This document shows positions 1 to 64,000 of a DNA stretch of 64,000 nt, one piece after another. The number at the start of each line of letters is the position of its first letter. Position 1 is the stretch's first letter. The stretch comes from Ignavibacteriales bacterium. Lineage in GTDB: Bacteria > Bacteroidota > Ignavibacteria > UBA10030. The notes under the pieces are model-generated. The model was not told where the DNA came from, made no database searches, and worked only from the letters and a program-made list of their open reading frames with translations. The translations under genes and the position numbers were made by a program. Location of the stretch: positions 62,001-126,000 of the forward strand of contig JAPLFQ010000012.1 in NCBI GenBank assembly GCA_026390595.1. Reading direction: 5' to 3'.

Positions 1-7
1 CGTCTCA

Positions 8-78
8 AGTCATCGGGGCCGGACGCTGAGAGCAGACCCTCCGAACCTGAACTGGGTAATACCAGCGAAGGAAAACGG
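8..78 (+). promoter_or_regulatory. TPP (THI-box) riboswitch aptamer
   Basis: The conserved THI-box blocks occur in order: GGGG at 15-18, CTGAGA at 26-31, GAACCTGA at 43-50, then CTGG-gtaata-CCAG (52-65) followed by CGAAGGAA. These are the thiamine-pyrophosphate-binding elements of the TPP riboswitch; the stem before CTGAGA is unusually short. The 5' arm of P1 cannot be fully assigned and may begin before the window. The aptamer lies directly before a terminator hairpin (101-145) and the TonB receptor gene. Bases 70-78 can pair with 102-110, which forms the 5' half of the terminator, so an antiterminator is available when the ligand is absent. Prediction: TPP represses the downstream operon by premature termination. 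Confidence 0.93.
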
Positions 79-100
79 GAAACTGGTTTCTTCTACGGCG

Positions 101-145
101 GCCGTTTTCCATTCTTGCTCTCGAATGGAAAATGGCTTTTTTTTT
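101..145 (+). terminator. Riboswitch-controlled intrinsic terminator
   Basis: A 14-bp stem (101-114 with 123-136, one G-U pair) with an 8-nt loop is followed by nine T residues (137-145). It ends 12 nt before the TonB receptor start codon. Its 5' arm (102-110) is also complementary over 9 bases to 70-78 at the 3' edge of the TPP aptamer, the usual arrangement of a transcriptional OFF switch. Confidence 0.9.
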
Positions 146-157
146 GCGGGGACTCGT

Positions 158-2605
158 ATGCAATACCGAATGGTTCTGGTTGCACTGGCATTGGCACATG
201 CGTGTGCCATTGGACAGGAGACTGGAACAATTCAAGGCTTGGTGCGCGATGCGGAAACGCTGAGACCGCTCGAGGCAGCGAACATTCTGCTTCAGGGAAC
301 AAATGCGGGCGTGAGCGCTGGCAAGGACGGTTCTTTTCGGCTGCCTCGAATCCCGGCCGGTTCCTACACCGTGAGAGTCAGCTTCATCGGGTATTCGCCG
401 CAAACACTGCTGGTCGCGGTGCGCCAGGGCGAAACATCAACTCTTGACGTGTCGCTCGTCCAAACGGTACTCCCGGGGCAATCGATTGTGGTTTCGGCAA
501 CACGCGCCCGGGAGCGCTCCAGCCCGGTTGCTTTTTCAACGTTGAGCCCCCGTGATCTCACGGAGCGCTATTCGACTCAGGATATTCCGTTGCTTCTTTC
601 CGAACTCCCATCCACAACCTTCTACTCGGAAAGCGGAAACGGTATCGGGTACAACTACCTCAGCATCCGCGGCTTCGATCAGCGACGCATCTCAGTGATG
701 GTCAATGGCATTCCGCAGAATGATCCGGAAGATCATGACGTGTACTGGCTGGATTTCCCCGACCTTGCCGCGAACCTCCAGGATATCCAGGTCCAACGCG
801 GAGCAGGCAGCGCGTTCTACGGTCCCCCCGCCATCGGAGGATCGGTCAACCTCATCACCTCGAGTTACTCAAGAACACCCGGCATTTCTGTCTACACGGG
901 ATTTGGGTCATACAATACACGGAGATACTCTGTCTCGGTCAATTCGGGGCTCGTGGGGGAGAAATACCAGTTCTACGGCCGGCTGTCACGCATCCTGAGC
1001 GACGGATACCGTATGAACTCCTGGACAGATTTTTCAAGCTATTTTCTGGGGGCGACCCGGTACGACGAAACGATGACGACACAGTTGAACTTCTACGGCG
1101 GACCGGTCGCAGATCATCTTGCATACTATGGCATAGCCCGGGAGGACGCGTACTCTTCGGACTCACAAAAGAGGCGGCAGAATCCGATTCGGCGCGCGGA
1201 AGAAATCGAGAATTTCAGCCAGCCACACTATGAACTTCTGCACGAATGGCGCCCCTCGGAACACATCACGGTGAACAACGCCCTGTTTCTCGTCACCGGT
1301 GACGGCTTCTTTGACTACGACGGATCGTGGGCTCCATATTCGTATTTTCGCATTACTCCGAGAAACGGATTCGCGGTTTCCGGTGATCCTGACGAATTGT
1401 ACATCCCCAACGCCCTGATACGCGCCTGGGTGGGGAATAGACAATACGGCTGGCTGCCGCGAGCGAGCATCCGGCATGACGGCGGAGAGGTGACAGTCGG
1501 TGCCGAGTTCCGTATTCACCGGTCAACGCACTGGGGCGCACTCCGCTGGGGAGAAAGCCTTCCGGCGGGGATCACTCCTGACTATCACTACTATGAGTAT
1601 CAGGGTGGAAAGGACATGATTTCTCTGTATGTCCACGAACTCTACGAGCTTCGTCCCGATCTGACTCTGCAGCTCGACTTGCAGTATGCCGACAGCCGGT
1701 ACCGTTTTCACGATGAAAAATATCTGAATACGGATTTTTCAGTTCCGTATCGGTTCCTCAATCCGCGCGCTGGACTGAACTACAATATCAGCGAGAAGTT
1801 GAATATCTACACGCAGATCTCCCGAACTTCGCGGGAGCCGCGGCTGAAGAACCTGTACGATGCTGCGGAGGCGAGTACGCCGCAATCCTGGGGCCCGGTC
1901 ACTCCGCAATTCAGGACTCAGGCGTCCGGCGCTTATGATTTTTCGAGTCCCCTCGTCAGACCGGAAGCTCTTGTCGATGTCGAACTCGGAAGCGGGTACA
2001 CTGCGGAACAACTCCACGTGACGGCGAGCCTCTTCTATATGAGTTTCGACGATGAGATCATCAAGCAGGGTCAGCTCGATCGGTTTGGAATCCCTGTCAC
2101 CGGGAATGCAGACCGGACCCTTCACCAGGGAATTGAACTGACTGCCGTGACGAGGTTCGTGGAAGGGTTGGAGGTACAGGCGAACGCTACGTGGAGCAGG
2201 AATCGGTTGGAGAAGTACTCTGTGTTCAACGGTTCAACGCGTGTTTCTCTTGATGGAAACAACATCGCCGGATTTCCCGACTTCCTTGCGAACGCAAGAG
2301 CGACGTACCGAACCGGTGGGCTTGTCGCGTCTCTTTCGATACAGCACGTCGGGGAATTCTATTCTGACAACTTCCAAAGCTCCTCGAAGGGTAGAACAGA
2401 TCCTGGTCGTACAATCAGCGCATACACCGTTGTGCACGCGTCGCTTACCTACAGGCTCAGGCTCGTACCGGTCGTGCAGTCCGTTGAAATAAGCGCCCAG
2501 GCGAACAATCTTTTCAACAGGATGTATGCGGCCAATGGTGAAGGAGGGGAGTTCTATCCCGCGGCTGAACGCAACTACTTTGCCTCTCTGAAATTTGATT
2601 TGTAA
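158..2605 (+). CDS. TonB-dependent receptor, predicted thiamine/thiamine-phosphate uptake
   Basis: Outer-membrane active transporter of about 815 residues. A signal peptide (1-20) is followed by a carboxypeptidase-regulatory-like beta-sandwich (about 24-105), a TonB-box-like stretch (IVVSATR, 110-116), a plug domain (about 122-236, with SIRGF and DDRISV-like MVNGIPQND signatures) and a C-terminal 22-strand-type barrel ending in an aromatic-rich strand. I start at ATG 158, which gives a clean signal peptide and has a GGGG ribosome site before it; ATG 125 lies inside the terminator hairpin. The gene directly follows a TPP riboswitch and precedes thiN, so by context the substrate is thiamine or a phosphate ester. 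Substrate is inference; the receptor family is clear. Confidence 0.9.
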   Translation: MQYRMVLVALALAHACAIGQETGTIQGLVRDAETLRPLEAANILLQGTNAGVSAGKDGSFRLPRIPAGSYTVRVSFIGYSPQTLLVAVRQGETSTLDVSLVQTVLPGQSIVVSATRARERSSPVAFSTLSPRDLTERYSTQDIPLLLSELPSTTFYSESGNGIGYNYLSIRGFDQRRISVMVNGIPQNDPEDHDVYWLDFPDLAANLQDIQVQRGAGSAFYGPPAIGGSVNLITSSYSRTPGISVYTGFGSYNTRRYSVSVNSGLVGEKYQFYGRLSRILSDGYRMNSWTDFSSYFLGATRYDETMTTQLNFYGGPVADHLAYYGIAREDAYSSDSQKRRQNPIRRAEEIENFSQPHYELLHEWRPSEHITVNNALFLVTGDGFFDYDGSWAPYSYFRITPRNGFAVSGDPDELYIPNALIRAWVGNRQYGWLPRASIRHDGGEVTVGAEFRIHRSTHWGALRWGESLPAGITPDYHYYEYQGGKDMISLYVHELYELRPDLTLQLDLQYADSRYRFHDEKYLNTDFSVPYRFLNPRAGLNYNISEKLNIYTQISRTSREPRLKNLYDAAEASTPQSWGPVTPQFRTQASGAYDFSSPLVRPEALVDVELGSGYTAEQLHVTASLFYMSFDDEIIKQGQLDRFGIPVTGNADRTLHQGIELTAVTRFVEGLEVQANATWSRNRLEKYSVFNGSTRVSLDGNNIAGFPDFLANARATYRTGGLVASLSIQHVGEFYSDNFQSSSKGRTDPGRTISAYTVVHASLTYRLRLVPVVQSVEISAQANNLFNRMYAANGEGGEFYPAAERNYFASLKFDL

Positions 2606-2650
2606 TTTGAAAACGCAGGGAAATACCGTCGCTCACAATCTGATGGATGT

Positions 2651-3277
2651 ATGGCGAAACGTGCCCTCGTAATTGCATACGGCGAACCGCCGAAGAAGCA
2701 ACGCTTGCTAAGCCTCGCCCGGGAGTCGAATATCGTCATATGTGCAGACGGAGGGGCCAACATTGCATTGAAAGCAGGAATTACGCCCGACGTGATCGTC
2801 GGGGATCTGGATTCAATCCACGCCGAAGCGCTCGTGAAATTCCGCAAGGTGCCAACCTTCGAGGACCGGGACGATCAGACAACCGACCTGGAAAAGGCTA
2901 TTCTCTGGGCCATCAATGCGAAATCTGACCACATGACAGTTGTTGGGGCGACAGGCAAGAGAGTAGACCATTCTGTTGGAAACCTGGGTGTGCTGGCCAA
3001 GTACTACCCGGACGCTATCATCCGTTTCGTTGATGACCTCGGAGAGATTTCGTATGTTGGCCGCGATCTGACGTTTGACGCAAAAAAAGGGGATGTCATT
3101 TCTCTCATACCGCTGAGTCGGTGTGAGGGGATCGTCACGAAAGGACTCAGGTATTCGCTGGATGGCGAAACGCTTGAGATCGGAGTTCGTGAAGGAACCA
3201 GCAATGTCGTCGACCATTCCCCGGTGAGCATCAAAGTCAAAAAAGGGCACCTGCTCCTTTTTGAACTCTTCTCCTGA
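2651..3277 (+). CDS. thiN: Thiamine pyrophosphokinase
   Basis: Transfers pyrophosphate from ATP to thiamine to give thiamine pyrophosphate in the cytoplasm. The 208-residue protein has the family's usual length and motifs: ADGGAN (32-37), GDLDSI (51-56), DQTTDLEKA (75-83) and a TGKRVDH block near residue 100, followed by the small beta-rich thiamine-binding C-terminal domain. It lies 45 nt after the TonB receptor and 15 nt before the sodium symporter, all behind one TPP riboswitch, so the operon appears to import thiamine and trap it as the coenzyme whose level is sensed. Confidence 0.95.
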   Translation: MAKRALVIAYGEPPKKQRLLSLARESNIVICADGGANIALKAGITPDVIVGDLDSIHAEALVKFRKVPTFEDRDDQTTDLEKAILWAINAKSDHMTVVGATGKRVDHSVGNLGVLAKYYPDAIIRFVDDLGEISYVGRDLTFDAKKGDVISLIPLSRCEGIVTKGLRYSLDGETLEIGVREGTSNVVDHSPVSIKVKKGHLLLFELFS

Positions 3278-3292
3278 ACTCAGCCATCCCAG

Positions 3293-4732
3293 ATGGTCCA
3301 CTTCGGCCTCATCGACACGCTCCTCATACTTCTCTATTTTCTTGCCGTCGTCTTCGTCGGATTCCGGGCCGCTCGTCGTTCAAGAAACGAGACTGAGGAT
3401 TTCTTTCTCGCCGGGCGAACACTCACACTGCCGATGTTTGTAGCCACGCTGGTCTCGACCTGGTATGGCGGAATACTCGGTGTGGGGGAATTTTCATACA
3501 AGTACGGGATCTCGAACTGGGTCGTCTTCGGTGCTCCGTATTACGTCTTCGCTCTTCTGTTTGCCTTGCTGCTTGCGAAACGAATCCGGGCAACAAATCA
3601 CCTGACAATCCCCGACCAACTTGAAGCCTCGTACGACAAGAGAACCGCGCTCCTCGGCGGTGTGCTCACCTTCTTCCTGATTACACCGGCGGCGTATGTG
3701 TTGATGGTTGGCATCCTGATCCAGCTCGTCTTCGGCCTGGACATGGTTACGAGCGTCACTGTCACGACCACGCTCACGATCTGTTATCTCTACTGGGGTG
3801 GATTCAGATCTGACGTCTGGGCAAATGCACTTGAGTTCGTGTTGATGTTCCTTGGATTCGCGATGATATTGCCGTTCGCGTATTTCAAGCTCGGGGGATG
3901 GGAATACATCGTGACACATGTTCCTCCGCTTCACCTCACGTGGCACGGGGGAAACAGCTGGCAGTTCATTGCTGTCTGGTTCTTCATCGCTCTCTGGACG
4001 CTCGTGGATCCCGCTTTCCATCAGCGCTGCTATGCCGCGAAAGACGGGAAGACCGCACAACGGGGAATACTCATTTCCATACCGTTCTGGTTCTTCTTTG
4101 ATTTCATGACGAGCATGGCCGGCCTCTACGCCCGTGCCGCTCTCCCCGACTTGCCCAATCCTGCCTTCTCCTACCCGATGTTGGCCGAGTTGACCTTGCC
4201 GCCGATTGCAAAAGGGCTCTTCTATATCGGGATGCTTGCGACAATCATGTCGACATTGAGCAGTCTCATGTTCATCTCTGCTTCGACGATCGGCCGGGAT
4301 ATCGTGGGTCGATCAGGAACAACCCGGAGCGCGGAATCACGTGACGCAATGGTTCGCAGGTGGACAAAGCTAGGACTGATCATATCAGCCGTCTTCTCGA
4401 TCATTCTGGCATTAATGGTACCATCTGTGGTCAAGATATGGTATGCGATAGGAACTGCAATTGTGCCCGGGCTGCTCGTCCCTCTTATGGCGAGCTATTT
4501 CAAGCCGCTCCGCATTCCGCCAAGGTATGGGTTCTGGGCAATGCTGCTGGGTTGGGGCACCTCGAGCGCCTGGCTCATCTGCGGGCAGTTTCACCTCGTC
4601 GATGGTGCGCCTTCGTACTGGTTGGGCATCGAGCCGATGTATCCCGGGCTGGCGCTATCGCTATCCGTGTGGTTTGTAGGTCGAAATTCATTTCGACCAC
4701 AGAATGGTTCTTCGACAGGTAATCTGCTGTAG
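3293..4732 (+). CDS. Sodium:solute symporter (SSS family), candidate thiamine transporter
   Basis: Inner-membrane carrier of 479 residues with about 13 hydrophobic segments. The TM8-like segment STLSSLMFISASTIGRD carries the Ser/Thr-rich pattern used for sodium coordination in this family, and the N-terminal FLAGR-type loop (ETEDFFLAGRTL) is typical. It is third in the TPP-riboswitch operon, 15 nt after thiN, so thiamine or a precursor is the likely substrate; in known Bacteroidetes thiamine operons the carrier is usually of another family (PnuT), which makes this assignment inference. The final codons (from 4679) coincide with a dispersed hairpin repeat, so the last 18 or so residues look like absorbed intergenic sequence. 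Confidence 0.85.
   Translation: MVHFGLIDTLLILLYFLAVVFVGFRAARRSRNETEDFFLAGRTLTLPMFVATLVSTWYGGILGVGEFSYKYGISNWVVFGAPYYVFALLFALLLAKRIRATNHLTIPDQLEASYDKRTALLGGVLTFFLITPAAYVLMVGILIQLVFGLDMVTSVTVTTTLTICYLYWGGFRSDVWANALEFVLMFLGFAMILPFAYFKLGGWEYIVTHVPPLHLTWHGGNSWQFIAVWFFIALWTLVDPAFHQRCYAAKDGKTAQRGILISIPFWFFFDFMTSMAGLYARAALPDLPNPAFSYPMLAELTLPPIAKGLFYIGMLATIMSTLSSLMFISASTIGRDIVGRSGTTRSAESRDAMVRRWTKLGLIISAVFSIILALMVPSVVKIWYAIGTAIVPGLLVPLMASYFKPLRIPPRYGFWAMLLGWGTSSAWLICGQFHLVDGAPSYWLGIEPMYPGLALSLSVWFVGRNSFRPQNGSSTGNLL
4679..4698. repeat. CGAAAT-tc-ATTTCG hairpin, copy within symporter 3' end
   Basis: Perfect 9-bp inverted repeat (GGTCGAAAT / ATTTCGACC) around a tc loop, located in the last coding stretch of the symporter. 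The same core hairpin with different outer base pairs occurs at 35784-35801 and 43291-43308. Confidence 0.75.
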
Positions 4733-4734
4733 TT

Positions 4735-4780
4735 GACCCATGTCCGGCGGGCAGGCTCAACTTTCGGACATGGGTCCTCT
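4735..4780 (+). terminator. Terminator-like hairpin after thiamine operon
   Basis: A 12-bp perfect inverted repeat (GACCCATGTCCG 4735-4746, CGGACATGGGTC 4765-4776) is followed by ctcttt. It begins 3 nt after the symporter stop codon. The loop contains the word GGCGGGCAGGC, which also appears in intergenic repeats at 27697 and 32162. Confidence 0.65.
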
Positions 4781-4829
4781 TTGACAGATTGTCCTTCGGA
4801 GAACACCACGGGAGTGGGGAAGATCCAGA

Positions 4830-4858
4830 AAACGAAGAACCCGGCCGGAGCCGGGTTC
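4830..4858 (-). terminator. Intrinsic terminator of the minus-strand oxidoreductase gene
   Basis: Read on the minus strand, a 9-bp stem (GAACCCGGC / GCCGGGTTC, 4837-4858) with a 4-nt loop is followed by ttcgtttt. It lies 17 nt beyond the stop codon of the gene ending at 4875. Confidence 0.75.
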
Positions 4859-4874
4859 TATAGTGCGTAGCGTT

Positions 4875-5519
4875 CTACTTTCGTAGTAGTTTAAACGCGT
4901 GAGACCATGTGTTGGTCTTGAACCCATAGAGCACCCAGGCCATGGCCATCGGCTCGAGGAAACGTGAGCCTTCAATCCCCCCGATGTCAACCGTCGACCA
5001 CTTGAATGCCGTCAGGATGTCGGTCACTTTCTGCTTGGCTTTCTCGTCGTTGCCGCAGATGAACATGTCCGGCGGGCCGCCATCGAACTGCGGGTTAACC
5101 ATGAACGGAGCCCCGATGATGTTGAAAGCTTTTACGACGTGCGCCTCCGGAATCCACCGCTGAACCTGCTCGCCCCCCGAGTCCGTGTGCCCCAACGCGA
5201 GTTTGGGCGAAGAACCGCTGGAGAAATCGAGCGGGTTTGTAACATCGATGACGACCTTGTCGCTGAAGTTCTTCTTTTCTGACAACTTGATCGCATTTTC
5301 CGTTCCAGACCACGGGCTCGCCAACACAAGAAGCTCGCCGAAGGACGCCGCCTCTGCATAGGTCCCCGCGGATGCCTTCGGGCCTGTTTTTCCAACCCAG
5401 GTTTTGATCTTGTCCTGACCGGGATCCCTTGTCCCGATTTTCACATCATGGCCCAGATCGGCGAAGCCTTTTCCGAGTGCCTGACCGACGCCGCCGGAAC
5501 CAAGAATTCCGATTTTCAT
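4875..5519 (-). CDS. NADPH-dependent F420 reductase-like oxidoreductase
   Basis: A 214-residue Rossmann protein starting MKIGILGSGGVGQALGKGF, with the GxGxxG dinucleotide-binding loop at 6-12 followed by a TRDP segment that favours NADP. The rest fits the small F420-dependent NADP reductase-like family found in many bacteria that lack F420, where the physiological substrate is unknown. The start at 5519 is supported by AAAGGAC about 7 nt upstream; the reading frame is open further but lacks a family match there. It is a single gene between two terminators, convergent with the thiamine operon; no link to that operon is evident. Confidence 0.82.
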   Translation of the reverse strand: MKIGILGSGGVGQALGKGFADLGHDVKIGTRDPGQDKIKTWVGKTGPKASAGTYAEAASFGELLVLASPWSGTENAIKLSEKKNFSDKVVIDVTNPLDFSSGSSPKLALGHTDSGGEQVQRWIPEAHVVKAFNIIGAPFMVNPQFDGGPPDMFICGNDEKAKQKVTDILTAFKWSTVDIGGIEGSRFLEPMAMAWVLYGFKTNTWSHAFKLLRK

Positions 5520-5604
5520 TGAATGTCCTTTGAGTTTATGGAGATGATGAAGAGTGATGGAATCGTGTCTTCTCATGGAACACCACGATCACCGCAAAAG
5601 TTCG

Positions 5605-5645
5605 TACAAAAAAAAGCCGCGCACCTCAACGATGCACGGCTTCTT
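5605..5645 (-). terminator. Intrinsic terminator of the SPFH gene
   Basis: On the minus strand, arms AAGCCGTGC and GCGCGGCTT (one wobble/mismatch) enclose about 14 nt and are followed by a run of eight T residues. It starts 18 nt after the stop of the SPFH gene ending at 5663. Confidence 0.8.
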
Positions 5646-5662
5646 CTGAGATTGCTTCAGAC

Positions 5663-6547
5663 CTACTTTGTGTCGAGTATCAGCGGCAAGCCGTCTTTCC
5701 CGGCTCCGATGATAACGATCTTCGCATTGGTGGACGTTGCCAACTTCTCGGTGGCCTCAATACCCTTCCATCTGAGCAATTGATCGCTGATGCCGCGGGC
5801 AACGATGTTCTGGAAGTCGGAAATTCCCTGGGCTTCAATTCTCTTCCGCTCAGCTTCCTGTTTTTCCTTCGTCAGGACGAACTGCATGCGCTGGCTCTCC
5901 TGTTCTGCGCGCAGCTTCTCGGTGATCGATTCTGTCAGTCCGGCCGGCAAGCCAACCTGCCGCAAGGGGGTCGCTTCGATCGTGATTCCCCGCGGCTCCA
6001 CGAGCTTTTCCAGATCTTTCTGAATGATCTGGGAAATGACTTCGCGCTCGGAAGTATAGAGCGCACGCGCATCATATCCCGACGTCACACCGCGTGCAAC
6101 GGAACGAAATTGCGGCTCGAGGATGATCTGTATGTAGTTCTCGCCGATGGTCTTGTACACTTCTGCTGCCTTCTCGGGGTTGAGATGAAAGAGTGCGCTC
6201 AGCTCCAACTTGACGGTCAGCCCCTCCTTCGATGGCACATCCATGGCTTCCTTGATCTCCTCGGTCTTCACACTGAATTTCACGACCTTCGCCAGCGGAT
6301 TGATCATATTGATGCCGGCTTTGAGCGTCAGGTCGGAAACGGACCCGAAGAAATCGACGACGCCCACGCTGCCTGCCGGGACGACAGTAAACGTCTGGCT
6401 TAGGGCGAGAACGAGGAACAGGAGTGCAGCGGCTCCGAAAATTGCAGACGATCCGCGGGCCATAGCGTTGCCGGATGAGCTCTTGCGGGCAGATTGCCAG
6501 GCTATGAATGAACCGATTGCTACCAAAAGACTAAATAGGAATATCAT
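5663..6547 (-). CDS. SPFH/prohibitin-family membrane protein
   Basis: A 294-residue protein with two hydrophobic segments at the N-terminus (about 1-18 and 33-52), then a prohibitin/band-7 domain (about 57-240) beginning FTVVPAGSVGVVDFFGSV, a charged alpha-helical stretch rich in Glu/Lys/Arg/Gln (about 215-245) and a short hydrophobic tail. Members form large oligomeric rings at the membrane and often act as scaffolds for proteases or lipid domains. GGAGG lies 6 nt before the ATG. It stands alone, with its own terminator; no partner protease such as FtsH or an NfeD protein is adjacent. Confidence 0.9.
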   Translation of the reverse strand: MIFLFSLLVAIGSFIAWQSARKSSSGNAMARGSSAIFGAAALLFLVLALSQTFTVVPAGSVGVVDFFGSVSDLTLKAGINMINPLAKVVKFSVKTEEIKEAMDVPSKEGLTVKLELSALFHLNPEKAAEVYKTIGENYIQIILEPQFRSVARGVTSGYDARALYTSEREVISQIIQKDLEKLVEPRGITIEATPLRQVGLPAGLTESITEKLRAEQESQRMQFVLTKEKQEAERKRIEAQGISDFQNIVARGISDQLLRWKGIEATEKLATSTNAKIVIIGAGKDGLPLILDTK

Positions 6548-6659
6548 ACGTGCCTCCTCCGGTTTTTGAGATTAATGTGCGGGTCCAGAACGGGGTCTTC
6601 CAGAATTTCGGTAAAGCTTGTTTTCTCCTCCGGGAAGATGTTGTAGTCGCTTTATTCTG

Positions 6660-9600
6660 TTACCTAATTAACGGAAAGATCACATCGTAAACATTAGAAT
6701 CTGAGTTCTTTTTCCTGCCTCCGCCAGCCCATTCTTTTGCTGCTGATTCTACGGCTCGAAAATCGCCAATTCCGGCCCCTCCATGGTCATCCTGGCATCC
6801 GACGAGGACTGTGTATCGCCATGTCCTGTCAGGTTTGCCCAACAGGTCCACCGGAATCGAAAATGCTATCTCTTTGGTCAACGTGTTTCCGATCGGATTC
6901 TTCTCATCGCCTGCGACGGGTATGTACTCCGCGAGGATGGTTCCTTGTGAATCTGCAATTCTGACACCGCCGCCGATATAGAGAATCGTCTCGTACGCGT
7001 ATTGTGGATCGAGTGAGACGTTGGAGTTCATTCCGATCGCCCTGCCGCCAGAGCCCGGTCTGTTGTCCTTGTCGATGGCAATAGCCGCGTAGGTGAGCTG
7101 AAATCCGTACTCAGGATGCCAGCCGGGATTTGAGAGATCACGAAATCGCAGTCTGAAATGGGCGAACTTCGCGTCAGCGGAGACCGTGAAATGGGTAATA
7201 TCAAGACTTCCCGGTTTCAAGAGCGGCGTCAGAGGATACGTGTAGCTTCCGTTTCCGTTGTCGTCCCCCTCCGGATCCTGGACATCGTAGAGAACCGCAG
7301 CTGTTGCACTTGGCGATGTGGCTTCTGCATTCGAGAGCAACCGATGTGACGGTCCCTTGAGTGATTGCAGACCAGGCCGGATAGCAGGAGTCGCCAGCGT
7401 GATTCCTTCCAGCTTAACCTGTGGTTCAGGTTTTGTGACCGGCTCCAGATTCCGGCATACACCATCGATCGAACAGGTTGCTTCCTTGCCGGAGAGGGCC
7501 AACTTCATGATCCGGTGAGGAGGAAGAGAGAACGAAATCTGTTTCTGGTCACCCTTTACTACGCCATCGAGGTCGACAGCTATCGAATCTGTCGCATCAG
7601 CAGATTCAAGAATCGCCTCAATCCGGTCGTTTGTCACGTTGTACGAAATGGTGACGTGAGCATGGCCGATCATGACAGATGTCCGCGCGGTTTGCAGAGC
7701 CGCGGGGAATCGTGGAGAAAGAACCAGGCGATGGCCGGGAGCGTCTACACGGATGCCAAGATAGTCCTGATACACGACACGCAGGAACTCGGAGAGGCTC
7801 CAAGCCTGGCTGAAAGTCCCTGAGAGCCGGGGTTCTTGCTCGCCCGGACGAGGAGCCGCATCGAGCAGCTCGGAGAGTGTTCCCACTGCTCCGCGATCGA
7901 GGATCTGGTGCACCATGTTGTCCGTCACTTTGAACGCAAGATCGGGGAGGCGATAAGAGACAGCGGCATCGATCCACGTGCCGGCCAGCCAGGTCCATAC
8001 AATGCCGTTATGATAAGCAGCATCCTGCACGTAGTAGGGTTCATAATGATGGTAGGGGTGGAAGTTCGGATCGTCCTGAGAAAGTGAAGCGATGCCATGA
8101 GGATAGACGAGCCGATCTGTGATTGTCTTGAAAAGTCTGAATCGTGTCGCTTCGCTGCCGATCATGTCGAGGGCAAACAACGCGTTCGGGCGGACTTCCC
8201 GGTCCGGCGTCCCGTCTGCATTGAGATGGTCCGCGAGCGACGTGTCTGCCGCAATGAGAAAGAACTTGTTGAAGTTTGCCCGGACGGCCGTCGCAATCCT
8301 CTCCCACAGGACTATGCTCTGTTCATCGTCCGCGACTCTTGCAAGCGCAGCTCCGCACTGAAGTTGACGGAACCACAATGCCTGGACATCATTGGCTCTG
8401 GTGCCGCGAGGGCTCCAGGGTCCGGCTGGCCCTGCTGCGTCCATCCAGGATTCGGCATCGCCATGTTTCAGAAATCCGTGCTCATCAACGTGAAATGCCA
8501 GTGAACCTTCAATTGATCGCTTAACGACAGGATACAGATCCTTGACAAAGGCAGTATCTCCGGAATATCTGAAGTACTCATCGAGGGCAATGACAAAGCG
8601 TGGCGTGCCGTCGGTCGTATTATATGCGATGGAGCCCGTGGTGACAAGGTTCGGAACTCGCCCGTAGTTCGGGCTCTTTGGATTTTTTTCCTGCCAGTCG
8701 GCAAATGACCGAAGGATCTCCTTCGCCTCTGAGAAATTGCCAGTGACGAGCGTGGCCCCCGGGAGCGCAATGAAGGAGTCTCTTCCCCAGTAGTTGTCAA
8801 ACCAGGGGAGCCCGGCGAAAATTCCTTTTTTGATCTGGTTCATGACAAGCGCATCCATCGAAAGCAGGGCCCAATGGAATGCCTTGTCGAAACGCTGATT
8901 GTCTGTGCGGAGGAACGACCGGTTCAGGACAGATTCCATTCGTTGACGCCGTCCCGAGACGTATGTTTCACAGTTCGCGGATATCGACCGGGTCAGAACG
9001 ATCGTCTCTTCTTCGGTATCACCTGCTGCGAAGACGATTGCCGCGTTTTTTGGAGATGGGGAGCACGACAAACCGGCGGGTGAGAAACTCAGGCCCGGTG
9101 TCTCACCTTCTGAAACCAGCAAGGTGGAAGGAGCGTTGGATCCGAGCGAGATCCCGACCCAGACCGGGTAGTTTTCGGCCGCAGTGCGTCTGAGATGGCG
9201 CTGATGAGCGATAAGAAGAACGCTGTCTCTGAATTTGACGACAAAGTCCTCATGGCGGTCGCCGTCTTTGAAGAGAGGACGCACTCTCAGGCCCACCCCT
9301 TTGAGGTCTTGAAGCTGAACAACAAACGCGTCCACAGAGTCGAGCAACGTCATTGTTTCCCGTGTCTCTGAAGGATACTGACGGACGAGCTGGTGCGGGT
9401 ACACCGTGGTGCCGGAGGCATCCGCTTTCCGGAGAATCTGCTCGCCGTCGATAATGTCGTAGTCCTCCAGGATTTCCTTGGCCATCACATTCCATCCCTG
9501 CCAGGAGTTGCGGTGAGCGGCGTTCGTTTCCGTGTAGAAGAATCCGGCCTGTTTGTTCGTGAACGCGACTTCGCGTGAAGTGCCCTTGACCTCAATGGCC

Positions 9601-9707
9601 AGTTCCGTAACCGTGACGGGTTTGTCGTTGGGTATGCGGCTGCAGCCAGAAAGCGAACAGAGGGCCAAAAAAGCAACGGCAGCAGTGAAGAAAAGACGGT
9701 TGAGCAT
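6660..9707 (-). CDS. Secreted lipoprotein: amylo-alpha-1,6-glucosidase-like catalytic domain plus glucodextranase-type C-terminal module
   Basis: A 1015-residue lipoprotein with lipobox LSGC (Cys22), predicted to act on alpha-glucans outside the cytoplasm. An N-terminal beta domain (about 30-250) precedes an (alpha/alpha)6 barrel of the glycogen-debranching C-domain type (about 268-690), with PWFDNYWGRDSFIALPG at 301-317 and LDEYFRYSGD at 375-384. Residues about 806-1015 resemble the surface-anchoring/binding module at the end of glucodextranase and some pullulanases (YDVQDPEGDDNGNGSYTYP start; Ca-binding-like acidic loop). Cytoplasmic debranching enzymes lack both the lipobox and this module, so the protein is likely a surface alpha-glucan hydrolase. 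Exact linkage specificity is not readable. Confidence 0.85.
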   Translation of the reverse strand: MLNRLFFTAAVAFLALCSLSGCSRIPNDKPVTVTELAIEVKGTSREVAFTNKQAGFFYTETNAAHRNSWQGWNVMAKEILEDYDIIDGEQILRKADASGTTVYPHQLVRQYPSETRETMTLLDSVDAFVVQLQDLKGVGLRVRPLFKDGDRHEDFVVKFRDSVLLIAHQRHLRRTAAENYPVWVGISLGSNAPSTLLVSEGETPGLSFSPAGLSCSPSPKNAAIVFAAGDTEEETIVLTRSISANCETYVSGRRQRMESVLNRSFLRTDNQRFDKAFHWALLSMDALVMNQIKKGIFAGLPWFDNYWGRDSFIALPGATLVTGNFSEAKEILRSFADWQEKNPKSPNYGRVPNLVTTGSIAYNTTDGTPRFVIALDEYFRYSGDTAFVKDLYPVVKRSIEGSLAFHVDEHGFLKHGDAESWMDAAGPAGPWSPRGTRANDVQALWFRQLQCGAALARVADDEQSIVLWERIATAVRANFNKFFLIAADTSLADHLNADGTPDREVRPNALFALDMIGSEATRFRLFKTITDRLVYPHGIASLSQDDPNFHPYHHYEPYYVQDAAYHNGIVWTWLAGTWIDAAVSYRLPDLAFKVTDNMVHQILDRGAVGTLSELLDAAPRPGEQEPRLSGTFSQAWSLSEFLRVVYQDYLGIRVDAPGHRLVLSPRFPAALQTARTSVMIGHAHVTISYNVTNDRIEAILESADATDSIAVDLDGVVKGDQKQISFSLPPHRIMKLALSGKEATCSIDGVCRNLEPVTKPEPQVKLEGITLATPAIRPGLQSLKGPSHRLLSNAEATSPSATAAVLYDVQDPEGDDNGNGSYTYPLTPLLKPGSLDITHFTVSADAKFAHFRLRFRDLSNPGWHPEYGFQLTYAAIAIDKDNRPGSGGRAIGMNSNVSLDPQYAYETILYIGGGVRIADSQGTILAEYIPVAGDEKNPIGNTLTKEIAFSIPVDLLGKPDRTWRYTVLVGCQDDHGGAGIGDFRAVESAAKEWAGGGRKKNSDSNVYDVIFPLIR

Positions 9708-10039
9708 GAGAATCTCCGCTGGAAGTCAGAATAACTTACAGATTTTTGGAGTGCATTTCAATCGACTCAAAATGATGGTTCTTTCGGCGCGTCCATAGAA
9801 GAACCTCGTCAGTCTGAGCGCAGGCTTGACGTTTCTTGTCAAGCCGCAGTCGAAGACTCTACCAGGCTCGGTACATCCTTCGTCCCTATGGAGGAATGTC
9901 GTGACTTCGCTCAGTTTGCGTCAGATTCACATGAACTCGCCGGCGCGAGCTCCGCCCCGACGTCTCCGGACAATCCTCGAAAGACGTATGGAGAGCAATC
10001 TGGTTTTTCCGTATCTTCCAAGCACGAAAGGAGATACCC
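9708..10039. other. 332-nt divergent intergenic region
   Basis: Lies between the glucosidase lipoprotein (minus) and the inositol-phosphatase-family gene (plus). It contains a bipartite repeat word (GTCAGTCTGAGCG and CGCAGTCGAAG, 9808-9855) split by an 8-bp hairpin (9823-9845). On the minus strand TTGAAA and TAAGTT separated by 17 nt (about 9736-9764) could be the lipoprotein promoter, weakly supported. No credible gene was seen. Confidence 0.5.
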
Positions 10040-10840
10040 ATGATTCAACTTGCCATCGAAGCTGCACTTGAAGCCGGAAAATACCTGAAGGAAAGCGTTG
10101 GAAAAGTACTTGAGGTCGAAAGTAAATTTGGCCAGGAGACCAACCTCGTAACCCAGATCGACAAGAAGGCGGAAGAGATCATCATCAACAAGATCAAGGC
10201 GAAATACCCTGATCACGACTTTCTTGCTGAGGAATCGGGGAGCCATAACAAGCAATCGGAGGTTCGGTGGATCATTGATCCGCTTGACGGTACGTTAAAC
10301 TTCACGCACGGGATGCCGCTCTTTTCGGTGTCTATTGCTGTCGAGGTGAAGGGAGTGGTCGTTGCCGGTGTGGTATACGAACCGAACCTCGATGAGCTCT
10401 TCACGGCGGAGAAGGGAAAAGGGGCGTTCCTCAACAAGAAACCGATCCATGTTTCCCGTGTTGATACTCTGATTGAGAGTATGATGGTGACGGGATTTCC
10501 CTACACCATCAAGGACAACCCCGATAATGCTGTGCAGCATTTCGTGAACATGCTGATGAAGGCGCAAGGGATCAGACGTCTTGGATCCGCGGCAGTGGAT
10601 CTGTGCTATGTGGCGTGTGGCAGGTTTGATGGATTCTGGGAGGTCTTCTTAAGCCCATGGGATATGGCCGCGGGGGTACTGCTTATTCAGGAGGCGGGAG
10701 GCCGATTCACCGATTTGAGCGGGAAGCCGTCCTCGATTTACAACAAACAGGTCCTGATGACAAACGGATTGATTCACGAAAAGGTCGTTGAGGTCCTGGC
10801 GCAGGGAATGGCGGGGAAGGTCTCTACATCCATGTCTTGA
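10040..10840 (+). CDS. Inositol monophosphatase-family phosphatase
   Basis: A 266-residue Mg-dependent, Li-sensitive-type phosphomonoesterase. The metal-binding motifs are intact: EES at 64-66, DPLDGTLNF at 80-88 and WDMAAGVLLIQEAGG near 207. This superfamily includes inositol-1-phosphatase, fructose-1,6-bisphosphatase-like enzymes and 3'-phosphoadenosine phosphatase (CysQ); the DPLDGTLNFTHG form is nearest to inositol monophosphatase/SuhB. The start has an excellent AAAGGAGA site 6 nt upstream. The gene converges with deoA and their ends overlap by 17 bp. Confidence 0.9.
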   Translation: MIQLAIEAALEAGKYLKESVGKVLEVESKFGQETNLVTQIDKKAEEIIINKIKAKYPDHDFLAEESGSHNKQSEVRWIIDPLDGTLNFTHGMPLFSVSIAVEVKGVVVAGVVYEPNLDELFTAEKGKGAFLNKKPIHVSRVDTLIESMMVTGFPYTIKDNPDNAVQHFVNMLMKAQGIRRLGSAAVDLCYVACGRFDGFWEVFLSPWDMAAGVLLIQEAGGRFTDLSGKPSSIYNKQVLMTNGLIHEKVVEVLAQGMAGKVSTSMS

Positions 10841-12167
10841 CGCCCCCTTTTTCTACATAACTCAGAATAAGGGGTTTGAGACGCGGAGGGGCTGACTGAA
10901 TGTGAAATGCGTTTCGTATCCGATCGCGGGTTTGTTCGAGTACGGCCTCGCGGTCGGTGTGGAATACGGCAAGCGTCTCTCCTCCGTCGACACGGTCACC
11001 CACCTTTTTCGAAAGCACGATACCGGCTTTTGGATCGATCACGTCATCAATTTGTTCCCGGCCGGCTCCAAGCGTGATGCTTGTGAGACCAAGCTCCAGC
11101 GAATCTATCTCGCCCACGTACCCCGATTCCATTGTTTTGACCTCGATACAATAGTTGGACAATGGATACAACTCGAGGTTTTCGAGTGCCGCAGGATCTC
11201 CCCCTTGGGTCGCCGTGATTTCGAGGAACTTGCGATAGGCCGAGCCGTTTTCGATACTGGCGCGGGAAAGTGCCACCCCGTCTGCGATCGTCTTCGCCTT
11301 CTTCCCCAGCATCAACATAGCGCCGGAAAGCACATGGGTCACCTCCATCAGGTCGCTCGACCCGTCCGCCACTCCTCGTATTCCCTTCAAACACTCCACA
11401 GATTCGACAACCTCGAGCCAGTTGCCGATCGTCGTACCGAGCGGCTGACTCATATCCGTGATGAAAGCTACCGTCTCTTTTCCAAACCCGGTCCCGATGC
11501 GCACGAGCGTCTGAGCCAATTCGAGTGACTTCTCATAGGACTGCATAAAGGCCCCGCGTCCCGTTTTCACGTCAAGCACGAGGGCGTCGATCCCTTCTGC
11601 CAGTTTCTTGCTCATGATGCTCCCGGCGATCAGGGGAATGCACTCGACAGTGGCGGTGACATCGCGAAGCGCGTACATCTTTTTGTCGGCGGGCACAATC
11701 TCGTTGGTCTGGCCGATCAGGACGGCGCCGACTTGACGAATGACGGCTTTGTATTCATACAGCGAAAGAGCGGTGCGGAATCCCGGAATCGACTCCAGCT
11801 TGTCGAGCGTGCCCCCGGTATGACCGAGCCCGCGGCCCGAGATCATCGGAACAGGCACTCCACAGGCAGCGACAATCGGCGCGAGAATGAGCGACACTTT
11901 GTCCCCAACGCCGCCGGTCGAATGCTTGTCGACTTTGATGCCGGGAATATCAGAGAGGTCGATGACGACGCCTGAATGGAGCATGAGTCGTGTGAACGTG
12001 AGCGTTTCCTCTTCGCTCATGCCGCGGAAAAAACAGGCCATCAGAAAGGCCGTCATCTGGTAGTCTGGAATGGAACCGGCGACATACCCCGAAATGAGCC
12101 AGCGGAGTTCGTCCTCGCTCAGTGTTCCGCCTTCACGCTTCTTTTTGATCAGCTCAACAGGAGTCAT
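10824..12167 (-). CDS. deoA: Thymidine/pyrimidine-nucleoside phosphorylase
   Basis: Phosphorolyses thymidine or pyrimidine nucleosides to base and (deoxy)ribose-1-phosphate in nucleoside salvage. The 447-residue protein shows the phosphate-binding signature DKHSTGGVGDKVSLILAP (from residue 80) and the SGRGLGHTGGTLDKLES block. The start at 12167 overlaps the stop of the upstream NUDIX gene in an ATGA, indicating translational coupling. Together with pyrE a few genes upstream this strand carries a pyrimidine salvage/synthesis theme. Whether it prefers thymidine or uridine cannot be settled by eye. Confidence 0.93.
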   Translation of the reverse strand: MTPVELIKKKREGGTLSEDELRWLISGYVAGSIPDYQMTAFLMACFFRGMSEEETLTFTRLMLHSGVVIDLSDIPGIKVDKHSTGGVGDKVSLILAPIVAACGVPVPMISGRGLGHTGGTLDKLESIPGFRTALSLYEYKAVIRQVGAVLIGQTNEIVPADKKMYALRDVTATVECIPLIAGSIMSKKLAEGIDALVLDVKTGRGAFMQSYEKSLELAQTLVRIGTGFGKETVAFITDMSQPLGTTIGNWLEVVESVECLKGIRGVADGSSDLMEVTHVLSGAMLMLGKKAKTIADGVALSRASIENGSAYRKFLEITATQGGDPAALENLELYPLSNYCIEVKTMESGYVGEIDSLELGLTSITLGAGREQIDDVIDPKAGIVLSKKVGDRVDGGETLAVFHTDREAVLEQTRDRIRNAFHIQSAPPRLKPLILSYVEKGGVKTWM

Positions 12168-12736
12168 CGCGCGGGGTCCGTGATGTGAATCGTTCCGGCA
12201 CGGAGCAGCTGTGCAGTCATCATGATTCCGCATATCGTCTTGCCGTCCACGATTTCCCCCCGCTCAATCATGTTCACGACGTCGTCAAGGTGAAATGGTT
12301 TGACCACCAGATCCATTTCGCCCTCCTCCAGCCGCTGGCCGTGCGGGGATTTCTTCAGCCCCATGGCCAGGTAGATATGAAGCAGTTCGTTGCAGAATCC
12401 GGGAGTGGTGTAGATCGCTGTCAGTTTCCGGATGGATCCGGCGATGTAGCCTGTCTCCTCCTCCAGTTCACGCATTGCGCAGAGCTGAGGGTCTTCACCG
12501 GGGTCGAGTTTGCCGGCGGGGAGTTCCAGCAATTCCGTCTTGATGGGATAGCGATACTGATGAACGAGCAGAACCGTGCCGTCATCGAGCAGTGGAACAA
12601 CCACAGCGCCTCCCGGATGTTCGGCAACTTCACGTACGCCGCGCCTGCCGGAAAGGTATTCCACATCATCAACAAGCAGGCTGAAGATTGTTCCGCTGTA
12701 TCGTTTTTCGCTCTTAAGCGTTTTTACGTGTGTCAT
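12164..12736 (-). CDS. NUDIX hydrolase, ADP-ribose pyrophosphatase type
   Basis: A 190-residue hydrolase with a complete Nudix box at 75-97 (G-x5-E-x7-RELEEETGY). The N-terminal beta domain and the HQYRYP segment at 59-64 match ADP-ribose pyrophosphatases (NudF type), which cleave ADP-ribose to AMP and ribose-5-phosphate. I place the start at ATG 12736; this lies 23 bases inside the end of mscS, and the gene's stop overlaps the deoA start by 4 bases. A longer frame exists upstream but the extra residues lie in the mscS coding region and do not resemble the family. Confidence 0.9.
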   Translation of the reverse strand: MTHVKTLKSEKRYSGTIFSLLVDDVEYLSGRRGVREVAEHPGGAVVVPLLDDGTVLLVHQYRYPIKTELLELPAGKLDPGEDPQLCAMRELEEETGYIAGSIRKLTAIYTTPGFCNELLHIYLAMGLKKSPHGQRLEEGEMDLVVKPFHLDDVVNMIERGEIVDGKTICGIMMTAQLLRAGTIHITDPAR

Positions 12737-13817
12737 TCGGGGGATTGAAGAGTTGAACAACCCGGTACGGCAGAGCAAGTTGTATTCCTTCCCCTGCAAA
12801 GGCCCTGGTGATCTGTTCCCGCAGAGTCGTCTCGATGGGAAACTTCTTGCGGTAGTCGTCTGTGCGGCCGTTCAGTTGAAGATTCAGAGACGCCTCGCCG
12901 AATGAAATCAAAAAGACAGCCGGTGCAGGTGTCTTCAGGACATCGGGGTGCTGTGTGGCAAGATCGGTGATGATGGCTCGTACGCGGTCAATGTCGGTTC
13001 CGTGCGGGACGCTGATGTCAACGGAAATACGGATCTGTTCGGACGGATACGAGTAATTGATGATCTTCCCCTTGATCAAGTCGGCGTTCGGGAAGACGAT
13101 GAGATTGTTATCGAAATCCAGAATCCTCGTGCTGCGGATACCGATTTCGTGGACATCCCCCATCTCGCCGGAGGGGAGCTTGATACGGTCACCGACACGA
13201 AATGGGCGATCGGTCATGATGATGAATCCGCCGATCATGTTTGCGATCGTTTCCTGGGCGGCAAGCGCGATGGCCAGCGAGCCGACACCGAGCGAAACGA
13301 CTAGGCTGCTGACGTCCTGGCCGAAATGATGCAGGACGATGATCAGCGCAATGAGCGCAACGAGGATGTTGATGATACGATTGACGAGGGGAAACAGCGC
13401 CTCGTTGAGCTTGGAGGAGGTGCGCCGGGCATGACGCTCCATCGTGTACTTGATGGTGGAGTCGGCCAGCCGTATGAGTACGATGGTCACAACGGCAACG
13501 AAGCAGACGAAGATAATCCCCTGTGCATACCCCAGCCATTGGCGTGCAAACAGATCCGTGGCATCGGTTCCCCGGATCAGCTCTTCCGTGGCAAGATAGG
13601 AACCTGCAACGACGGCAATCCACTTGATCCGGTCGACAATGATTTCGATGATGATGTCGTCCAGTTCACTGTCAGTCCTGGAGGCAAGGCGTCTGCCAAT
13701 GGTTGTCAGAAATCGTTTCGCGATCCATCCGAGGACCATAGCGCCAAGAAACATGAGGGCGCCGACGATGAGGTGGGAGAGGAGCGCGCTGCCGAGATAT
13801 GTGCGAAGGGATTCCAA
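12714..13817 (-). CDS. mscS: MscS-family small-conductance mechanosensitive channel
   Basis: Membrane channel that releases solutes on hypo-osmotic shock. The 367-residue protein has four hydrophobic segments before a typical pore-lining helix (SLGVGSLAIALAAQETIANMIGG) and the MscS beta domain (RPFRVGDRIKLPSGEMGDVHEIGIRSTRI, then FPNADLIKGKIINY). The apparent start at 13817 is TTG; no ATG precedes the first membrane segment in this frame. A long N-terminal region places it with the larger YbdG/YnaI-like members rather than the 286-residue E. coli MscS. Confidence 0.9.
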   Translation of the reverse strand: MESLRTYLGSALLSHLIVGALMFLGAMVLGWIAKRFLTTIGRRLASRTDSELDDIIIEIIVDRIKWIAVVAGSYLATEELIRGTDATDLFARQWLGYAQGIIFVCFVAVVTIVLIRLADSTIKYTMERHARRTSSKLNEALFPLVNRIINILVALIALIIVLHHFGQDVSSLVVSLGVGSLAIALAAQETIANMIGGFIIMTDRPFRVGDRIKLPSGEMGDVHEIGIRSTRILDFDNNLIVFPNADLIKGKIINYSYPSEQIRISVDISVPHGTDIDRVRAIITDLATQHPDVLKTPAPAVFLISFGEASLNLQLNGRTDDYRKKFPIETTLREQITRAFAGEGIQLALPYRVVQLFNPPNDTRKNA

Positions 13818-13828
13818 AAGAGGTTAGA

Positions 13829-13858
13829 TCAAGACGTTAATTGGTTAAATGGTTAATT
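13829..13858. repeat. ggttaatt word repeat
   Basis: Three near-identical words (gttaattg, gttaaatg, gttaattc) fill the short gap between mscS and pyrE. The same word in both orientations forms a hairpin at 59643-59722. Confidence 0.5.
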
Positions 13859-13863
13859 CCGGG

Positions 13864-14445
13864 TCAGTAGTTGCCGCGGCTGCCGGGCTTGATTGCTGTG
13901 CCGCCTTCTTTGCACAACGGGCATTCCTCGGGTTTGTACGTCACAACGTCCATCTGCAAAACGGAAAAGTGTTTGGCTTCGAACAAGATCTTCCCGTTGC
14001 TCCGGTCCACAATATATCCCACGCCTGCCAGCCGGGCATCCGCCTTTTTCACCTGATCGACGATCTCGAAGACCGATCCGCCGGTGGTCACAACGTCTTC
14101 AACCACAAGCGTCCGTTCTCCGGGATGAATTTCAAAGCCACGCCGGAGCTGCATTTTTCCATCGATCCGCTCGGCAAAAATCGTCCGTGCTCTGAGCATC
14201 CTGCCGACTTCCGTGCCAACAACGACGCCGCCGATGGCCGGCGAGATAACGAGCTCAATGTCGGCATATTCGAAGTGTTTGGCGATTTCGCCGCAGAGCA
14301 GATGTAAATACTTCGGGTATTGGAGCACCTTGGCGCACTGAAAGTATTGCGGGCTGTGGAGTCCGGAGGTGAGCTGAAAATGCCCTTCGAGAAGAGCCTT
14401 CGTCTCGCGGAATATATCGAGAATCTGTTCCTTGGGGAGTTTCAC
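13864..14445 (-). CDS. pyrE: Orotate phosphoribosyltransferase
   Basis: Joins orotate to PRPP to make orotidine monophosphate in pyrimidine synthesis. The PRPP-binding motif TLVVEDVVTTGGSVFE lies at 112-127 and the N-terminal ALLEGHFQLTSGLHSPQYF block at 18-36 matches the bacterial/archaeal short form. The frame is open as far as 14805 but overlaps the TPR gene there; the family alignment begins at VKLPKEQILDIF, so I use GTG 14445, giving 193 residues. There is no ATG between the TPR stop and this GTG, and no strong ribosome site. The C-terminal PLCKEGGTAIKPGSR extension is seen in cyanobacterial and thermophile PyrE. Confidence 0.9.
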   Translation of the reverse strand: MKLPKEQILDIFRETKALLEGHFQLTSGLHSPQYFQCAKVLQYPKYLHLLCGEIAKHFEYADIELVISPAIGGVVVGTEVGRMLRARTIFAERIDGKMQLRRGFEIHPGERTLVVEDVVTTGGSVFEIVDQVKKADARLAGVGYIVDRSNGKILFEAKHFSVLQMDVVTYKPEECPLCKEGGTAIKPGSRGNY

Positions 14446-14557
14446 GGCGCTTGTGTGGTAATAGTGGATGGAAAATCGTTCAACTGCTTCGTTGAAAAAA
14501 GATAGCAAGAAGTCGCTTGATGTGCAACGAGAAGAAGGGGGGATCGAGAGGGGGAGC

Positions 14558-14875
14558 TCAGGGTTCCATTGAATCAAGAGCGTCCTGCATCTCTGCTTTC
14601 GCGTGATGGTCTCCCTGCTGAGCGGCGATATGCATTCCGCGCTTGAAGATGGCCGCGGCCTCCTGAAGCCTGCCGAGCCTCTCGTACAGGTATCCCAGTT
14701 GTTGATAGGCGGGAACGTACGTCTGATCGCGGAGCAAAAGGTCTTCCAACAATACAACTGCCTGACCCGAGTCGTTGGCTCCGGCATATTCCAGGGCCAA
14801 CGCATAACGACTGAAACCGTCGTTGGGATCTTGTTCGAGCAGGGCCTTCAGCTTTCCGATTCGATCTTCCCTCAT
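14558..14875 (-). CDS. Small tetratricopeptide-repeat protein
   Basis: A 105-residue soluble protein composed almost entirely of TPR helices (about residues 6-95: DGFSRYALALEYAGAND, YVPAYQQLGYLYERLGRLQEAAAIFKRG). Such proteins serve as protein-binding scaffolds. Its ATG overlaps the stop of the upstream dehydratase in an ATGA, so the two are probably translated together; the functional reason is not evident. Confidence 0.85.
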   Translation of the reverse strand: MREDRIGKLKALLEQDPNDGFSRYALALEYAGANDSGQAVVLLEDLLLRDQTYVPAYQQLGYLYERLGRLQEAAAIFKRGMHIAAQQGDHHAKAEMQDALDSMEP

Positions 14876-15153
14876 AGTCCGTCGATCGCCTTTGCCAGTT
14901 TGAAATCGTATTCAGTCAGGCCGCCTGCACTGTGCGTCGAGAGTGTAAGACGCACCTTGTTCCATCGGATGTCGATATCGGGGTGGTGGTTGTGCTTCTC
15001 CGCAAGCAGTGCCACCGAATTCACGAATCCCATTGCATGGACGAAATCGGTCAGCTCGACGAGCTTCCTGATTTCCTTTCCATCCAACGTCCAGCCATGC
15101 AGTTCTTTGATCTGATCAGAAACCTGATCGTTGCTCAGAAGGGTTGGTGCCAT
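14872..15153 (-). CDS. phhB: 4a-hydroxytetrahydrobiopterin (pterin carbinolamine) dehydratase
   Basis: A 93-residue protein matching PCD/DCoH, which dehydrates pterin-4a-carbinolamine formed by aromatic amino-acid hydroxylases. The active-site block KHNHHPDIDIRWNKVRLTL begins at residue 53 and the SAGGLTEYDFKLA motif follows. Start chosen at ATG 15153 (MAPTLLSNDQ), as in the family; the longer frame adds an unrelated N-terminus. No phenylalanine hydroxylase is present in the window, so the role may be molybdopterin- or folate-linked as proposed for orphan bacterial PCDs. Confidence 0.9.
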   Translation of the reverse strand: MAPTLLSNDQVSDQIKELHGWTLDGKEIRKLVELTDFVHAMGFVNSVALLAEKHNHHPDIDIRWNKVRLTLSTHSAGGLTEYDFKLAKAIDGL

Positions 15154-15308
15154 CGCTTCATCCTCCAATCGGCTGGGTGCTATGAAACACACCGCAAAGA
15201 TCACCAGGAAATCATAAGACTCTAGTGTCGATCTGAAATCTAGGACTTTCTGTTCTTGGCGGCCTTGGCGGTTTAGTTTCTGGTCGTGACCTCGATGCTG
15301 AACAAACG

Positions 15309-15821
15309 CTAGATGATCAGTGCCGTGAATGTCGAGTTGTCGGTCGTGCCGGGAATGATGCCCATTGTGTACAGGAGAATTCCCGCGGCAATTGCCAGGA
15401 GTACGAACACGAACCCTGCTACTAACAACCAGAACATCAGGGTATAAAGTTTCCGAAGGTCCGTAAGGGCATCCATCAGATGCGGAATATCACGTCCTTT
15501 TGTGTCGATCACGAGCCTGAAGGAATGAGCTGCGTGGATCGTCCATATCCCGATGAGGAGCTCCGGGGTCACCAGGACGAGATAGAACAGGCCAACCAGG
15601 GGAGAGAAGAAGAAGGCGACCACCCCGGCCAGGGCGACAAAACAGCTCGCGATGATGTAGAAGACCCCGACGAACTTCATCTTTCGGGCCAACACGCGAA
15701 TGATATCATTCTGCGCAGGCGTGAATTCGTAGGGGGCTTGGGGTTCTTGCTGCTCCTGTGGTTGAGTCGGATGCACAGGCGGAACAGGGTTGTGGGAGTC
15801 AGATCCGGCGGGCTGAGTCAT
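15309..15821 (-). CDS. Small membrane protein of unknown function
   Basis: A 170-residue protein with a Pro/Gln-rich hydrophilic N-terminus (1-35), then hydrophobic segments at about 49-70, 74-98 and 131-156, and a short tail. A charged loop (RLVIDTKGRDIPHLMDALTDLRKLY) links the second and third. The layout recalls small DUF-type inner-membrane proteins in this phylum but I recognise no family. Convincing as a gene because of its amphipathic/hydrophobic pattern and ATG start; isolated from neighbours by more than 100 nt on each side. Confidence 0.75.
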   Translation of the reverse strand: MTQPAGSDSHNPVPPVHPTQPQEQQEPQAPYEFTPAQNDIIRVLARKMKFVGVFYIIASCFVALAGVVAFFFSPLVGLFYLVLVTPELLIGIWTIHAAHSFRLVIDTKGRDIPHLMDALTDLRKLYTLMFWLLVAGFVFVLLAIAAGILLYTMGIIPGTTDNSTFTALII

Positions 15822-15964
15822 GAACAGGCCTTTTTCGAATGTGAACCATCAGGATGAATCTCCCCATGCCGAAAGGCGGCGTGCCCCCGTGCGAGCGTCA
15901 CACGAACTGAAGCGTGCTTGGTATCGCGGCAAGTGGACTCATTGAAAGCGGAACGCGACAGGGC

Positions 15965-16486
15965 TCACAACGCCATCGGCGAATTGTGGGAGAACTTCTC
16001 GTACTCGCTGCGAAGGACGATATGCTTCGTATCGATTGCGCGGTCAATTGCCAGAACGCCGTTGAGATGATCGATCTCGTGCTGGAGGAGTTCCGAGAGT
16101 GCGCCGTCTGCGCGCAGCCGTTTCTTCTTTCCCTGTTCGTCTAGAAAGGCGACCTCGATCGAGTAATTCCGCTGCACGTGAGCGAGAATGTCGGGGAAGG
16201 AAAAACAATCATCCCAAAGGTGGAACTTCTTTCTGCTTCTTCTGACGATCTTCGGATTGATGAGAGGCCCCGTAAACTCGAAGTCGATATATATGATCTG
16301 CTGCATCGCGCCGATTTGCGGCGCGGCAATGCCGCGGCCAAATCCCCGCTGAGATCGAAAGCGCATAAGAGTGTCGCGTAAATCATTGACGATGCAGCGG
16401 GTTTCTTCGGTCCGCACAGATTTCACAGAAGCGCATTTCTGGCGAAGAACCGGGTTGCCGAGAAGCAGGATATCTCGTGCAGGCAT
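15965..16486 (-). CDS. def: Divergent peptide deformylase
   Basis: Removes the formyl group from N-terminal Met, or is a paralogue. The 173-residue protein has motif 1 GRGIAAPQIG (50-59) and motif 3 HEIDH (136-140) intact. Motif 2, normally EGCLS, reads DDCFS (92-96): the metal-binding Cys94 is kept but Glu-Gly is replaced by Asp-Asp, preceded by Trp. All three metal ligands are present, so catalysis is plausible, but the protein is probably not the housekeeping type. fmt, its usual partner, is not adjacent; murI and glnD lie upstream. Confidence 0.85.
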   Translation of the reverse strand: MPARDILLLGNPVLRQKCASVKSVRTEETRCIVNDLRDTLMRFRSQRGFGRGIAAPQIGAMQQIIYIDFEFTGPLINPKIVRRSRKKFHLWDDCFSFPDILAHVQRNYSIEVAFLDEQGKKKRLRADGALSELLQHEIDHLNGVLAIDRAIDTKHIVLRSEYEKFSHNSPMAL

Positions 16487-16565
16487 GATGACTCCTGAGG
16501 TGATGAGGCAATGTACCTAAAACCCGAAGGCGATGCAACGTGAAGGAGAGGGTTGTGCTTTTCTT

Positions 16566-17375
16566 TTACGCGGCGAAACCTGCGACTCTGTGCACTCTCC
16601 CAAGCTTCTGGCCCAGAAAACGCTCGCCGACCTCGGTGAACCTGTGCGGCACGTCGCTGACGTTGAACTGAAGGTTTGGCTTCAGCTTGCTTGCGTTGCG
16701 CATGTTCTGATCGTCGAGGAGCTTCTTCACGGTGACAGCAGTCGCCTCGCCGGAATCGATGAGGAGGACCGACTGATGCAGAACCTTACCAATGACCTCC
16801 CTGAGCAGCGGATAGTGCGTGCAGCCAAGGATGAGCGTGTCGATTTTCTGGAGCGTGAGGGGGAAGAGATATTCTTTGGCGATCAGCTCTGTCGCCTTGT
16901 GATCCGTCCATCCTTCCTCTGCCAATGGAACGAAGAGCGGGCATGCCTGGCTGAAAGCTTGGATACCCGGGTCGAATTGCCTCAGGGCGTTGACGTACGC
17001 GTTGCTATTAACGGTGCCAATGGTGCCGATGATTCCAACCCGTTTCTTCGTTGTCGCTTCGGCAGCTGCTTCGGCACCCGGGATGATCACCCCCACAACC
17101 GGCACCTTGGCGCGTTTCTGCACAACATCGAGGGCGACTGCGGAAACCGTATTGCAGGCGATCACGATCATTTTCACGTCATGCCCGAGCAGCACGTCTG
17201 TATCCTGCGCGGCGTATTCGCGTACCACCTGGGATGATTTTGGACCGTACGGCACGCGTGCGGTGTCACCGAAATACACGATGTTCTCATGCGGCAGATG
17301 ATGCGTCAGCGCACGTACAACAGTCAGTCCGCCGATGCCTGAATCAAATACTCCGATGGGTCTGGAGTTGCTCAT
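16566..17375 (-). CDS. murI: Glutamate racemase
   Basis: Makes D-glutamate for peptidoglycan. The 269-residue protein has the family start IGVFDSGIGGLTVVRAL (7-23) and both catalytic cysteines: Cys74 in IACNTVSA and Cys185 in LGCTHYPLL. Length is normal. It follows glnD on the same strand after a 19-nt gap, so the two may be cotranscribed. Confidence 0.96.
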   Translation of the reverse strand: MSNSRPIGVFDSGIGGLTVVRALTHHLPHENIVYFGDTARVPYGPKSSQVVREYAAQDTDVLLGHDVKMIVIACNTVSAVALDVVQKRAKVPVVGVIIPGAEAAAEATTKKRVGIIGTIGTVNSNAYVNALRQFDPGIQAFSQACPLFVPLAEEGWTDHKATELIAKEYLFPLTLQKIDTLILGCTHYPLLREVIGKVLHQSVLLIDSGEATAVTVKKLLDDQNMRNASKLKPNLQFNVSDVPHRFTEVGERFLGQKLGRVHRVAGFAA

Positions 17376-17394
17376 ACGCTCTCCTGCTCTATGG

Positions 17395-20031
17395 TCATTG
17401 CATCACCAGTTCCGACTCAGACAAGTCGTTGATCACTTTGAGAATCTCGGATCGCACGTACGATCTCTGTCCTTCATCGTCCACCTTCCTGCCCGTCAGG
17501 TCGAGGACGTAGAAAGAGTCAACGATTCCGTCAATGCGTGTTGCGATCTTTGCAAACGAAATATTCAGACCCAGCATCGACATGGTGCCGGTAATTCTAT
17601 ACAGGAATCCCAGCATATCCGGGGCGTATACATCAATGATGGTGAAACGCGGATGGTTTTCGAATTCCACGTCAATCCTGACATTCGGGTTGGCAATGCG
17701 GCTTCGCCGTTTCCATTTCATCTTGTGGCGGCTCAGCAATGATTCGATGTCAGCCACATCATCGAATACATGATTGAGCTCCTGGTGAATCTTGTCGCAT
17801 TGTCGGCTGCTGAGGGCCGACTTGGAGATGAAATCGACGACACGGAACCTGTCGATGATGATCCCGTCGTTGCGCGTGAAGATCTGTGCATCAAGAATGT
17901 TCGCATCGTTGGCCGACAAGACGCCGCAGAATCGCGACAGAGCAAACGGAGCATCGCGGGCGATGATGGTCACCTCGGTATGATCTTCATGTTTCTTGAA
18001 GACCGTGCTCACCGTTTCGTCTGCCCCGATGCGGCGGATGTGCTCGGCGATTTCCGTCGCATCAAATGCCGCCAGATACGCCGGACTCTCCACGGCGTCA
18101 AGGTGGCTCCGGGCCTCTGCTTCGGGAATGGTCGAGCTGAGTTCGTTGACCATGTCCTGAACCGCCGTTCTCCGGCGGTCGGCTTCCGCCCGCGCATACT
18201 CGTCGCTTGTGAGATTGCGTTCGAGAATCTCGTGCGAACGCTGGTACAATTCCTGCAGCAGCATCGCTTTCCAGTCGGTCCAGACGTTCTTGTTCACGGC
18301 GCTCAGGTCCGCATACGTCAGGAGATAGAGCAAGTCGAGCTGCCGCGTCCCTTCAATCTTGGACGTAAAATCGATGATGGTCTGCTGATCGCCCAGATTG
18401 CGACGGAATGCGATCTGTTCCATGAGCAGGTGGTTCCGAACGAGGAAGAGGACGTCTTCCATGATATCGTCGTACCGGAGCCGCTTCAGAATCGTGCGGG
18501 CGATATCGACTCCGATGATCTCGTGGTCGCCGATCCGGATTGGTTTGGCAATGTCGTGACACAACGCGGCAAGGTACAGGGTGTCACGCCTCTGCAGCGA
18601 GCGAAAGATGTCGCCGAACGCAGAAGGGCTCGCGCTGAGCGCTTCGGCGTTGGACAGAACGATGAGTGTATGCTCGTCCGCGGTATAGAAATGGTATTGA
18701 TTGTGCTGGAAGAATGCGACAAGCCCCTTCCATTCAGGAATCCAGCGTTGCAGGAGTCCGAAATCGTTCATCCGCTGCAGCGCATGGCCGACGCCGTGTG
18801 GCCTGTTGAGGAGTTCACGAAAGAGCGATGTTTCCTGCTCCGACTGGAGCGGAGTGTGCCGCTTGGCGCTCCGGGTCAGAACGTCCTCCAATCGATAGGA
18901 GAGGGGGATCGCATGATCGATGGAAAGAAGAAACGCGCGGAGAGCCGCTCCGCTCGATAGCTTCGTTGCTTGTGAGCCCAGGTCAAGCTTGGCATCTTTG
19001 ATGACGAACGGGGGGGCGAGGCGGAGCGTGACCTTCTGCTCCGTTTCAGCCACAAATCTGTCGTGTGCCCAGCTCATGATCCGGCCGGCGAGTTGAGAAA
19101 CCACGCGGGCCGCCACGTAGTAATCTTTCATGAATCGCTCGACGTTTGTCTGCGTCGACGAATCACGGTACTTGAGGGCTTTTGCCACCTGCCGCTGCAG
19201 ATTGAATTCGAGAGTGTCGTGCAGTGCCTGTGCGTTCAGGTGCATCTCATTGCGTGTTCGCAGGAGGAAATCAAGCCCCCGCTTGGCGTCCTTGAGGAAG
19301 CGGATATCAAAGAGTTTCCCCAGGAATTGGCCGCGCAGCATCTCGGTGAGCGCTGTATGTGTAACCGCCGGACGAGCGGTGAGTCTTGAAAGGCCCGTGC
19401 CGCGTCCCAGCCACAGAACCGTGTGAAGATCCCTCAGTCCGCCCGCGCTGTTCTTAACATTGGGCTCAAGCAGTTTGGTGGAATGTCCGTACTTCCGGTG
19501 GCGGAGCTCAGTGGCAATGATAAGGTTCTGGGTGTACCGTGGAGAATCAACGAACCGAATCTGGCGCTGGAGGCCCAAGTGGAGGCTGGAGAATACCGAG
19601 CGGTTCCCGCAGATGAATCGTGCCTCGAGGAGCGAGTGCCATATCTCGATATCTGAAGAGGACGAATCGACACATTCCTGGATGGTACGGAAGCTATGCC
19701 CGATGTCCAGACCATATTCGAGAAGCGCGTGAAGCAAATCGCCAGCGGAAGCAGCAGTCGCGGGCTTCTGGGACTCGTCCCGGATGAGAAACATGATGTC
19801 AACGTCGGAGGAAAAACAGAGTTCCTTCCTGCCGTAGCCGCCGAGAGCAACGACGGCGATGTGCTTCTTTTCAGGGTTCTTCAGAGAGCGAAACACCGAC
19901 GTAATCAAACCGTCGAGGCGTCTCGTGAGGGCGAGTGCGATTCGGAGTCCGCCTGCACCCTGACGATGCAGTTTGACTATCGATTGGAATTGATGAGCAA
20001 GAACTTGTTTGCCGGGAGTGGAAACGGCCAT
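17395..20031 (-). CDS. glnD: Bifunctional [protein-PII] uridylyltransferase/uridylyl-removing enzyme
   Basis: Senses glutamine and attaches or removes UMP on PII proteins. The 878-residue protein, close to the usual length, has in order a nucleotidyltransferase domain with GGYGRKELCFSSDVDIMFL (64-82), the GlnD-specific helical domain, an HD phosphohydrolase domain (LAALCHDIAKPIRIGDHE near residue 495) and two C-terminal ACT domains (EVTIIARDAPFALSRFCGVL and FTIIDVYAPDMLGFLYRIT), each a glutamine-sensing unit. No glnB, glnK, amtB or glnA lies in the window. GlnD is unevenly distributed in Bacteroidota-related phyla. Confidence 0.95.
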   Translation of the reverse strand: MAVSTPGKQVLAHQFQSIVKLHRQGAGGLRIALALTRRLDGLITSVFRSLKNPEKKHIAVVALGGYGRKELCFSSDVDIMFLIRDESQKPATAASAGDLLHALLEYGLDIGHSFRTIQECVDSSSSDIEIWHSLLEARFICGNRSVFSSLHLGLQRQIRFVDSPRYTQNLIIATELRHRKYGHSTKLLEPNVKNSAGGLRDLHTVLWLGRGTGLSRLTARPAVTHTALTEMLRGQFLGKLFDIRFLKDAKRGLDFLLRTRNEMHLNAQALHDTLEFNLQRQVAKALKYRDSSTQTNVERFMKDYYVAARVVSQLAGRIMSWAHDRFVAETEQKVTLRLAPPFVIKDAKLDLGSQATKLSSGAALRAFLLSIDHAIPLSYRLEDVLTRSAKRHTPLQSEQETSLFRELLNRPHGVGHALQRMNDFGLLQRWIPEWKGLVAFFQHNQYHFYTADEHTLIVLSNAEALSASPSAFGDIFRSLQRRDTLYLAALCHDIAKPIRIGDHEIIGVDIARTILKRLRYDDIMEDVLFLVRNHLLMEQIAFRRNLGDQQTIIDFTSKIEGTRQLDLLYLLTYADLSAVNKNVWTDWKAMLLQELYQRSHEILERNLTSDEYARAEADRRRTAVQDMVNELSSTIPEAEARSHLDAVESPAYLAAFDATEIAEHIRRIGADETVSTVFKKHEDHTEVTIIARDAPFALSRFCGVLSANDANILDAQIFTRNDGIIIDRFRVVDFISKSALSSRQCDKIHQELNHVFDDVADIESLLSRHKMKWKRRSRIANPNVRIDVEFENHPRFTIIDVYAPDMLGFLYRITGTMSMLGLNISFAKIATRIDGIVDSFYVLDLTGRKVDDEGQRSYVRSEILKVINDLSESELVMQ

Positions 20032-20102
20032 AGAGTCTTGGAAAGGCGATTGAATTTGTGGTAGAACTTATCCAGAAAATGCCTGTTAATGGCACGAGAT
20101 TC

Positions 20103-20195
20103 GCACGCCAAGCCGCCAAAAAAGACTGTCGGGGTTAAACAGAGTCGCCGGGAATTTATGTCTATTTCCCTCTTTTGCGTCTTTGCGTGAAGTTC
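20103..20195. repeat. cgcaaag/gccaag word repeat
   Basis: Left arm words cacgccaagccgccaaa (from 20103) and right arm tttgcgtctttgcgtga (to about 20191) form an imperfect inverted repeat in the gap before glnD. Related words recur at 34299-34364, 49890-49912 and 50290-50375. Confidence 0.55.
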
Positions 20196-20276
20196 TCTGA
20201 ATTGGCTTCTGCTCAAAATATACTGAAAGCGGCGCTGGTTTCAAAGCAACCTGATCCGGCGTAACGACCCCGGGGC

Positions 20277-21959
20277 TCATGGGACCACAAACCTATTGTG
20301 ACCTTTCCTGACGTTGAAATCCATTTTCTTTTTGCCGTGCTCTACGTTCAGCTTGAATATCCCATCCGCCTCGATGGTGACAACCACGCTCCTGGTGCCC
20401 TCTGCAGGCTGTGCGAGCAACGTGGCAACGTGCCCGTTGAACCGATAGCGTTCGCAACCCACCCGTCCGGAAGATTCAATTCTCCACGTCAATTCGTTCT
20501 GGGCCGCATTTGGCTTCAGTCCAATGCCGTATTCGAGGAAATACAAGATGGGTGCGATGCCGCTCCACCCAACGAAGTCCTTCGCTACCAGAGCGCTGTC
20601 AGCATGCCGGCCCGGCTCCTTCGCGTCGGGAGCATAGTTTTCCCAAATGGTGCCGGTCTTCGCAAATACCTCCGCCACGATGCGCAGGTGACGCATCGCA
20701 ATTGACCGGGCGAGCTCGTTGTACCCGTAGTTCTCCAGTCCGCGGATCACCATGGTGTTCGTCGGCGCCCAGACGGCTCCTCTCCAGTACCCTCCGATGG
20801 ACAGATATCCCGGCTCATCCGCCGAACAAGTTGGCACTGGATTGAGGCGACCGAATGTCTCCGGATTCTGCAATTCTCTCACAAGGTCTTTCGCCTGTTC
20901 GGGTGATACGACGCGCGCCAGCAGTGTCCAATATGCCGCGACTGTTTTCACCGGGGCTTGCTCGCCCTCGAGCGTCATATCGTAGTAGAATCCCTTCGTT
21001 TGATTCCACATCAGCTGGTTGATTGTAACTGAGAGCTCATCTGCCTCTACTGTGAAACGCCGGGCTTCGTCTTCTTTTCCAAGGAGTCTGGCGATCTCCG
21101 TCAGGTTTCTCGCGAACAACACCATCTCGGACGAAATATCGATACCGGTCCCGCCTTGATTCAGAAAAGCGTTGCGGGGAGAATTGTCCATGCTGGCCCA
21201 ATCGGTGAGGTAGAGCCCGTTTCCCTGGCGGAGAAAGATCTGATATGCGTTATAGTATTGGACGAGCGGGTCCCAAATCAGTCGGAGGCGGGAAGTATCG
21301 CCGGTGAGATGATAGCTTTCGAGTTCGGCCCATGCAAGGATGGGATGGTTCATTGCATCGAGCGTCAATCGTGGATTGGGAGTCGGAGCGGTCCGCCCCC
21401 GATAGACGACCGATCCCTGCTTTGCGGGAGGAAATATCCATCCCCATCTGCTGAACAACGTGCTGTTTTCGGCGTTCACCCAATACGCGAAATCAAGTCC
21501 GCTCTTTCGTTGTATCTCCCTGCAGATTTCGCCCGTCGGATGCTGCTTGACGTAGAAGTTATCGAGCGATGCGATGCCGGGTACCAAGGGGTAGCCGACG
21601 TTGCAGAACATCGTCATGAACGCAGTGTCCCAGAGGAAAATATTGTCGTTGAACGCTGCATCGATGAACTGAGAGACAAATCCGCTGGCAGGTGCCGGCT
21701 CATGAAAATTCCTGAACGCAATCTCCCAGGCCTTCCAATACAAACGTACAAGCACGGAATCCTCGTCGAATATCGGAGAGGGGAGAAACGGGCGTGTCCG
21801 CTCATAAGATGGCAAAGGAGCAGAGACGTAGGCCTTTTTCTGAAAGTACTTGCCACGCTCTGCCTGGCGGGGGTCATGAGATCCTCGGTCCTGTGACAAG
21901 CATTGACTTGAGAAGAGTGAGAGGAATGCAATGACGCAACATGATGTGAACGGTCTCAT
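20277..21959 (-). CDS. Secreted trehalase/MGH1-like glycoside hydrolase
   Basis: A 560-residue exported protein with signal peptide (about 1-22) and an (alpha/alpha)6 glycosidase barrel of the GH63/GH37 trehalase-mannosylglycerate hydrolase type. Diagnostic segments are FLWDTAFMTMFCNVG, LTDWASMDNSPRN (candidate catalytic Asp), GGYWRGAVWAPTNTMVIRGL and GTIWENYAPD (candidate catalytic Glu), followed by a small beta domain. It probably cleaves an alpha-linked oligosaccharide in the periplasm; substrate is not readable. With the glucosidase lipoprotein at 6660-9707 it is the second exported alpha-glycosidase-type enzyme in the window. Confidence 0.85.
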   Translation of the reverse strand: MRPFTSCCVIAFLSLFSSQCLSQDRGSHDPRQAERGKYFQKKAYVSAPLPSYERTRPFLPSPIFDEDSVLVRLYWKAWEIAFRNFHEPAPASGFVSQFIDAAFNDNIFLWDTAFMTMFCNVGYPLVPGIASLDNFYVKQHPTGEICREIQRKSGLDFAYWVNAENSTLFSRWGWIFPPAKQGSVVYRGRTAPTPNPRLTLDAMNHPILAWAELESYHLTGDTSRLRLIWDPLVQYYNAYQIFLRQGNGLYLTDWASMDNSPRNAFLNQGGTGIDISSEMVLFARNLTEIARLLGKEDEARRFTVEADELSVTINQLMWNQTKGFYYDMTLEGEQAPVKTVAAYWTLLARVVSPEQAKDLVRELQNPETFGRLNPVPTCSADEPGYLSIGGYWRGAVWAPTNTMVIRGLENYGYNELARSIAMRHLRIVAEVFAKTGTIWENYAPDAKEPGRHADSALVAKDFVGWSGIAPILYFLEYGIGLKPNAAQNELTWRIESSGRVGCERYRFNGHVATLLAQPAEGTRSVVVTIEADGIFKLNVEHGKKKMDFNVRKGHNRFVVP

Positions 21960-22094
21960 AATCGTGCCCCGGATGAGAGGAGTGGAGCGGTAAATTCAAT
22001 ATAATCAGTGAACTTCTGGTTTGATAGCGGTCTTTACTCGATGAGTCGCAGAGGGTTCAGAAAGCCACAGGAGGTTAACAGGATGGAAATCGTT

Positions 22095-22728
22095 CCGCTC
22101 CTACGGAGCTCACTGTAGAAGAGATCGGCGCAGTTATTGACATTGCGCTCCTAACGGAACGCCAGGCTTTCACCATTACAAAGCTCTCGGGATTGCGGGA
22201 TTGTGTATCGGGTTGGTAGCCCAGTAGGGGCGAAATGTCACCCACAGCCAACAATCGCGTGTCGACCTTAGTCGGAGCGGGATGATGAAACACGCTTGGG
22301 CGGCTCGCTGAGCGGAGAAGCACACGAGTTCCGCTCCTCTGGAGCTCATTGTAGATGAGACCTGCTTGGTTATTGACATTGCGCTCCTAACGGAGCGCCT
22401 GCCTTTTGCAATCATGAAGTTCTCGGGACCGGACAATTGAGTGAAAGGCGGGTAGCCCCGTAGGGGCGACATGTCGCTAACAGGCGTACATCACCAAGTT
22501 GAGCTCCGTCCGGAGCGGCAGGTGAGCTCGGCTGTCCCGCTCCTCTGGAGCTTAGTGTAGAGGAGACCGGCCTGGTGATTGACCTTGCGCTCCTAACGGA
22601 GCACTTCAACAACTAGACATCACGAGGACTGGCAACCGGGATCCTGAATCCCGGGCTCACCAGCCCCGTAGGGGCGGAATGTCCCTAACCGCGACACAAC
22701 ACATGGTCGAGCTCCGTCAGGAGCGGCA
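22095..22728. repeat. Three-copy tandem array of four-palindrome units
   Basis: Three units of about 236 and 206 nt spacing. Each holds: (a) CCGCTCCTctGGAGCT at 22095, 22331, 22537; (b) gacatt-GCGCTCCTAACGGAGC at 22145, 22381, 22587; (c) GCCCCGTAGGGGCG-aatgtc at 22219, 22455, 22663; (d) GAGCTCCGTcAGGAGCGGCA at 22501, 22709 with a decayed form at 22263. The reverse complement of c resembles b, and that of d resembles a, so one hairpin family alternates orientation. Short frames inside are by-products of the repeats and are not genes. The rest of the 21960-22867 gap holds nothing recognisable. Confidence 0.88.
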
Positions 22729-22867
22729 CTCATGGAATCTCACCACTCTGAGGAAGTTCTAAGGCGGAATCTGGCATGGCTTCCAGTAAGTTCCGTTGCA
22801 TCTGTCCACGTGTAGGCGTATGTTGTGGCGAACAAATCCTCGCAAAAACTCCAACAGCGTGGCGCTC

Positions 22868-23494
22868 ATGCGCAATCACTCTGCTCTGCTTGCTTTAACG
22901 CTCTTCATGATATGTGCTCATGCTTCATTTCAGGGTTATGCGCAAACTCAACCGGGAAGCCAGGCAATCGATACGACGATCCACATCCTGACCGATATCA
23001 GCGGATGCGGTGTGAGTGACAGCGTATTCTTTCAGGCGACGGGCGATCGCCATGGCAACCCCCTCTTCTGGTCACTGACGATAAAAGATTGCCGCGGTGC
23101 TCTTCTATTCTTTCATTCAGCCTGTGCTTGCGAAGCCGACGCGTTTTTTGAGAGTGAAGAGTACGTCCTGCGCCAATCCTATGCGGGAACGAAGCGGGAT
23201 TGGTTTTTCAATGATTTGCCCGAAAGGGTGATTACAACGAGGAGGTTCTCCCTGGCAAGCGGGATATTCGACAGGAACAATAGTGGATCAGTTTACCGCG
23301 CTGCCCGGGATTATCTTGTCGAGAAGTTCGGTCTTCCGGTTGCGAAGGCAATCGAATTGACTGAAGCCCTGGCTCTGAAAATGATGAAAGAGGAGGTGAC
23401 GCTTCTGACAGTGTACAAAAATCCATCGGAATATGGTGATCCGCTGATCTATTTGAAAGAAATCCGACAGTTTGTTCCAATCGGTCATTGGTAA
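22868..23494 (+). CDS. Exported protein of unknown function
   Basis: A 208-residue protein starting at ATG 22868 with a clear signal peptide (about 1-26, cleavage near YAQ/TQ). The mature part has two cysteine pairs (ISGCGVSD, SACACEAD, KDCRG) that could form disulfides, alternating beta-type hydrophobicity in the first half and a more helical C-terminal half (LVEKFGLPVAKAIELTEALALKMMKEEV). I recognise no family. It follows the palindrome array and stands alone on the plus strand, converging with the lamin-tail protein. Confidence 0.65.
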   Translation: MRNHSALLALTLFMICAHASFQGYAQTQPGSQAIDTTIHILTDISGCGVSDSVFFQATGDRHGNPLFWSLTIKDCRGALLFFHSACACEADAFFESEEYVLRQSYAGTKRDWFFNDLPERVITTRRFSLASGIFDRNNSGSVYRAARDYLVEKFGLPVAKAIELTEALALKMMKEEVTLLTVYKNPSEYGDPLIYLKEIRQFVPIGHW

Positions 23495-23618
23495 AACTTA
23501 TCGTTTTAGACACGAAGACACGAGGCTCAACAGGCGCCAGGAGATAACTCAGGAATCTTCTCCTTTCCATAATCGTCTTCGTGCCTTTGTGGTAATATTC
23601 CTTTTCTTACAGGCTCCA

Positions 23619-25025
23619 TCAGAACTTCGCCCCGACCACTGCCACTGCTTTCGCCGTAGCAAGAATACCTGCCTGACCGTCGATTGACTCAACGAGAACA
23701 ACATAAGGCCCGATACGGGCGCGCTGCTTCGTGTCGTCCAGCCCATCCCAGACAATTGCTCCCTGAGAACCGCTCAACTCTCCGTTGGCCAGTGTGCGTA
23801 CAAGTCGCCCCTTGGTATCGAAGATTGAAACGCGGATGACTGAGGTCGTCAACGGCAGGCTGTACCGGATGATGCAGAAGTCTTCAAATCCATCGCCATC
23901 CGGTGAGAAAGGATTGGGACTGATTGAGAGCGAGGCGTTTGAAGGAAGGCTATTCGTGAAGATTCCATTGATTTTCCCTGGCGTTCCTCCCGATGGAGCA
24001 GAGGAGGAGCTCCAGTTTCGCCGATCATTTGACGCCAGGTCGGGGTTCACCCGCTCCAGCGATCGCCCTTTCGGATCGGTCAGATCGGGATGATGCCAAT
24101 CAGGGGAATACGAAACGCTGTCGATGGTCCGTCCCAGCGCGTCGCGCACCACGACGTCATCCCCGTCGTTATTCAATCCCAGACCACCGCTCCGGTTCAA
24201 TATGAAGAGAAGCACGCCTGGTGCGGGCCGAGCAAGGTATTCAAAACGTGAGAGGATTGTGGAGTCGGCAGCTATGACGACAAAGTCGTGAGGCTGAATG
24301 ACAGCCGAACTGCTTGTTATGGTGGTGCTGGTTGAGCCGCTTGAGGTCGGTCTGTCATAGATCTTCCACCGCGCGATGTCAATCGGAACGCTTCCGCGAT
24401 GAAATAGCTCGATCCATTCGTTTTGCCCGGTCACCGGATCGTACATGATTTCGTTGACGACTATTGCTCTCGGTTCAGTCTCGGGGATGTCGACATGGGT
24501 TGTCACCGAGACATCGTCCAGCCGGAACGTGCCAGACGTCCCGCTCGTGGTTGCTAAGAGCCTCCAACGGAACCGCACTTTGGACTGGTTGTTGAGCGAC
24601 GGGGGGAGCTGCAGAGACGAAAGTGCGTAGCTGGTGGAACCCGGATTGCGAATTGTATCACCGAGCACCATTGGAAATGTGACTCCATCGTCAATTGAAG
24701 CTTCGACAATCAAAGCGGAAGTGTGAGAGCTGGAACGAGCAGAATAGAATTCAAGCCGCTCCGGGTTGCATCCCGTGAAATCAAGAACTGGTGACACCAA
24801 AGATTGTGCAATGGTCGCGTTTGTCGAAAGCACCGCATTCGGAGCTGAGTGGACTGAGGACGTGGTCAGAATGAAGTCTCCGGACGTGAGGCGATTTGTT
24901 GAACTCATCCATCCGTGGGGAAGCGACGGCGCCATCGATGAATCGAAACGCTCCGAGTACAGAACGATGTTGTCCTGTCCATGGCAGACTGAAGCCGCTG
25001 CAATGAGCATGACCGGGTTCCCCAT
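23619..25025 (-). CDS. Secreted lamin-tail-domain protein with FlgD-like C-terminal module
   Basis: A 468-residue exported protein; start at ATG 25025 gives signal peptide MGNPVMLIAAASVCHG. Residues about 20-175 form a jelly-roll-like region typical of extracellular adhesins (FRLDDVSVTT ending). A lamin-tail domain follows at about 186-310 (IVVNEIMYDPVTGQNEWIELFHRG, then QPHDFVVIAADS and LNNDGDDVVVRDALGRTIDSVSYS). The last 100 residues (SISPNPFSPDGDGFEDFCIIRYSL onward) match the FlgD Ig-like module common at the ends of secreted proteins of Ignavibacteria and relatives, where it serves in secretion or surface attachment. Role: probable surface or extracellular protein; no enzymatic motif. Confidence 0.85.
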   Translation of the reverse strand: MGNPVMLIAAASVCHGQDNIVLYSERFDSSMAPSLPHGWMSSTNRLTSGDFILTTSSVHSAPNAVLSTNATIAQSLVSPVLDFTGCNPERLEFYSARSSSHTSALIVEASIDDGVTFPMVLGDTIRNPGSTSYALSSLQLPPSLNNQSKVRFRWRLLATTSGTSGTFRLDDVSVTTHVDIPETEPRAIVVNEIMYDPVTGQNEWIELFHRGSVPIDIARWKIYDRPTSSGSTSTTITSSSAVIQPHDFVVIAADSTILSRFEYLARPAPGVLLFILNRSGGLGLNNDGDDVVVRDALGRTIDSVSYSPDWHHPDLTDPKGRSLERVNPDLASNDRRNWSSSSAPSGGTPGKINGIFTNSLPSNASLSISPNPFSPDGDGFEDFCIIRYSLPLTTSVIRVSIFDTKGRLVRTLANGELSGSQGAIVWDGLDDTKQRARIGPYVVLVESIDGQAGILATAKAVAVVGAKF

Positions 25026-25550
25026 GGCGAGATAGATAAGAGAAATTGAACGCCGATGTTGCCGAACATACTTCAAGCATCTACCCGTTGGATGTAAAGG
25101 GACAAACGATGGTAGTCGTTCAGCCGAACGCAAGCAAGTGAAACCAATTGGCCATTCGCGCTTGTGTCGCGATGAACAGAAGGAGATTGCGATGGCAAAT
25201 TCGCACTTTTGGCATGACTCACAAATGCGAAAAAGTACTATGAAAAATTCATTAGACGAAAGCAATGTATGCGATTACGCAAATCTGCACCGAAACTCAA
25301 ATATACCGAGTTTTCGGTATGGCGGTTCTGTTGACTGCATGCTAAGATGACGCGGGCAAAAACCGTTTCTCAGATTTTCAATAGGTCGTTCACATCCATG
25401 GGTCGTAACCGAACGGAGTCGTCACTCTTCTCCGAGGTTTGTCGGTACTTCTACGTACACGCATGTTGTACGTATTTGTACGGACTTGAATCTTAGAAAT
25501 AATTCCTTATGCTGTTCAGCAGGAAAAAGAAACTGAGAGAGTCGAATTCT
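25026..25550. other. 525-nt divergent intergenic region
   Basis: Between the lamin-tail protein (minus) and the propeller-like lipoprotein candidate (plus). It has a stretch of lower GC (about 25190-25330) and a 7-bp inverted repeat TACGTAC/GTACGTA at 25452-25474, 77 nt before the next start codon, a possible operator. No convincing gene. Confidence 0.45.
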
Positions 25551-26594
25551 ATGAATCACCGTACAATACATGTTTCGATGAAGCTGACGCTTTCGTTCTG
25601 TGCAACCATAACCGTCCTCCAATCGGGGTGCAAGCACAATCCCGTTGATGCCCCGATCAAGAATCCGCGGGAGTACACGTGGACGACTGAGAAGATCAGC
25701 AGCTCGGATAACGATCAGACGTTTATGTCGGACATGTATGCTGTGGATTCCAAGAACATCTGGATTGTTGGGCACAACTCGAGTGCGCTAGGGAAGATGT
25801 ATCACTTCGACGGCACCGGTTGGACTCGCCAGAACTTGTATTATGGAGTATACTTCGACCTTGAGGCAATCGTGGGATTCGGCAAGGACAACATTTGGGC
25901 AGTCGGAATGAAATGGCCACAAGATTCGCCGCAACTCGGATTCATTATTCACTTCAACGGGTCGCAGTGGGTTGAGATGAATGTTCTGGAAATGAACCGA
26001 CTGAAATGCGTTTGGGGCAGCGGACCAACTGACGTCTGGTTTGGAGGACTTGATGGAACCCTCCTTAAATTTGATGGAATGTCCATTAAGCCCGACTCCG
26101 TTCCACGCTATATACCAAAGAACGCGAACCCCAATTGGGGTTTCTACGCGGGTTCAAGTGGGTTGGGCGATGATCAGTATTTGGTTCTCGCGGGAGAACC
26201 ACTAACCAACCATGGTACATGGTCTTATACATTCAGAGGCCAATCTGGGCGCTGGACATTTATCGACAGCGCCTATGGTCTGATCAATCGACTGTGGTAC
26301 AGCCCTTGGGGAAAACTCTATCGAACCGGAGGAGGAGTCGGCTTTTGGGACACTTCGAGTTGGAAGTTTCTGAGCCTGAACGCATTTACTCGGGGTGTTT
26401 ACGGTGTAGCGGAAGACAACTTGTTTGCGGTGGGGACTATTATTTGGCACTGGAACGGAACCGACTGGTTTGAGTTCAAGAATCTTTCAACTGTTCGCAT
26501 GACGTACTACAAAGTGTGGACGGACGGAAGGGAAGTCTTCATCGTTGGTGTCGGTAATGACGATAACAACACGTACATACTTCACGGCAAATAA
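25551..26594 (+). CDS. Exported beta-propeller-like protein of unknown function
   Basis: A 347-residue protein; start ATG 25551. The N-terminus is a signal peptide ending LQSGC, possibly a lipoprotein (Cys27), though the lipobox has Gln at -3. The mature part has repeated blades of the form 'NIWAVG/VWFGG ... FDG..W', e.g. SKNIWIVGHNSS, KDNIWAVGMKW, PTDVWFGGLDGTL, DNLFAVGTIIWHWNG and REVFIVGVGND, spaced 40-60 residues apart, which is the pattern of Ycf48/BNR-like beta-propellers common in surface proteins of this group. No active-site residues evident. Confidence 0.78.
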   Translation: MNHRTIHVSMKLTLSFCATITVLQSGCKHNPVDAPIKNPREYTWTTEKISSSDNDQTFMSDMYAVDSKNIWIVGHNSSALGKMYHFDGTGWTRQNLYYGVYFDLEAIVGFGKDNIWAVGMKWPQDSPQLGFIIHFNGSQWVEMNVLEMNRLKCVWGSGPTDVWFGGLDGTLLKFDGMSIKPDSVPRYIPKNANPNWGFYAGSSGLGDDQYLVLAGEPLTNHGTWSYTFRGQSGRWTFIDSAYGLINRLWYSPWGKLYRTGGGVGFWDTSSWKFLSLNAFTRGVYGVAEDNLFAVGTIIWHWNGTDWFEFKNLSTVRMTYYKVWTDGREVFIVGVGNDDNNTYILHGK

Positions 26595-26836
26595 CAGAAG
26601 GAAGGAGGCGCAAGGCTAATCAAAGAAACCTGGGCCCGTGCCATCTGTGCTATCCTATCAATACGCCAGACATGCACCGAGTGGTCTTGGATGTGTTAGT
26701 AGAACACACGACGGCCGAGCGGTTCTGGTGAACCTTGGTGGCGTTTGGTGATTACACAAGATGCGTAGACTCGGGGAATCATCCCAGGCAAAAGATGAAG
26801 AAAAGACCATCATTGCAGCGAATAAAGGGACATGCC

Positions 26837-27427
26837 ATGAAAGTAAGGCACGTACTGTTACTGCTCACGCTCACGAGTGCTGGCGTCTACGGACAAGTGG
26901 CGGGGAAGTTCGAAGTTGCAGTGGGTGTCGGCGCCGACATTGCCCGCTTTTCACCGACCTATAGGAACGATCACAGTTTCTCAGCGTCTATCTGCTACAA
27001 CCTGACAAACGAATGGGGAGTGGCTCTATACTTCGGGCAACAACAGTATAGTCCGGAGGGCGAACTCCAGCTGGATAGCAAAACCCCTCAGTTTATCAAG
27101 ACCTCGAAATCATTGCTCGTCGAAGGCCGCTATCTCATTCCGACGAAGTTAATGGTCTTAAGTCCTTATGTGTCTGTTGCCCTCGGTTATGTGAGTTCAG
27201 GGTCTTCGCAAGCAGGGTACTACATCGTCAGAAACCACCCCGTGGATACGGTATTTCACGCCGCACAAACGGGGGGGGTCTTTCTGGGTCGATTATCTCC
27301 AGGGATCCAGATTCGACCGTTCTCGTTCTTAGGTCTATTTGCAGAAATGCAGGTATTGATTCCTTCGGACGTCGATCTTTGCCCTGGGCGAATCGCAGGC
27401 AGAGTCGGAATGGGCATCATATTCTGA
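26837..27427 (+). CDS. Small outer-membrane beta-barrel protein
   Basis: A 196-residue protein with signal peptide (MKVRHVLLLLTLTSAGVYGQ) and about eight amphipathic strands ending RIAGRVGMGIIF, the C-terminal aromatic typical of outer-membrane barrels (OmpA/OprF-like 8-strand fold). AAAGGGA lies 7 nt before ATG 26837. A strong terminator follows at 27483. Unknown function; it follows the propeller-like protein on the same strand after 242 nt that contain nothing recognisable. Confidence 0.75.
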   Translation: MKVRHVLLLLTLTSAGVYGQVAGKFEVAVGVGADIARFSPTYRNDHSFSASICYNLTNEWGVALYFGQQQYSPEGELQLDSKTPQFIKTSKSLLVEGRYLIPTKLMVLSPYVSVALGYVSSGSSQAGYYIVRNHPVDTVFHAAQTGGVFLGRLSPGIQIRPFSFLGLFAEMQVLIPSDVDLCPGRIAGRVGMGIIF

Positions 27428-27482
27428 TTCCAATAGCTAGTTGGAACCAGGGCGATGTATTAGATGCAGAGAATCAATTCTT

Positions 27483-27515
27483 AAAGGGCTCGGCACTCGC
27501 CGGGCCTTTTTTGTT
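27483..27515 (+). terminator. Intrinsic terminator
   Basis: Arms AAGGGCTCGGC and GCCGGGCCTT (one G-U) around actc, followed by six T residues; 55 nt after the outer-membrane barrel gene. Confidence 0.85.
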
Positions 27516-27776
27516 GGAAGCGCACTCTGAGGCAATAATGTAGCGATTAGAATGGAGCGGTGAGTCCTGCAGGCTTTCTGAAACGATGGGGCGGCGGGTT
27601 TGATCGCCGCCCCGGGAAACTGAGGACTTGAAAAGTGTCACAACATCATGAATTCAAACCGCAAAGGGCACTCGCCTGACCTCGGTGGTTCTCCGCGGCG
27701 GGCAGGCAAAGAAACGCAAAGCTACGTCTCAATACTCTTTTATCACTCCATCCTTGGCGGCCTTAGCGGTTATCTT
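27516..27776. repeat. Intergenic repeats between barrel gene and OPT transporter
   Basis: Holds a 9-bp GC hairpin (GGGGCGGCG / CGCCGCCCC, 27588-27613) and an imperfect inverted repeat of accgcaaag (27658) and ggccttagcggtt (27756-27771). Inside the latter sits a 37-nt hairpin (cgcctg...GGCGGGCAGGC, 27671-27707) closely similar to one at 32138-32172. No gene seen. Confidence 0.6.
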
Positions 27777-29753
27777 CTACTCCGGCTTCGCCCGCATCGT
27801 GTCCCAGAGCATATAGATAATAAGAAGTGCAAACATCACGTAGGCGATCACGTGAGCCGACTGAGTTTGCTGCCATGCCTCATTGAGCAAATTCACATCG
27901 AAGAATCGCAGAAACGCTCCGAAGACACCAAACAAAGATCCCCCCGCGAGGAATCCGGAAGCAATCAGTGTCCCCCTGGAGAAGCGGGCATTGTTTACTT
28001 TCTCATCTTTCGACCGGCTTGTGACGAACCAGGAGACCAGTCCGCCAATCAGCAATGGCGTGTTCAATTCGAGCGGAAGATACAGGCCCAGGGCAAACGC
28101 CAACGGCGGTATCTTGAGGACGACGCACAGCAGTGCGATGACGGCTCCTGCGAAATAGAGAATCCAGGGGACTGGAACATTCGACATCAACGGCTGGATG
28201 ACCGCCGCCATCGCGTTTGCCTGAGGCGCAGCCATTGCATTCGGGCCTTTGAAACCGTCTGTCTGGTTGAGAACCATGATGACGAGACCCACGGTTGCAG
28301 CGGAAAGGAGGGAGCCGAGGAATTTCCAGCTTTCCTGTTTCTTCGGCGACGATCCGAGCCAGTAGCCGATCTTCAGGTCGGTGATAAAAGATCCGGCGAC
28401 TGACAACGCTGTGCAGACAACGCCACCGATGATCAATGCGCTGACCATCCCGTCCGAGCCGGTTAGACCGATTTGCGTCAGCACAAGGGATGCGAGGATA
28501 AGAGTCATCAGCGTCATACCGGAGACCGGGTTCGTACCGACGATGGCAATTGCGTTTGCCGCGACCGTCGTGAACAGGAAGGAAATGATGACGACGACGA
28601 GCAGCGCTACGATTGCCTGACCCAATGTCGGAACAACTCCAACGTAGAAGAACACGAAGAGTGCGAGTACCGTCAGAAGAATCAGCAGCACAATGTGGAG
28701 CATACGAATATCCGTCTGCCAGCGGGTTTCCGTGGATGCCTCCGCTTTCTTCGCCTGGAAGATTTCACGGTAGGCAAGCGAAAAAGCACCGCCGATGATT
28801 TTTGATGACCGGATAATGCCGATGATTCCCCCCATCGCAATTGCGCCGATACCGATGTGGCGCACGTACGTCCGGAAGATCTCCTCGGCGCTCATGTTGG
28901 CGATCAGCTTCGTCGCCGTCGCACCCAGTGGAACACCAAGCTGGTGACCGACTTCGTAGAACATGGGCACAAACACAAACCACGAAAGGAACGATCCGGC
29001 ACAGATGATGGCGGAATACTTCAGTCCGATGATGTACCCAAGTCCGACAACGATGGAGAGGATGTTCACACGGAACACAACCTTGAACTTGTCGGCAATG
29101 TCTGCGCCGAAGCCAACGACCCGCGACGTAACCACCTCCGACCACCATCCGAGCGACGTGACCATGAAATCGTACACTCCGCCGACCAAGCCGCTGACCA
29201 CGAGAACCAATGCCTGCTTGCCTCCCCGCTCACCGGCCATGAGAATTTCTGTGGTCGCGGTCCCTTCAGGGAAGGGAAGCTTGCCGTGCATGTCCTTGAC
29301 GAAGTACTTGCGCAGCGGGATGAGAAAGAGGATTCCCAAAAAAGCTCCGAACGTCGCCGCAAGGAAGAGCCTGAAGAAACTGGTGGGAAGATCGAGAATG
29401 TAGAGGGCCGGGATCGTGAAAATCGCGCCGGCGACAACGGCGCCGGACGTCGAGCCAATGGACTGGATGATGACGTTCTGACCCAGCGCTCCTTTTTTCC
29501 GGGAAAGCGTGGAGATTCCGACGGCAAGAATCGCAATCGGTATGGCGGCTTCCATGACCTGGCCGATTTTCAATCCGGAATATGCGGCAGCAGCGGAAAA
29601 GAGGATTGCCATCGCGAGGCCGAGGAGAACCGAGTACGGTGTCACCTCGGGAACCGACGCGGCAGGATCCATGACCGGCCGATACACTTCACCTTCTTTG
29701 AGTTCTTTGTACGCGTTGTCCGGGAGGACCCGTGGCGCTGATTGGTGTTCCAT
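27777..29753 (-). CDS. Oligopeptide transporter, OPT family
   Basis: Inner-membrane transporter of 658 residues with about 15 hydrophobic segments. It matches the bacterial OPT branch (PYSVLLGLAMAILFSAAAAYSGLKIGQVMEAAIPIAILAVG near the N-terminus, the QSIGSTSGAVVAGAIFTIPAL block and the FPEGTATTEILMAGERGG motif). Members import peptides or metal-chelate complexes. AAAGGACT lies upstream of ATG 29753. It lies downstream of pepT on the same strand across a repeat-filled gap; import of peptides followed by tripeptide hydrolysis would be a sensible pairing, but this is inference. Confidence 0.92.
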   Translation of the reverse strand: MEHQSAPRVLPDNAYKELKEGEVYRPVMDPAASVPEVTPYSVLLGLAMAILFSAAAAYSGLKIGQVMEAAIPIAILAVGISTLSRKKGALGQNVIIQSIGSTSGAVVAGAIFTIPALYILDLPTSFFRLFLAATFGAFLGILFLIPLRKYFVKDMHGKLPFPEGTATTEILMAGERGGKQALVLVVSGLVGGVYDFMVTSLGWWSEVVTSRVVGFGADIADKFKVVFRVNILSIVVGLGYIIGLKYSAIICAGSFLSWFVFVPMFYEVGHQLGVPLGATATKLIANMSAEEIFRTYVRHIGIGAIAMGGIIGIIRSSKIIGGAFSLAYREIFQAKKAEASTETRWQTDIRMLHIVLLILLTVLALFVFFYVGVVPTLGQAIVALLVVVIISFLFTTVAANAIAIVGTNPVSGMTLMTLILASLVLTQIGLTGSDGMVSALIIGGVVCTALSVAGSFITDLKIGYWLGSSPKKQESWKFLGSLLSAATVGLVIMVLNQTDGFKGPNAMAAPQANAMAAVIQPLMSNVPVPWILYFAGAVIALLCVVLKIPPLAFALGLYLPLELNTPLLIGGLVSWFVTSRSKDEKVNNARFSRGTLIASGFLAGGSLFGVFGAFLRFFDVNLLNEAWQQTQSAHVIAYVMFALLIIYMLWDTMRAKPE

Positions 29754-29799
29754 AGAATCAGTCCTTTATTGTTACTGAACGGTGCGAGGGGGATAAAGA

Positions 29800-29872
29800 G
29801 TTTGGAGTTATAAGTTTCGAGTTCAAAGTTTACTGTTTTACTGTATACTGTCCACTGTCCACTTTTTTGCCA
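29800..29872. repeat. gagtttcgag/tttactg word repeat, copy 1
   Basis: Two word blocks: gagtttggagttataagtttcgagttc and tttactgttttactgtatactgtccactgtccact. The same two-block combination recurs at 44767-44844 and 51828-51887. Confidence 0.6.
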
Positions 29873-29912
29873 TCCACATCATTGTGTCTGCAAGCTGCTT
29901 TCTGCAATCTGC

Positions 29913-31166
29913 CTACTTGCTTCTCTCTACCCACACCTGAGCCAGATTCACAACTGTCTCTGCCGCCTTTTCCATTCCCCACAAGGAGGCCCACTCGGTT
30001 TTACCGTGATAATTGTGTCCGCCGGTGAAAATATTGGGTGTGGGGAGGCCGTTCGCCGACAACTTCGATCCGTCCGTGCCGCCGCGGATGGGAACCCACT
30101 TTGGCTCCATACCGGCTCGCTTCGCTGCTTCCCACAAACAATCGAGAACTCTCTGATCTTTTTCTAACTCTTCCCTCATGTTTCTGTAGGACTCGATGAT
30201 CTGGAGCTCGATCTTCGCTTTCGGATGGAGCGGCTGCACTTCTGCGATGATCTGCTCGAGCCGCTGCTTCAGTTTTTCGAGTCCGTCTGTCCGGAAATCG
30301 CGAAGGAGTATCTTCACAACAGACTTGGCTTCCTCCCCCTGCAGAACATGCGGATGGATGTACGGCTCATATCCTTCCGTCGTTTCGGGAGCCATGTCTC
30401 TCGGCATCCGCGCGATGATGTCGGCGATGGCTCGGATCGAATTGACCATGATCCCTTTTGCTGTGCCGGGATGGATGTTGCGGCCATGAACCGTAATGAT
30501 GGCAGAATTGGCGCTGAATGTCTCCTTGTTCAGTTCGCCCGCCGTATCGCCGTCAACCGTATACGCGAACTTCGCCCCGAATTTCTTGATGTCGAAGTAC
30601 TTCGTCCCCATTCCCACTTCTTCATCAGGAGTGAAACCAATTCTGACATCACCGTGGAGAAGGCTCGGATTCTCGATCAGGTGCTGCATGGCGTTCATGA
30701 TGATCGCGATTCCGGCCTTGTCGTCTGCGCCAAGGAGCGTCGTTCCGTCGCTCGTGATGACCGTCCGGCCGATGTCTTTCTTGAGCTCCGGGTTCTCAGA
30801 TTCCTTGATGATGACCGACGGGTCGCCCGGGAGCACGATATCGCCCCCCTGATAGTTCTTTATGATTTGTGGTTTCACATTCGCGCCGGATGTCGACGGC
30901 GAAGTGTCAACGTGCGCAATGAATCCAACAGTCGGGATCTTGCCGTAGGCGGGATGCGACGCGGGTACGTTGCTCGGCAGCGTGGCCATCACATACCCGT
31001 ACTTGTCGATGGAAGCATCCTTCAGGCCAAGATCTTTGAGTTCCTGGACCAGGGGGTTCAGGAGATCAAATTGCTTCGCAGTGCTCGGGTACGCCTCAAC
31101 GTCGTCCTGCGATTGTGTGTCGATCTTCGCATACCGGAGAAATCGATCAAGAATAGTTTCTTTCAT
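29913..31166 (-). CDS. pepT: Peptidase T (tripeptide aminopeptidase)
   Basis: Zinc aminopeptidase of the M20B family that releases the N-terminal residue of tripeptides in the cytoplasm. The 417-residue protein has the zinc motifs FIAHVDTSPS (His85, Asp87), GADDKAGIA and FTPDEEVGMGT, and the later GGTDGSKLSANGLPTPNIFTGGHNYH block. The start at 31166 (MKETILDRFLRYAKIDTQS) matches the family and has AGAGGA about 9 nt upstream; the longer frame is not needed. Confidence 0.95.
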   Translation of the reverse strand: MKETILDRFLRYAKIDTQSQDDVEAYPSTAKQFDLLNPLVQELKDLGLKDASIDKYGYVMATLPSNVPASHPAYGKIPTVGFIAHVDTSPSTSGANVKPQIIKNYQGGDIVLPGDPSVIIKESENPELKKDIGRTVITSDGTTLLGADDKAGIAIIMNAMQHLIENPSLLHGDVRIGFTPDEEVGMGTKYFDIKKFGAKFAYTVDGDTAGELNKETFSANSAIITVHGRNIHPGTAKGIMVNSIRAIADIIARMPRDMAPETTEGYEPYIHPHVLQGEEAKSVVKILLRDFRTDGLEKLKQRLEQIIAEVQPLHPKAKIELQIIESYRNMREELEKDQRVLDCLWEAAKRAGMEPKWVPIRGGTDGSKLSANGLPTPNIFTGGHNYHGKTEWASLWGMEKAAETVVNLAQVWVERSK

Positions 31167-31268
31167 ACAATATCCTCTTCTAGGTTTTGAGGGGACAGAA
31201 AAGCATATGGGCAACGTATGCAGGATCTGTGAACATAGACAAATCGGAACGAGACCCTGGAATTACTT

Positions 31269-32003
31269 CTACCTCCAGCGAGCGGTTTTCCAATTCTGCG
31301 GGTCGAACAACTTCACGTCGAGCTTCGGGTTTCCCCGGGGCTCTGAATACTCTTCTTTCATGAGGACTTTGCCGTCCACCATGAACACAACTTCGGGCGC
31401 CAGCCACCCGTTTGCCAGCCGTACATAGTTGTTGAATTGCGTATCTCTTGTCTGTGTGCCGTTTGAGCCCGCCGGTTCGAGAAGCCGAACAAAGACAAGC
31501 CGTTCTTTGTCGATCCAGAACTGAGTCGAATGGAGGTCGTCTTTCTGTCCTCCGACAACATAGACCGGGCGCCCCTGCCACGTGTCTTCGCGGAGAAGCG
31601 ACAAATCGAAACGGAGTTCCTTAAGCTTTGCCAGAGTCGCCTGAGGTTGTAGAAAGTAGACATCGAATCCGAGGAGAAGGAGGGAATGCACGAAGTACCG
31701 TGCTGGCGATGGTTTCCCAGCCCGGAATACATGGAGCGAATCTCCGACCAGCAGCATACCGCTCCCGCCCATGGAATCCATGTCGATCCGCAGTCTCCCG
31801 GGGAAGGAGAACGCTTCATACCAGGTGCTCACGAGCGTGGTGTCGGGCTTCACCTGTGACGTTTTTTGTACAAAGGTGAGAGTCTTATACCACTTGCCGG
31901 CGTACCGGTCGCGCATTGCCCTGATCAGGTGCTCAGATGTCTGAATGGTCTGAGCCGACAGGAGATGAAAGGCAATGAACGGGAGAAGCAGTAGTTTCTT
32001 CAT
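31269..32003 (-). CDS. LolA-like periplasmic protein
   Basis: A 244-residue exported protein (signal peptide 1-18, MKKLLLLPFIAFHLLSAQ). The rest is a single beta-rich domain resembling the half-barrel of LolA/LolB and outer-membrane lipoprotein-sorting proteins: RMRDRYAGKWYKTLTFVQKT, WYEAFSFPGRLRIDM, GRPVYVVGGQKDD, STQFWIDKERLVFVRLLEP and NGWLAPEVVFMVDGKVLMKEEYSE. Such proteins bind lipid or lipoprotein tails; this one is a variant without an obvious LolCDE partner nearby. Placed between pepT and an esterase gene. Confidence 0.7.
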   Translation of the reverse strand: MKKLLLLPFIAFHLLSAQTIQTSEHLIRAMRDRYAGKWYKTLTFVQKTSQVKPDTTLVSTWYEAFSFPGRLRIDMDSMGGSGMLLVGDSLHVFRAGKPSPARYFVHSLLLLGFDVYFLQPQATLAKLKELRFDLSLLREDTWQGRPVYVVGGQKDDLHSTQFWIDKERLVFVRLLEPAGSNGTQTRDTQFNNYVRLANGWLAPEVVFMVDGKVLMKEEYSEPRGNPKLDVKLFDPQNWKTARWR

Positions 32004-32137
32004 GGGGATTGATAAAGTTCTGGAGGGATTTTGCCCGCCGTTGTGCGGTCAATTAAAGGGAAAAACCACAGAATTCAAAGAGGAAATTGATGGCATTTTG
32101 CCGGTTTTTGGAGAGCCAGTCGAAAAATGTCGCCACC

Positions 32138-32258
32138 CCGCCTGCTAACTCAGTTCTTCGAGGCGGGCAGGCAAGTCACGAAGTCACAAGGTAGTGAGAT
32201 GATTTCATTTCTTTCTCTACATTTTCTTCGTGCCTTTGCGCCTTTGTGGCAATTATTT
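32138..32258. repeat. Intergenic repeat with embedded GGCGGGCAGGC hairpin
   Basis: A mini-element ccgcctgc...GGCGGGCAGGC (32138-32172) precedes words gtcacgaagtcacaag and cttcgtgcctttgcgcctttgtggc (to 32258). The element is close to 27671-27707 and lies in similar word-repeat surroundings. Confidence 0.55.
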
Positions 32259-32275
32259 TGTTTTCGATCAGGGTT

Positions 32276-33043
32276 CTAAGAGCCTTCACGAAGAAATCGC
32301 TCAACAACATCGGCAAACCGGTCGGGAGACTCGGCGTGCACCCAATGGCCGGCATCGATCGACTCGATTCTTGCCTTCGGGAACAGTCTCTGTATCGCAG
32401 GAGTGTCAGATTCGATGATGTAGTCCGATCGTGTTCCCTTGACGAACAGTGTCGGATTCGGAAACGGGGCGGCTGCGTCTACTTCAGTCGAAAGCTCTTC
32501 GTCGTGTTTTGAAATCGTCGCGAGGTTCGCTTTCCAATGAAACAATCCGGACTCGTCGCGTGCGAGGTTCTTCATCAGGAATTGCCGGACCGACCTGTCT
32601 GGTATTTTTTCTGCCAGCTCCCCGTCGATATCGTGCCGTGATTGGAAACGCGCAAGATCGACCGACATCAACGCATCGAGTAGTTCATCGTGCAACCGAC
32701 GATAGGACCTCGGTGCAATGTCGACGACGATGAGCTTGCTGACTCTTTCGGGGTTTGCTAGAGCCAGGGTCATTGCCACTTTTCCTCCCATCGAGTGGCC
32801 GAGGATGTGAGACGAACCGATGTGCTGACTCTCCATGAGTTCAAGCACGTCCTCAGCCATGGTCTCGTACGACAGGCTGTCCGAATGAGGTGATCGTCCG
32901 TGATTGCGCAAGTCGGCTGCGAGCACATTGTAGGAAGACGCGAATCTTTTGCTGAGTGTGTGCCAGTTGTCGAGTGTTCCCAGCAGGCCGTGCAGGATGA
33001 TCAGGGGCTGCCCGGTGCCGTATTCCTGGAAGAAGAGTTTCAT
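32276..33043 (-). CDS. Alpha/beta hydrolase, YbfF-like esterase
   Basis: A 255-residue cytoplasmic hydrolase. The oxyanion-hole motif HGLLGTLDNWH (18-28), nucleophile elbow GHSMGG (Ser84) and late His in DAGHWVHAESPD form the usual triad arrangement; DLRNHGRSPHS is characteristic of the YbfF branch, which hydrolyses short-chain acyl esters and acyl-CoA. It begins 33 nt after apaG ends on the same strand. Confidence 0.88.
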   Translation of the reverse strand: MKLFFQEYGTGQPLIILHGLLGTLDNWHTLSKRFASSYNVLAADLRNHGRSPHSDSLSYETMAEDVLELMESQHIGSSHILGHSMGGKVAMTLALANPERVSKLIVVDIAPRSYRRLHDELLDALMSVDLARFQSRHDIDGELAEKIPDRSVRQFLMKNLARDESGLFHWKANLATISKHDEELSTEVDAAAPFPNPTLFVKGTRSDYIIESDTPAIQRLFPKARIESIDAGHWVHAESPDRFADVVERFLREGS

Positions 33044-33076
33044 AGGGAGTGCAATATGCGTGTACCGGGCCGGGTG

Positions 33077-33460
33077 TTAATTCGACATGGCACGGAGCGT
33101 GAATTTTGGGATGGTGACCCGGAAGAGCTCTCCGTTTTCCCGCTGCATGAGATACGTCCCTTCCATGGTCCCTTCCAGTGTTTCCAGGACGCAGTAGCTG
33201 CTATACTCGTGGAATTCTCCGGGACGGATATCAGGTTGTTTTCCGACGACACCTTCACCTTCGACCTCTTCGACTTTGCCGGTCGAATGTTTGATATACC
33301 ACCGGCGACGCGTAAGTTGTACCCGTTGTGAGCTGTTGTTCTCGATGCGGATGAAGTATGCGAAGACAAACTTCCGCTTCAGCACATCCGATTGACCATC
33401 CAGATAGACGGGCTGAACGGTGATCCTGATTCCTTCTGTTGTAGCAGTGTAGGTGGTCAT
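33077..33460 (-). CDS. apaG: ApaG domain protein
   Basis: A 127-residue single-domain protein with the fibronectin-like ApaG fold: IRITVQPVYLD, FVFAYFIRIENNSSQRVQLTRRRWYI, GVVGKQPDIRPGEFHEYSSYCVLETLEGTMEGTYLM. The family is linked to cobalt/magnesium homeostasis in Enterobacteria and occurs as a domain in F-box proteins; the biochemical role is unsettled. Length is normal. Followed by the esterase gene, probably in one transcript. Confidence 0.93.
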   Translation of the reverse strand: MTTYTATTEGIRITVQPVYLDGQSDVLKRKFVFAYFIRIENNSSQRVQLTRRRWYIKHSTGKVEEVEGEGVVGKQPDIRPGEFHEYSSYCVLETLEGTMEGTYLMQRENGELFRVTIPKFTLRAMSN

Positions 33461-33509
33461 CGTTTTTCAGCTGGAAGATACTGGCAATGTGTGCAAACCT
33501 CAAAGATGA

Positions 33510-34286
33510 TCAAAACCGAAAAGATTCACCGTTTCGAAGGACGTGAACCTTGTCCTCAAGATTGAGTCGATGCGCTTCTTCGCGAAGTTTCTGCGGCGGC
33601 TCTTCCATCGGCTCGTCGCTGATCCAAAATGTGCCCCAATGGAACGGCACGAGGTGTTTGGCCCGCAGATCCTGAAAAGCCTGAAGCGCCGTCACCGGAT
33701 GGAGATGGAGGTTTTTGAACCATTTCTCAGGTTTGTAGGCGCCGATGGGAAGCAGGGCGACATCGAGCTCATGGCGCGATCCAATCTCCGGGAAGAATTC
33801 GGCGTACGCGGTGTCGCCGGCAAAATACACTGATCGCTTGTTGATCTCAACAACAAAACCGGCGCAGGCGTTCGTTGTCGCATCCCCGGGTTTTCGCTTA
33901 CTCACGTGTTTGGCTGGCACGCAGGTGATCTTCACTCGGTCGTCTTCAAAGTTCTCCCAGCGACTCATCTCGATGACGTTCGGAAAGCCGGCCCGCTCTC
34001 CGTAGGAACCGATCCCCTTTGGAAGAATGAGCGTGGAAGCGCCCCGGCGGCGGAGTCGCCGCAGCGTTTTCATATTCAAATGGTCATAGTCGCTATGCGA
34101 AACAAGGATGTAATCGATGGGAGGGAGGTCTTTGAGCGGGATCCCCGCTCTCTGCAGGCGGGGGAACATATAGGAAACTGTCCACGAATAGATCGGGTCG
34201 GTCAGAATGTTGACCCCGCCGAGCTGAATCAGCACGGTAGCGTGGTTGATAAGTGTGATCGAGTCGGGCATGTGAGTAGAACTCAT
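33510..34286 (-). CDS. UlaG/NAPE-PLD-like metallo-beta-lactamase-fold hydrolase
   Basis: A 258-residue zinc hydrolase. The metal motif reads SHSDYDHL (64-69 region) in place of SHxHxDH, matching the UlaG/NAPE-phospholipase-D branch (which has Asn or Ser-Asp variants) and followed by the GDTAY and PFHWGTFWISDEP blocks. Likely substrates are phosphodiesters or lactones; specificity is unknown. Start at 34286 is preferred (AGGGGA about 9 nt upstream); the longer frame runs through a cgcaaag repeat. Confidence 0.85.
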   Translation of the reverse strand: MSSTHMPDSITLINHATVLIQLGGVNILTDPIYSWTVSYMFPRLQRAGIPLKDLPPIDYILVSHSDYDHLNMKTLRRLRRRGASTLILPKGIGSYGERAGFPNVIEMSRWENFEDDRVKITCVPAKHVSKRKPGDATTNACAGFVVEINKRSVYFAGDTAYAEFFPEIGSRHELDVALLPIGAYKPEKWFKNLHLHPVTALQAFQDLRAKHLVPFHWGTFWISDEPMEEPPQKLREEAHRLNLEDKVHVLRNGESFRF

Positions 34287-34608
34287 CTCAAAAATCCCCT
34301 TGGCGCCTCTTTGCGGCCTTCGCGGTTGAAATATAACCGCCAAGAACGCCAAGAACCGCAAAGGTCACATCTATTGGAATCGAGACAATACGTTTTTGAG
34401 ACAGCTTCTGGTAAGATGGTAACGAATACTCGGCAGGTAATCAATTCCCATTGCGCGCAGGTGACTGTTGTCATCCGATTGACCGTGAAGTGAAATTGTG
34501 GGATATTAAACAGTCAGGATCTGCATGAATCTCTCACGAACGAGTCCTTTGCTGTCTTTGCGGCTTTGCGTGAGATTTCTTTGATCAAGTTCTGAGAAGG
34601 GCGCTTTT
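34287..34608. repeat. 322-nt gap with cgcaaag-type inverted repeat
   Basis: Imperfect hairpin with arms cttggcgcctctttgcgg...cgcggtt (34299-34327) and aaccgccaagaacgccaagaaccgcaaagg (34334-34364). A further tttgctgtctttgcggctttgcgtgag word cluster lies at 34549-34575, just before the flavoprotein start. No gene seen. Confidence 0.6.
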
Positions 34609-35778
34609 CTGAATTACTACAATGTCATCATCATTGGCGCCGGCGCAGCCGGACTGATGTGCGCCATCGAAGCCGGTAAACGGGGCCGTGCCGTGCTCGT
34701 CCTTGAACACAATGACAAAGCCGGTGAAAAGATTCTGATTTCCGGCGGCGGTCGCTGCAATTTCACAAACCTCAACGTTGACGCCAGCAGGTTCATTTCA
34801 CAAAATGCCCACTTCTGCAAATCGGCCCTGGCACGATTCTCTGCAGCTGATTTCATTGCTCTCCTCGAAAAACATGCAATCAAGTACCACGAAAAAAAAC
34901 TCGGTCAGTTGTTCTGCGACGGGAGCTCCCGGCAGATTATCGACATGCTGCTGCAGGAATGCAAAGAAGCGAAAGTCGGGCTGCACGCAGGATGTGAGAT
35001 ACAGAAGGTGACAAGGGATAGCCGTTATCAGGTGCAGACATCGCTTGGGCTGTATGAGTCGGATTCGCTTGTCGTCTCCACCGGAGGCCTTTCGATCCCG
35101 CAGCTCGGTGCGACGAACTTCGGTTTTTCACTTGCCCGTCAGTTTGGCCTGACTGTCACGAAGCTGAGGCCTGGCCTTGTTCCGCTGACGTTCAATCTCG
35201 AAGACCTGCGGTTCTTTGGAAAGCTCGCAGGGATCTCTGTCGACTCAGTTGTTTCATGCGGTACGGCTTCATTTCGCGAGAACATTCTTTTCACTCATCG
35301 GGGATTGAGCGGTCCCGGGATCCTTCAATCTTCCTCCTACTGGACGGAAGGAGAATCGCTGACGATTGATCTGTTGCCAGATGCGAATGCGTCAGATCTT
35401 CTTCTCGCCGCGCACCAGACAACGCGGGAACTGGCCACCGTTCTCGATCAGCATCTCCCTCGCCGTTTTGCGGTGGAGTGGTGCGAACGGCTCGGAGGGT
35501 CACAACCAATGCAGCGGTATTCCCGGAAGGATCTGGAGAAAATCGCCGAAGGACTGCACAGGTGGAACATTGTTCCGAGCGGAACGGAAGGTTACGGCAA
35601 GGCAGAAGTGACGGTCGGAGGAATAGATACGGATGAACTCTCGTCCAAGACGATGGAGGCCCGTAAAACTCCCGGGCTGTATTTCATTGGCGAGTGTGTA
35701 GACGTAACCGGCTGGCTTGGCGGATACAACTTCCAGTGGGCCTGGTCGTCAGGTTGGGTCGCAGGCCAGTACGCGTGA
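34609..35778 (+). CDS. HI0933-family FAD/NAD(P)-dependent flavoprotein
   Basis: A 389-residue oxidoreductase-like flavoprotein of unknown reaction. The FAD-binding start NVIIIGAGAAGLMCAIEAGKRG is only complete if translation begins upstream of ATG 34657; that ATG would cut through the GxGxxG loop. The frame closes at TGA 34582-34584 and contains no ATG, GTG or TTG before the glycine loop, so CTG 34609 (giving MNYYNVIIIG) with GAGAAGGG upstream is the likely start. Further family motifs are GEKILISGGGRCNFTN, YHEKKLGQLFCDG and the terminal DVTGWLGGYNFQWAWSSG. Confidence 0.88.
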   Translation: MNYYNVIIIGAGAAGLMCAIEAGKRGRAVLVLEHNDKAGEKILISGGGRCNFTNLNVDASRFISQNAHFCKSALARFSAADFIALLEKHAIKYHEKKLGQLFCDGSSRQIIDMLLQECKEAKVGLHAGCEIQKVTRDSRYQVQTSLGLYESDSLVVSTGGLSIPQLGATNFGFSLARQFGLTVTKLRPGLVPLTFNLEDLRFFGKLAGISVDSVVSCGTASFRENILFTHRGLSGPGILQSSSYWTEGESLTIDLLPDANASDLLLAAHQTTRELATVLDQHLPRRFAVEWCERLGGSQPMQRYSRKDLEKIAEGLHRWNIVPSGTEGYGKAEVTVGGIDTDELSSKTMEARKTPGLYFIGECVDVTGWLGGYNFQWAWSSGWVAGQYA

Positions 35779-35783
35779 CGTAA

Positions 35784-35850
35784 TCCGAAATTCATTTCGG
35801 AACAGATGAGAAACCCGGCGTGAGAAGGTAGACGTAAAACGGGAGACGAG
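35784..35850. repeat. CGAAAT-tc-ATTTCG repeat element, copy A
   Basis: Hairpin TCCGAAAT-tc-ATTTCGGA (35784-35801) followed by aacagatgagaaaccc and gtagacg words. It starts 5 nt after the flavoprotein stop. Nearly the same sequence in reverse orientation lies at 43232-43312. Confidence 0.75.
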
Positions 35851-35930
35851 CTGAGAGAGGTGGGGGGGAGGAAAAAGCAAGGGTGAACCGAAGTTTGCAC
35901 GGTCCACCCCTGGTTACCTGCCGATTTTTC

Positions 35931-35969
35931 TGATAACCGCTGGGCGCTAATAGCTAACCGCTAACCGCT
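35931..35969. repeat. taaccgct word repeat
   Basis: Direct repeats of ataaccgct, gctaata, gctaaccgct, aaccgct in the gap before the prolyl oligopeptidase stop codon. Confidence 0.5.
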
Positions 35970-35973
35970 TTCT

Positions 35974-38118
35974 TCAGTACTTCGGCGTAATCCCCATATT
36001 GAAGAAGATAAACGAATAGATATCCGCCGTCTCCTCAATAGCTTTCGTTGTGCTGCTCGCGCCATGTCCCGACCGGGTCTGAATTCTGATCAACACCGGG
36101 TTCTCTCCTTTGTACTTCTCCTGCAGCGTCGCCGCATATTTGAACGAATGCGCCGGAACGACACGGTCATCGTGATCTGCCGTCGTCACCATCGTTGCCG
36201 GATACTTCATACCGTCTTTGACATTGTGCAGGGGAGAATACTCGAGGAGGGCTTTGAATTCCTCCTCATCGTCACTCGATCCGTAGTCGGGCTTCCAGTT
36301 CCAGCCAATCGTGAACTTGTGATAGCGGAGCATATCCATCACACCCACTTGCGGGATGGCGACGCGGAACAAATCCGGTCTCTGGTTTATCACGGCACCG
36401 ACCAGCAATCCCCCGTTCGATCCCCCCTGAATGGCGAGCTTCGATGGCGACGTATACGAGTTGGCGATCAGGTATTCCGCCGCCCCGATGAAGTCGTCAA
36501 ACACATTTTGTTTCTTCAACTTGATTCCCCCCTGGTGCCATTTCTCGCCGTATTCACCGCCGCCACGCATGTTCGCGGAAGCGTACACGAAGCCTTGTTC
36601 CAGCAGTCCAAGACGTGTAGCACTGAATCCTGGCGTTGTGGAAATATTGAACCCGCCGTAGCCGTAGAGGAGCGTCGGGTTCTTTCCGTTCAGGGCGAGG
36701 CCTTTCTTATGGACGATGAACATCGGAATCTTCGTCCCGTCCTTGCTCTTGAAGAACACTTGTTTCGTGACGTAGTCAGCGGGATTGAAATTGGCGATCT
36801 CCGGCGCCCTGAAGACGGTACTCTTCTTTGTCGCGATATCGTACTTGTAGATCGTCGGGGGGAACGTAAAGGAGGTGAATGTGTAGAACACGAATGGATC
36901 CGACTTTTCCCCTCCGAATCCGCCTGCGATGCCGAGTGCCGGGAGCTTTATCTCGTTTTCCAGTCTGCCGCTAAGGCTGTAGACATACGCCCGCGTCGCG
37001 ACATCCTTGAGGTACGTGACGATCAGCTTGCCGCCGACAGTGCTTGTGCTCTGGAGTGGCTCAGGCTTCTCGGGGAGCACTTCTTTCCAGTTCCTTTCTT
37101 CGGGATGTTTGGGATCGATAAGGACGAGTTTCCCGTTGGGAGCATTCTTGTTTGTCCGGATCAGCAGCTTGTCTTCAAGATTATCGACGACGTTGAAGTT
37201 GAATTCGCCGATTTCCGCCACGATCGGCTGGAAATTCTTCTCTCCTTTGCTCAGATCCCGATAGAACAACGCGTTGCCTTCTTTCCCCTTTCCGCGTTCA
37301 GAGATTGTGAGGAATGCGAAACGCTGGTCTTCGGTGGTGCTCACGAAATTGAAGCGCTCCGGATTTGCCGGGTCTTCATAGATGAGCTCGTCCGCCGACT
37401 GCGCCGTTCCGACCTTATGAAAGTACACCTTCTGGTTGACGTTCTTGGACGAAAGCTCCTTGCCTTTCTCGGGAGCATCGTAGCGGCTGTAGAAGAAGCC
37501 GTCCCCAAGCCATGCAGCACCGGAGGCTTTGATCCACTGCAGCGTGTCGGCGTAATACTTTTTCGTGGCAGTTTCCATGACGAAGTAGTCCTGCCAGTCC
37601 GACCCACTCCGGGAAATCCCAACGACCGCCCTTGTGCCGTCACGCGTGAGCGCAAATGCTCCAAGCCGCGATGTTCCGTCTGCGGAGAGCTTGTTCGGAT
37701 CAATCAACACGGCGGGTGTTCCATCGAGTCCCTTCTGAATGTAGAGCACGCTCTGGTTCTGGAGACCGTCGTTCTTGTAGAAGAAGTAGGTATCCCCGCG
37801 GTGGAAAGGGGCAGTATACTTCGGATAGTTGAAGAGATTCTCCAGCCGCTGCTTCACCTGCTGCCGGTACGGGATTTTCTCCAGGTATCCAAACGTAACC
37901 TTGTTCTCTGCTTCAACCCACTGGGCCGTCTCAGGCGAGTTGTCGTCTTCAAGCCAGCGGTACGGATCTGGCACGTTGATGCCGAAGTACGTGTCGGCGT
38001 GATCGACCTTTTTCGTCTGGGGATATTGAAGTGCCTGCCCGAATAATGTCGATTGAACAAAAAGTAGGACAACCGCCGAAGCGGTCGCAAAGAGCCGAAG
38101 TGCCCGATGGAGTTTCAT
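35974..38118 (-). CDS. Prolyl oligopeptidase, exported
   Basis: Serine peptidase of family S9A that cleaves after proline in short peptides. The 714-residue protein carries a signal peptide (about 1-29), an N-terminal YPQTKKVDHADTYFGINVPDPYRWLED motif, a seven-bladed propeller and a C-terminal alpha/beta hydrolase domain with Ser567 in GGSNGG, Asp in DHDDRVV (648-651) and His685 in RSGHGASS. The signal peptide implies periplasmic peptide degradation. It is downstream of the MacA/MacB-like genes on the same strand but 166 nt away. Confidence 0.95.
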   Translation of the reverse strand: MKLHRALRLFATASAVVLLFVQSTLFGQALQYPQTKKVDHADTYFGINVPDPYRWLEDDNSPETAQWVEAENKVTFGYLEKIPYRQQVKQRLENLFNYPKYTAPFHRGDTYFFYKNDGLQNQSVLYIQKGLDGTPAVLIDPNKLSADGTSRLGAFALTRDGTRAVVGISRSGSDWQDYFVMETATKKYYADTLQWIKASGAAWLGDGFFYSRYDAPEKGKELSSKNVNQKVYFHKVGTAQSADELIYEDPANPERFNFVSTTEDQRFAFLTISERGKGKEGNALFYRDLSKGEKNFQPIVAEIGEFNFNVVDNLEDKLLIRTNKNAPNGKLVLIDPKHPEERNWKEVLPEKPEPLQSTSTVGGKLIVTYLKDVATRAYVYSLSGRLENEIKLPALGIAGGFGGEKSDPFVFYTFTSFTFPPTIYKYDIATKKSTVFRAPEIANFNPADYVTKQVFFKSKDGTKIPMFIVHKKGLALNGKNPTLLYGYGGFNISTTPGFSATRLGLLEQGFVYASANMRGGGEYGEKWHQGGIKLKKQNVFDDFIGAAEYLIANSYTSPSKLAIQGGSNGGLLVGAVINQRPDLFRVAIPQVGVMDMLRYHKFTIGWNWKPDYGSSDDEEEFKALLEYSPLHNVKDGMKYPATMVTTADHDDRVVPAHSFKYAATLQEKYKGENPVLIRIQTRSGHGASSTTKAIEETADIYSFIFFNMGITPKY

Positions 38119-38283
38119 CGCAAGTGCTCCCGATTTGTTGAGAATGGTCTTCGAGCGTATCTGGTGATCTGCTGAAGAACGAGGTGAGACGAACCGTGTT
38201 CCAATATATCCATAAATGGGGGGTTGGGCAACATCACGAACATGCGCCTGAAATGAAGCCCGGCGGGGAAGAACAGATAGGCC

Positions 38284-39531
38284 CTATTCGTATCGCAGTG
38301 ATTCCACCGGATCGACGCTCGCCGCTTTGCGGGCAGGGAAAAAGCCTGCGGCCAAACCGATGGCTGCAAGCACTCCGGTTGTCATCAGCATGGTGGCGGC
38401 GGAAAGGACAGGCCGACCGAGGAACTGCATCGCGTTGACGCCGTCGCCGATTGGAATCATGCGGACGGCGGAGATGACGCCGTACGAAAAGAGCATACCG
38501 ATACTGCCGCCGATGAAAGCGAGGAACAACGCTTCAAAAATGAACTGAAAGAGGATGTATGAACGGCGCGCGCCGACAGCCATCTTGATGCCGATCTCAC
38601 GTGTTCGTTCTTTGACGACCACATACATCACGTTGGCAACGCCTACGCCCGCGATCAGCAGCGTGAGGAATCCGACGGAGAACAGGAAAATCGACACGCC
38701 GAGCCCGATCTTGCGGCTGATTTTTTCGGCTTCGATGAAGTCCCAGATGCCAATCGCCCGCTCATCGGTGGGGTCAAACCGGTACTTGCTCCCGAGGACT
38801 CTGAAGATTTCACTCTTCACGCGTTCCTGCTGACTCGGATCAGAAGGGCGCACGAGGAGTGAATTCACATAAATATTACCGTAGGAAGTTTTGAACGTGC
38901 TGTAGGGCATGATGGCGCGTCGGACATCGGGGCCGTTATTCATCGCCGTTTGGATCTTCTTCTGCATGATGCCGACAACCGTAAATGGCACGTCTTCGAC
39001 CAGGAGCGTCTTGCCGACGGGGTCTTCTTCTTTGAAGATGTCCTTCGCGATTTCCGGGCCAAGGAACAGCACACGCCGCTGATCGAGCACGTCGATCTCG
39101 TTGAGAAATCTCCCGTTGGCGCTCGGGAACATACGGCGCATTTCCTCAAAGAATGGGTTCACACCCTCACATTCCGTGGTGATGGAAAACTTGCCGTAGC
39201 TCAGCGTGACATTGCGCCGGTACTGCGGGGAAATCATGTCGATCGAAGGGATTGCCCGGGCGAGAAGATCGGCATCGTCTTCCACCATCCTGATCCGCCG
39301 GCCTTTCGGGAGTCCGTCAAACGTCAAGCCTGTCTCTCCGCCGTAGACGATCATGATTCTGTCGCCGGCGTTCAGCATCCCTTTCATCATCTGGTCGCTG
39401 AGCCCTTCGCCGAATGAAAGAAGAAGCACCACCGCCACCGTGCCCCACGTGATTGCTACCAGCGTGAGAATCGCCCGCGTCCTGTGCGCCCGAAGGTCCT
39501 GGAAGAAGTCTCTGAGAAGCTCAAAGTACAT
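38284..39531 (-). CDS. MacB-like ABC transporter permease (second of pair)
   Basis: A 415-residue permease: N-terminal membrane helix (about 17-40), a large periplasmic MacB_PCD domain (about 45-260), then three C-terminal helices of the FtsX domain (about 283-405) ending ARKAASVDPVESLRYE. It lacks any ATP-binding domain; classic MacB has one fused at the N-terminus. It lies 93 nt after the first permease, with that gap wholly occupied by attgtcgatt repeats. Confidence 0.92.
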   Translation of the reverse strand: MYFELLRDFFQDLRAHRTRAILTLVAITWGTVAVVLLLSFGEGLSDQMMKGMLNAGDRIMIVYGGETGLTFDGLPKGRRIRMVEDDADLLARAIPSIDMISPQYRRNVTLSYGKFSITTECEGVNPFFEEMRRMFPSANGRFLNEIDVLDQRRVLFLGPEIAKDIFKEEDPVGKTLLVEDVPFTVVGIMQKKIQTAMNNGPDVRRAIMPYSTFKTSYGNIYVNSLLVRPSDPSQQERVKSEIFRVLGSKYRFDPTDERAIGIWDFIEAEKISRKIGLGVSIFLFSVGFLTLLIAGVGVANVMYVVVKERTREIGIKMAVGARRSYILFQFIFEALFLAFIGGSIGMLFSYGVISAVRMIPIGDGVNAMQFLGRPVLSAATMLMTTGVLAAIGLAAGFFPARKAASVDPVESLRYE

Positions 39532-39614
39532 TGTCGATTTCCAATTGTCGATTTTCGATTACTCGTCTGCGAGTTTCGATTGCTATTCGACAATCGGCAA
39601 TCGACAATCGCAAA
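39530..39614. repeat. attgtcgatt hairpin word repeat
   Basis: Left words attgtcgattt, aattgtcgattttcgatt and right words cgattgctattcgacaatcggcaatcgacaatcg form a long imperfect hairpin filling the gap between the two permease genes. Confidence 0.65.
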
Positions 39615-39624
39615 TTACTCAGCT

Positions 39625-40857
39625 CTACGTTCGCAAACACTCCACCACGTCCAGATTCGCCGCTTTGCGTGCAGGCATTAAGCCGGCAGCGAGCCCGATG
39701 ATGCACAGCATCGTGACTGTGGCGATTGCTACCTCAGACGAAAACTCAGGCGTTCCTACAAACTCTTTGATAGGGACATACTGGAGAGCCGTGATGATGC
39801 CGAACGCGATGAGGAACCCGAGAGCAGAACCGAGCCCGACGATGAAAAACGTCTCCATGAAAAATTGGAAGAGGATATTTGACCGCGTGGCGCCGACGGC
39901 CCGTTTCACACCAATCTCCTTAATCCGTTCCTGCACAACGATAAACATGATGTTCGCGACACCGATTCCTGCGACGCCGAGCGTGAAGCTCCCGATGGCT
40001 CCCATGAAGATGTTGAATCCGAGAAAGAAATAGAAAATGAACTTGTCAAACGACGTCGTGTCCCAGATCCATACGGCGTCTTTGTCCGCCGGATCGAACT
40101 TGTATCGCTTTGCGAGGACCGAGCGTACCTGCTCCATCACCTCTTCTCCTTGCCGCGGATCGTACACCTGGTAGATGATATTGTTCAGATAGATCGATCC
40201 GTAAATCGACGAATGAGTCGAGGCAGGTATGAACACGCGGTCCTGGTCGCGGGAATTATACGAAGAGCTCTGCGTCTTCTTCTGCATTACGCCGATGACG
40301 GTGAAGGGGACTTGACCGACGTAGATGACCTTCCCCAGAGCGCTGCTCTCGCCGAAGAGAAACTCCTTGACCTTGTTTCCGATGACAGCGACCCGCTTAC
40401 GGTGTTTGAGATCGATGTCGTCGATGAATCGGCCGTCCGGCTCCGGAATGATGTTCCGCATGTCCGCGTAGATCGGATGGACACCGGATATCAACGGCGT
40501 GAGAATGTTCTGTCCGACGCGGGTGGGTGTCCGCCTCCCAAATTCGGGGCTGATTGCCTTGATGCCCGGAATCTGACCTGCAAGTAGCTTCGTGTCTTCT
40601 TCCACGAACGTCATCGGACGCCCGATGCCGAAACCTTCCCACGGCTTCGTTGTCTTGCCCGGGAACATTATCGCGATGCTCTCGCCGATGCCGTGCATGT
40701 TGATCGACATCTGCTTCTTGAACCCGACGCCGAATGCGATGAGGACGATGATCGTCACGGTTCCCCAGACAATTCCAAACATCGTCAGGAACGCCCGCAG
40801 CTTCTGCGCCCGAAGGTCGAGAATGAACTCTGATATGATTGTGCCGAGATGATTCAT
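39625..40857 (-). CDS. MacB-like ABC transporter permease (first of pair)
   Basis: A 410-residue permease with the same plan as the gene at 38284-39531: one N-terminal helix, periplasmic domain, three C-terminal helices with the FtsX signature (GAIGSFTLGVAGIGVANIMFIVVQERIKEIGVKRAVGATR) and the ARKAANLDVVECLR end. The two are clearly paralogous, suggesting a heterodimeric transporter. The ATPase must be supplied from elsewhere. The MacA-like adaptor is immediately upstream. Confidence 0.92.
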   Translation of the reverse strand: MNHLGTIISEFILDLRAQKLRAFLTMFGIVWGTVTIIVLIAFGVGFKKQMSINMHGIGESIAIMFPGKTTKPWEGFGIGRPMTFVEEDTKLLAGQIPGIKAISPEFGRRTPTRVGQNILTPLISGVHPIYADMRNIIPEPDGRFIDDIDLKHRKRVAVIGNKVKEFLFGESSALGKVIYVGQVPFTVIGVMQKKTQSSSYNSRDQDRVFIPASTHSSIYGSIYLNNIIYQVYDPRQGEEVMEQVRSVLAKRYKFDPADKDAVWIWDTTSFDKFIFYFFLGFNIFMGAIGSFTLGVAGIGVANIMFIVVQERIKEIGVKRAVGATRSNILFQFFMETFFIVGLGSALGFLIAFGIITALQYVPIKEFVGTPEFSSEVAIATVTMLCIIGLAAGLMPARKAANLDVVECLRT

Positions 40858-40871
40858 GGTTGCTCTCTGAA

Positions 40872-40942
40872 AGAATTCAGAATTCAGTAGTCAGAATTCC
40901 ACATCTTGCATTCTAGATTCTAAATTCTGTATTCTGTATTCC
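40872..40942. repeat. gaattctg/cagaattc word repeat
   Basis: Words agaattcagaattcagtagtcagaattc (40872-40899) oppose cattctagattctaaattctgtattctgtattcc (40909-40942), forming an imperfect hairpin that fills the gap between permease and adaptor genes. Confidence 0.65.
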
Positions 40943-40951
40943 GCCTTCTCA

Positions 40952-42043
40952 TCAATCAATCTTCTTCACCGGTTTCTCACACACTTCGTCCCCCTCTTTC
41001 AGGCCCGACACGACTTCAATGTTGATCGCATCACTCAGGCCCGTCTTGATCAGCTTTTCCTTGTCCTTACCCTGGCCGAGAGGAATCTTGATGAAGGATG
41101 AGTCATTTCTGAACGTGACAACCCGCTCGGGAATCGTCAGCACGTTGTTTTTCTTCTGCACGATGATGTTGGCGTTCGCCGAATAGCCTGCCCGCAGTGT
41201 AGTGCTCCTGGCACCGGGAATCAGAATTTCGATCGGAAATACGGTCGCATTGTCCTTCTTTTGCGCCTTCAGCCATATCTTTCTGAGAACGCCTTTCACC
41301 GTGTCTGTCGGCAGCGCGCCAACTTTGATCTCCACGTCCATTCCTTCCTTCATCTTGCCTACGTCGATCTCGTCGACGGTCCCTTTGAAGAGGAGCCGGT
41401 CCATATTTGCCATCTTCATCAGCGCTGTTCCCTCCATGAACGAGGTCTGCGGCGTAACCGGATCGCCGACTTCGATGGCACGGTTGAGAACATAGCCATC
41501 GATCGGAGCTTTGACAATCGATTCGATCTGGGTGTCACCGATTTTTACTTTGCCGCTCTCCATCAACGCGAGTTTCTCGGTGGCGATCTTCACGCGAAGC
41601 TCAGCCTCGTCGAACTTCTTCTGGAAGTCTTCATATTCTTTATCCGAGATCAGCCTGTTCTTGAAAAGAATCTCCTGTCGCGTGCGGTCCTTTTTCAGGT
41701 TGTCGACATCGACTTGCGCAAACTGTACCTGGCGTTTTGAATCCGCCAGCTCGATCGGTGTCGGGTCCGGCCTGATCTCAACCAGGGGCTGTCCGGCTTT
41801 GACGTACTGGCCGACATCCACAAAGAGATGTTTCACGACTCCCGATACTTTCGATTTGACGGAGATTTCGATTTCCGGCTCGATGGTTCCGACAGCCAGC
41901 GCTTTGTCCACGATCGTCCCGGTCTTGACCTTCACCAAGGGCAGCGCCTCGTCCTTCGTGGATTTTGAAGTACCGAAGAACATGAAAGCCGCACCGGCAA
42001 TGACGATGATTGTAATGGCAGAAAAGATGATTTTCTTTTTCAT
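40952..42043 (-). CDS. MacA/HlyD-type periplasmic adaptor
   Basis: A 363-residue membrane-fusion protein anchored by one N-terminal helix (MKKKIIFSAITIIVIAGAAFMFF). It has the split lipoyl domain (GTIEPEIEISVKSKVSGVVKHLFVDVGQYVKAGQPLVEI, then IVKAPIDGYVLNRAIEVGDPV), an intervening coiled-coil hairpin (about 100-150), a beta-barrel domain and a membrane-proximal domain. Start at 42043 places the membrane helix first. It bridges inner-membrane permeases to an outer-membrane channel; no TolC-like gene is present in the window. Probable export of peptides, antibiotics or lipids. Confidence 0.92.
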   Translation of the reverse strand: MKKKIIFSAITIIVIAGAAFMFFGTSKSTKDEALPLVKVKTGTIVDKALAVGTIEPEIEISVKSKVSGVVKHLFVDVGQYVKAGQPLVEIRPDPTPIELADSKRQVQFAQVDVDNLKKDRTRQEILFKNRLISDKEYEDFQKKFDEAELRVKIATEKLALMESGKVKIGDTQIESIVKAPIDGYVLNRAIEVGDPVTPQTSFMEGTALMKMANMDRLLFKGTVDEIDVGKMKEGMDVEIKVGALPTDTVKGVLRKIWLKAQKKDNATVFPIEILIPGARSTTLRAGYSANANIIVQKKNNVLTIPERVVTFRNDSSFIKIPLGQGKDKEKLIKTGLSDAINIEVVSGLKEGDEVCEKPVKKID

Positions 42044-42223
42044 GAGCGCCTCGAAAAGAATTCGGAGAACTTGAGAGGGTGGAAACTGGTGCTGCCCCTT
42101 CTGATACGCCGTCTGCAATCAAAGGTTACGGGAATGGCCGTCAAATATGGGCCATTTCAAGCTGGAGGGAAGGCGCTTTCGTTAGACCTCAGGTTGCGGA
42201 GAAAGGTTGCAGTTGGAGCGCTG

Positions 42224-43093
42224 TTAGCGGACGGGTGGGATTGGAGGCGGGAGGATCTTGGATGTGAAGAGACCGACCCGGTTGAAGTACTCGTCGCCTC
42301 CAACGAAAAACGTATCATTGTGCCGGGCACCGGTGATTTCGTAGAACTCCTTCGGATCGTTCGCTGAGGCATAGAGCTTTCGGCCCAAACCGATTGGAAG
42401 AATCTCGTCGAGATCTCCATGCATCACCAGAACGGGAAGATGGAGGGTCTTGATCTTGTCGATTGTATTGAACTTGCTCTGCATGAGGGGAGCGACAGGG
42501 AGGAATGGATAGAGAACGCGCGCAACGTCACTCCCCGAAGTAAATGTCGACTCGAGTATCAACCCTGCCGCCTTGCGGTGAACGGCGACATCGGTGGCTA
42601 CCGCGCCGCCGAGACTTGTTCCCCACAGAATGATCTTCTTCGGATCGACCTCGGGCTGCGTCGACGCGTAGTCGAAGAATGCCCTGCCGTCTTTGTAGAT
42701 CCCCTCCTCGCTCGGAGTTCCTTCGCTTCGGCCATAACCGCGATAATCATACATCAACACGTTGAATTTCTGACGCACCAGCGAGCGCATCAGCAGGTAT
42801 CGGTACGAAATGTTTCCGCCGTTGCCGTGGGAAATGAGAAGTGTAGCCCTTGCGCTTTCCGCCGGAGCGAACCATGCATGGAGTCTAACACCGTCTTCCG
42901 TCGCTACCCAACAGTCACGCAGGTTCGGAATGGACCGCGCCTGTTCATACGCTCCATTTGGGTATTTTTCAGGAAAGTAAATGAATTTGTCTTCGAAAAG
43001 CATAAGTGCCACTGTCCAGAAAATAAGAGCGGCTGCAACGGCGATGCCGGTCATCTGCAGCCAACGTAGCCATCGCCTGTCGTGTTGATTCAA
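42224..43093 (-). CDS. Membrane-anchored alpha/beta hydrolase, Bem46/ABHD13-like
   Basis: A 289-residue protein with one N-terminal membrane helix (about 13-33) and a hydrolase domain: ISHGNGGNISYRY (oxyanion region), YDYRGYGRSEGTPSE, nucleophile elbow WGTSLGGAVA, Asp in MHGDLDEILP and His in GARHNDTFFVGG. This is the Bem46/YqkD-like branch. I place the start at TTG 43093, which has GGAGG five nt upstream; the longer frame to GTG 43138 runs into the ccacggat repeat. Substrate unknown. Confidence 0.82.
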   Translation of the reverse strand: MNQHDRRWLRWLQMTGIAVAAALIFWTVALMLFEDKFIYFPEKYPNGAYEQARSIPNLRDCWVATEDGVRLHAWFAPAESARATLLISHGNGGNISYRYLLMRSLVRQKFNVLMYDYRGYGRSEGTPSEEGIYKDGRAFFDYASTQPEVDPKKIILWGTSLGGAVATDVAVHRKAAGLILESTFTSGSDVARVLYPFLPVAPLMQSKFNTIDKIKTLHLPVLVMHGDLDEILPIGLGRKLYASANDPKEFYEITGARHNDTFFVGGDEYFNRVGLFTSKILPPPIPPVR

Positions 43094-43133
43094 CTGCGCC
43101 TCCGTGAAAAGTGCAGTGCGCAGAAAATGAATG

Positions 43134-43218
43134 ACCACGGATGACGCAGATGAGACGGATCGTCACGGAAAAAAACACATCTGTGGGTATCCGTGCTCCT
43201 TCCGCGAAATCCGTGGTT
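43134..43218. repeat. ccacggat hairpin repeat, copy 1
   Basis: Arms GACCACGGATgacgcagatgagacggat and atccgtg...ATCCGTGGTT (43134-43143 and 43209-43218). The same repeat lies at 48970-49053 in the ars operon. Confidence 0.7.
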
Positions 43219-43231
43219 AATTCATCTTTCG

Positions 43232-43312
43232 TCTCCCGTCTCACCTCTCCCGTCTACCGTCTACCGCCTCACCCCAAGTTTCTCCTCTGTTCCGAAATGA
43301 ATTTCGGGCTAC
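43232..43312. repeat. CGAAAT-tc-ATTTCG repeat element, copy B (reverse orientation)
   Basis: Reverse-complement copy of 35777-35860, including the hairpin at 43291-43308 (one G-T pair) and the gtagacg-type words. On the minus strand it begins a few nt after the M64 peptidase stop codon, mirroring copy A's position after the flavoprotein. Confidence 0.75.
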
Positions 43313-43317
43313 GTCCA

Positions 43318-44736
43318 TCACTTCGTAAAATACTCAATCATCCTCTCGACTGCGGCGCGGCAGACGGGATCGAAGTCGACCAGACTGAGCGAGAACATCC
43401 TGCAATCGATTGCCGGTCTGAAGACGCCTTTGGAAACATACCCCGCCCCTTCAAATGCGCCAACCTTGCCGGCAGAGGGTGAGTTCTTCAAAAGAGCCTC
43501 TGTCTGGCGATAGAGAGGCTCCCTCTTCGCATAGTAATCCGGAGCGAGCCTGTCCAATATTGCGCGCTCGTGCTCGAGGCTGTCGAATTTCGCTTTTTCC
43601 CAAGGCGTCGGGAGAGTAGTGCCGGGTGCAACGAGGTTCTTCCACTTCAGGTTCGCGGGGTCGTTCAATGCCGTGAGATTTGGTTCCCACGGCTCGATTC
43701 CCTTCGAATAGAAATCATTGTACGACACCTGTGAGGTGTAGTACTCATCGCCGAGCCCGGCGAACGAATGTCCGAACTCGTGCACATACATATAGTCCAT
43801 CTGCCATTCCATCCCTTTTGCATCCGTCCGGGTGAAGGTGGTCAGATACAGATTGTAAATGCCTCCTCCGCCATAGCGCGTGTCGTTGACGAGTATCGTG
43901 ATCGCGTCATACGGAACAGCGGAAGCGATGTCACGAAGCGTGCGGTTTTCTTCTGTGAGAACGTACCGGGCGCTCCCAAATGTGTCGTAGGTAGTTCCCA
44001 GCACATTGTCCTTCCAGACATTTTTGCCCGGAATGTCAATCCCCGACTCGTTCGACGTGGCATCGATCGTCCACACGTTGAAGTCCTTCCTGTGTTCTTT
44101 GAACGGACTTGTCCCGAGCAGGACCTCTGCGAAATGTTTTGCGTCGGTGTGGAATTTCTCCATCTCAGCGCTCGTATATCCGTCAGGAAGAATGAGAAGG
44201 TCGACCTTGTTCTGCGGACCACCGTTGTCAACGATTTTGGCGAACTTGTAGGCCGGAGCATGCGGCTCCTTGTGAACCTGCGAGGAGGCATTCGGATCGA
44301 TCGTCGTCGAGAAGATCTCATGAAACACCATCTGTTTGTCGCGGCGGGAGATGGTCACTTGGACCGGACTCTTCGGGAAGGGGAAGCGGACGGTCTCGTG
44401 GAAGGTGCGATATACTCCGCCCAGCGCTTCGTCGGTTGACTGCCATTCATTAAAGTAGGCAGAATAGCCCCTGCTGAAAATCGGCTGCGACGAGGCAAGA
44501 TCGTACACCCGGACGATGTATTCACCGAAGTTCATCGGGTCGATCAGCTGCGTGCGCGTCCCGGGCCATTCGCCTTCCTGATAAACCCTGTCAAGGCTTA
44601 TCGTCTCCTGTCCCTTTGTGCCGGTGTGATACAAATCGACACGCATGGTCTTGTCCCCAAAATAGCGGACGTATTGGGAGGTAGCAACCGTGCTTGTCAA
44701 AAGCAACAGCGCGAGGAGAAGAACAGAGCGTTTCAT
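43318..44736 (-). CDS. Secreted M64-family metallopeptidase
   Basis: A 472-residue exported zinc peptidase related to the IgA peptidase of Clostridium ramosum. Signal peptide (1-20), N-terminal M64 propeptide-like beta domain (about 21-155), catalytic domain (about 165-460) with zinc motif HEFGH (319-323) followed by SFAGLGDEYYT, where Asp330 or Glu331 is the likely third ligand. VDLLILPDGYTSAEMEKFHTDA is the diagnostic start of the M64 catalytic domain. In non-host-associated bacteria such enzymes are thought to degrade extracellular protein; the target is unknown. Confidence 0.93.
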   Translation of the reverse strand: MKRSVLLLALLLLTSTVATSQYVRYFGDKTMRVDLYHTGTKGQETISLDRVYQEGEWPGTRTQLIDPMNFGEYIVRVYDLASSQPIFSRGYSAYFNEWQSTDEALGGVYRTFHETVRFPFPKSPVQVTISRRDKQMVFHEIFSTTIDPNASSQVHKEPHAPAYKFAKIVDNGGPQNKVDLLILPDGYTSAEMEKFHTDAKHFAEVLLGTSPFKEHRKDFNVWTIDATSNESGIDIPGKNVWKDNVLGTTYDTFGSARYVLTEENRTLRDIASAVPYDAITILVNDTRYGGGGIYNLYLTTFTRTDAKGMEWQMDYMYVHEFGHSFAGLGDEYYTSQVSYNDFYSKGIEPWEPNLTALNDPANLKWKNLVAPGTTLPTPWEKAKFDSLEHERAILDRLAPDYYAKREPLYRQTEALLKNSPSAGKVGAFEGAGYVSKGVFRPAIDCRMFSLSLVDFDPVCRAAVERMIEYFTK

Positions 44737-44766
44737 AGTGAGGTCCTTAGATAGCTCAGGAGGTAA

Positions 44767-44844
44767 ATAGTGAATCGTGAACCGTAAACAGTAAACGTTT
44801 GAAGTAAAAAGTGGAACGTAACTTCAAACTCGAAACTCGAAACT
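44767..44844. repeat. tttactg/gagtttcgag word repeat, copy 2
   Basis: Words tagtgaatcgtgaaccgtaaacagtaaacg and cttcaaactcgaaactcgaaactc, the reverse-complement layout of the copies at 29800 and 51828. Confidence 0.6.
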
Positions 44845-44848
44845 CCCC

Positions 44849-45427
44849 TCACTTCCTCTTCATCGACACAATAATCACCGGCTCCGCCGGGACATCCTTC
44901 ATCCCGTTCTTGGTTTCGGTCTTGACTGCGACGATCTTGTCCACCACGTCCATTCCTTCAATCACCTTTCCGAACACGGCATATCCCCATCCCTGAGAAG
45001 TGAAGTTGAGCATGGAATTGTCGACGACATTAATGAAGAACTGAGACGTCGCGCTGTGAGGATCGGATGTCCTCGCCATCGCAAGCGTTCCCCGATCGTT
45101 CTTCATGTTGTTGTCAGATTCGTTCTTGATGGGGGGGAGGATAGTCTGCCGCTTGCTGAGGTTCTTCATGAATCCGCCACCTTGCGCCATGAAGCCCGGG
45201 ATGACACGGTGAAACGTGAGTCCGCCGTAGAACCCGCTATCGACATAGGCGAGGAAGTTCTTTGCCGAAATCGGTGATTCCTTCTCGAAGAGGAGGATAG
45301 TAAAATTCCCCATGGTTGTCGTGACCACGACTTTGGTCGTGTCGGCTTTCGACTGGGGGTCTGCAGATGCGATTGAGGTCATGGCTATCAGGAGAAATGT
45401 GAGTGTGAGTATGGATGTGAATTTCAC
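44849..45427 (-). CDS. Cyclophilin-type peptidyl-prolyl isomerase, exported
   Basis: A 192-residue protein with signal peptide (about 1-22) and a cyclophilin domain containing FHRVIPGFMAQGGGF (catalytic Arg) and SQFFINVVDNSMLNF. It speeds proline isomerisation during folding of exported proteins. The start codon is GTG 45427 with AAGGAG 7 nt upstream. It lies 12 nt after the CocE-type hydrolase, so they probably share a transcript. Confidence 0.93.
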   Translation of the reverse strand: MKFTSILTLTFLLIAMTSIASADPQSKADTTKVVVTTTMGNFTILLFEKESPISAKNFLAYVDSGFYGGLTFHRVIPGFMAQGGGFMKNLSKRQTILPPIKNESDNNMKNDRGTLAMARTSDPHSATSQFFINVVDNSMLNFTSQGWGYAVFGKVIEGMDVVDKIVAVKTETKNGMKDVPAEPVIIVSMKRK

Positions 45428-45439
45428 GTGGTGCTCCTT

Positions 45440-47302
45440 CTATTTTGTTATGATTGGTAATGAGATGTGTGACGGAAACTCGGTCGAACGGAACACGCGT
45501 TGTGTCGCTGATTGAAAATCTGCTTCTTTCGCCAGGAAGATGTTCTCAACGTACTTCTGCGGATTCCGGTCAATAATGGGGAACCAGGTGCTCTGTACCT
45601 GTACCATAATCTTGTGTCCCTTGAGGAACGAATGATCAGTGTGACGCAGGTCTATGACAAACTCGTTCACCTCGTTGGATTTCAGAGGTTCGGGTCTTTC
45701 GAAGCTCTTGCGGAATCTTCCGCGGAACACTTCATTCGCCACCATCAGCTGGTAGCCTCCCATCGAGCGTTGCGGTGGATAGAGCTCGGGATAGACATCA
45801 ATCAGCTTCACAATCCAATCGCTGTCCGTCCCTGACGTTGATGCGAAGAGATGAGCAACGATATTGCCGCTTACGGTGACATCCTCCTGCAGCGTCTCTG
45901 ATTCCCAGCTCAGAACATCTGGTCTGTGGTCGTCGTGAACGTACCGTTGATCCTCCGTCAGCCAGAAGGGCCAGCGTGTGCCTGGACCGAGTGCGTCGAC
46001 GGGCCGCTGACGGTAGGGGACAGGGTGAGCCGGATCGGAGATGTACGAGTCGAAATTTCCATGATCCGAAGCAACCGGTGCATCAAAGGAAAGACGGCTG
46101 CCGGCGCGCAAGTACAGATTCTTCTGCTGTGCTTTCTTCGGGGGCCATTCTGTGTACGTCTGCCATGAATTTGTCCCGGTGCGGAATGTGACTGCTTCAG
46201 GGAAACGCCCATCACCTTTGTCTTTCAGCCAGTAGGCAAACCAGGGCGCCTGAATGCTCTGCCGGTACGTGATGGAGGTGGACGTGTCAAATCCGATCCT
46301 TCCGAGCATGCGTCCATCTCCTCTTCTCCACCCGCCGTGGTTCCACGGGCCGACAACGAGGTAATTCCATTTGAGCGAGTCTTTTTTCTCGAGCACTTCA
46401 TAGGTCTTCAGGGGGCCGTAGAAATCTTCCTGGTCCCACCATCCCGCGACGTGCATGATGGGGACGGTGGGAGCATCGAGGCGATAGGGAAGAGACTGTT
46501 TCTGCCAGAACTCGTCGTAATTCGGATGGTTCACGAAATCATTCCAGGAAGGTATTGTTCCGTGGAAGTATTTCGCGTTCACGTTCGAAAGCGGTCCCAG
46601 CTTGAGGTACCAGTCGTACGTATCATACCTATCGAACGGGAAAAGCGTATCGACCTTTGATGCCTCTTCCATGAATGCATATTCGAAGGCGTAGCCTAAC
46701 CGGAACGCGCCGTTGTGGTGAAAGTCGTCGCCAAGAAACATGTCAGCCGGCGTCGCTTGTTCGGACACTGCCTTGAGGGCCGGGTGCGGCTCGAGTGTAG
46801 CCATGACCGTCAGCCACCCGCCGTACGAAATGCCGAGCACTCCAACTCTCTGATTGTTGAGCGGGATGTTTTTCAGAAGCCACTCGATGGAGTCGTACGT
46901 GTCCGTGCTTTCATCGATCGACTTGGGATCGCGCTTGTCCCGTGAGAAGCGCTGCATCTCGAACTTCCCTTCCGACTTGTACCGACCGCGGATATCCTGA
47001 AACACGAAAATGTAGCGGTCTTTGGCCATGTCCTCGAGGTACGCCGACTTGTCAGGCGGAGCGGTGTTGTCAACGCCGTACGGTGTCCGGAGCATAACGA
47101 AGGGAAGAGGTTCCTGTTGGCCCTTTGGAGTGAAGATGACGGTGTGGAGGTTCACCCCATCGCGGACAGGAATCATCATCTCGCTTCGCATGTAGTTTGA
47201 CGCCTGATTGCCTGCTTGCGCAAACAACTGCAAAGCGGGAAGCAGCCACAAGGCAGTAACAATAAGGGCAAAACGCGCTTTCGGATTCAACTGAGCGAAC
47301 AT
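45440..47302 (-). CDS. CocE/NonD-family hydrolase (X-Pro dipeptidyl-peptidase S15 type)
   Basis: A 620-residue exported serine hydrolase: signal peptide (about 1-30), alpha/beta-hydrolase domain with PFVMLRTPYG, DIRGRYKSEGKFE and nucleophile elbow GISYGGW (Ser159), then an alpha cap with HVAGWWDQEDFYG (Asp) and GPWNHGGWRRGDG (His), and the C-terminal jelly roll (ETLQEDVTVSGNIVAHLFASTSGTDSDWIVKLIDV). Family members cleave ester or peptide bonds, such as cocaine esterase, glutaryl-7-ACA acylase and X-prolyl peptidases. GGAGG lies upstream of ATG 47302. With the prolyl oligopeptidase and M64 peptidase it suggests extracytoplasmic peptide use. Confidence 0.93.
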   Translation of the reverse strand: MFAQLNPKARFALIVTALWLLPALQLFAQAGNQASNYMRSEMMIPVRDGVNLHTVIFTPKGQQEPLPFVMLRTPYGVDNTAPPDKSAYLEDMAKDRYIFVFQDIRGRYKSEGKFEMQRFSRDKRDPKSIDESTDTYDSIEWLLKNIPLNNQRVGVLGISYGGWLTVMATLEPHPALKAVSEQATPADMFLGDDFHHNGAFRLGYAFEYAFMEEASKVDTLFPFDRYDTYDWYLKLGPLSNVNAKYFHGTIPSWNDFVNHPNYDEFWQKQSLPYRLDAPTVPIMHVAGWWDQEDFYGPLKTYEVLEKKDSLKWNYLVVGPWNHGGWRRGDGRMLGRIGFDTSTSITYRQSIQAPWFAYWLKDKGDGRFPEAVTFRTGTNSWQTYTEWPPKKAQQKNLYLRAGSRLSFDAPVASDHGNFDSYISDPAHPVPYRQRPVDALGPGTRWPFWLTEDQRYVHDDHRPDVLSWESETLQEDVTVSGNIVAHLFASTSGTDSDWIVKLIDVYPELYPPQRSMGGYQLMVANEVFRGRFRKSFERPEPLKSNEVNEFVIDLRHTDHSFLKGHKIMVQVQSTWFPIIDRNPQKYVENIFLAKEADFQSATQRVFRSTEFPSHISLPIITK

Positions 47303-47449
47303 GGTGCCTCCATTCGATTGCTGAATATCTTATCCAAATTTTGATTGTTTGTCAAACAGGGGAAATACGAAAGGAAGGATACGTTCGAACCTCGCTGAAT
47401 GGATAGGCGAAATCAGGCCGGGAGGATGACAAGATACAGATCTCTGAGC

Positions 47450-48511
47450 CTACGTGGCCAGCAGCTCTGGTGAACCGAAATACTTCTTCTGGATCCAGAG
47501 CGATACGTTGACGAGGCTGATAAGGACCGGCACCTCTACCAGCGGACCAATGACTGTTGCGAATGCCACGCCGGAGCCTATGCCGAACACCGCGATGGCA
47601 ACGGCGATAGCAAGTTCGAAGTTGTTGCTCGCAGCTGTGAAGGAGAGCGTGGCGGATTTCGCATAGTCTGCGCCGATTTTCCTCGCCAGGTAGAAAGAAA
47701 TAAAGAACATCACAACGAAGTAGATCACCAAGGGCAGTGCGATGCGAAGAACGTCGAGCGGAATCTTCACTATGTACTCGCCTTTCAGAGAGAACATGAC
47801 AAAGATCGTGAAAAGAAGTGCGATGAGGGTGATGGGGGAAATCTTCGGTATGAACTCCTGTTCGTACCACTGCCTGCCTTTGATCCTGAGCATGGTGAAT
47901 CTCGTCACAATCCCCGCGATGAACGGGATCCCGAGATACACAAAGACGCTCTGTGCGATCTGCCCGATGGTGATATCGACGGCGAAGGTTTTGAGTCCAA
48001 GCCAGGAGGGGAAGACCGTCAGGAAGATATAGGCATAGACAGAGAAGAAGAGGACCTGGAAGACCGAGTTGAATGCAACAAGTCCCGCTGCGTATTCTGT
48101 GTCCCCCTTTGCCAGCTCGTTCCAGACAATGACCATGGCGATGCACCGGGCGAGGCCGATGATGATCAATCCCGCCATGTATTCCGGATATCCCTGAAGG
48201 AAGATGATCGCCAGAACAAACATGAAGACGGGACCAATGAGCCAGTTCTGGACAAGCGAGAGAGTCAACACCCGCACATTTGTGAAGACGTCTCCGAGCT
48301 CTTCGTATTTCACTTTCGCGAGCGGCGGGTACATCATCAGGATGAGGCCGATCGCGATCGGGACGTTTGTCGTGCCGCTCTGGAAAGAGTTCCAGAAATT
48401 CACAACGCCCGGAAATGAATACCCGGTCAGGACGCCGATCGCCATTGCAAGAAAAATCCACAACGTAAGATATCGATCGAGAAACGAGAGGCGCTTTCCG
48501 ATGGCTTCCAT
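47450..48511 (-). CDS. acr3: ACR3-family arsenite efflux permease
   Basis: Exports arsenite through the inner membrane. The 353-residue protein has ten hydrophobic segments and the ACR3 signature [22 protein letters not shown] with the essential cysteine, and the conserved late [30 protein letters not shown]. It starts 4 nt after arsC ends and is the last gene of arsR-arsM-arsC-acr3. Confidence 0.96.
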
Positions 48512-48515
48512 TGGG

Positions 48516-48950
48516 CTATTCCTGTTTGATTACTTCTGTGTAGAATTTCTTGAACCCATCCCTGATCTCGTCGCGTATGCGCCTGAATTCCGCCATGACT
48601 TCCTCGTCAGCGCCGGTCGCATCCGCCGGATCGTCAAATCCAATGTGCAGACGGTGCCTCACGATTCCGGAGAATATCGGGCAAGTCTCTTTCGCGTTAT
48701 CGCAGACGGTCACAACATAGTCGAAGGGGAGAGAGAGGAATTGATCCACGGACTTGGGGGAATGAGAGCTGATCTCTATCCCCGCTTCCTTCATCGCAGC
48801 AACGGCGCGGGGATGGACGCGGGTTGCGGGAGAGGTGCCGGCTGAGAATACTTCCAGCGCGGCATCGAAGGACTTGAGAAATCCTTCTGCCATCTGACTG
48901 CGGCAGGAGTTGCCTGTGCAAAGTATGAGTATTCGGTTTGATGGAGTCAT
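48516..48950 (-). CDS. arsC: Arsenate reductase, low-molecular-weight phosphatase type
   Basis: Reduces arsenate to arsenite with thioredoxin. The 144-residue protein starts with the phosphatase-like loop [14 protein letters not shown] (Cys11) and has the redox pair region [17 protein letters not shown], giving the three cysteines of the Staphylococcus/Bacillus type. Start at 48950 is preferred because the frame upstream runs into the ccacggat repeat. Third gene of the ars operon. Confidence 0.94.
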
Positions 48951-48969
48951 CGGGGGTTCCTTAGGAATG

Positions 48970-49053
48970 AACCACGGATCACGCGGAAATGACACGGATT
49001 TCCACGGATTGGTCAATCCGTGTGTATCCGTACGATCCGTGTCATCCGTGGTT
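48970..49053. repeat. ccacggat hairpin repeat, copy 2
   Basis: Arms AACCACGGAT (48970-48979) and ATCCGTGGTT (49044-49053) enclose further cacggat/atccgtg words. Fills the gap between arsM and arsC; related copy at 43134-43218. Confidence 0.7.
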
Positions 49054-49059
49054 AATTTT

Positions 49060-49872
49060 CTACGAGGGACGCTCAGCGTAAACGGTCACGCTGAATATCC
49101 CGACGTGATTCTGCTTGAATTCCCTCAGTTGTTCTAGTGTCATATAGTGTATGAGAATCTCGTTCGGGATTTCGACCTTGCGATCCTTCTGAACCGAGAT
49201 GTTCACAAACCCGGCTTCCTTGATAACGCTGAGATACTCTTCTTTCTGAACAGCCCCGGAAATGCAACCGGCGTAGAGTGCCGCTTCCTTCTTCAGTTCA
49301 TCCGAGAGTTCTCCTTGGAGCACGATGTCCGAGATGCTGAAGTGTCCTCCCGGCTTGAGTATGCGGAAAGTTTCGGCGAACGCCTTCTTCTTGTCGGGTA
49401 CCAGATTCATGACGCAGTTGCTGACGACAACATCCGCAGTGTGGTCCTCGATTGGCATGTGGTCAATGTCGCCGAGCCGGAACTCCACGTTCGTGAATCG
49501 AAGCTTCGAGGCGTTTGCGCGGGCCTTCTCGATCATCGCTTCGGTCATGTCGAGGCCGATGACGCGCCCGTTGTCGCCGACAATAGAGCGGGCCACAAAG
49601 CAATCGTTGCCTGCGCCGGCGCCAAGGTCCACAACTGTGTCACCCGGTTTGATTTGAGCGAATTCGGTCGGTAACCCGCAGCCCAATGCAAGATCGGCGT
49701 CCGGGACATAGCCGGGAAGTGTCTTGTAGTCCTCAGCCATGACTGAAAAATCGACATCCGAACATCCACAGGTGCTTCCGCAGCACGACGATTGGTTTTG
49801 TTCCTTTGACTGCCTGGCGATGGCGCCGTACTTCTCCTTTACCATCTCTTTGATTTCTTGTTCGTTGTTCAT
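49060..49872 (-). CDS. arsM: Arsenite S-adenosylmethionine methyltransferase
   Basis: Methylates arsenite using SAM. The 270-residue protein has the motif-I sequence VVDLGAGAGNDCFVA, a cysteine-rich N-terminus (SSCCGSTCGCSD) and the conserved cysteines LGCGLP, SNCVMNLV and AGCISGA that bind As(III). Start ATG 49872 has GGAGG 6 nt upstream; the longer frame overlaps arsR. Methylated products are more volatile. The enzyme's SAH product is recycled by ahcY, two genes beyond arsR on the same strand. Confidence 0.95.
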   Translation of the reverse strand: MNNEQEIKEMVKEKYGAIARQSKEQNQSSCCGSTCGCSDVDFSVMAEDYKTLPGYVPDADLALGCGLPTEFAQIKPGDTVVDLGAGAGNDCFVARSIVGDNGRVIGLDMTEAMIEKARANASKLRFTNVEFRLGDIDHMPIEDHTADVVVSNCVMNLVPDKKKAFAETFRILKPGGHFSISDIVLQGELSDELKKEAALYAGCISGAVQKEEYLSVIKEAGFVNISVQKDRKVEIPNEILIHYMTLEQLREFKQNHVGIFSVTVYAERPS

Positions 49873-49889
49873 TGTGTCCTCCGTTTGCT

Positions 49890-49915
49890 CAACGTCTTTG
49901 CGCCTTTGCGTGACG
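49890..49915. repeat. cgcaaag word between arsR and arsM
   Basis: The word gtctttgcgcctttgcgtgacg lies in the arsM leader, one of several related copies. Confidence 0.45.
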
Positions 49916-49931
49916 ATCTTTCCAATGTTCA

Positions 49932-50252
49932 TCAACAGCACTTCTTCACATCGATAAGGAATTGCGAAAGCAACTGTTTCGCTTCCTCCCACGCCTTTTT
50001 GTCGATGCAGTAGCAGACCCGCGGTCCTTCAAATTCCCCCTTGATGAGTCCTACTCGTTTCAGTTCGGCCAGGTGTTGTGAAACCGTTGCCTGGGAAAGG
50101 GGGAGCTCCTCGACGATGTCGCCGCAGATGCAGGCATCCTTGCTGGCGAGAAATTCCAGAATGGCCACGCGTGCGGGGTGGGCCAGCGCCTTTGCCAGGT
50201 CCGCGATCCGGTTTTGCTTCGCGGTATACGATTCTGTCTTTGAGAGTCCCAT
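49932..50252 (-). CDS. arsR: ArsR-family metalloid-sensing repressor
   Basis: A 106-residue winged-helix repressor: [54 protein letters not shown]. The Cys-x-Cys pair (DACICGD) at the start of the recognition helix, further cysteines in VCYC and the terminal KKCC can bind As(III). Start at 50252. Its promoter (50410-50438) overlaps a perfect palindrome (50403-50420) expected to be its operator, so it should repress its own operon until arsenite binds. Confidence 0.94.
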
Positions 50253-50289
50253 AACAGATTGGTAACGTTCTTGTACAAAGAGAAAGATG

Positions 50290-50375
50290 AACCGCAAAGG
50301 GCGCCAAGAGCAATGAGCGATTTGTCCCGATAGGAAAACAGAAGCTAGAGATCTTCTTGGCGGTTCTTTGCGGCT
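50290..50375. repeat. cgcaaag-type inverted repeat in ars leader
   Basis: Arms aaccgcaaagggcgccaagag (50290-50310) and cttcttggcggttctttgcggct (50353-50375). It sits in the leader between the ars promoter and arsR start, so would be transcribed as a hairpin. Confidence 0.6.
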
Positions 50376-50402
50376 AGTTCTTCAACTTGCGCACACATAT
50401 TC

Positions 50403-50438
50403 TATCGTAATATTACGATAAATGTTTCAGCGTGTCAA
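50403..50438 (-). promoter_or_regulatory. ars operon promoter with overlapping ArsR operator
   Basis: On the minus strand TTGACA (50433-50438) and TAATAT (50410-50415) are separated by exactly 17 nt, an ideal sigma-70 promoter. The -10 box lies within a perfect 18-bp palindrome TATCGTAATATTACGATA (50403-50420), the expected ArsR-binding site. Confidence 0.88.
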
Positions 50439-50467
50439 GGGAAATTTCACGCAAAGACAGCAAAGCA

Positions 50468-50507
50468 AAGAAAAAGGGCTGTCCCAAATGTACGTTGGGA
50501 CAGCCCT
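50468..50507 (-). terminator. Intrinsic terminator of ahcY
   Basis: A 13-bp arm pair (AGGGCTGTCCCAA / TTGGGACAGCCCT, 50475-50507) followed on the minus strand by ctttttcttt, 28 nt after the ahcY stop. Confidence 0.9.
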
Positions 50508-50534
50508 AACAAAACACGTGCAACAACGAATCTA

Positions 50535-51812
50535 CTACGTGCCCGATGAGTAATCGTTCATGTATTTTTCCTGTTCGGGGGTCAGCTTGTCGATCTTGAG
50601 GCCCATGGTCAGGAGCTTCACGGTTGCAATTTCCTGGTCCTGCGACTTCGGGATGTCATAGACCTTGTTCTCGAGGCGCTTTCCTTTCTTGTGCAATTCC
50701 GCCAGGCGGAGCTGCGACATGAACTGGTTGGCGAACGACATATCCATCACCTCCGACGGATGTCCCTCCGCTGCCGCGAGGTTGACAAGGCGTCCCTGCG
50801 CAAGCAGATAGATCCGTCGTCCGTCTTTCATCAGGTATTCTTCATTGTCTGAACGAACTTCGCGCACGCTCTTCTTCAGCTTGTTCAGATCGACGATGTT
50901 CACTTCGCAGTCGTAGTGACCTGTGTTGCAGACGATCGCTCCATCCTTCATGGATTTGAAATGGCGTTCGACGATGACGTCTTTGACGCCTGTCGCCGTG
51001 ACGAAGATGTCTCCGACTTTCGCCGCCTCGTCCATTTTCATCACACGGAATCCCTCAAGCGTCGCTTTCAGTGCGGTTGTAGGGCTTACTTCGGTGATGA
51101 TGACGTTCGCGCCGAGGCCCTTGGCCCGCGTCGCAACGCCCCGTCCGCAGTGTCCGAATCCTGCGACCACGAAGTTCTTGCCGGCGATCAGGACGCTCGT
51201 CGCCCGCAGGATACCATCGAGTGTCGATTGACCGGTTCCGTAGACGTTGTCGAAATCCCACTTCGTCTCAGCATCGTTCACCGCGATGACAGGATACTTC
51301 AGCGCCCCGTCATCCGCCATCGCCCGGAGGCGATGCACGCCCGTTGTCGTTTCCTCAGTTCCGCCGATGACGGTCGGAATGAGCTCGGTGTGCTTGTTGT
51401 GGACGGTGAAGATCAGGTCCGCGCCGTCGTCCAGCGTCAGGTTCGGCTTGAAGCGGAGAGACTCCTCGATGCACCAGTAGAACTCTTCGACGTTCATTCC
51501 GTGCCAGGCATAGATCGAGACTCCGTCAGCGGCGAGAGCCGCGGCGACATCATCCTGCGTCGAAAGGGGATTGCACCCGCTCCAGCTCACCTGAGCGCCG
51601 GCTGCGATGAATGTTTTCACCAGCACGGCTGTCTCCTTTGTCACGTGCAAACAGCCCGCGATACGGTATCCCTTCAGCGGTTTGATTTTCCGGTATTTCT
51701 CCTGAAGCGCCATGAGAACGGGCATACGTGATTCTGCCCATTCAATGCGGAGTTTTCCTGCCTTTGCCAGCGACAGGTCTTTTACTTTGTAGTGTCCTTT
51801 TTTCTCGTCCAT
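50535..51812 (-). CDS. ahcY: Adenosylhomocysteinase (SAH hydrolase)
   Basis: Splits S-adenosylhomocysteine to homocysteine and adenosine, removing product inhibition on methyltransferases. The 425-residue protein is the shorter form. Motifs: GCNPLSTQDDVAAAL, DDGADLIFTVH, NDAETKWDFDNVYGTGQS and the NAD-binding AGFGHCGRGVATRAKGLGANV. It lies 87 nt after metK on the same strand and ends with a strong terminator. Its pairing with metK and nearby arsM forms a methyl-cycle neighbourhood. Confidence 0.96.
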   Translation of the reverse strand: MDEKKGHYKVKDLSLAKAGKLRIEWAESRMPVLMALQEKYRKIKPLKGYRIAGCLHVTKETAVLVKTFIAAGAQVSWSGCNPLSTQDDVAAALAADGVSIYAWHGMNVEEFYWCIEESLRFKPNLTLDDGADLIFTVHNKHTELIPTVIGGTEETTTGVHRLRAMADDGALKYPVIAVNDAETKWDFDNVYGTGQSTLDGILRATSVLIAGKNFVVAGFGHCGRGVATRAKGLGANVIITEVSPTTALKATLEGFRVMKMDEAAKVGDIFVTATGVKDVIVERHFKSMKDGAIVCNTGHYDCEVNIVDLNKLKKSVREVRSDNEEYLMKDGRRIYLLAQGRLVNLAAAEGHPSEVMDMSFANQFMSQLRLAELHKKGKRLENKVYDIPKSQDQEIATVKLLTMGLKIDKLTPEQEKYMNDYSSGT

Positions 51813-51827
51813 GCTTCTTCCAGTCTC

Positions 51828-51887
51828 GAGTTTAGTGTTTTGAGTTTATAGTCGTGTCTGTTCACGGTTCGCTGTTTACTGTTCACT
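51828..51887. repeat. gagtttcgag/tttactg word repeat, copy 3
   Basis: Words cgagtttagtgttttgagtttata and tgttcacggttcgctgtttactgttcac in the gap between metK and ahcY. Same two-block form as 29800-29872. Confidence 0.55.
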
Positions 51888-51899
51888 CCACCGGCTGTT

Positions 51900-53042
51900 C
51901 TACTTGACGGCGCTCAGAAGAGTCTTGACCAGGTCGAGTTTCTCCCACGTGAATTCCTTCTCGGTCCTTCCGAAGTGTCCATACGCCGCTGTCTTCTGAT
52001 AGATGGGACGAAGAAGGTTGAGGCGCTTGATGATTCCCCGGGGGGTCATGTCGACTTCCTTGCCGATGATCCTCGCAATCTCGTGATCCGCGATGATTCC
52101 GGTTCCGAACGTCTGCACGTTGATCGATATCGGTTCCCGCACCCCGATGGCGTACGCGACCTGGATCTGGCATTCGCTCGCGAATCCTGCAGCGACGATG
52201 TTCTTCGCCAGATGGCGGGCAGCGTATGCGCCGCTCCGGTCGACTTTTGTGGGATCCTTGCCGGAGAACGCGCCGCCGCCATGCGGAGCGCGTCCGCCGT
52301 AGGTATCGACGATAATCTTCCTTCCCGTGAGACCTGTGTCGCCATGAGGTCCGCCAACTTCGAACCGGCCGGTCGGATTGACGAAGTATCGCGTCTTGTT
52401 GTCAAGCAGGCGTTCGGGGATAATGTGCTTCACCACGTGTTCGATCACGTCTTCCCGGATTCGTTTCTGACTTACGCCGGGATCGTGCTGTGTCGAGACC
52501 ACGACGGTGTCGATGCGCTTCACGCGGCGTCCATCGTATTCAACCGTCACCTGAGTCTTGCCATCAGGCCGGAGGTACGGCATAAGCTTGTTCTGTTTTT
52601 TGCGGATATCTGCGAGGCGGCGGGCGAGCTTCTGAGCGTACATGATCGGCATGGGCATGAGCTCGGGAGTCTCGCTGCAGGCGTATCCGAACATCATTCC
52701 CTGATCACCTGCTCCCCCCGTGTCGACGCCCATCGCGATATCGGGTGACTGCGAGTGAATGGCAGAGAGTACGGAGCAAGATTCCGCGTCGAACCGATAC
52801 TCGGCTTTCGTGTAGCCGATGTCACGGATCACTCCCCGGACAATTTCCTGCACATCGATGTAACCGTGCGTTGTGATTTCCCCGCCGACGAGGGCGAGGC
52901 CCGTTGTGACGAACGATTCGCAGGCTACGCGGGAGAACTTGTCCTGGGCGAGAAGGGCATCGAGTACAGCGTCGGAAATCTGATCGCACACCTTATCCGG
53001 GTGCCCCTCGGATACAGACTCCGATGTAAACAGATAGTTCAT
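51900..53042 (-). CDS. metK: S-adenosylmethionine synthetase
   Basis: Makes SAM from methionine and ATP. The 380-residue protein has [20 protein letters not shown] at the N-terminus, [34 protein letters not shown] and [19 protein letters not shown], all standard. AAGGATG lies 7 nt before the ATG. No SAM riboswitch is recognisable in the 150-nt gap upstream. Followed by ahcY. Confidence 0.97.
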
Positions 53043-53193
53043 GAATTCATCCTTCGTAAATGATTATTGGCAGATCTATTCTCAACAAAGCCGGTTGAAA
53101 GCGTACGGATATCTCGCAAAGTCGAAAAGGAGAGAGTTTTCGACTCAAGATCTTGCCGTTGCTGTCTTAGCGTGAGACTTCTTTCGAAGGCCT

Positions 53194-54168
53194 CTAGTCA
53201 AATTCAAGTTCAGAGGAATCCCCGATGTTGACCCGTTTGTACGTGCCTCGCACGATGGAGTTGTTCCCGACGATCGAATCTTCCAGGAGCGTGTTCGTGA
53301 CGCTGGCTCCTTCGCTCACGATCGAGTTCCGGATGATCGCATTCTCGACGACGGCGTCGTCTGCGATCGTGGCATACGGGCCAAGCACCGAATTTCTAAT
53401 CGTCGCTTTGCCCGAGATGAATACCGGCGGCTGAATAACCACGTCCGGTCTGCCGGTTGCCGTGGGCTGTGTGTCCAGCAGGTGCCGGTTCGTTTCAAGC
53501 AGCGTCTCGGGTTTCCCGCAATCGTACCATCCTTCGATGCCGAAGGTTTTCATGCGCTCGCCGCGCTCGATCATCATCTGCAGAGCATCCGTCAGCTGGA
53601 ACTCACCCCGCGTTCTGATGTTCCCTTTGATCTCATCACGCAGGCAGTCCACCAGGATGTGCGGTTGCCGGATGAAATATATCCCAACAAGTGCGAGTCG
53701 GCTTTTCGGCTGGTCGGGTTTTTCCACCAGCTTTGTGATGAAACCCCCTTCGGTTTCCGCAACGCCGAATCGCCTCGGATCGTCGACTTCTTTTACTCCA
53801 AGGACGGAAGAATCGCCTTGCATCAACGCCTTCAGATCGACGTCGAAAATCGTATCTCCCAGGATAATCAAGATCGGATCTCTGGAAATTGTATGCCGGG
53901 CGAGGTAGATCGCATGGCCCAGTCCCAACCGTTCTTCCTGCTCGACAAAATCGACCCTGATCGGATAGTTTTTCACCACATACTCTTTGATCTTCTCGCC
54001 GAGGTATCCCACAATAATTGTTGCCTCATCAAACCCATTTTCGATCAATCGGTCGAGAATGTGGCCAACGATGGGTTTGCCCCCGACGTTCAGAAGTACT
54101 TTGGGAACAGTGTATGTGTGGGGTCGTAATCGGCTGCCAACGCCCGCTACGGGGATGATCGCTCGCAT
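53194..54168 (-). CDS. Sugar-1-phosphate nucleotidyltransferase with left-handed beta-helix tail
   Basis: A 324-residue enzyme that activates a sugar phosphate as NDP-sugar. The nucleotidyltransferase domain begins AIIPVAGVGSRLRPHTYTVPK (3-23), with LGLGHAIYLA and LGDTIFDVDL (metal-binding Asp), LVEKPDQPKS and GWYDCGKPE. The last 75 residues are hexapeptide repeats (ISGKATIRNSVLGPYATIADDAVVENAIIRNSIV). This architecture is typical of glucose-1-phosphate thymidylyl/uridylyltransferase-like proteins; the exact sugar cannot be fixed. Transcribed away from fni from a Bacteroidetes-type promoter. Confidence 0.88.
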   Translation of the reverse strand: MRAIIPVAGVGSRLRPHTYTVPKVLLNVGGKPIVGHILDRLIENGFDEATIIVGYLGEKIKEYVVKNYPIRVDFVEQEERLGLGHAIYLARHTISRDPILIILGDTIFDVDLKALMQGDSSVLGVKEVDDPRRFGVAETEGGFITKLVEKPDQPKSRLALVGIYFIRQPHILVDCLRDEIKGNIRTRGEFQLTDALQMMIERGERMKTFGIEGWYDCGKPETLLETNRHLLDTQPTATGRPDVVIQPPVFISGKATIRNSVLGPYATIADDAVVENAIIRNSIVSEGASVTNTLLEDSIVGNNSIVRGTYKRVNIGDSSELEFD

Positions 54169-54201
54169 AGAAGTTAATCAATACAACAAGTACGTGTACC
54201 A

Positions 54202-54231
54202 CAAAGATAGCAAAGTATCGGGTGAAACAAA
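54202..54231 (-). promoter_or_regulatory. Bacteroidetes-type promoter of the nucleotidyltransferase gene
   Basis: On the minus strand TTTG (54228-54231) and TATCTTTG (54202-54209) are 18 nt apart, matching the TTTG / TAnnTTTG consensus of Bacteroidetes primary-sigma promoters. The gene starts 34 nt downstream at 54168. Confidence 0.7.
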
Positions 54232-54295
54232 AGAGCTATGTTCCCTACCGGGCCGCTGCGACCGTGGATGGACGCGCTGCCGGTTGGCCCTTTCC

Positions 54296-54324
54296 TTGAT
54301 TCTCGCAGCGCATTTCAGTATTAT
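54296..54324 (+). promoter_or_regulatory. Sigma-70-like promoter of the fni gene series
   Basis: TTGATT (54296-54301) and TATTAT (54319-54324) separated by exactly 17 nt; the fni ATG is 20 nt beyond the -10 box, implying a very short leader. Confidence 0.65.
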
Positions 54325-54344
54325 GCCTGCAAATTCAGTGTGTC

Positions 54345-55418
54345 ATGAAACCCCTTCGCATATCCTCACGCAAGCAAGAACATGTAGAGCTGACAATCGG
54401 TCGGGACGTCTCCTTCCAGACGAAGACGCCCGGCTTCGAGCGTTGGGAGTTTCAACACAATGCTCTCCCGGAGCTTGATTTCTCCGAAGTCGATCCGTCA
54501 ACGAAGTTTCTTGGGAAGCCGCTGTCGCTGCCGCTCCTGATCTCCAGCATGACAGGCGGGTACGGGGACGCGACCCGCATCAACCGACAGCTGGCCGAAG
54601 TGTGTGCCGAGAAACAACTTGCGATGGGGGTTGGAAGTCAGCGGCAGGCCATTCACGATACACAATTCCACCGCTCGTTCAGTGTTGTGAGGGAAGTCGC
54701 TCCTGACATCCCGGTTTTTGGCAACATCGGAGGAGCAGAGGTGGCAAAGCTCAAGGACGCATCCGCGGTGCTGCGTCTCGCCGATCTGATCAGAGCGGAC
54801 GCGTTCGCGGTTCACCTGAATCCACTCCAGGAGTTCTTGCAGCCGGAAGGGAATCCAGAATTCCGTGGAGTACTCAAAGGTATTGCGATGCTTGTCCGTG
54901 ATCTTCCGATTCCAGTCATCGTGAAGGAAATCGGGGCTGGTATCTCACTCTCCGTCGCGAAGAGGCTCCTCGATGCCGGTGTCTCAATCATTGATATCGC
55001 CGGAGCCGGTGGGACAAGCTGGGCGGGCGTTGAGATCATCCGCCGCGCGCAAAAGAAGGGGAAGCGATCGAAGACGAGTGGAGAGGGCGGGCCATTGGCT
55101 CGTTCGTTCTGGGATTGGGGAATCCCGACGGTTGATTGTCTTCGCCAGGTTTGCAGTCTGAAGGTTCAGTCGCCATCGCTGACAGTGATTGCGTCAGGAG
55201 GAGTGACAAGCGGCCTCGATATCGCCAAGTCCATTGCGTTTGGCGCGGACCTGGCGGGAGCGGCACGGCTGATGCTCAAGGAACTTGAAACCGGCGGAAC
55301 GAAGGCGCTTCTTGAAAAAATAGCCGGCTGGGAAATGGAACTTAAAGGAGCGATGTTTTTGACAGGATCGCGTTCCATCGCGGATCTCCGGGCGAAACAA
55401 TTGGTGCTCAAGGCATGA
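54345..55418 (+). CDS. fni: Type 2 isopentenyl-diphosphate delta-isomerase
   Basis: FMN- and NAD(P)H-dependent interconversion of IPP and DMAPP. The 357-residue TIM-barrel protein has ISSMTGGYGDATRINRQLA, GVGSQRQA, HLNPLQEFLQPEGNPEFRG, VKEIGAGISLSVAKRL, IDIAGAGGTSWAGVE and IASGGVTSGLDIAKSIAFGA, all diagnostic FMN- and substrate-binding blocks. Stop and the next start overlap in ATGA, so it is coupled to the prenyl synthase that consumes its product. Confidence 0.96.
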   Translation: MKPLRISSRKQEHVELTIGRDVSFQTKTPGFERWEFQHNALPELDFSEVDPSTKFLGKPLSLPLLISSMTGGYGDATRINRQLAEVCAEKQLAMGVGSQRQAIHDTQFHRSFSVVREVAPDIPVFGNIGGAEVAKLKDASAVLRLADLIRADAFAVHLNPLQEFLQPEGNPEFRGVLKGIAMLVRDLPIPVIVKEIGAGISLSVAKRLLDAGVSIIDIAGAGGTSWAGVEIIRRAQKKGKRSKTSGEGGPLARSFWDWGIPTVDCLRQVCSLKVQSPSLTVIASGGVTSGLDIAKSIAFGADLAGAARLMLKELETGGTKALLEKIAGWEMELKGAMFLTGSRSIADLRAKQLVLKA

Positions 55419-56416
55419 ATTCACCGGAAAAGAAATCAACGACGCACGCGCGGCTGTACGATCGATACAAGAAGCTCGTGGAGAAGACGCTGAGCGGCAT
55501 CATCAAAGACCGCCTGCCGCGGTCGATCTATGAGCCTTCGGAATATGTGCTGGAAGCCGGCGGAAAAAGAATCCGCCCCGTGTTGATGCTCCTCTCTTGC
55601 GAAGCAGTCGGCGGCGATCCAAGGAAGGCGCTGCTGGCCGGAGCAGCGATCGAGATCCTTCACAACTTTACGCTTGTCCACGACGACATTATGGATAACG
55701 CCTCGTCGCGGCGCGGACGGAAAACCGTCCATACCAAGTGGGACACAAACGTAGCGATCCTTGTGGGCGATGAACTCCTTGCGCTGGCATATCGTGCGCT
55801 GCTGCAAACGAAGTCGCCCCATATTCAGGAAATCGCGAAAATCTTCACAGAAGGGGTGGTAGAGGTGTGTGAGGGTCAGGCGTACGACAAGGAATTTGAG
55901 AGGCGACAGAGTGTTACCGTGGACGAGTATCTGTTGATGATCGAAAAGAAGACCGCTAGAATGGTTGCCGTGTCTGCGGAAATCGGAGGCCTTGTCGGAA
56001 ACGGCGCTCGCGCCTCCATCCGGGCTCTCCGGCGCTATGGCGAACATGTCGGACGAGCGTTTCAGATCCAGGACGATCTGCTGGATATCATCGCCGATGA
56101 AAAAGAACTCGGCAAACCCGTCGGCGGCGATCTGATCGAAGGCAAGAAGACGTTCCTTCTCCTGGAGGCTCTCCGTACGGCGCGGGGTCGGGACAAGGAA
56201 CTGCTGAACGATATCGTCAAGAACAAGGGTGGAAAGGCCGACCTCATTCCGGAATACCGCCGCATCTATCACGAATCCGGGGCGATCGCAGTTGCCCGAA
56301 CACGGATCGATCAGGATATCACAAAAGCGAAGCGGGAGCTTCACCGGCTTCCTTCCAGCCGCGCGCGATTGATGCTCGAGTGGTTCGCGGAAATGCTTCT
56401 TAACCGGACATACTGA
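55415..56416 (+). CDS. Polyprenyl diphosphate synthase
   Basis: Builds prenyl chains from IPP and an allylic starter. The 333-residue protein has GGKRIRPVLMLLSCEA (49-64), the first Asp-rich motif DDIMD (90-94) and the second DDLLD (220-224). The residues just before the first Asp motif (NFTLVH) lack the bulky aromatic pair that limits chain length to C15/C20, so a longer octaprenyl/solanesyl-type product is possible, but length cannot be fixed by eye. Translationally coupled to fni. Confidence 0.94.
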   Translation: MNSPEKKSTTHARLYDRYKKLVEKTLSGIIKDRLPRSIYEPSEYVLEAGGKRIRPVLMLLSCEAVGGDPRKALLAGAAIEILHNFTLVHDDIMDNASSRRGRKTVHTKWDTNVAILVGDELLALAYRALLQTKSPHIQEIAKIFTEGVVEVCEGQAYDKEFERRQSVTVDEYLLMIEKKTARMVAVSAEIGGLVGNGARASIRALRRYGEHVGRAFQIQDDLLDIIADEKELGKPVGGDLIEGKKTFLLLEALRTARGRDKELLNDIVKNKGGKADLIPEYRRIYHESGAIAVARTRIDQDITKAKRELHRLPSSRARLMLEWFAEMLLNRTY

Positions 56417-56434
56417 GAAGGGGTTCGGGGAAGC

Positions 56435-56701
56435 ATGGTTCAAGCCGAAGTGACGATCAGGAACAGAGCGGGACTGCACACGCGGCCGGCGGCCACGCTT
56501 GTGAAACTGGCTGCAAAGTACAAGGCCGAATTCTTCATCGAGAAAGATGGGATCGAAATAAACGGAAAGAGCATCATCGGAGTGATGACGCTCGCAGCCG
56601 AACAAGGATCGAAGATGCTTCTTCGGTTTTCGGGAGAGCAGGAAGAAGAAGCGTGCCATGCGCTGGTGGATTTGTTCGAACGCGGCTTTGACGAAAAATA
56701 A
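56435..56701 (+). CDS. ptsH: HPr phosphocarrier protein
   Basis: An 88-residue PTS carrier with His15 in RAGLHTRPA (phosphorylated by enzyme I) and Ser46 in NGKSIIGVM, the site used by HPr kinase. It starts 18 nt after the prenyl synthase and precedes ptsI. No EIIA, EIIB, EIIC or hprK is in the window, so the pair may act mainly in regulation or serve a remote EII. Confidence 0.96.
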   Translation: MVQAEVTIRNRAGLHTRPAATLVKLAAKYKAEFFIEKDGIEINGKSIIGVMTLAAEQGSKMLLRFSGEQEEEACHALVDLFERGFDEK

Positions 56702-56761
56702 CGGGCGTGTCGGGACTTTCGGGTCCTGACAGCGTTGTGATTGCTGAATAATCCGGGTACG

Positions 56762-58522
56762 GTGAAAACAGAAAACCCCCATACTGAAGAGACCGTCTTC
56801 AAAGGTGTCCCCGCCTCGCCGGGGATAGCCATCGGTCCGGTGTTTGTCTATCACAAACACACCCCGGTGATCGAGGAGCGTTCCATTCTGCCTGAAGAGG
56901 TGGAGCGCGAGCTCGCACGCCTGGAACAGGCCGTCGCCCGCTCTCACAAGGAACTGCGGAAGATCCTCGAATTCGCGGAGAAGAAACTGGGTGAAGACAA
57001 AGTCAGAATCTTCGAAGCGCAGCTGATGTTCCTCGAAGATGCCATCCTGTTCGATGCCATCTATGCGCGTATCCGGGGCGAGCTCAAGAACCCCGAATAC
57101 ATTGTTCACAGCGAAATTGAGAAGTATCACAGGATCATGCTCGCCTCCAAGGACGAATACACGCACGAACGTGCGAACGACGTGGAGGACGTCCGCAACA
57201 GGATCCTGCGGAATCTCCAGGAGCAGCGTGTGATATCCCGCTTGGAGGGGTCGTCGGTCATCGTATCACAGAATCTCACGGCTCCCGACACGGTGATCCT
57301 GAGCCGCAACGAAGTTCTCGCGTATGCGACGGATTTCGGGGGAATCACCTCGCACACGGCGCTGTTGTCCCGTGCGTTGAAGATCCCGGCGGTCGTCGGA
57401 CTCAAGACAATTTCGCATCAGGCGCATGACGCCGAGCGAATCGTCCTCGATGGATACAGCGGTGAAGTTGTCCTCAACCCGACGGAAGAGACCATCAAGC
57501 GATTCGAAGCGAAGCGTGAGCGCTATCGCGAATTCGAGGCCCGCCTTGCCGGACTCCGCGATCTGCCGGCCGAAACACTCGATCACCATCGGGTCGAGTT
57601 GTCTGTCAACGTGGAATTCGAACAGGAACTGGAATTCATCAAACTCCAGGGAGCTGACGGCATCGGGCTTTACCGATCCGAGTACTTGATCGTGGGAAAA
57701 GAAGTCTTCCCCACGGAAGAAGAACAGTACAACCAGTACAAGCTTCTTGCGGAAACGATGTATCCGAAGCGGGTCATCATCCGTACGTTCGACATCGGCG
57801 GAGACAAGCTGATGGCCGAGTCGGTGAAGGAGAGTAATCCCTTCCTGGGGTGGCGCGGTATCAGGGTGATGCTCGACAAGCCCGATCTTTTCCTTGAACA
57901 GCTCCGCGCGATACTCCGTGCAAGCACGAGAAAAAACGTCGCCGTGATGTTTCCGATGGTCTCGAACCTTAAGGAGGTCCGGCGCGCCAAAAAGCTTCTC
58001 GATGAAGCAAAGCACCAGCTTCGGAAGGAAGGCATTTCGTACGACTCGCGCATCAAAGTTGGCGTCATGATCGAAGTCCCGTCTGCTGCCGTCATCGCGG
58101 AAGATATCGCGGAAGAAGTGGACTTTCTCTCCATCGGTACGAACGATCTCATCCAGTATCTTCTCGCCGTCGATCGGGGCAACGATGTCGTGTCGGGTCT
58201 CTATCAGGAGTTCAATCCGGCAGTTGTCCGTTTTCTCCGGCGCATCATCGACCGGGGGAAGAAGAAGGGGGTCTGGGTTGGTATGTGCGGGGAAATGGCG
58301 GGTGACCCGCTTGCCACGATTCTGTTGTTGGGCCTCGGGCTGGACGAATTCAGCGTCGTGCCGAACATGCTGCCCGAAATCAAGAAAATTATCCGCTCTG
58401 TAAAATACTCCGATGCCCAAAAAATCGCAAAGCAGGTGCTGATGCTCAAGACCGAGGACGAAATCAAGGATCTTCTGAAATCAATCATGCAGAAGAAACT
58501 CGCCGACATCCCGATCGACTGA
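56762..58522 (+). CDS. ptsI: PTS enzyme I (phosphoenolpyruvate-protein phosphotransferase)
   Basis: Transfers phosphate from PEP to HPr. About 586 residues: N-terminal FKGVPASPGIAIGPVFV, active-site GGITSHTALLSRAL (His near residue 200), linker, then the PEP-binding barrel with DGIGLYRSEYLI, RTFDIGGDKL, GWRGIRVML and late GMCGEMAGDP (Cys). Length is normal. The frame opens directly after TGA 56738-56740 with TTG 56741; GTG 56762 is equally possible and brings the start closer to the family's; neither has a clear ribosome site. Confidence 0.94.
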   Translation: MKTENPHTEETVFKGVPASPGIAIGPVFVYHKHTPVIEERSILPEEVERELARLEQAVARSHKELRKILEFAEKKLGEDKVRIFEAQLMFLEDAILFDAIYARIRGELKNPEYIVHSEIEKYHRIMLASKDEYTHERANDVEDVRNRILRNLQEQRVISRLEGSSVIVSQNLTAPDTVILSRNEVLAYATDFGGITSHTALLSRALKIPAVVGLKTISHQAHDAERIVLDGYSGEVVLNPTEETIKRFEAKRERYREFEARLAGLRDLPAETLDHHRVELSVNVEFEQELEFIKLQGADGIGLYRSEYLIVGKEVFPTEEEQYNQYKLLAETMYPKRVIIRTFDIGGDKLMAESVKESNPFLGWRGIRVMLDKPDLFLEQLRAILRASTRKNVAVMFPMVSNLKEVRRAKKLLDEAKHQLRKEGISYDSRIKVGVMIEVPSAAVIAEDIAEEVDFLSIGTNDLIQYLLAVDRGNDVVSGLYQEFNPAVVRFLRRIIDRGKKKGVWVGMCGEMAGDPLATILLLGLGLDEFSVVPNMLPEIKKIIRSVKYSDAQKIAKQVLMLKTEDEIKDLLKSIMQKKLADIPID

Positions 58523-58564
58523 GATACGTTGTGCACCTGAGTTGTTTCTATCCACCTCCTCGCC

Positions 58565-59635
58565 ATGAGAAAAAAGACTTTGAAACTCACACTCGATGAT
58601 GTCAAGCGGGTTGATCCAACCGCAATGTACAGCTGGATCCGCGATTTTCCTCTTCAGGCCGAAGACGCAGTCCGGATTGCCCAAAAAGCCCGGCTCACGA
58701 TCAGGCCGAAGGGGATCACCTCGATCGTTCTTGCCGGCATGGGGGGCTCCGCCATCGGCGGCGATCTCGTCCGCTCCTACCTTTCGGCGGAACTCAAGAT
58801 CCCCTTTGCGGTGAGTCGTTCCTACACTCTTCCGGCGTATGTCGGCCGGAGCACACTCGTCGTCGTCTCGAGCTATTCAGGCAATACCGAGGAAACGTTG
58901 TCGTGCTACCGCGAGGCGATCCGGCGCAGGGCACATGTGCTGTGCATTACCACCGGCGGTGTGGTGGAGCGTCTCGCCCGCAAATACAAGCACTCCGTCA
59001 TCAAAGTCCCGCCTGGCCTCCAGCCCAGGGCGGCCCTCGGCTATTCCTTTTTCCCCCTTCTTGTCGCACTCGCCGCCATGGGGTTCATCAGATCGCAGCA
59101 ACGCGATATCAAAGAGGCGATCAGCGGTTTGAAATTCCGGTCGCAAATCTATCGGGATCCCGGCAGTTCGGGAAATCTTCCATTGAAGGTGGCGCAACGC
59201 CTGCACGGGAGACTCCCAATTTTCTATTCTGCTTCCGATCATCTTGACGCCGTCAACGTCCGCTGGCGCGGTCAGATCAGTGAAAATGCCAAGCAGCTTG
59301 CGTTCGGCCATGTACTGCCCGAAATGAACCACAATGAAATCGTGGGGTGGAAGGTGGATCGGGCACTGATGAAGAACATGACTGTAGTATTTCTCCGTGA
59401 TCGCGGCACACATCCCCGGGTTCAACTGCGGGAAGAGATTACCAGGAAGATCATCAAAGCGTATGCGTCAGATGTCCTGGTAGTATCGAGTGAAGGCAGG
59501 TCCCTGCTGGCAAGAATCATCTCGCTGGTCTACGTTGGTGATTGGGTGAGCTACTATCTGGCGATACTCAACAAGCAGAATCCCACGCCGGTGACGGTGA
59601 TTGAGTATTTGAAGAACGAGTTGGGAAAAGCGTAG
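58565..59635 (+). CDS. Bifunctional phosphoglucose/phosphomannose isomerase
   Basis: Interconverts glucose-6-, mannose-6- and fructose-6-phosphates. The 356-residue two-SIS-domain protein has GMGGSAIGGDL (58-68), the phosphate-binding SSYSGNTEETL and the late HVLPEMNHNEIVGW (catalytic Glu and His), matching the archaeal/Bacteroidetes PGI/PMI family rather than conventional Pgi. It lies 42 nt after ptsI. Confidence 0.93.
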   Translation: MRKKTLKLTLDDVKRVDPTAMYSWIRDFPLQAEDAVRIAQKARLTIRPKGITSIVLAGMGGSAIGGDLVRSYLSAELKIPFAVSRSYTLPAYVGRSTLVVVSSYSGNTEETLSCYREAIRRRAHVLCITTGGVVERLARKYKHSVIKVPPGLQPRAALGYSFFPLLVALAAMGFIRSQQRDIKEAISGLKFRSQIYRDPGSSGNLPLKVAQRLHGRLPIFYSASDHLDAVNVRWRGQISENAKQLAFGHVLPEMNHNEIVGWKVDRALMKNMTVVFLRDRGTHPRVQLREEITRKIIKAYASDVLVVSSEGRSLLARIISLVYVGDWVSYYLAILNKQNPTPVTVIEYLKNELGKA

Positions 59636-59642
59636 TTGGTGA

Positions 59643-59722
59643 GTGGTTAATTAGTTAATTGGTGATTGAACCTGTTGCCGAGAAGGAATTTCCTACCAAT
59701 TAACCATTCACCAATTAACCAG
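59643..59722. repeat. ggttaatt hairpin word repeat
   Basis: Words gtggttaattagttaattggtgatt and aattaaccattcaccaattaacc form an imperfect hairpin in the gap between PGI/PMI and the Omp85 gene. Confidence 0.6.
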
Positions 59723-59785
59723 GGTGCGAACCGCCACCCCTCCCAACCACGAAACTCAAAGCCCAACTTCAACGTTCCATCTATT

Positions 59786-62599
59786 GTGATATTCAGGCTC
59801 CTCAAATATTCCCTTCTCCTCCTCCTTCTTCTTGTTCAGACGGCCCCGGCCCAGTTCTACTACTTCGGACGCAACAAGGTCCAGTACACGCAGTTCGACT
59901 GGAAGGTGCTGCGCACGGAACACTTCGACATCTACTACTACACCGAGATGAAAGAACTGGCCGAGCGCGGGGCGGCGTTCGCGGAAGAAAGCTACAGGTC
60001 CCACGAACAACGGTTCAATCACAACATCAGTCACCGGATTCCCCTGGTGTTCTACAGCTCTCATCTTCATTTCGAGCAGACGAATATTACCTCGGGATTC
60101 ATTCCGGAAGGTGTCGGCGGGTTCTTTGAATTTGTCAAAGGGCGCGTCGTCATCCCGTATGACGGTTCGATGCATCGGTTCGAACATGTCATCCGCCACG
60201 AGCTGGTGCATGTGTTTATGCACAGCAAGCTTAATCGCGTGCTGCTCGATCACCGGATATCGCAGGATCGGTCGCCCCCGCTCTGGTTCACAGAAGGATT
60301 GGCGGAATTCTGGTCTTCGACGTGGGACGCGCAGGCCGAGATGGTGATGCGCGATGCGGTGCTGAGCAATTACGTCGTCCCTGTCAGCGAAATGGACCGG
60401 ATCTACGGCTCGTTCCTGATGTACAAGGAGGGACAGAGCGCTCTCGAATTTGTCGCCCGGCGCTATGGGCCGGAAAAAATCCTGCTCCTGATGGAGAATT
60501 TCTGGAAAGCGAATTCGTTCACGGAAGTGATGAAGCTGACGATCGGAAGGAACTACAAGGAGTTCGACGAAGAGTGGGTGTATGCCCTCAAGAAACGCTA
60601 CTACCCCGTCCTCGCCGACGATGATCTGCCGAGCGGTGTGACAAAAAGCGTTGTCGAAGTCGGATTCAATTCGAAACCGCTCTTCTTCAACCGGGACGGG
60701 AAGAGGGAACTGTACTTCATCGGGAACCATACTGGATACAGCAGCATCTACCGGGTCGATTTGGACAAGGAAAAACCCGAGCCCGAGATGGTGGTCCAGG
60801 GTGAGAAGACGTCGGAGTTCGAGGCATTCCACCTTCTTCAAAACAAGCTCGATATTACCAGGGATGGCGTGATGGCCTTCGTCACGAAAAGCGGCGAATC
60901 CGACGTGCTTCATTTGTACAATCTGAAGACGGACATGCTGCAGGAGACACTGCGTTTTCGTGATCTCGTCGTCCTCGGTTCGCCTTCGTGGTCTCCCGAC
61001 GGAAAGCGGATTGCGTTCTCCTCGGTCGACAAGGTTGGGAGGAGTGATCTCTACACATTCGAGTTGGCGACCCGTGCGCTGACGCGGCTCACGAACGACA
61101 TATACGAAGACCGGGATCCGGCCTGGTCTCCGGATGGGACAATGATCGTCTTCAGTTCCGACCGCGATGCGCACGGGAAACAGGGATATCTGAACCTTTT
61201 CACCTACAACCTGGCGACAGCGGAGATCGAATACCTCACAATCGGTCAGTCGAATTTTACTTCTCCCGCATGGTCGCCCGATGGAAAGCTGCTGACGTTT
61301 ACGTCTGATATCGACGGCGCCCAGAACGTCTGGGTCATGGAGATGGACCGGCAGAAACTCGCACGGACCATGAAGAAGGTGACGCATTTCTCCACCGCCG
61401 CGTTCGATCCGACCTGGACGGACAAGGACGAAATGGTGTTCGCTGCGTTCGAAGGGTTCAGTTTCCAGATCAAGAAAATGAAGGAAGTCTCGTCGGTCCT
61501 GAGCTCGGCCAAGATCAGCTGGGCCTTCCAGTACGACGTTCCCAAGGACCAATGGGATGCTCCGAGAGTCAAAGCCTCCTCGGTTGTCGGCGACTTTCGG
61601 TATGACGGTGAATACAGGCTCGACCTCGCACAGAGCCAGATATCGACAGATCCCGTCTTCGGAACCACCGGCGGAGCTGTCCTGGCGATGAGCGATGTCC
61701 TCGGCAACGATCAATACTACTTCTTGATCTACAACACGGCGCAGGCCCGCTCGGAATTCCTCTCGAGTTTCAACATTGCGATGTCGCGCATTTCGCTCGG
61801 TAAGAGAACAAACTATGACTATGGAATATTCCACTTCGCGGGCGACCGGTATGATCTGACCGATCCCAATCTCTTCTATTATGAACGCTCCTTCGGTGGC
61901 TACTTTGTCCTCAGCTATCCGCTCTCGCAGTTCCGCAGGATCGAGGCGGGGCTGACGCTCAGCAACTCGGACAAGGACATCTACATCGAAACAGTTCCCC
62001 GTAAGGCAGTACTGGTCTCGAGTTCATTTTCTTTTACGGCGGACAACACACTGTGGGGTCCCACGGGACCGATGGATGGTTCACGCGCCCGGCTGACGCT
62101 GGCCTATACATCTGATATCCGTTACTCAAACGTGAACTACTATACGATTCTTGCAGACTTCAGAAATTACTGGAGACTCTCGACGCGGAGCGCTCTGGCG
62201 TCGCGGGTGAACCTCTGGTACAACGACGGCAAGGAAGCCCGGCGCTTCTTCATGGGAGGCAGCTGGGACCTACGCGGCTGGCCGAGGTGGGAAACCCGGG
62301 GGCAGAAGATCTGGTTCATGAGTCACGAGCTCAGGTTCCCATTTGTTGACCAGCTCGGTGTCCGGTTCCCCTTCGGAGGGATCGCGTTCAATTCGGTCCG
62401 GGGAGCTCTCTACGCTGATTTTGGAGGAGCGTGGGACACGAAGTACATCGAGACCAAGGGCAGCGTGGGCGCCGGCGTCCGCGTCAATATTGGAGGCATA
62501 CTCGTCTTGCGGTATGACATCGGAAAACGCATTGAGAATAACCTCTCTAATTTTCAGGATGGCCTGTTCTATCAATTCTTCTTCGGATGGGATTTTTGA
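59786..62599 (+). CDS. Peptidase-MA-like / PD40 beta-propeller / Omp85-barrel outer-membrane protein
   Basis: A 937-residue outer-membrane protein. Start GTG 59786 puts a signal peptide first (MIFRLLKYSLLLLLLLVQTAPAQ); the frame is open to TTG 59666 but that stretch is repeat-derived. An N-terminal gluzincin-like domain has HELVH (138-142) and WFTEGLAEF (Glu170), a complete zinc-peptidase set. Five TolB-like PD40 blades follow (about 270-560: GSPSWSPDGKRIAFSSVD, DPAWSPDGTMIVFSSDRD, SPAWSPDGKLLTFTSD). The C-terminal part (about 600-937) is an Omp85/BamA-type barrel with GGSWDLRGW and a final Phe. Known in this group as 'Tol-like' proteins; function not established. Confidence 0.88.
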   Translation: MIFRLLKYSLLLLLLLVQTAPAQFYYFGRNKVQYTQFDWKVLRTEHFDIYYYTEMKELAERGAAFAEESYRSHEQRFNHNISHRIPLVFYSSHLHFEQTNITSGFIPEGVGGFFEFVKGRVVIPYDGSMHRFEHVIRHELVHVFMHSKLNRVLLDHRISQDRSPPLWFTEGLAEFWSSTWDAQAEMVMRDAVLSNYVVPVSEMDRIYGSFLMYKEGQSALEFVARRYGPEKILLLMENFWKANSFTEVMKLTIGRNYKEFDEEWVYALKKRYYPVLADDDLPSGVTKSVVEVGFNSKPLFFNRDGKRELYFIGNHTGYSSIYRVDLDKEKPEPEMVVQGEKTSEFEAFHLLQNKLDITRDGVMAFVTKSGESDVLHLYNLKTDMLQETLRFRDLVVLGSPSWSPDGKRIAFSSVDKVGRSDLYTFELATRALTRLTNDIYEDRDPAWSPDGTMIVFSSDRDAHGKQGYLNLFTYNLATAEIEYLTIGQSNFTSPAWSPDGKLLTFTSDIDGAQNVWVMEMDRQKLARTMKKVTHFSTAAFDPTWTDKDEMVFAAFEGFSFQIKKMKEVSSVLSSAKISWAFQYDVPKDQWDAPRVKASSVVGDFRYDGEYRLDLAQSQISTDPVFGTTGGAVLAMSDVLGNDQYYFLIYNTAQARSEFLSSFNIAMSRISLGKRTNYDYGIFHFAGDRYDLTDPNLFYYERSFGGYFVLSYPLSQFRRIEAGLTLSNSDKDIYIETVPRKAVLVSSSFSFTADNTLWGPTGPMDGSRARLTLAYTSDIRYSNVNYYTILADFRNYWRLSTRSALASRVNLWYNDGKEARRFFMGGSWDLRGWPRWETRGQKIWFMSHELRFPFVDQLGVRFPFGGIAFNSVRGALYADFGGAWDTKYIETKGSVGAGVRVNIGGILVLRYDIGKRIENNLSNFQDGLFYQFFFGWDF

Positions 62600-62601
62600 G
62601 G

Positions 62602-63810
62602 ATGAAACGGCACGTCCACATGATGCGAAGGCATTGGCAGAGTCGTCAGATTCTCTTCGGAAGGAAGGGAGTCTGCGTTGCCGCGTGCGTTTCACTTCTG
62701 CTGATTGTCGGCTGCGCGAGTGGAATTCGTCTCCAACGCAATCTCGCTGCACGGCCGTACGATTGGGTCACGTATGGCGGCGCTGCGGGCCGCACAAATC
62801 AGAGTCAGTCTGTCGTGACGCCCCCGCTCAAACCGGTATGGGAATATGACGCTGTCGCCGGAATAGCCGGAACACCCCTTGTCAAAGACAGCGTTGTCAT
62901 CGTCGGAACTATGAAGGGCGAATTGCACGCAATCAGGATGTCGGACGGAGAAAGTTATGGTTTTACCCCCCTCGAATCGGCTGTGATGGGGACGCCGGTT
63001 CTGGATGGCAATTACGTCTACGTGGCGAGCGCCCATGGAAAGGAAACCCTTACGTGTCTTTTCCTCAAGGATGGAAAACGCCAGTGGGGAATGCAGCATG
63101 GTGGCATCGAAACTTCGCCGCTCATGATAGGAGAGTTCCTGTATGTCACGACGCTCGACGGGACCCTGCTGAGCGTGAAGAAAGCGGACGGTGTGGAGTT
63201 CTGGAAGTTCGAGACCGGCGCAAAAGAGCAGCGGAAACCGATTCGGTCCTCCCCGGCGTCGGACGGGGAATTGATCGTGTTCGGGTCGGATGACGGAGCA
63301 ATCTATGCAGTGGAGCGATTGACGGGCCGTCTGCGCTGGAAGTATCAGACCGGCGCCAGCGTTTTTGCGACGCCGATACTTCAGGAAGAAACATGTCTCG
63401 TCGGATCGCTGGACAGTGTTCTGTACGCAATCGATGCGCGGACCGGAACACCGCGCTGGAAGTACCATGCCGGATCCAGATTGTACGCCGCGGCGTCGGC
63501 TTCGCAGAACCTTGTGTTTGTCGGCGGCTCCGACGGTACGATCGCTGCTGTGAGGCTGGACTCCGGCCGGGAAGTCTGGAAGTTCGAAACCAAAAGCATC
63601 GTGAACAGCGCTCCCTTGATCGCCGGAAACATCCTCTATGTCGGGTCTATGGACCGCGTCCTGTATGCCCTGCGCGTTGAGACCGGAGAAAAAGTCTGGG
63701 AGTATGCCGTCGAAGGAAGAATCAAAGTGTCCCCGGTCATCTGGGGAGATATGTTGTTGCTGACGTATGAAGACCGGTATATCACTGCAATGCGGCCCGA
63801 AATCAAATGA
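62602..63810 (+). CDS. BamB-like PQQ-repeat beta-propeller lipoprotein
   Basis: A 402-residue outer-membrane lipoprotein (lipobox LIVGC, Cys38) with a propeller of PQQ-type blades: KPVWEYDAVAGIAGTPLVKDSVVIVG, GVEFWKFETGAKEQRKPIRSSPA, GRLRWKYQTGASVFATPI, GTPRWKYHAGSRLYAAAS, GREVWKFETKSIVNSAPL, GEKVWEYAVEGRIKVSPV. In E. coli BamB assists BamA. It starts 3 nt after the Omp85 gene and overlaps the PEGA gene by 4 bases, so the three form one unit. Confidence 0.9.
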   Translation: MKRHVHMMRRHWQSRQILFGRKGVCVAACVSLLLIVGCASGIRLQRNLAARPYDWVTYGGAAGRTNQSQSVVTPPLKPVWEYDAVAGIAGTPLVKDSVVIVGTMKGELHAIRMSDGESYGFTPLESAVMGTPVLDGNYVYVASAHGKETLTCLFLKDGKRQWGMQHGGIETSPLMIGEFLYVTTLDGTLLSVKKADGVEFWKFETGAKEQRKPIRSSPASDGELIVFGSDDGAIYAVERLTGRLRWKYQTGASVFATPILQEETCLVGSLDSVLYAIDARTGTPRWKYHAGSRLYAAASASQNLVFVGGSDGTIAAVRLDSGREVWKFETKSIVNSAPLIAGNILYVGSMDRVLYALRVETGEKVWEYAVEGRIKVSPVIWGDMLLLTYEDRYITAMRPEIK

Positions 63811-64000
63811 AGACACTCTTCATGATAGCGAGCACCTTCCTGTGCTCCATGCTCCTTGGGCAGCCAAAGTCTCTGTCTGATTCCGCAGGCACCGCGAGTA
63901 TCATCACTGAGCCTGCAGGTGCTGATGTGTATGTCGATTCACTCTTCGTCGGAAAATCCCCCGCCCGGGGAATTACCCTCTCCCGCGGATCGCACAGGGT
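63807..64000 (+). CDS. PEGA-domain protein, 3' end cut by window
   Basis: Only the first 64 residues are visible: signal peptide (MKTLFMIASTFLCSMLLGQ), then SIITEPAGADVYVDSLFVGKSPARGITLSRGSHRV, the start of a PEGA domain (carbohydrate- or surface-associated beta-sandwich). ATG overlaps the stop of the BamB-like gene in ATGA. Probably an exported partner of the two preceding outer-membrane genes. Confidence 0.82.
   Translation, partial: MKTLFMIASTFLCSMLLGQPKSLSDSAGTASIITEPAGADVYVDSLFVGKSPARGITLSRGSHR

Follow-up and report, generated by a model that had tools for sequence, protein, structure and literature searches.

The counterpart in Bacteroides of the operon described here is formed by PnuT and OMthi (PMC5613172). 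The OMthi (BT2390) and pnuT-tnr3 genes of Bacteroides thetaiotaomicron resemble the locus studied here in having a TPP riboswitch, a TonB-dependent receptor, an inner-membrane carrier and a thiamine-phosphorylating enzyme (PMC5613172), but their carrier PnuT (PF04973) is unrelated to SSS-family symporters, and B. thetaiotaomicron makes thiamine as well. Between 2002 and 2014, thiV and SSSP/SSSQ were put forward as SSS candidates controlled by TPP riboswitches (PMC2211319, PMC4260697; see also PMC11452348); thiV was described as PanF-like (PMC2211319), and a 2019 survey counted ThiV among the B1 transporters (PMC6593275). These candidates share with the protein described below the PF00474 symporter family, the TPP riboswitch and the thiamine context, whereas our symporter is linked to thiN and a receptor instead of biosynthesis genes, has no Asp139, and its likely cargo is thiamine, not HMP. 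In the literature consulted (open-licence PubMed Central), SSS-type thiamine carriers are based on genome context, and whole-cell uptake was measured only for SAR11 HMP.

The most similar gene set is Cabys_3975-3977 of Caldithrix abyssi, which comprises a TPP riboswitch, a TonB receptor, an SSS protein and a thiamin pyrophosphokinase (PMC5317091, 2017). In that paper, this set lies behind the riboswitch in a thiamine auxotroph and was read as thiamine transport; it belongs to another phylum than ours, and the passage on it neither names the symporter as the inner-membrane carrier nor draws a comparison with PnuT (PMC5317091). A Calditrichia homologue in our set (L204, 44% identity) comes with riboswitch, receptor and thiN and falls into the same SSS clade. 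A preliminary description of our locus, made from the sequence, had implied that an SSS carrier in this role is a novel solution; that claim has to be withdrawn, given the C. abyssi gene set published in 2017 (PMC5317091) and the SSS candidates under TPP riboswitches, the first of which date from 2002. Novelty may lie in the scale, in the exclusion with PnuC and in the existence of a clade without the Asp reported for SAR11-type ThiV; neither the exclusion pattern nor the breadth of the clade was found in the literature consulted (open-licence PubMed Central).

The operon and the probable thiamine need of its host

The window, that is, the whole stretch of 64,000 nucleotides that was analysed (contig JAPLFQ010000012.1 of an Ignavibacteriales bacterium, C12 below), carries three genes on one strand close to its start, separated by gaps of 45 and 15 nt.

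158..2605, + strand: TonB-dependent outer-membrane receptor with a carboxypeptidase-regulatory-like N-terminus (PF00593, PF07715, PF13715)
2651..3277, + strand: thiN, thiamine pyrophosphokinase (TIGR01378, 162.5 bits against a cut-off of 76.4; PF04263, PF04265)
3293..4732, + strand: SSS-family symporter, candidate Na+:thiamine carrier (PF00474, 124.3 bits against a cut-off of 22.8)

The gaps bear out the close spacing of receptor, kinase and symporter behind the riboswitch noted in the preliminary description, and in several relatives the SSS start even overlaps the thiN end by 4 nt. The receptor ORF was taken from 158; an ATG at 125 falls inside the terminator described below. In Pfam the symporter matches PF00474 only and has no PF04973 domain. 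Just downstream, on the opposite strand (window 4875-5576), lies a gene resembling NADPH-dependent F420 reductase (PF03807; TIGR01915 64.5 bits, below the cut-off of 149.8). Judging by context, the TonB-dependent receptor would take thiamine across the outer membrane and the SSS protein would import it with Na+ across the inner membrane, and ThiN, a match to a curated family, would turn it into TPP.

Searches of the own genome, a draft of 95.7% completeness in which absent genes may be missed, found no ThiC, no ThiE or other member of the wider TMP-TENI family, no PnuC (PF04973) and no ThiB. Likewise, ThiC was not found in 29 of 30 relatives, nor ThiE/TMP-TENI at the cut-off in 27 of the 30, and most of the 30 agree on PnuC. 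Only partial matches to ThiG (PF05690) were obtained, scoring close to the cut-off or just at it and spanning roughly 40-120 of the 247 model positions; these were read as other barrel proteins rather than ThiG. As far as gene content can tell, the host, an Ignavibacteria-type bacterium, is a probable thiamine auxotroph, and we consider it very likely that the operon serves TPP-repressed thiamine salvage in such an auxotroph, through the receptor, import by the SSS protein and activation by ThiN.

Instead of thiamine, the symporter could carry one of its precursors or degradation products (HMP, thiazole); a role of this kind has been suggested for ThiV of SAR11, a likely HMP carrier (PMC11452348), and SSSP was proposed for thiamine or HMP by McRose et al. 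(PMC4260697). This is quite unlikely here, as the own genome lacks not only a detectable ThiC but also a ThiE/TMP-TENI protein to join the two halves, and in relatives the same slot is occupied by PnuC-family proteins, of which PnuT is reported as a thiamine carrier (PMC5613172). With no ThiE to join precursors, and with a partner enzyme, ThiN, that works on thiamine itself, intact thiamine is therefore the likely cargo.

A TPP riboswitch with terminator and antiterminator

The preliminary description had read a TPP aptamer at the window start and proposed a covariance search including upstream sequence. An Rfam scan of the window alone gave no match because the P1 5' strand falls outside the window, while with 22 upstream bases included RF00059 was matched over the full model (1-105) at 67.9 bits (E 1.6e-12; gathering cut-off 54.3). 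Thus the aptamer reading was confirmed, the cut-off being passed only with the upstream bases. The full aptamer occupies C12:61979-62090, or about -21 to 90 in the window, and is the sole TPP riboswitch found in the 4.77-Mb genome. Ahead of it, before the window begins, C12:61920-61948 resembles a promoter (TTGACA-17-TATATT).

1..90, + strand: TPP riboswitch aptamer (THI element), 3' part (RF00059, 67.9 bits, cut-off 54.3)
70..78, + strand: antiterminator 5' strand, GGAAAACGG, exact complement of 102-110, overlapping P1
74..80, + strand: P1 3' strand (AACGGGA), pairing with TTCCGTT at C12:61982-61988 as a 7-bp helix including one G.U; P1 is bracketed in the Rfam alignment
101..145, + strand: intrinsic terminator, 14-bp stem 101-114/123-136 with one G.U and nine Ts at 137-145
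102..110, + strand: antiterminator 3' strand, CCGTTTTCC, part of the terminator 5' arm, with the same logic in relatives

The 14-bp terminator with its nine Ts and the 9-bp antiterminator pairing 70-78 with 102-110, both part of the earlier reading, are all present at these positions; a complementary run of at least 9 occurred in 0.7% of shuffles. Because bases 74-78 are common to both, P1 and the antiterminator are mutually exclusive. When TPP is scarce, the P1 3' strand would pair with the terminator 5' arm, so that no terminator forms and the operon is transcribed; when TPP is bound, P1 would be locked and the terminator freed. In relatives from the same order and class, the aptamer is followed by a strong hairpin and a T-run, and in many cases an antiterminator of 8-13 bp again engages the 3' strand of P1. 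At least eight relatives show this logic (for example L033, L037, L040, L044, L052, L053, L054 and L060). The terminator, the P1-overlapping antiterminator and their recurrence support the transcriptional OFF switch suggested at the outset. TPP riboswitches operate at either level, and the level in Bacteroidetes was stated to be uncertain (PMC5613172), but it is quite unlikely that this one acts on translation with a merely incidental terminator-like hairpin, considering that the strong hairpin and nine Ts precede the receptor start codon and that the exact antiterminator overlaps P1, a pattern repeated in relatives.

Gene neighbourhood of the symporter homologues

Close SSS homologues, taken at E < 1e-60 and well apart from the next matches, are present in 72 of 247 genomes of the phylum. 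In 46 of the 60 phylum loci retrieved, thiN immediately precedes SSS, and 31 of these also have a receptor; once the own locus is added, a TPP element stands in front of every one of the 32, 23 of the elements being RF00059 matches that were themselves used to build model R1. Fourteen further loci show the thiN-SSS pair without a receptor or riboswitch in the fetched stretch, and one more is cut by the contig end. We also inspected the best 80 homologues in named public genomes, among them Ignavibacteria, Kryptonia, KSB1, Neomarinimicrobiota, Armatimonadota, Elusimicrobia, Zixibacteria and Calditrichia: 64 of the 80 adjoin thiN, and for 44 a TPP element was found ahead of the gene in the same orientation. 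Both surveys, with 46/60 phylum loci and 64/80 best public loci beside thiN, gave the opposite of the outcome that the preliminary description had named as counting against its reading, namely that homologues lie mostly outside thiamine contexts.

Of the 14 phylum loci without thiN, one holds a truncated gene; the other 13 make up a sister clade found in three families, whose SSS proteins are 33-43% identical and whose loci adjoin unrelated genes, for example RNase HII and GTP cyclohydrolase. In this sister clade (L065-L077), which does not lie beside thiN, the residues G60, W76, W235 and Q244 are not kept, and therefore its substrate may differ. We did not take the clade as proof of a non-thiamine function, since its host genomes are also without PnuC over the cut-off.

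Variants of the gene order were observed as well. In two Armatimonadota loci (L171:205-3187 and L178:82-3096), the TPP riboswitch is followed by a type II pseudopilin-like gene (FTLIELLVVIAIIAILAA), known from ORF and motif only, in place of the TonB receptor, and then by thiN and SSS. Genome G006 has a TPP motif ahead of a gene for a distant TonB-dependent receptor, with two TonB_C proteins next in line (L110:1550-5652); the thiN-SSS pair of this genome sits elsewhere (L078).

Exchange with PnuC-family carriers

We compared the SSS clade with PnuC over the cut-off across the 247 phylum genomes. Not one genome has both, 72 have SSS only, 102 PnuC only and 73 neither (Fisher 1.5e-21), and the comparison of SSS and PnuC within the own class gave 0/52 versus 7/9 (8e-8); these Fisher values take no account of common descent, and nicotinamide-riboside carriers fall within PF04973 too. 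The two states are found together within each of families f3, f6 and f26. In a genome of the same order (G093), in which no close SSS homologue was found, the last gene of the TPP-receptor-thiN operon encodes a PF04973 protein; a second genome (G262) matches G093 in this gene order, with a PF04973 protein behind TPP-receptor-thiN. Among the PnuC loci outside these two genomes, 2 of 20 lie beside a recognisable ThiN. Linkage to thiN and exclusion with PnuC together support the earlier proposal of a thiamine-uptake operon with the SSS protein as candidate carrier, for which thiamine is the presumed substrate.

Tree, fold and residues of the symporter

A tree made by a quick method, with some long branches, united all 75 SSS sequences in a single branch, separate from the remaining SSS proteins (SH-aLRT 99), within which the thiN-linked and unlinked sets each cluster. 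The AlphaFold model of the symporter (pLDDT 91.4) found human CHT1 as its best PDB match (VIA Z 42.1, rmsd 3.1 over 457 residues), followed by SiaT (35.8) and SGLT, as expected for the LeuT-type fold of SSS proteins, and the nearest PDB sequence by phmmer was also a choline transporter, SLC5 member 7 (7e-17). CHT1 (SLC5A7) is thus the nearest fold, and three of its aromatic positions, Trp62, Trp84 and Tyr91, align with W57, W76 and Y83; it differs in being eukaryotic, in its choline substrate and in having Trp254 where the symporter has the invariant Asp239. W62, Y91 and W254 of CHT1 line the choline site, and the symporter may have an organic-cation pocket. As choline transporters, the closest in both fold and sequence, carry an organic cation, we counted this resemblance in favour of thiamine as substrate.

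Ten residues are invariant in the 58 thiN-linked sequences (Y58, G59, G60, E66, W76, Y84, P132, D239, Q244 and R245). In an alignment, from which the SiaT residues were taken, S320 and T321 correspond to S342 and S343 of SiaT, the serines of its Na2 sodium site; S320 is kept in 55/58 and T321 or Ser in 58/58 thiN-linked sequences. A Proteus SSS gene tried as SiaT turned out not to be SiaT.

The signature of HMP/thiamin SSS proteins comprises, in SiaT numbering, Asp at position 139, Tyr at position 78, and at position 254 a Phe with His or a polar residue after it (PMC11452348). The column aligned with position 139 is V136, which is acidic in 0/58 thiN-linked sequences and mostly V/I/L, one sequence having Glu in the next column. 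Position 78 falls near the invariant W76, by offset only, and F242-H243 lies close to position 254 but is aligned 3-4 residues away. A plasmid tblastn search for a named ThiV returned only distant SSS proteins, at about 26% identity.

That the symporter carries an unrelated solute such as choline or pantothenate, and owes its place in the operon to chance, is highly improbable. Its best curated equivalog is PanF (TIGR02119, 105.8 bits, far below the cut-off of 328), a choline transporter is its best structural match and a sister clade occurs outside thiamine contexts, but the thiN linkage is kept over several phyla within one tree clade, SSS and PnuC exclude each other, and the own genome has no other candidate inner-membrane thiamine carrier among the families searched (PnuC, ThiB). 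The thiamine reading, with the symporter as candidate carrier, is on comparative grounds strongly supported. Going further, we lean towards a model in which this distinct SSS clade, nearest to choline transporters in fold and separate from SAR11-type ThiV, would act specifically as the Na+:thiamine symporter of a range of phyla (Bacteroidota, Calditrichota, Neomarinimicrobiota, Armatimonadota, Elusimicrobiota and others), and in which it and PnuC-family carriers have been swapped repeatedly in this phylum, at least twice within the same operon slot (G093 and G262), the two never sharing a genome. The exclusion with PnuC and the same-slot swap turn into a testable function prediction for several hundred homologues annotated merely as sodium:solute symporters and, if true, the B1 carrier of uncultivated auxotrophs would get a name.
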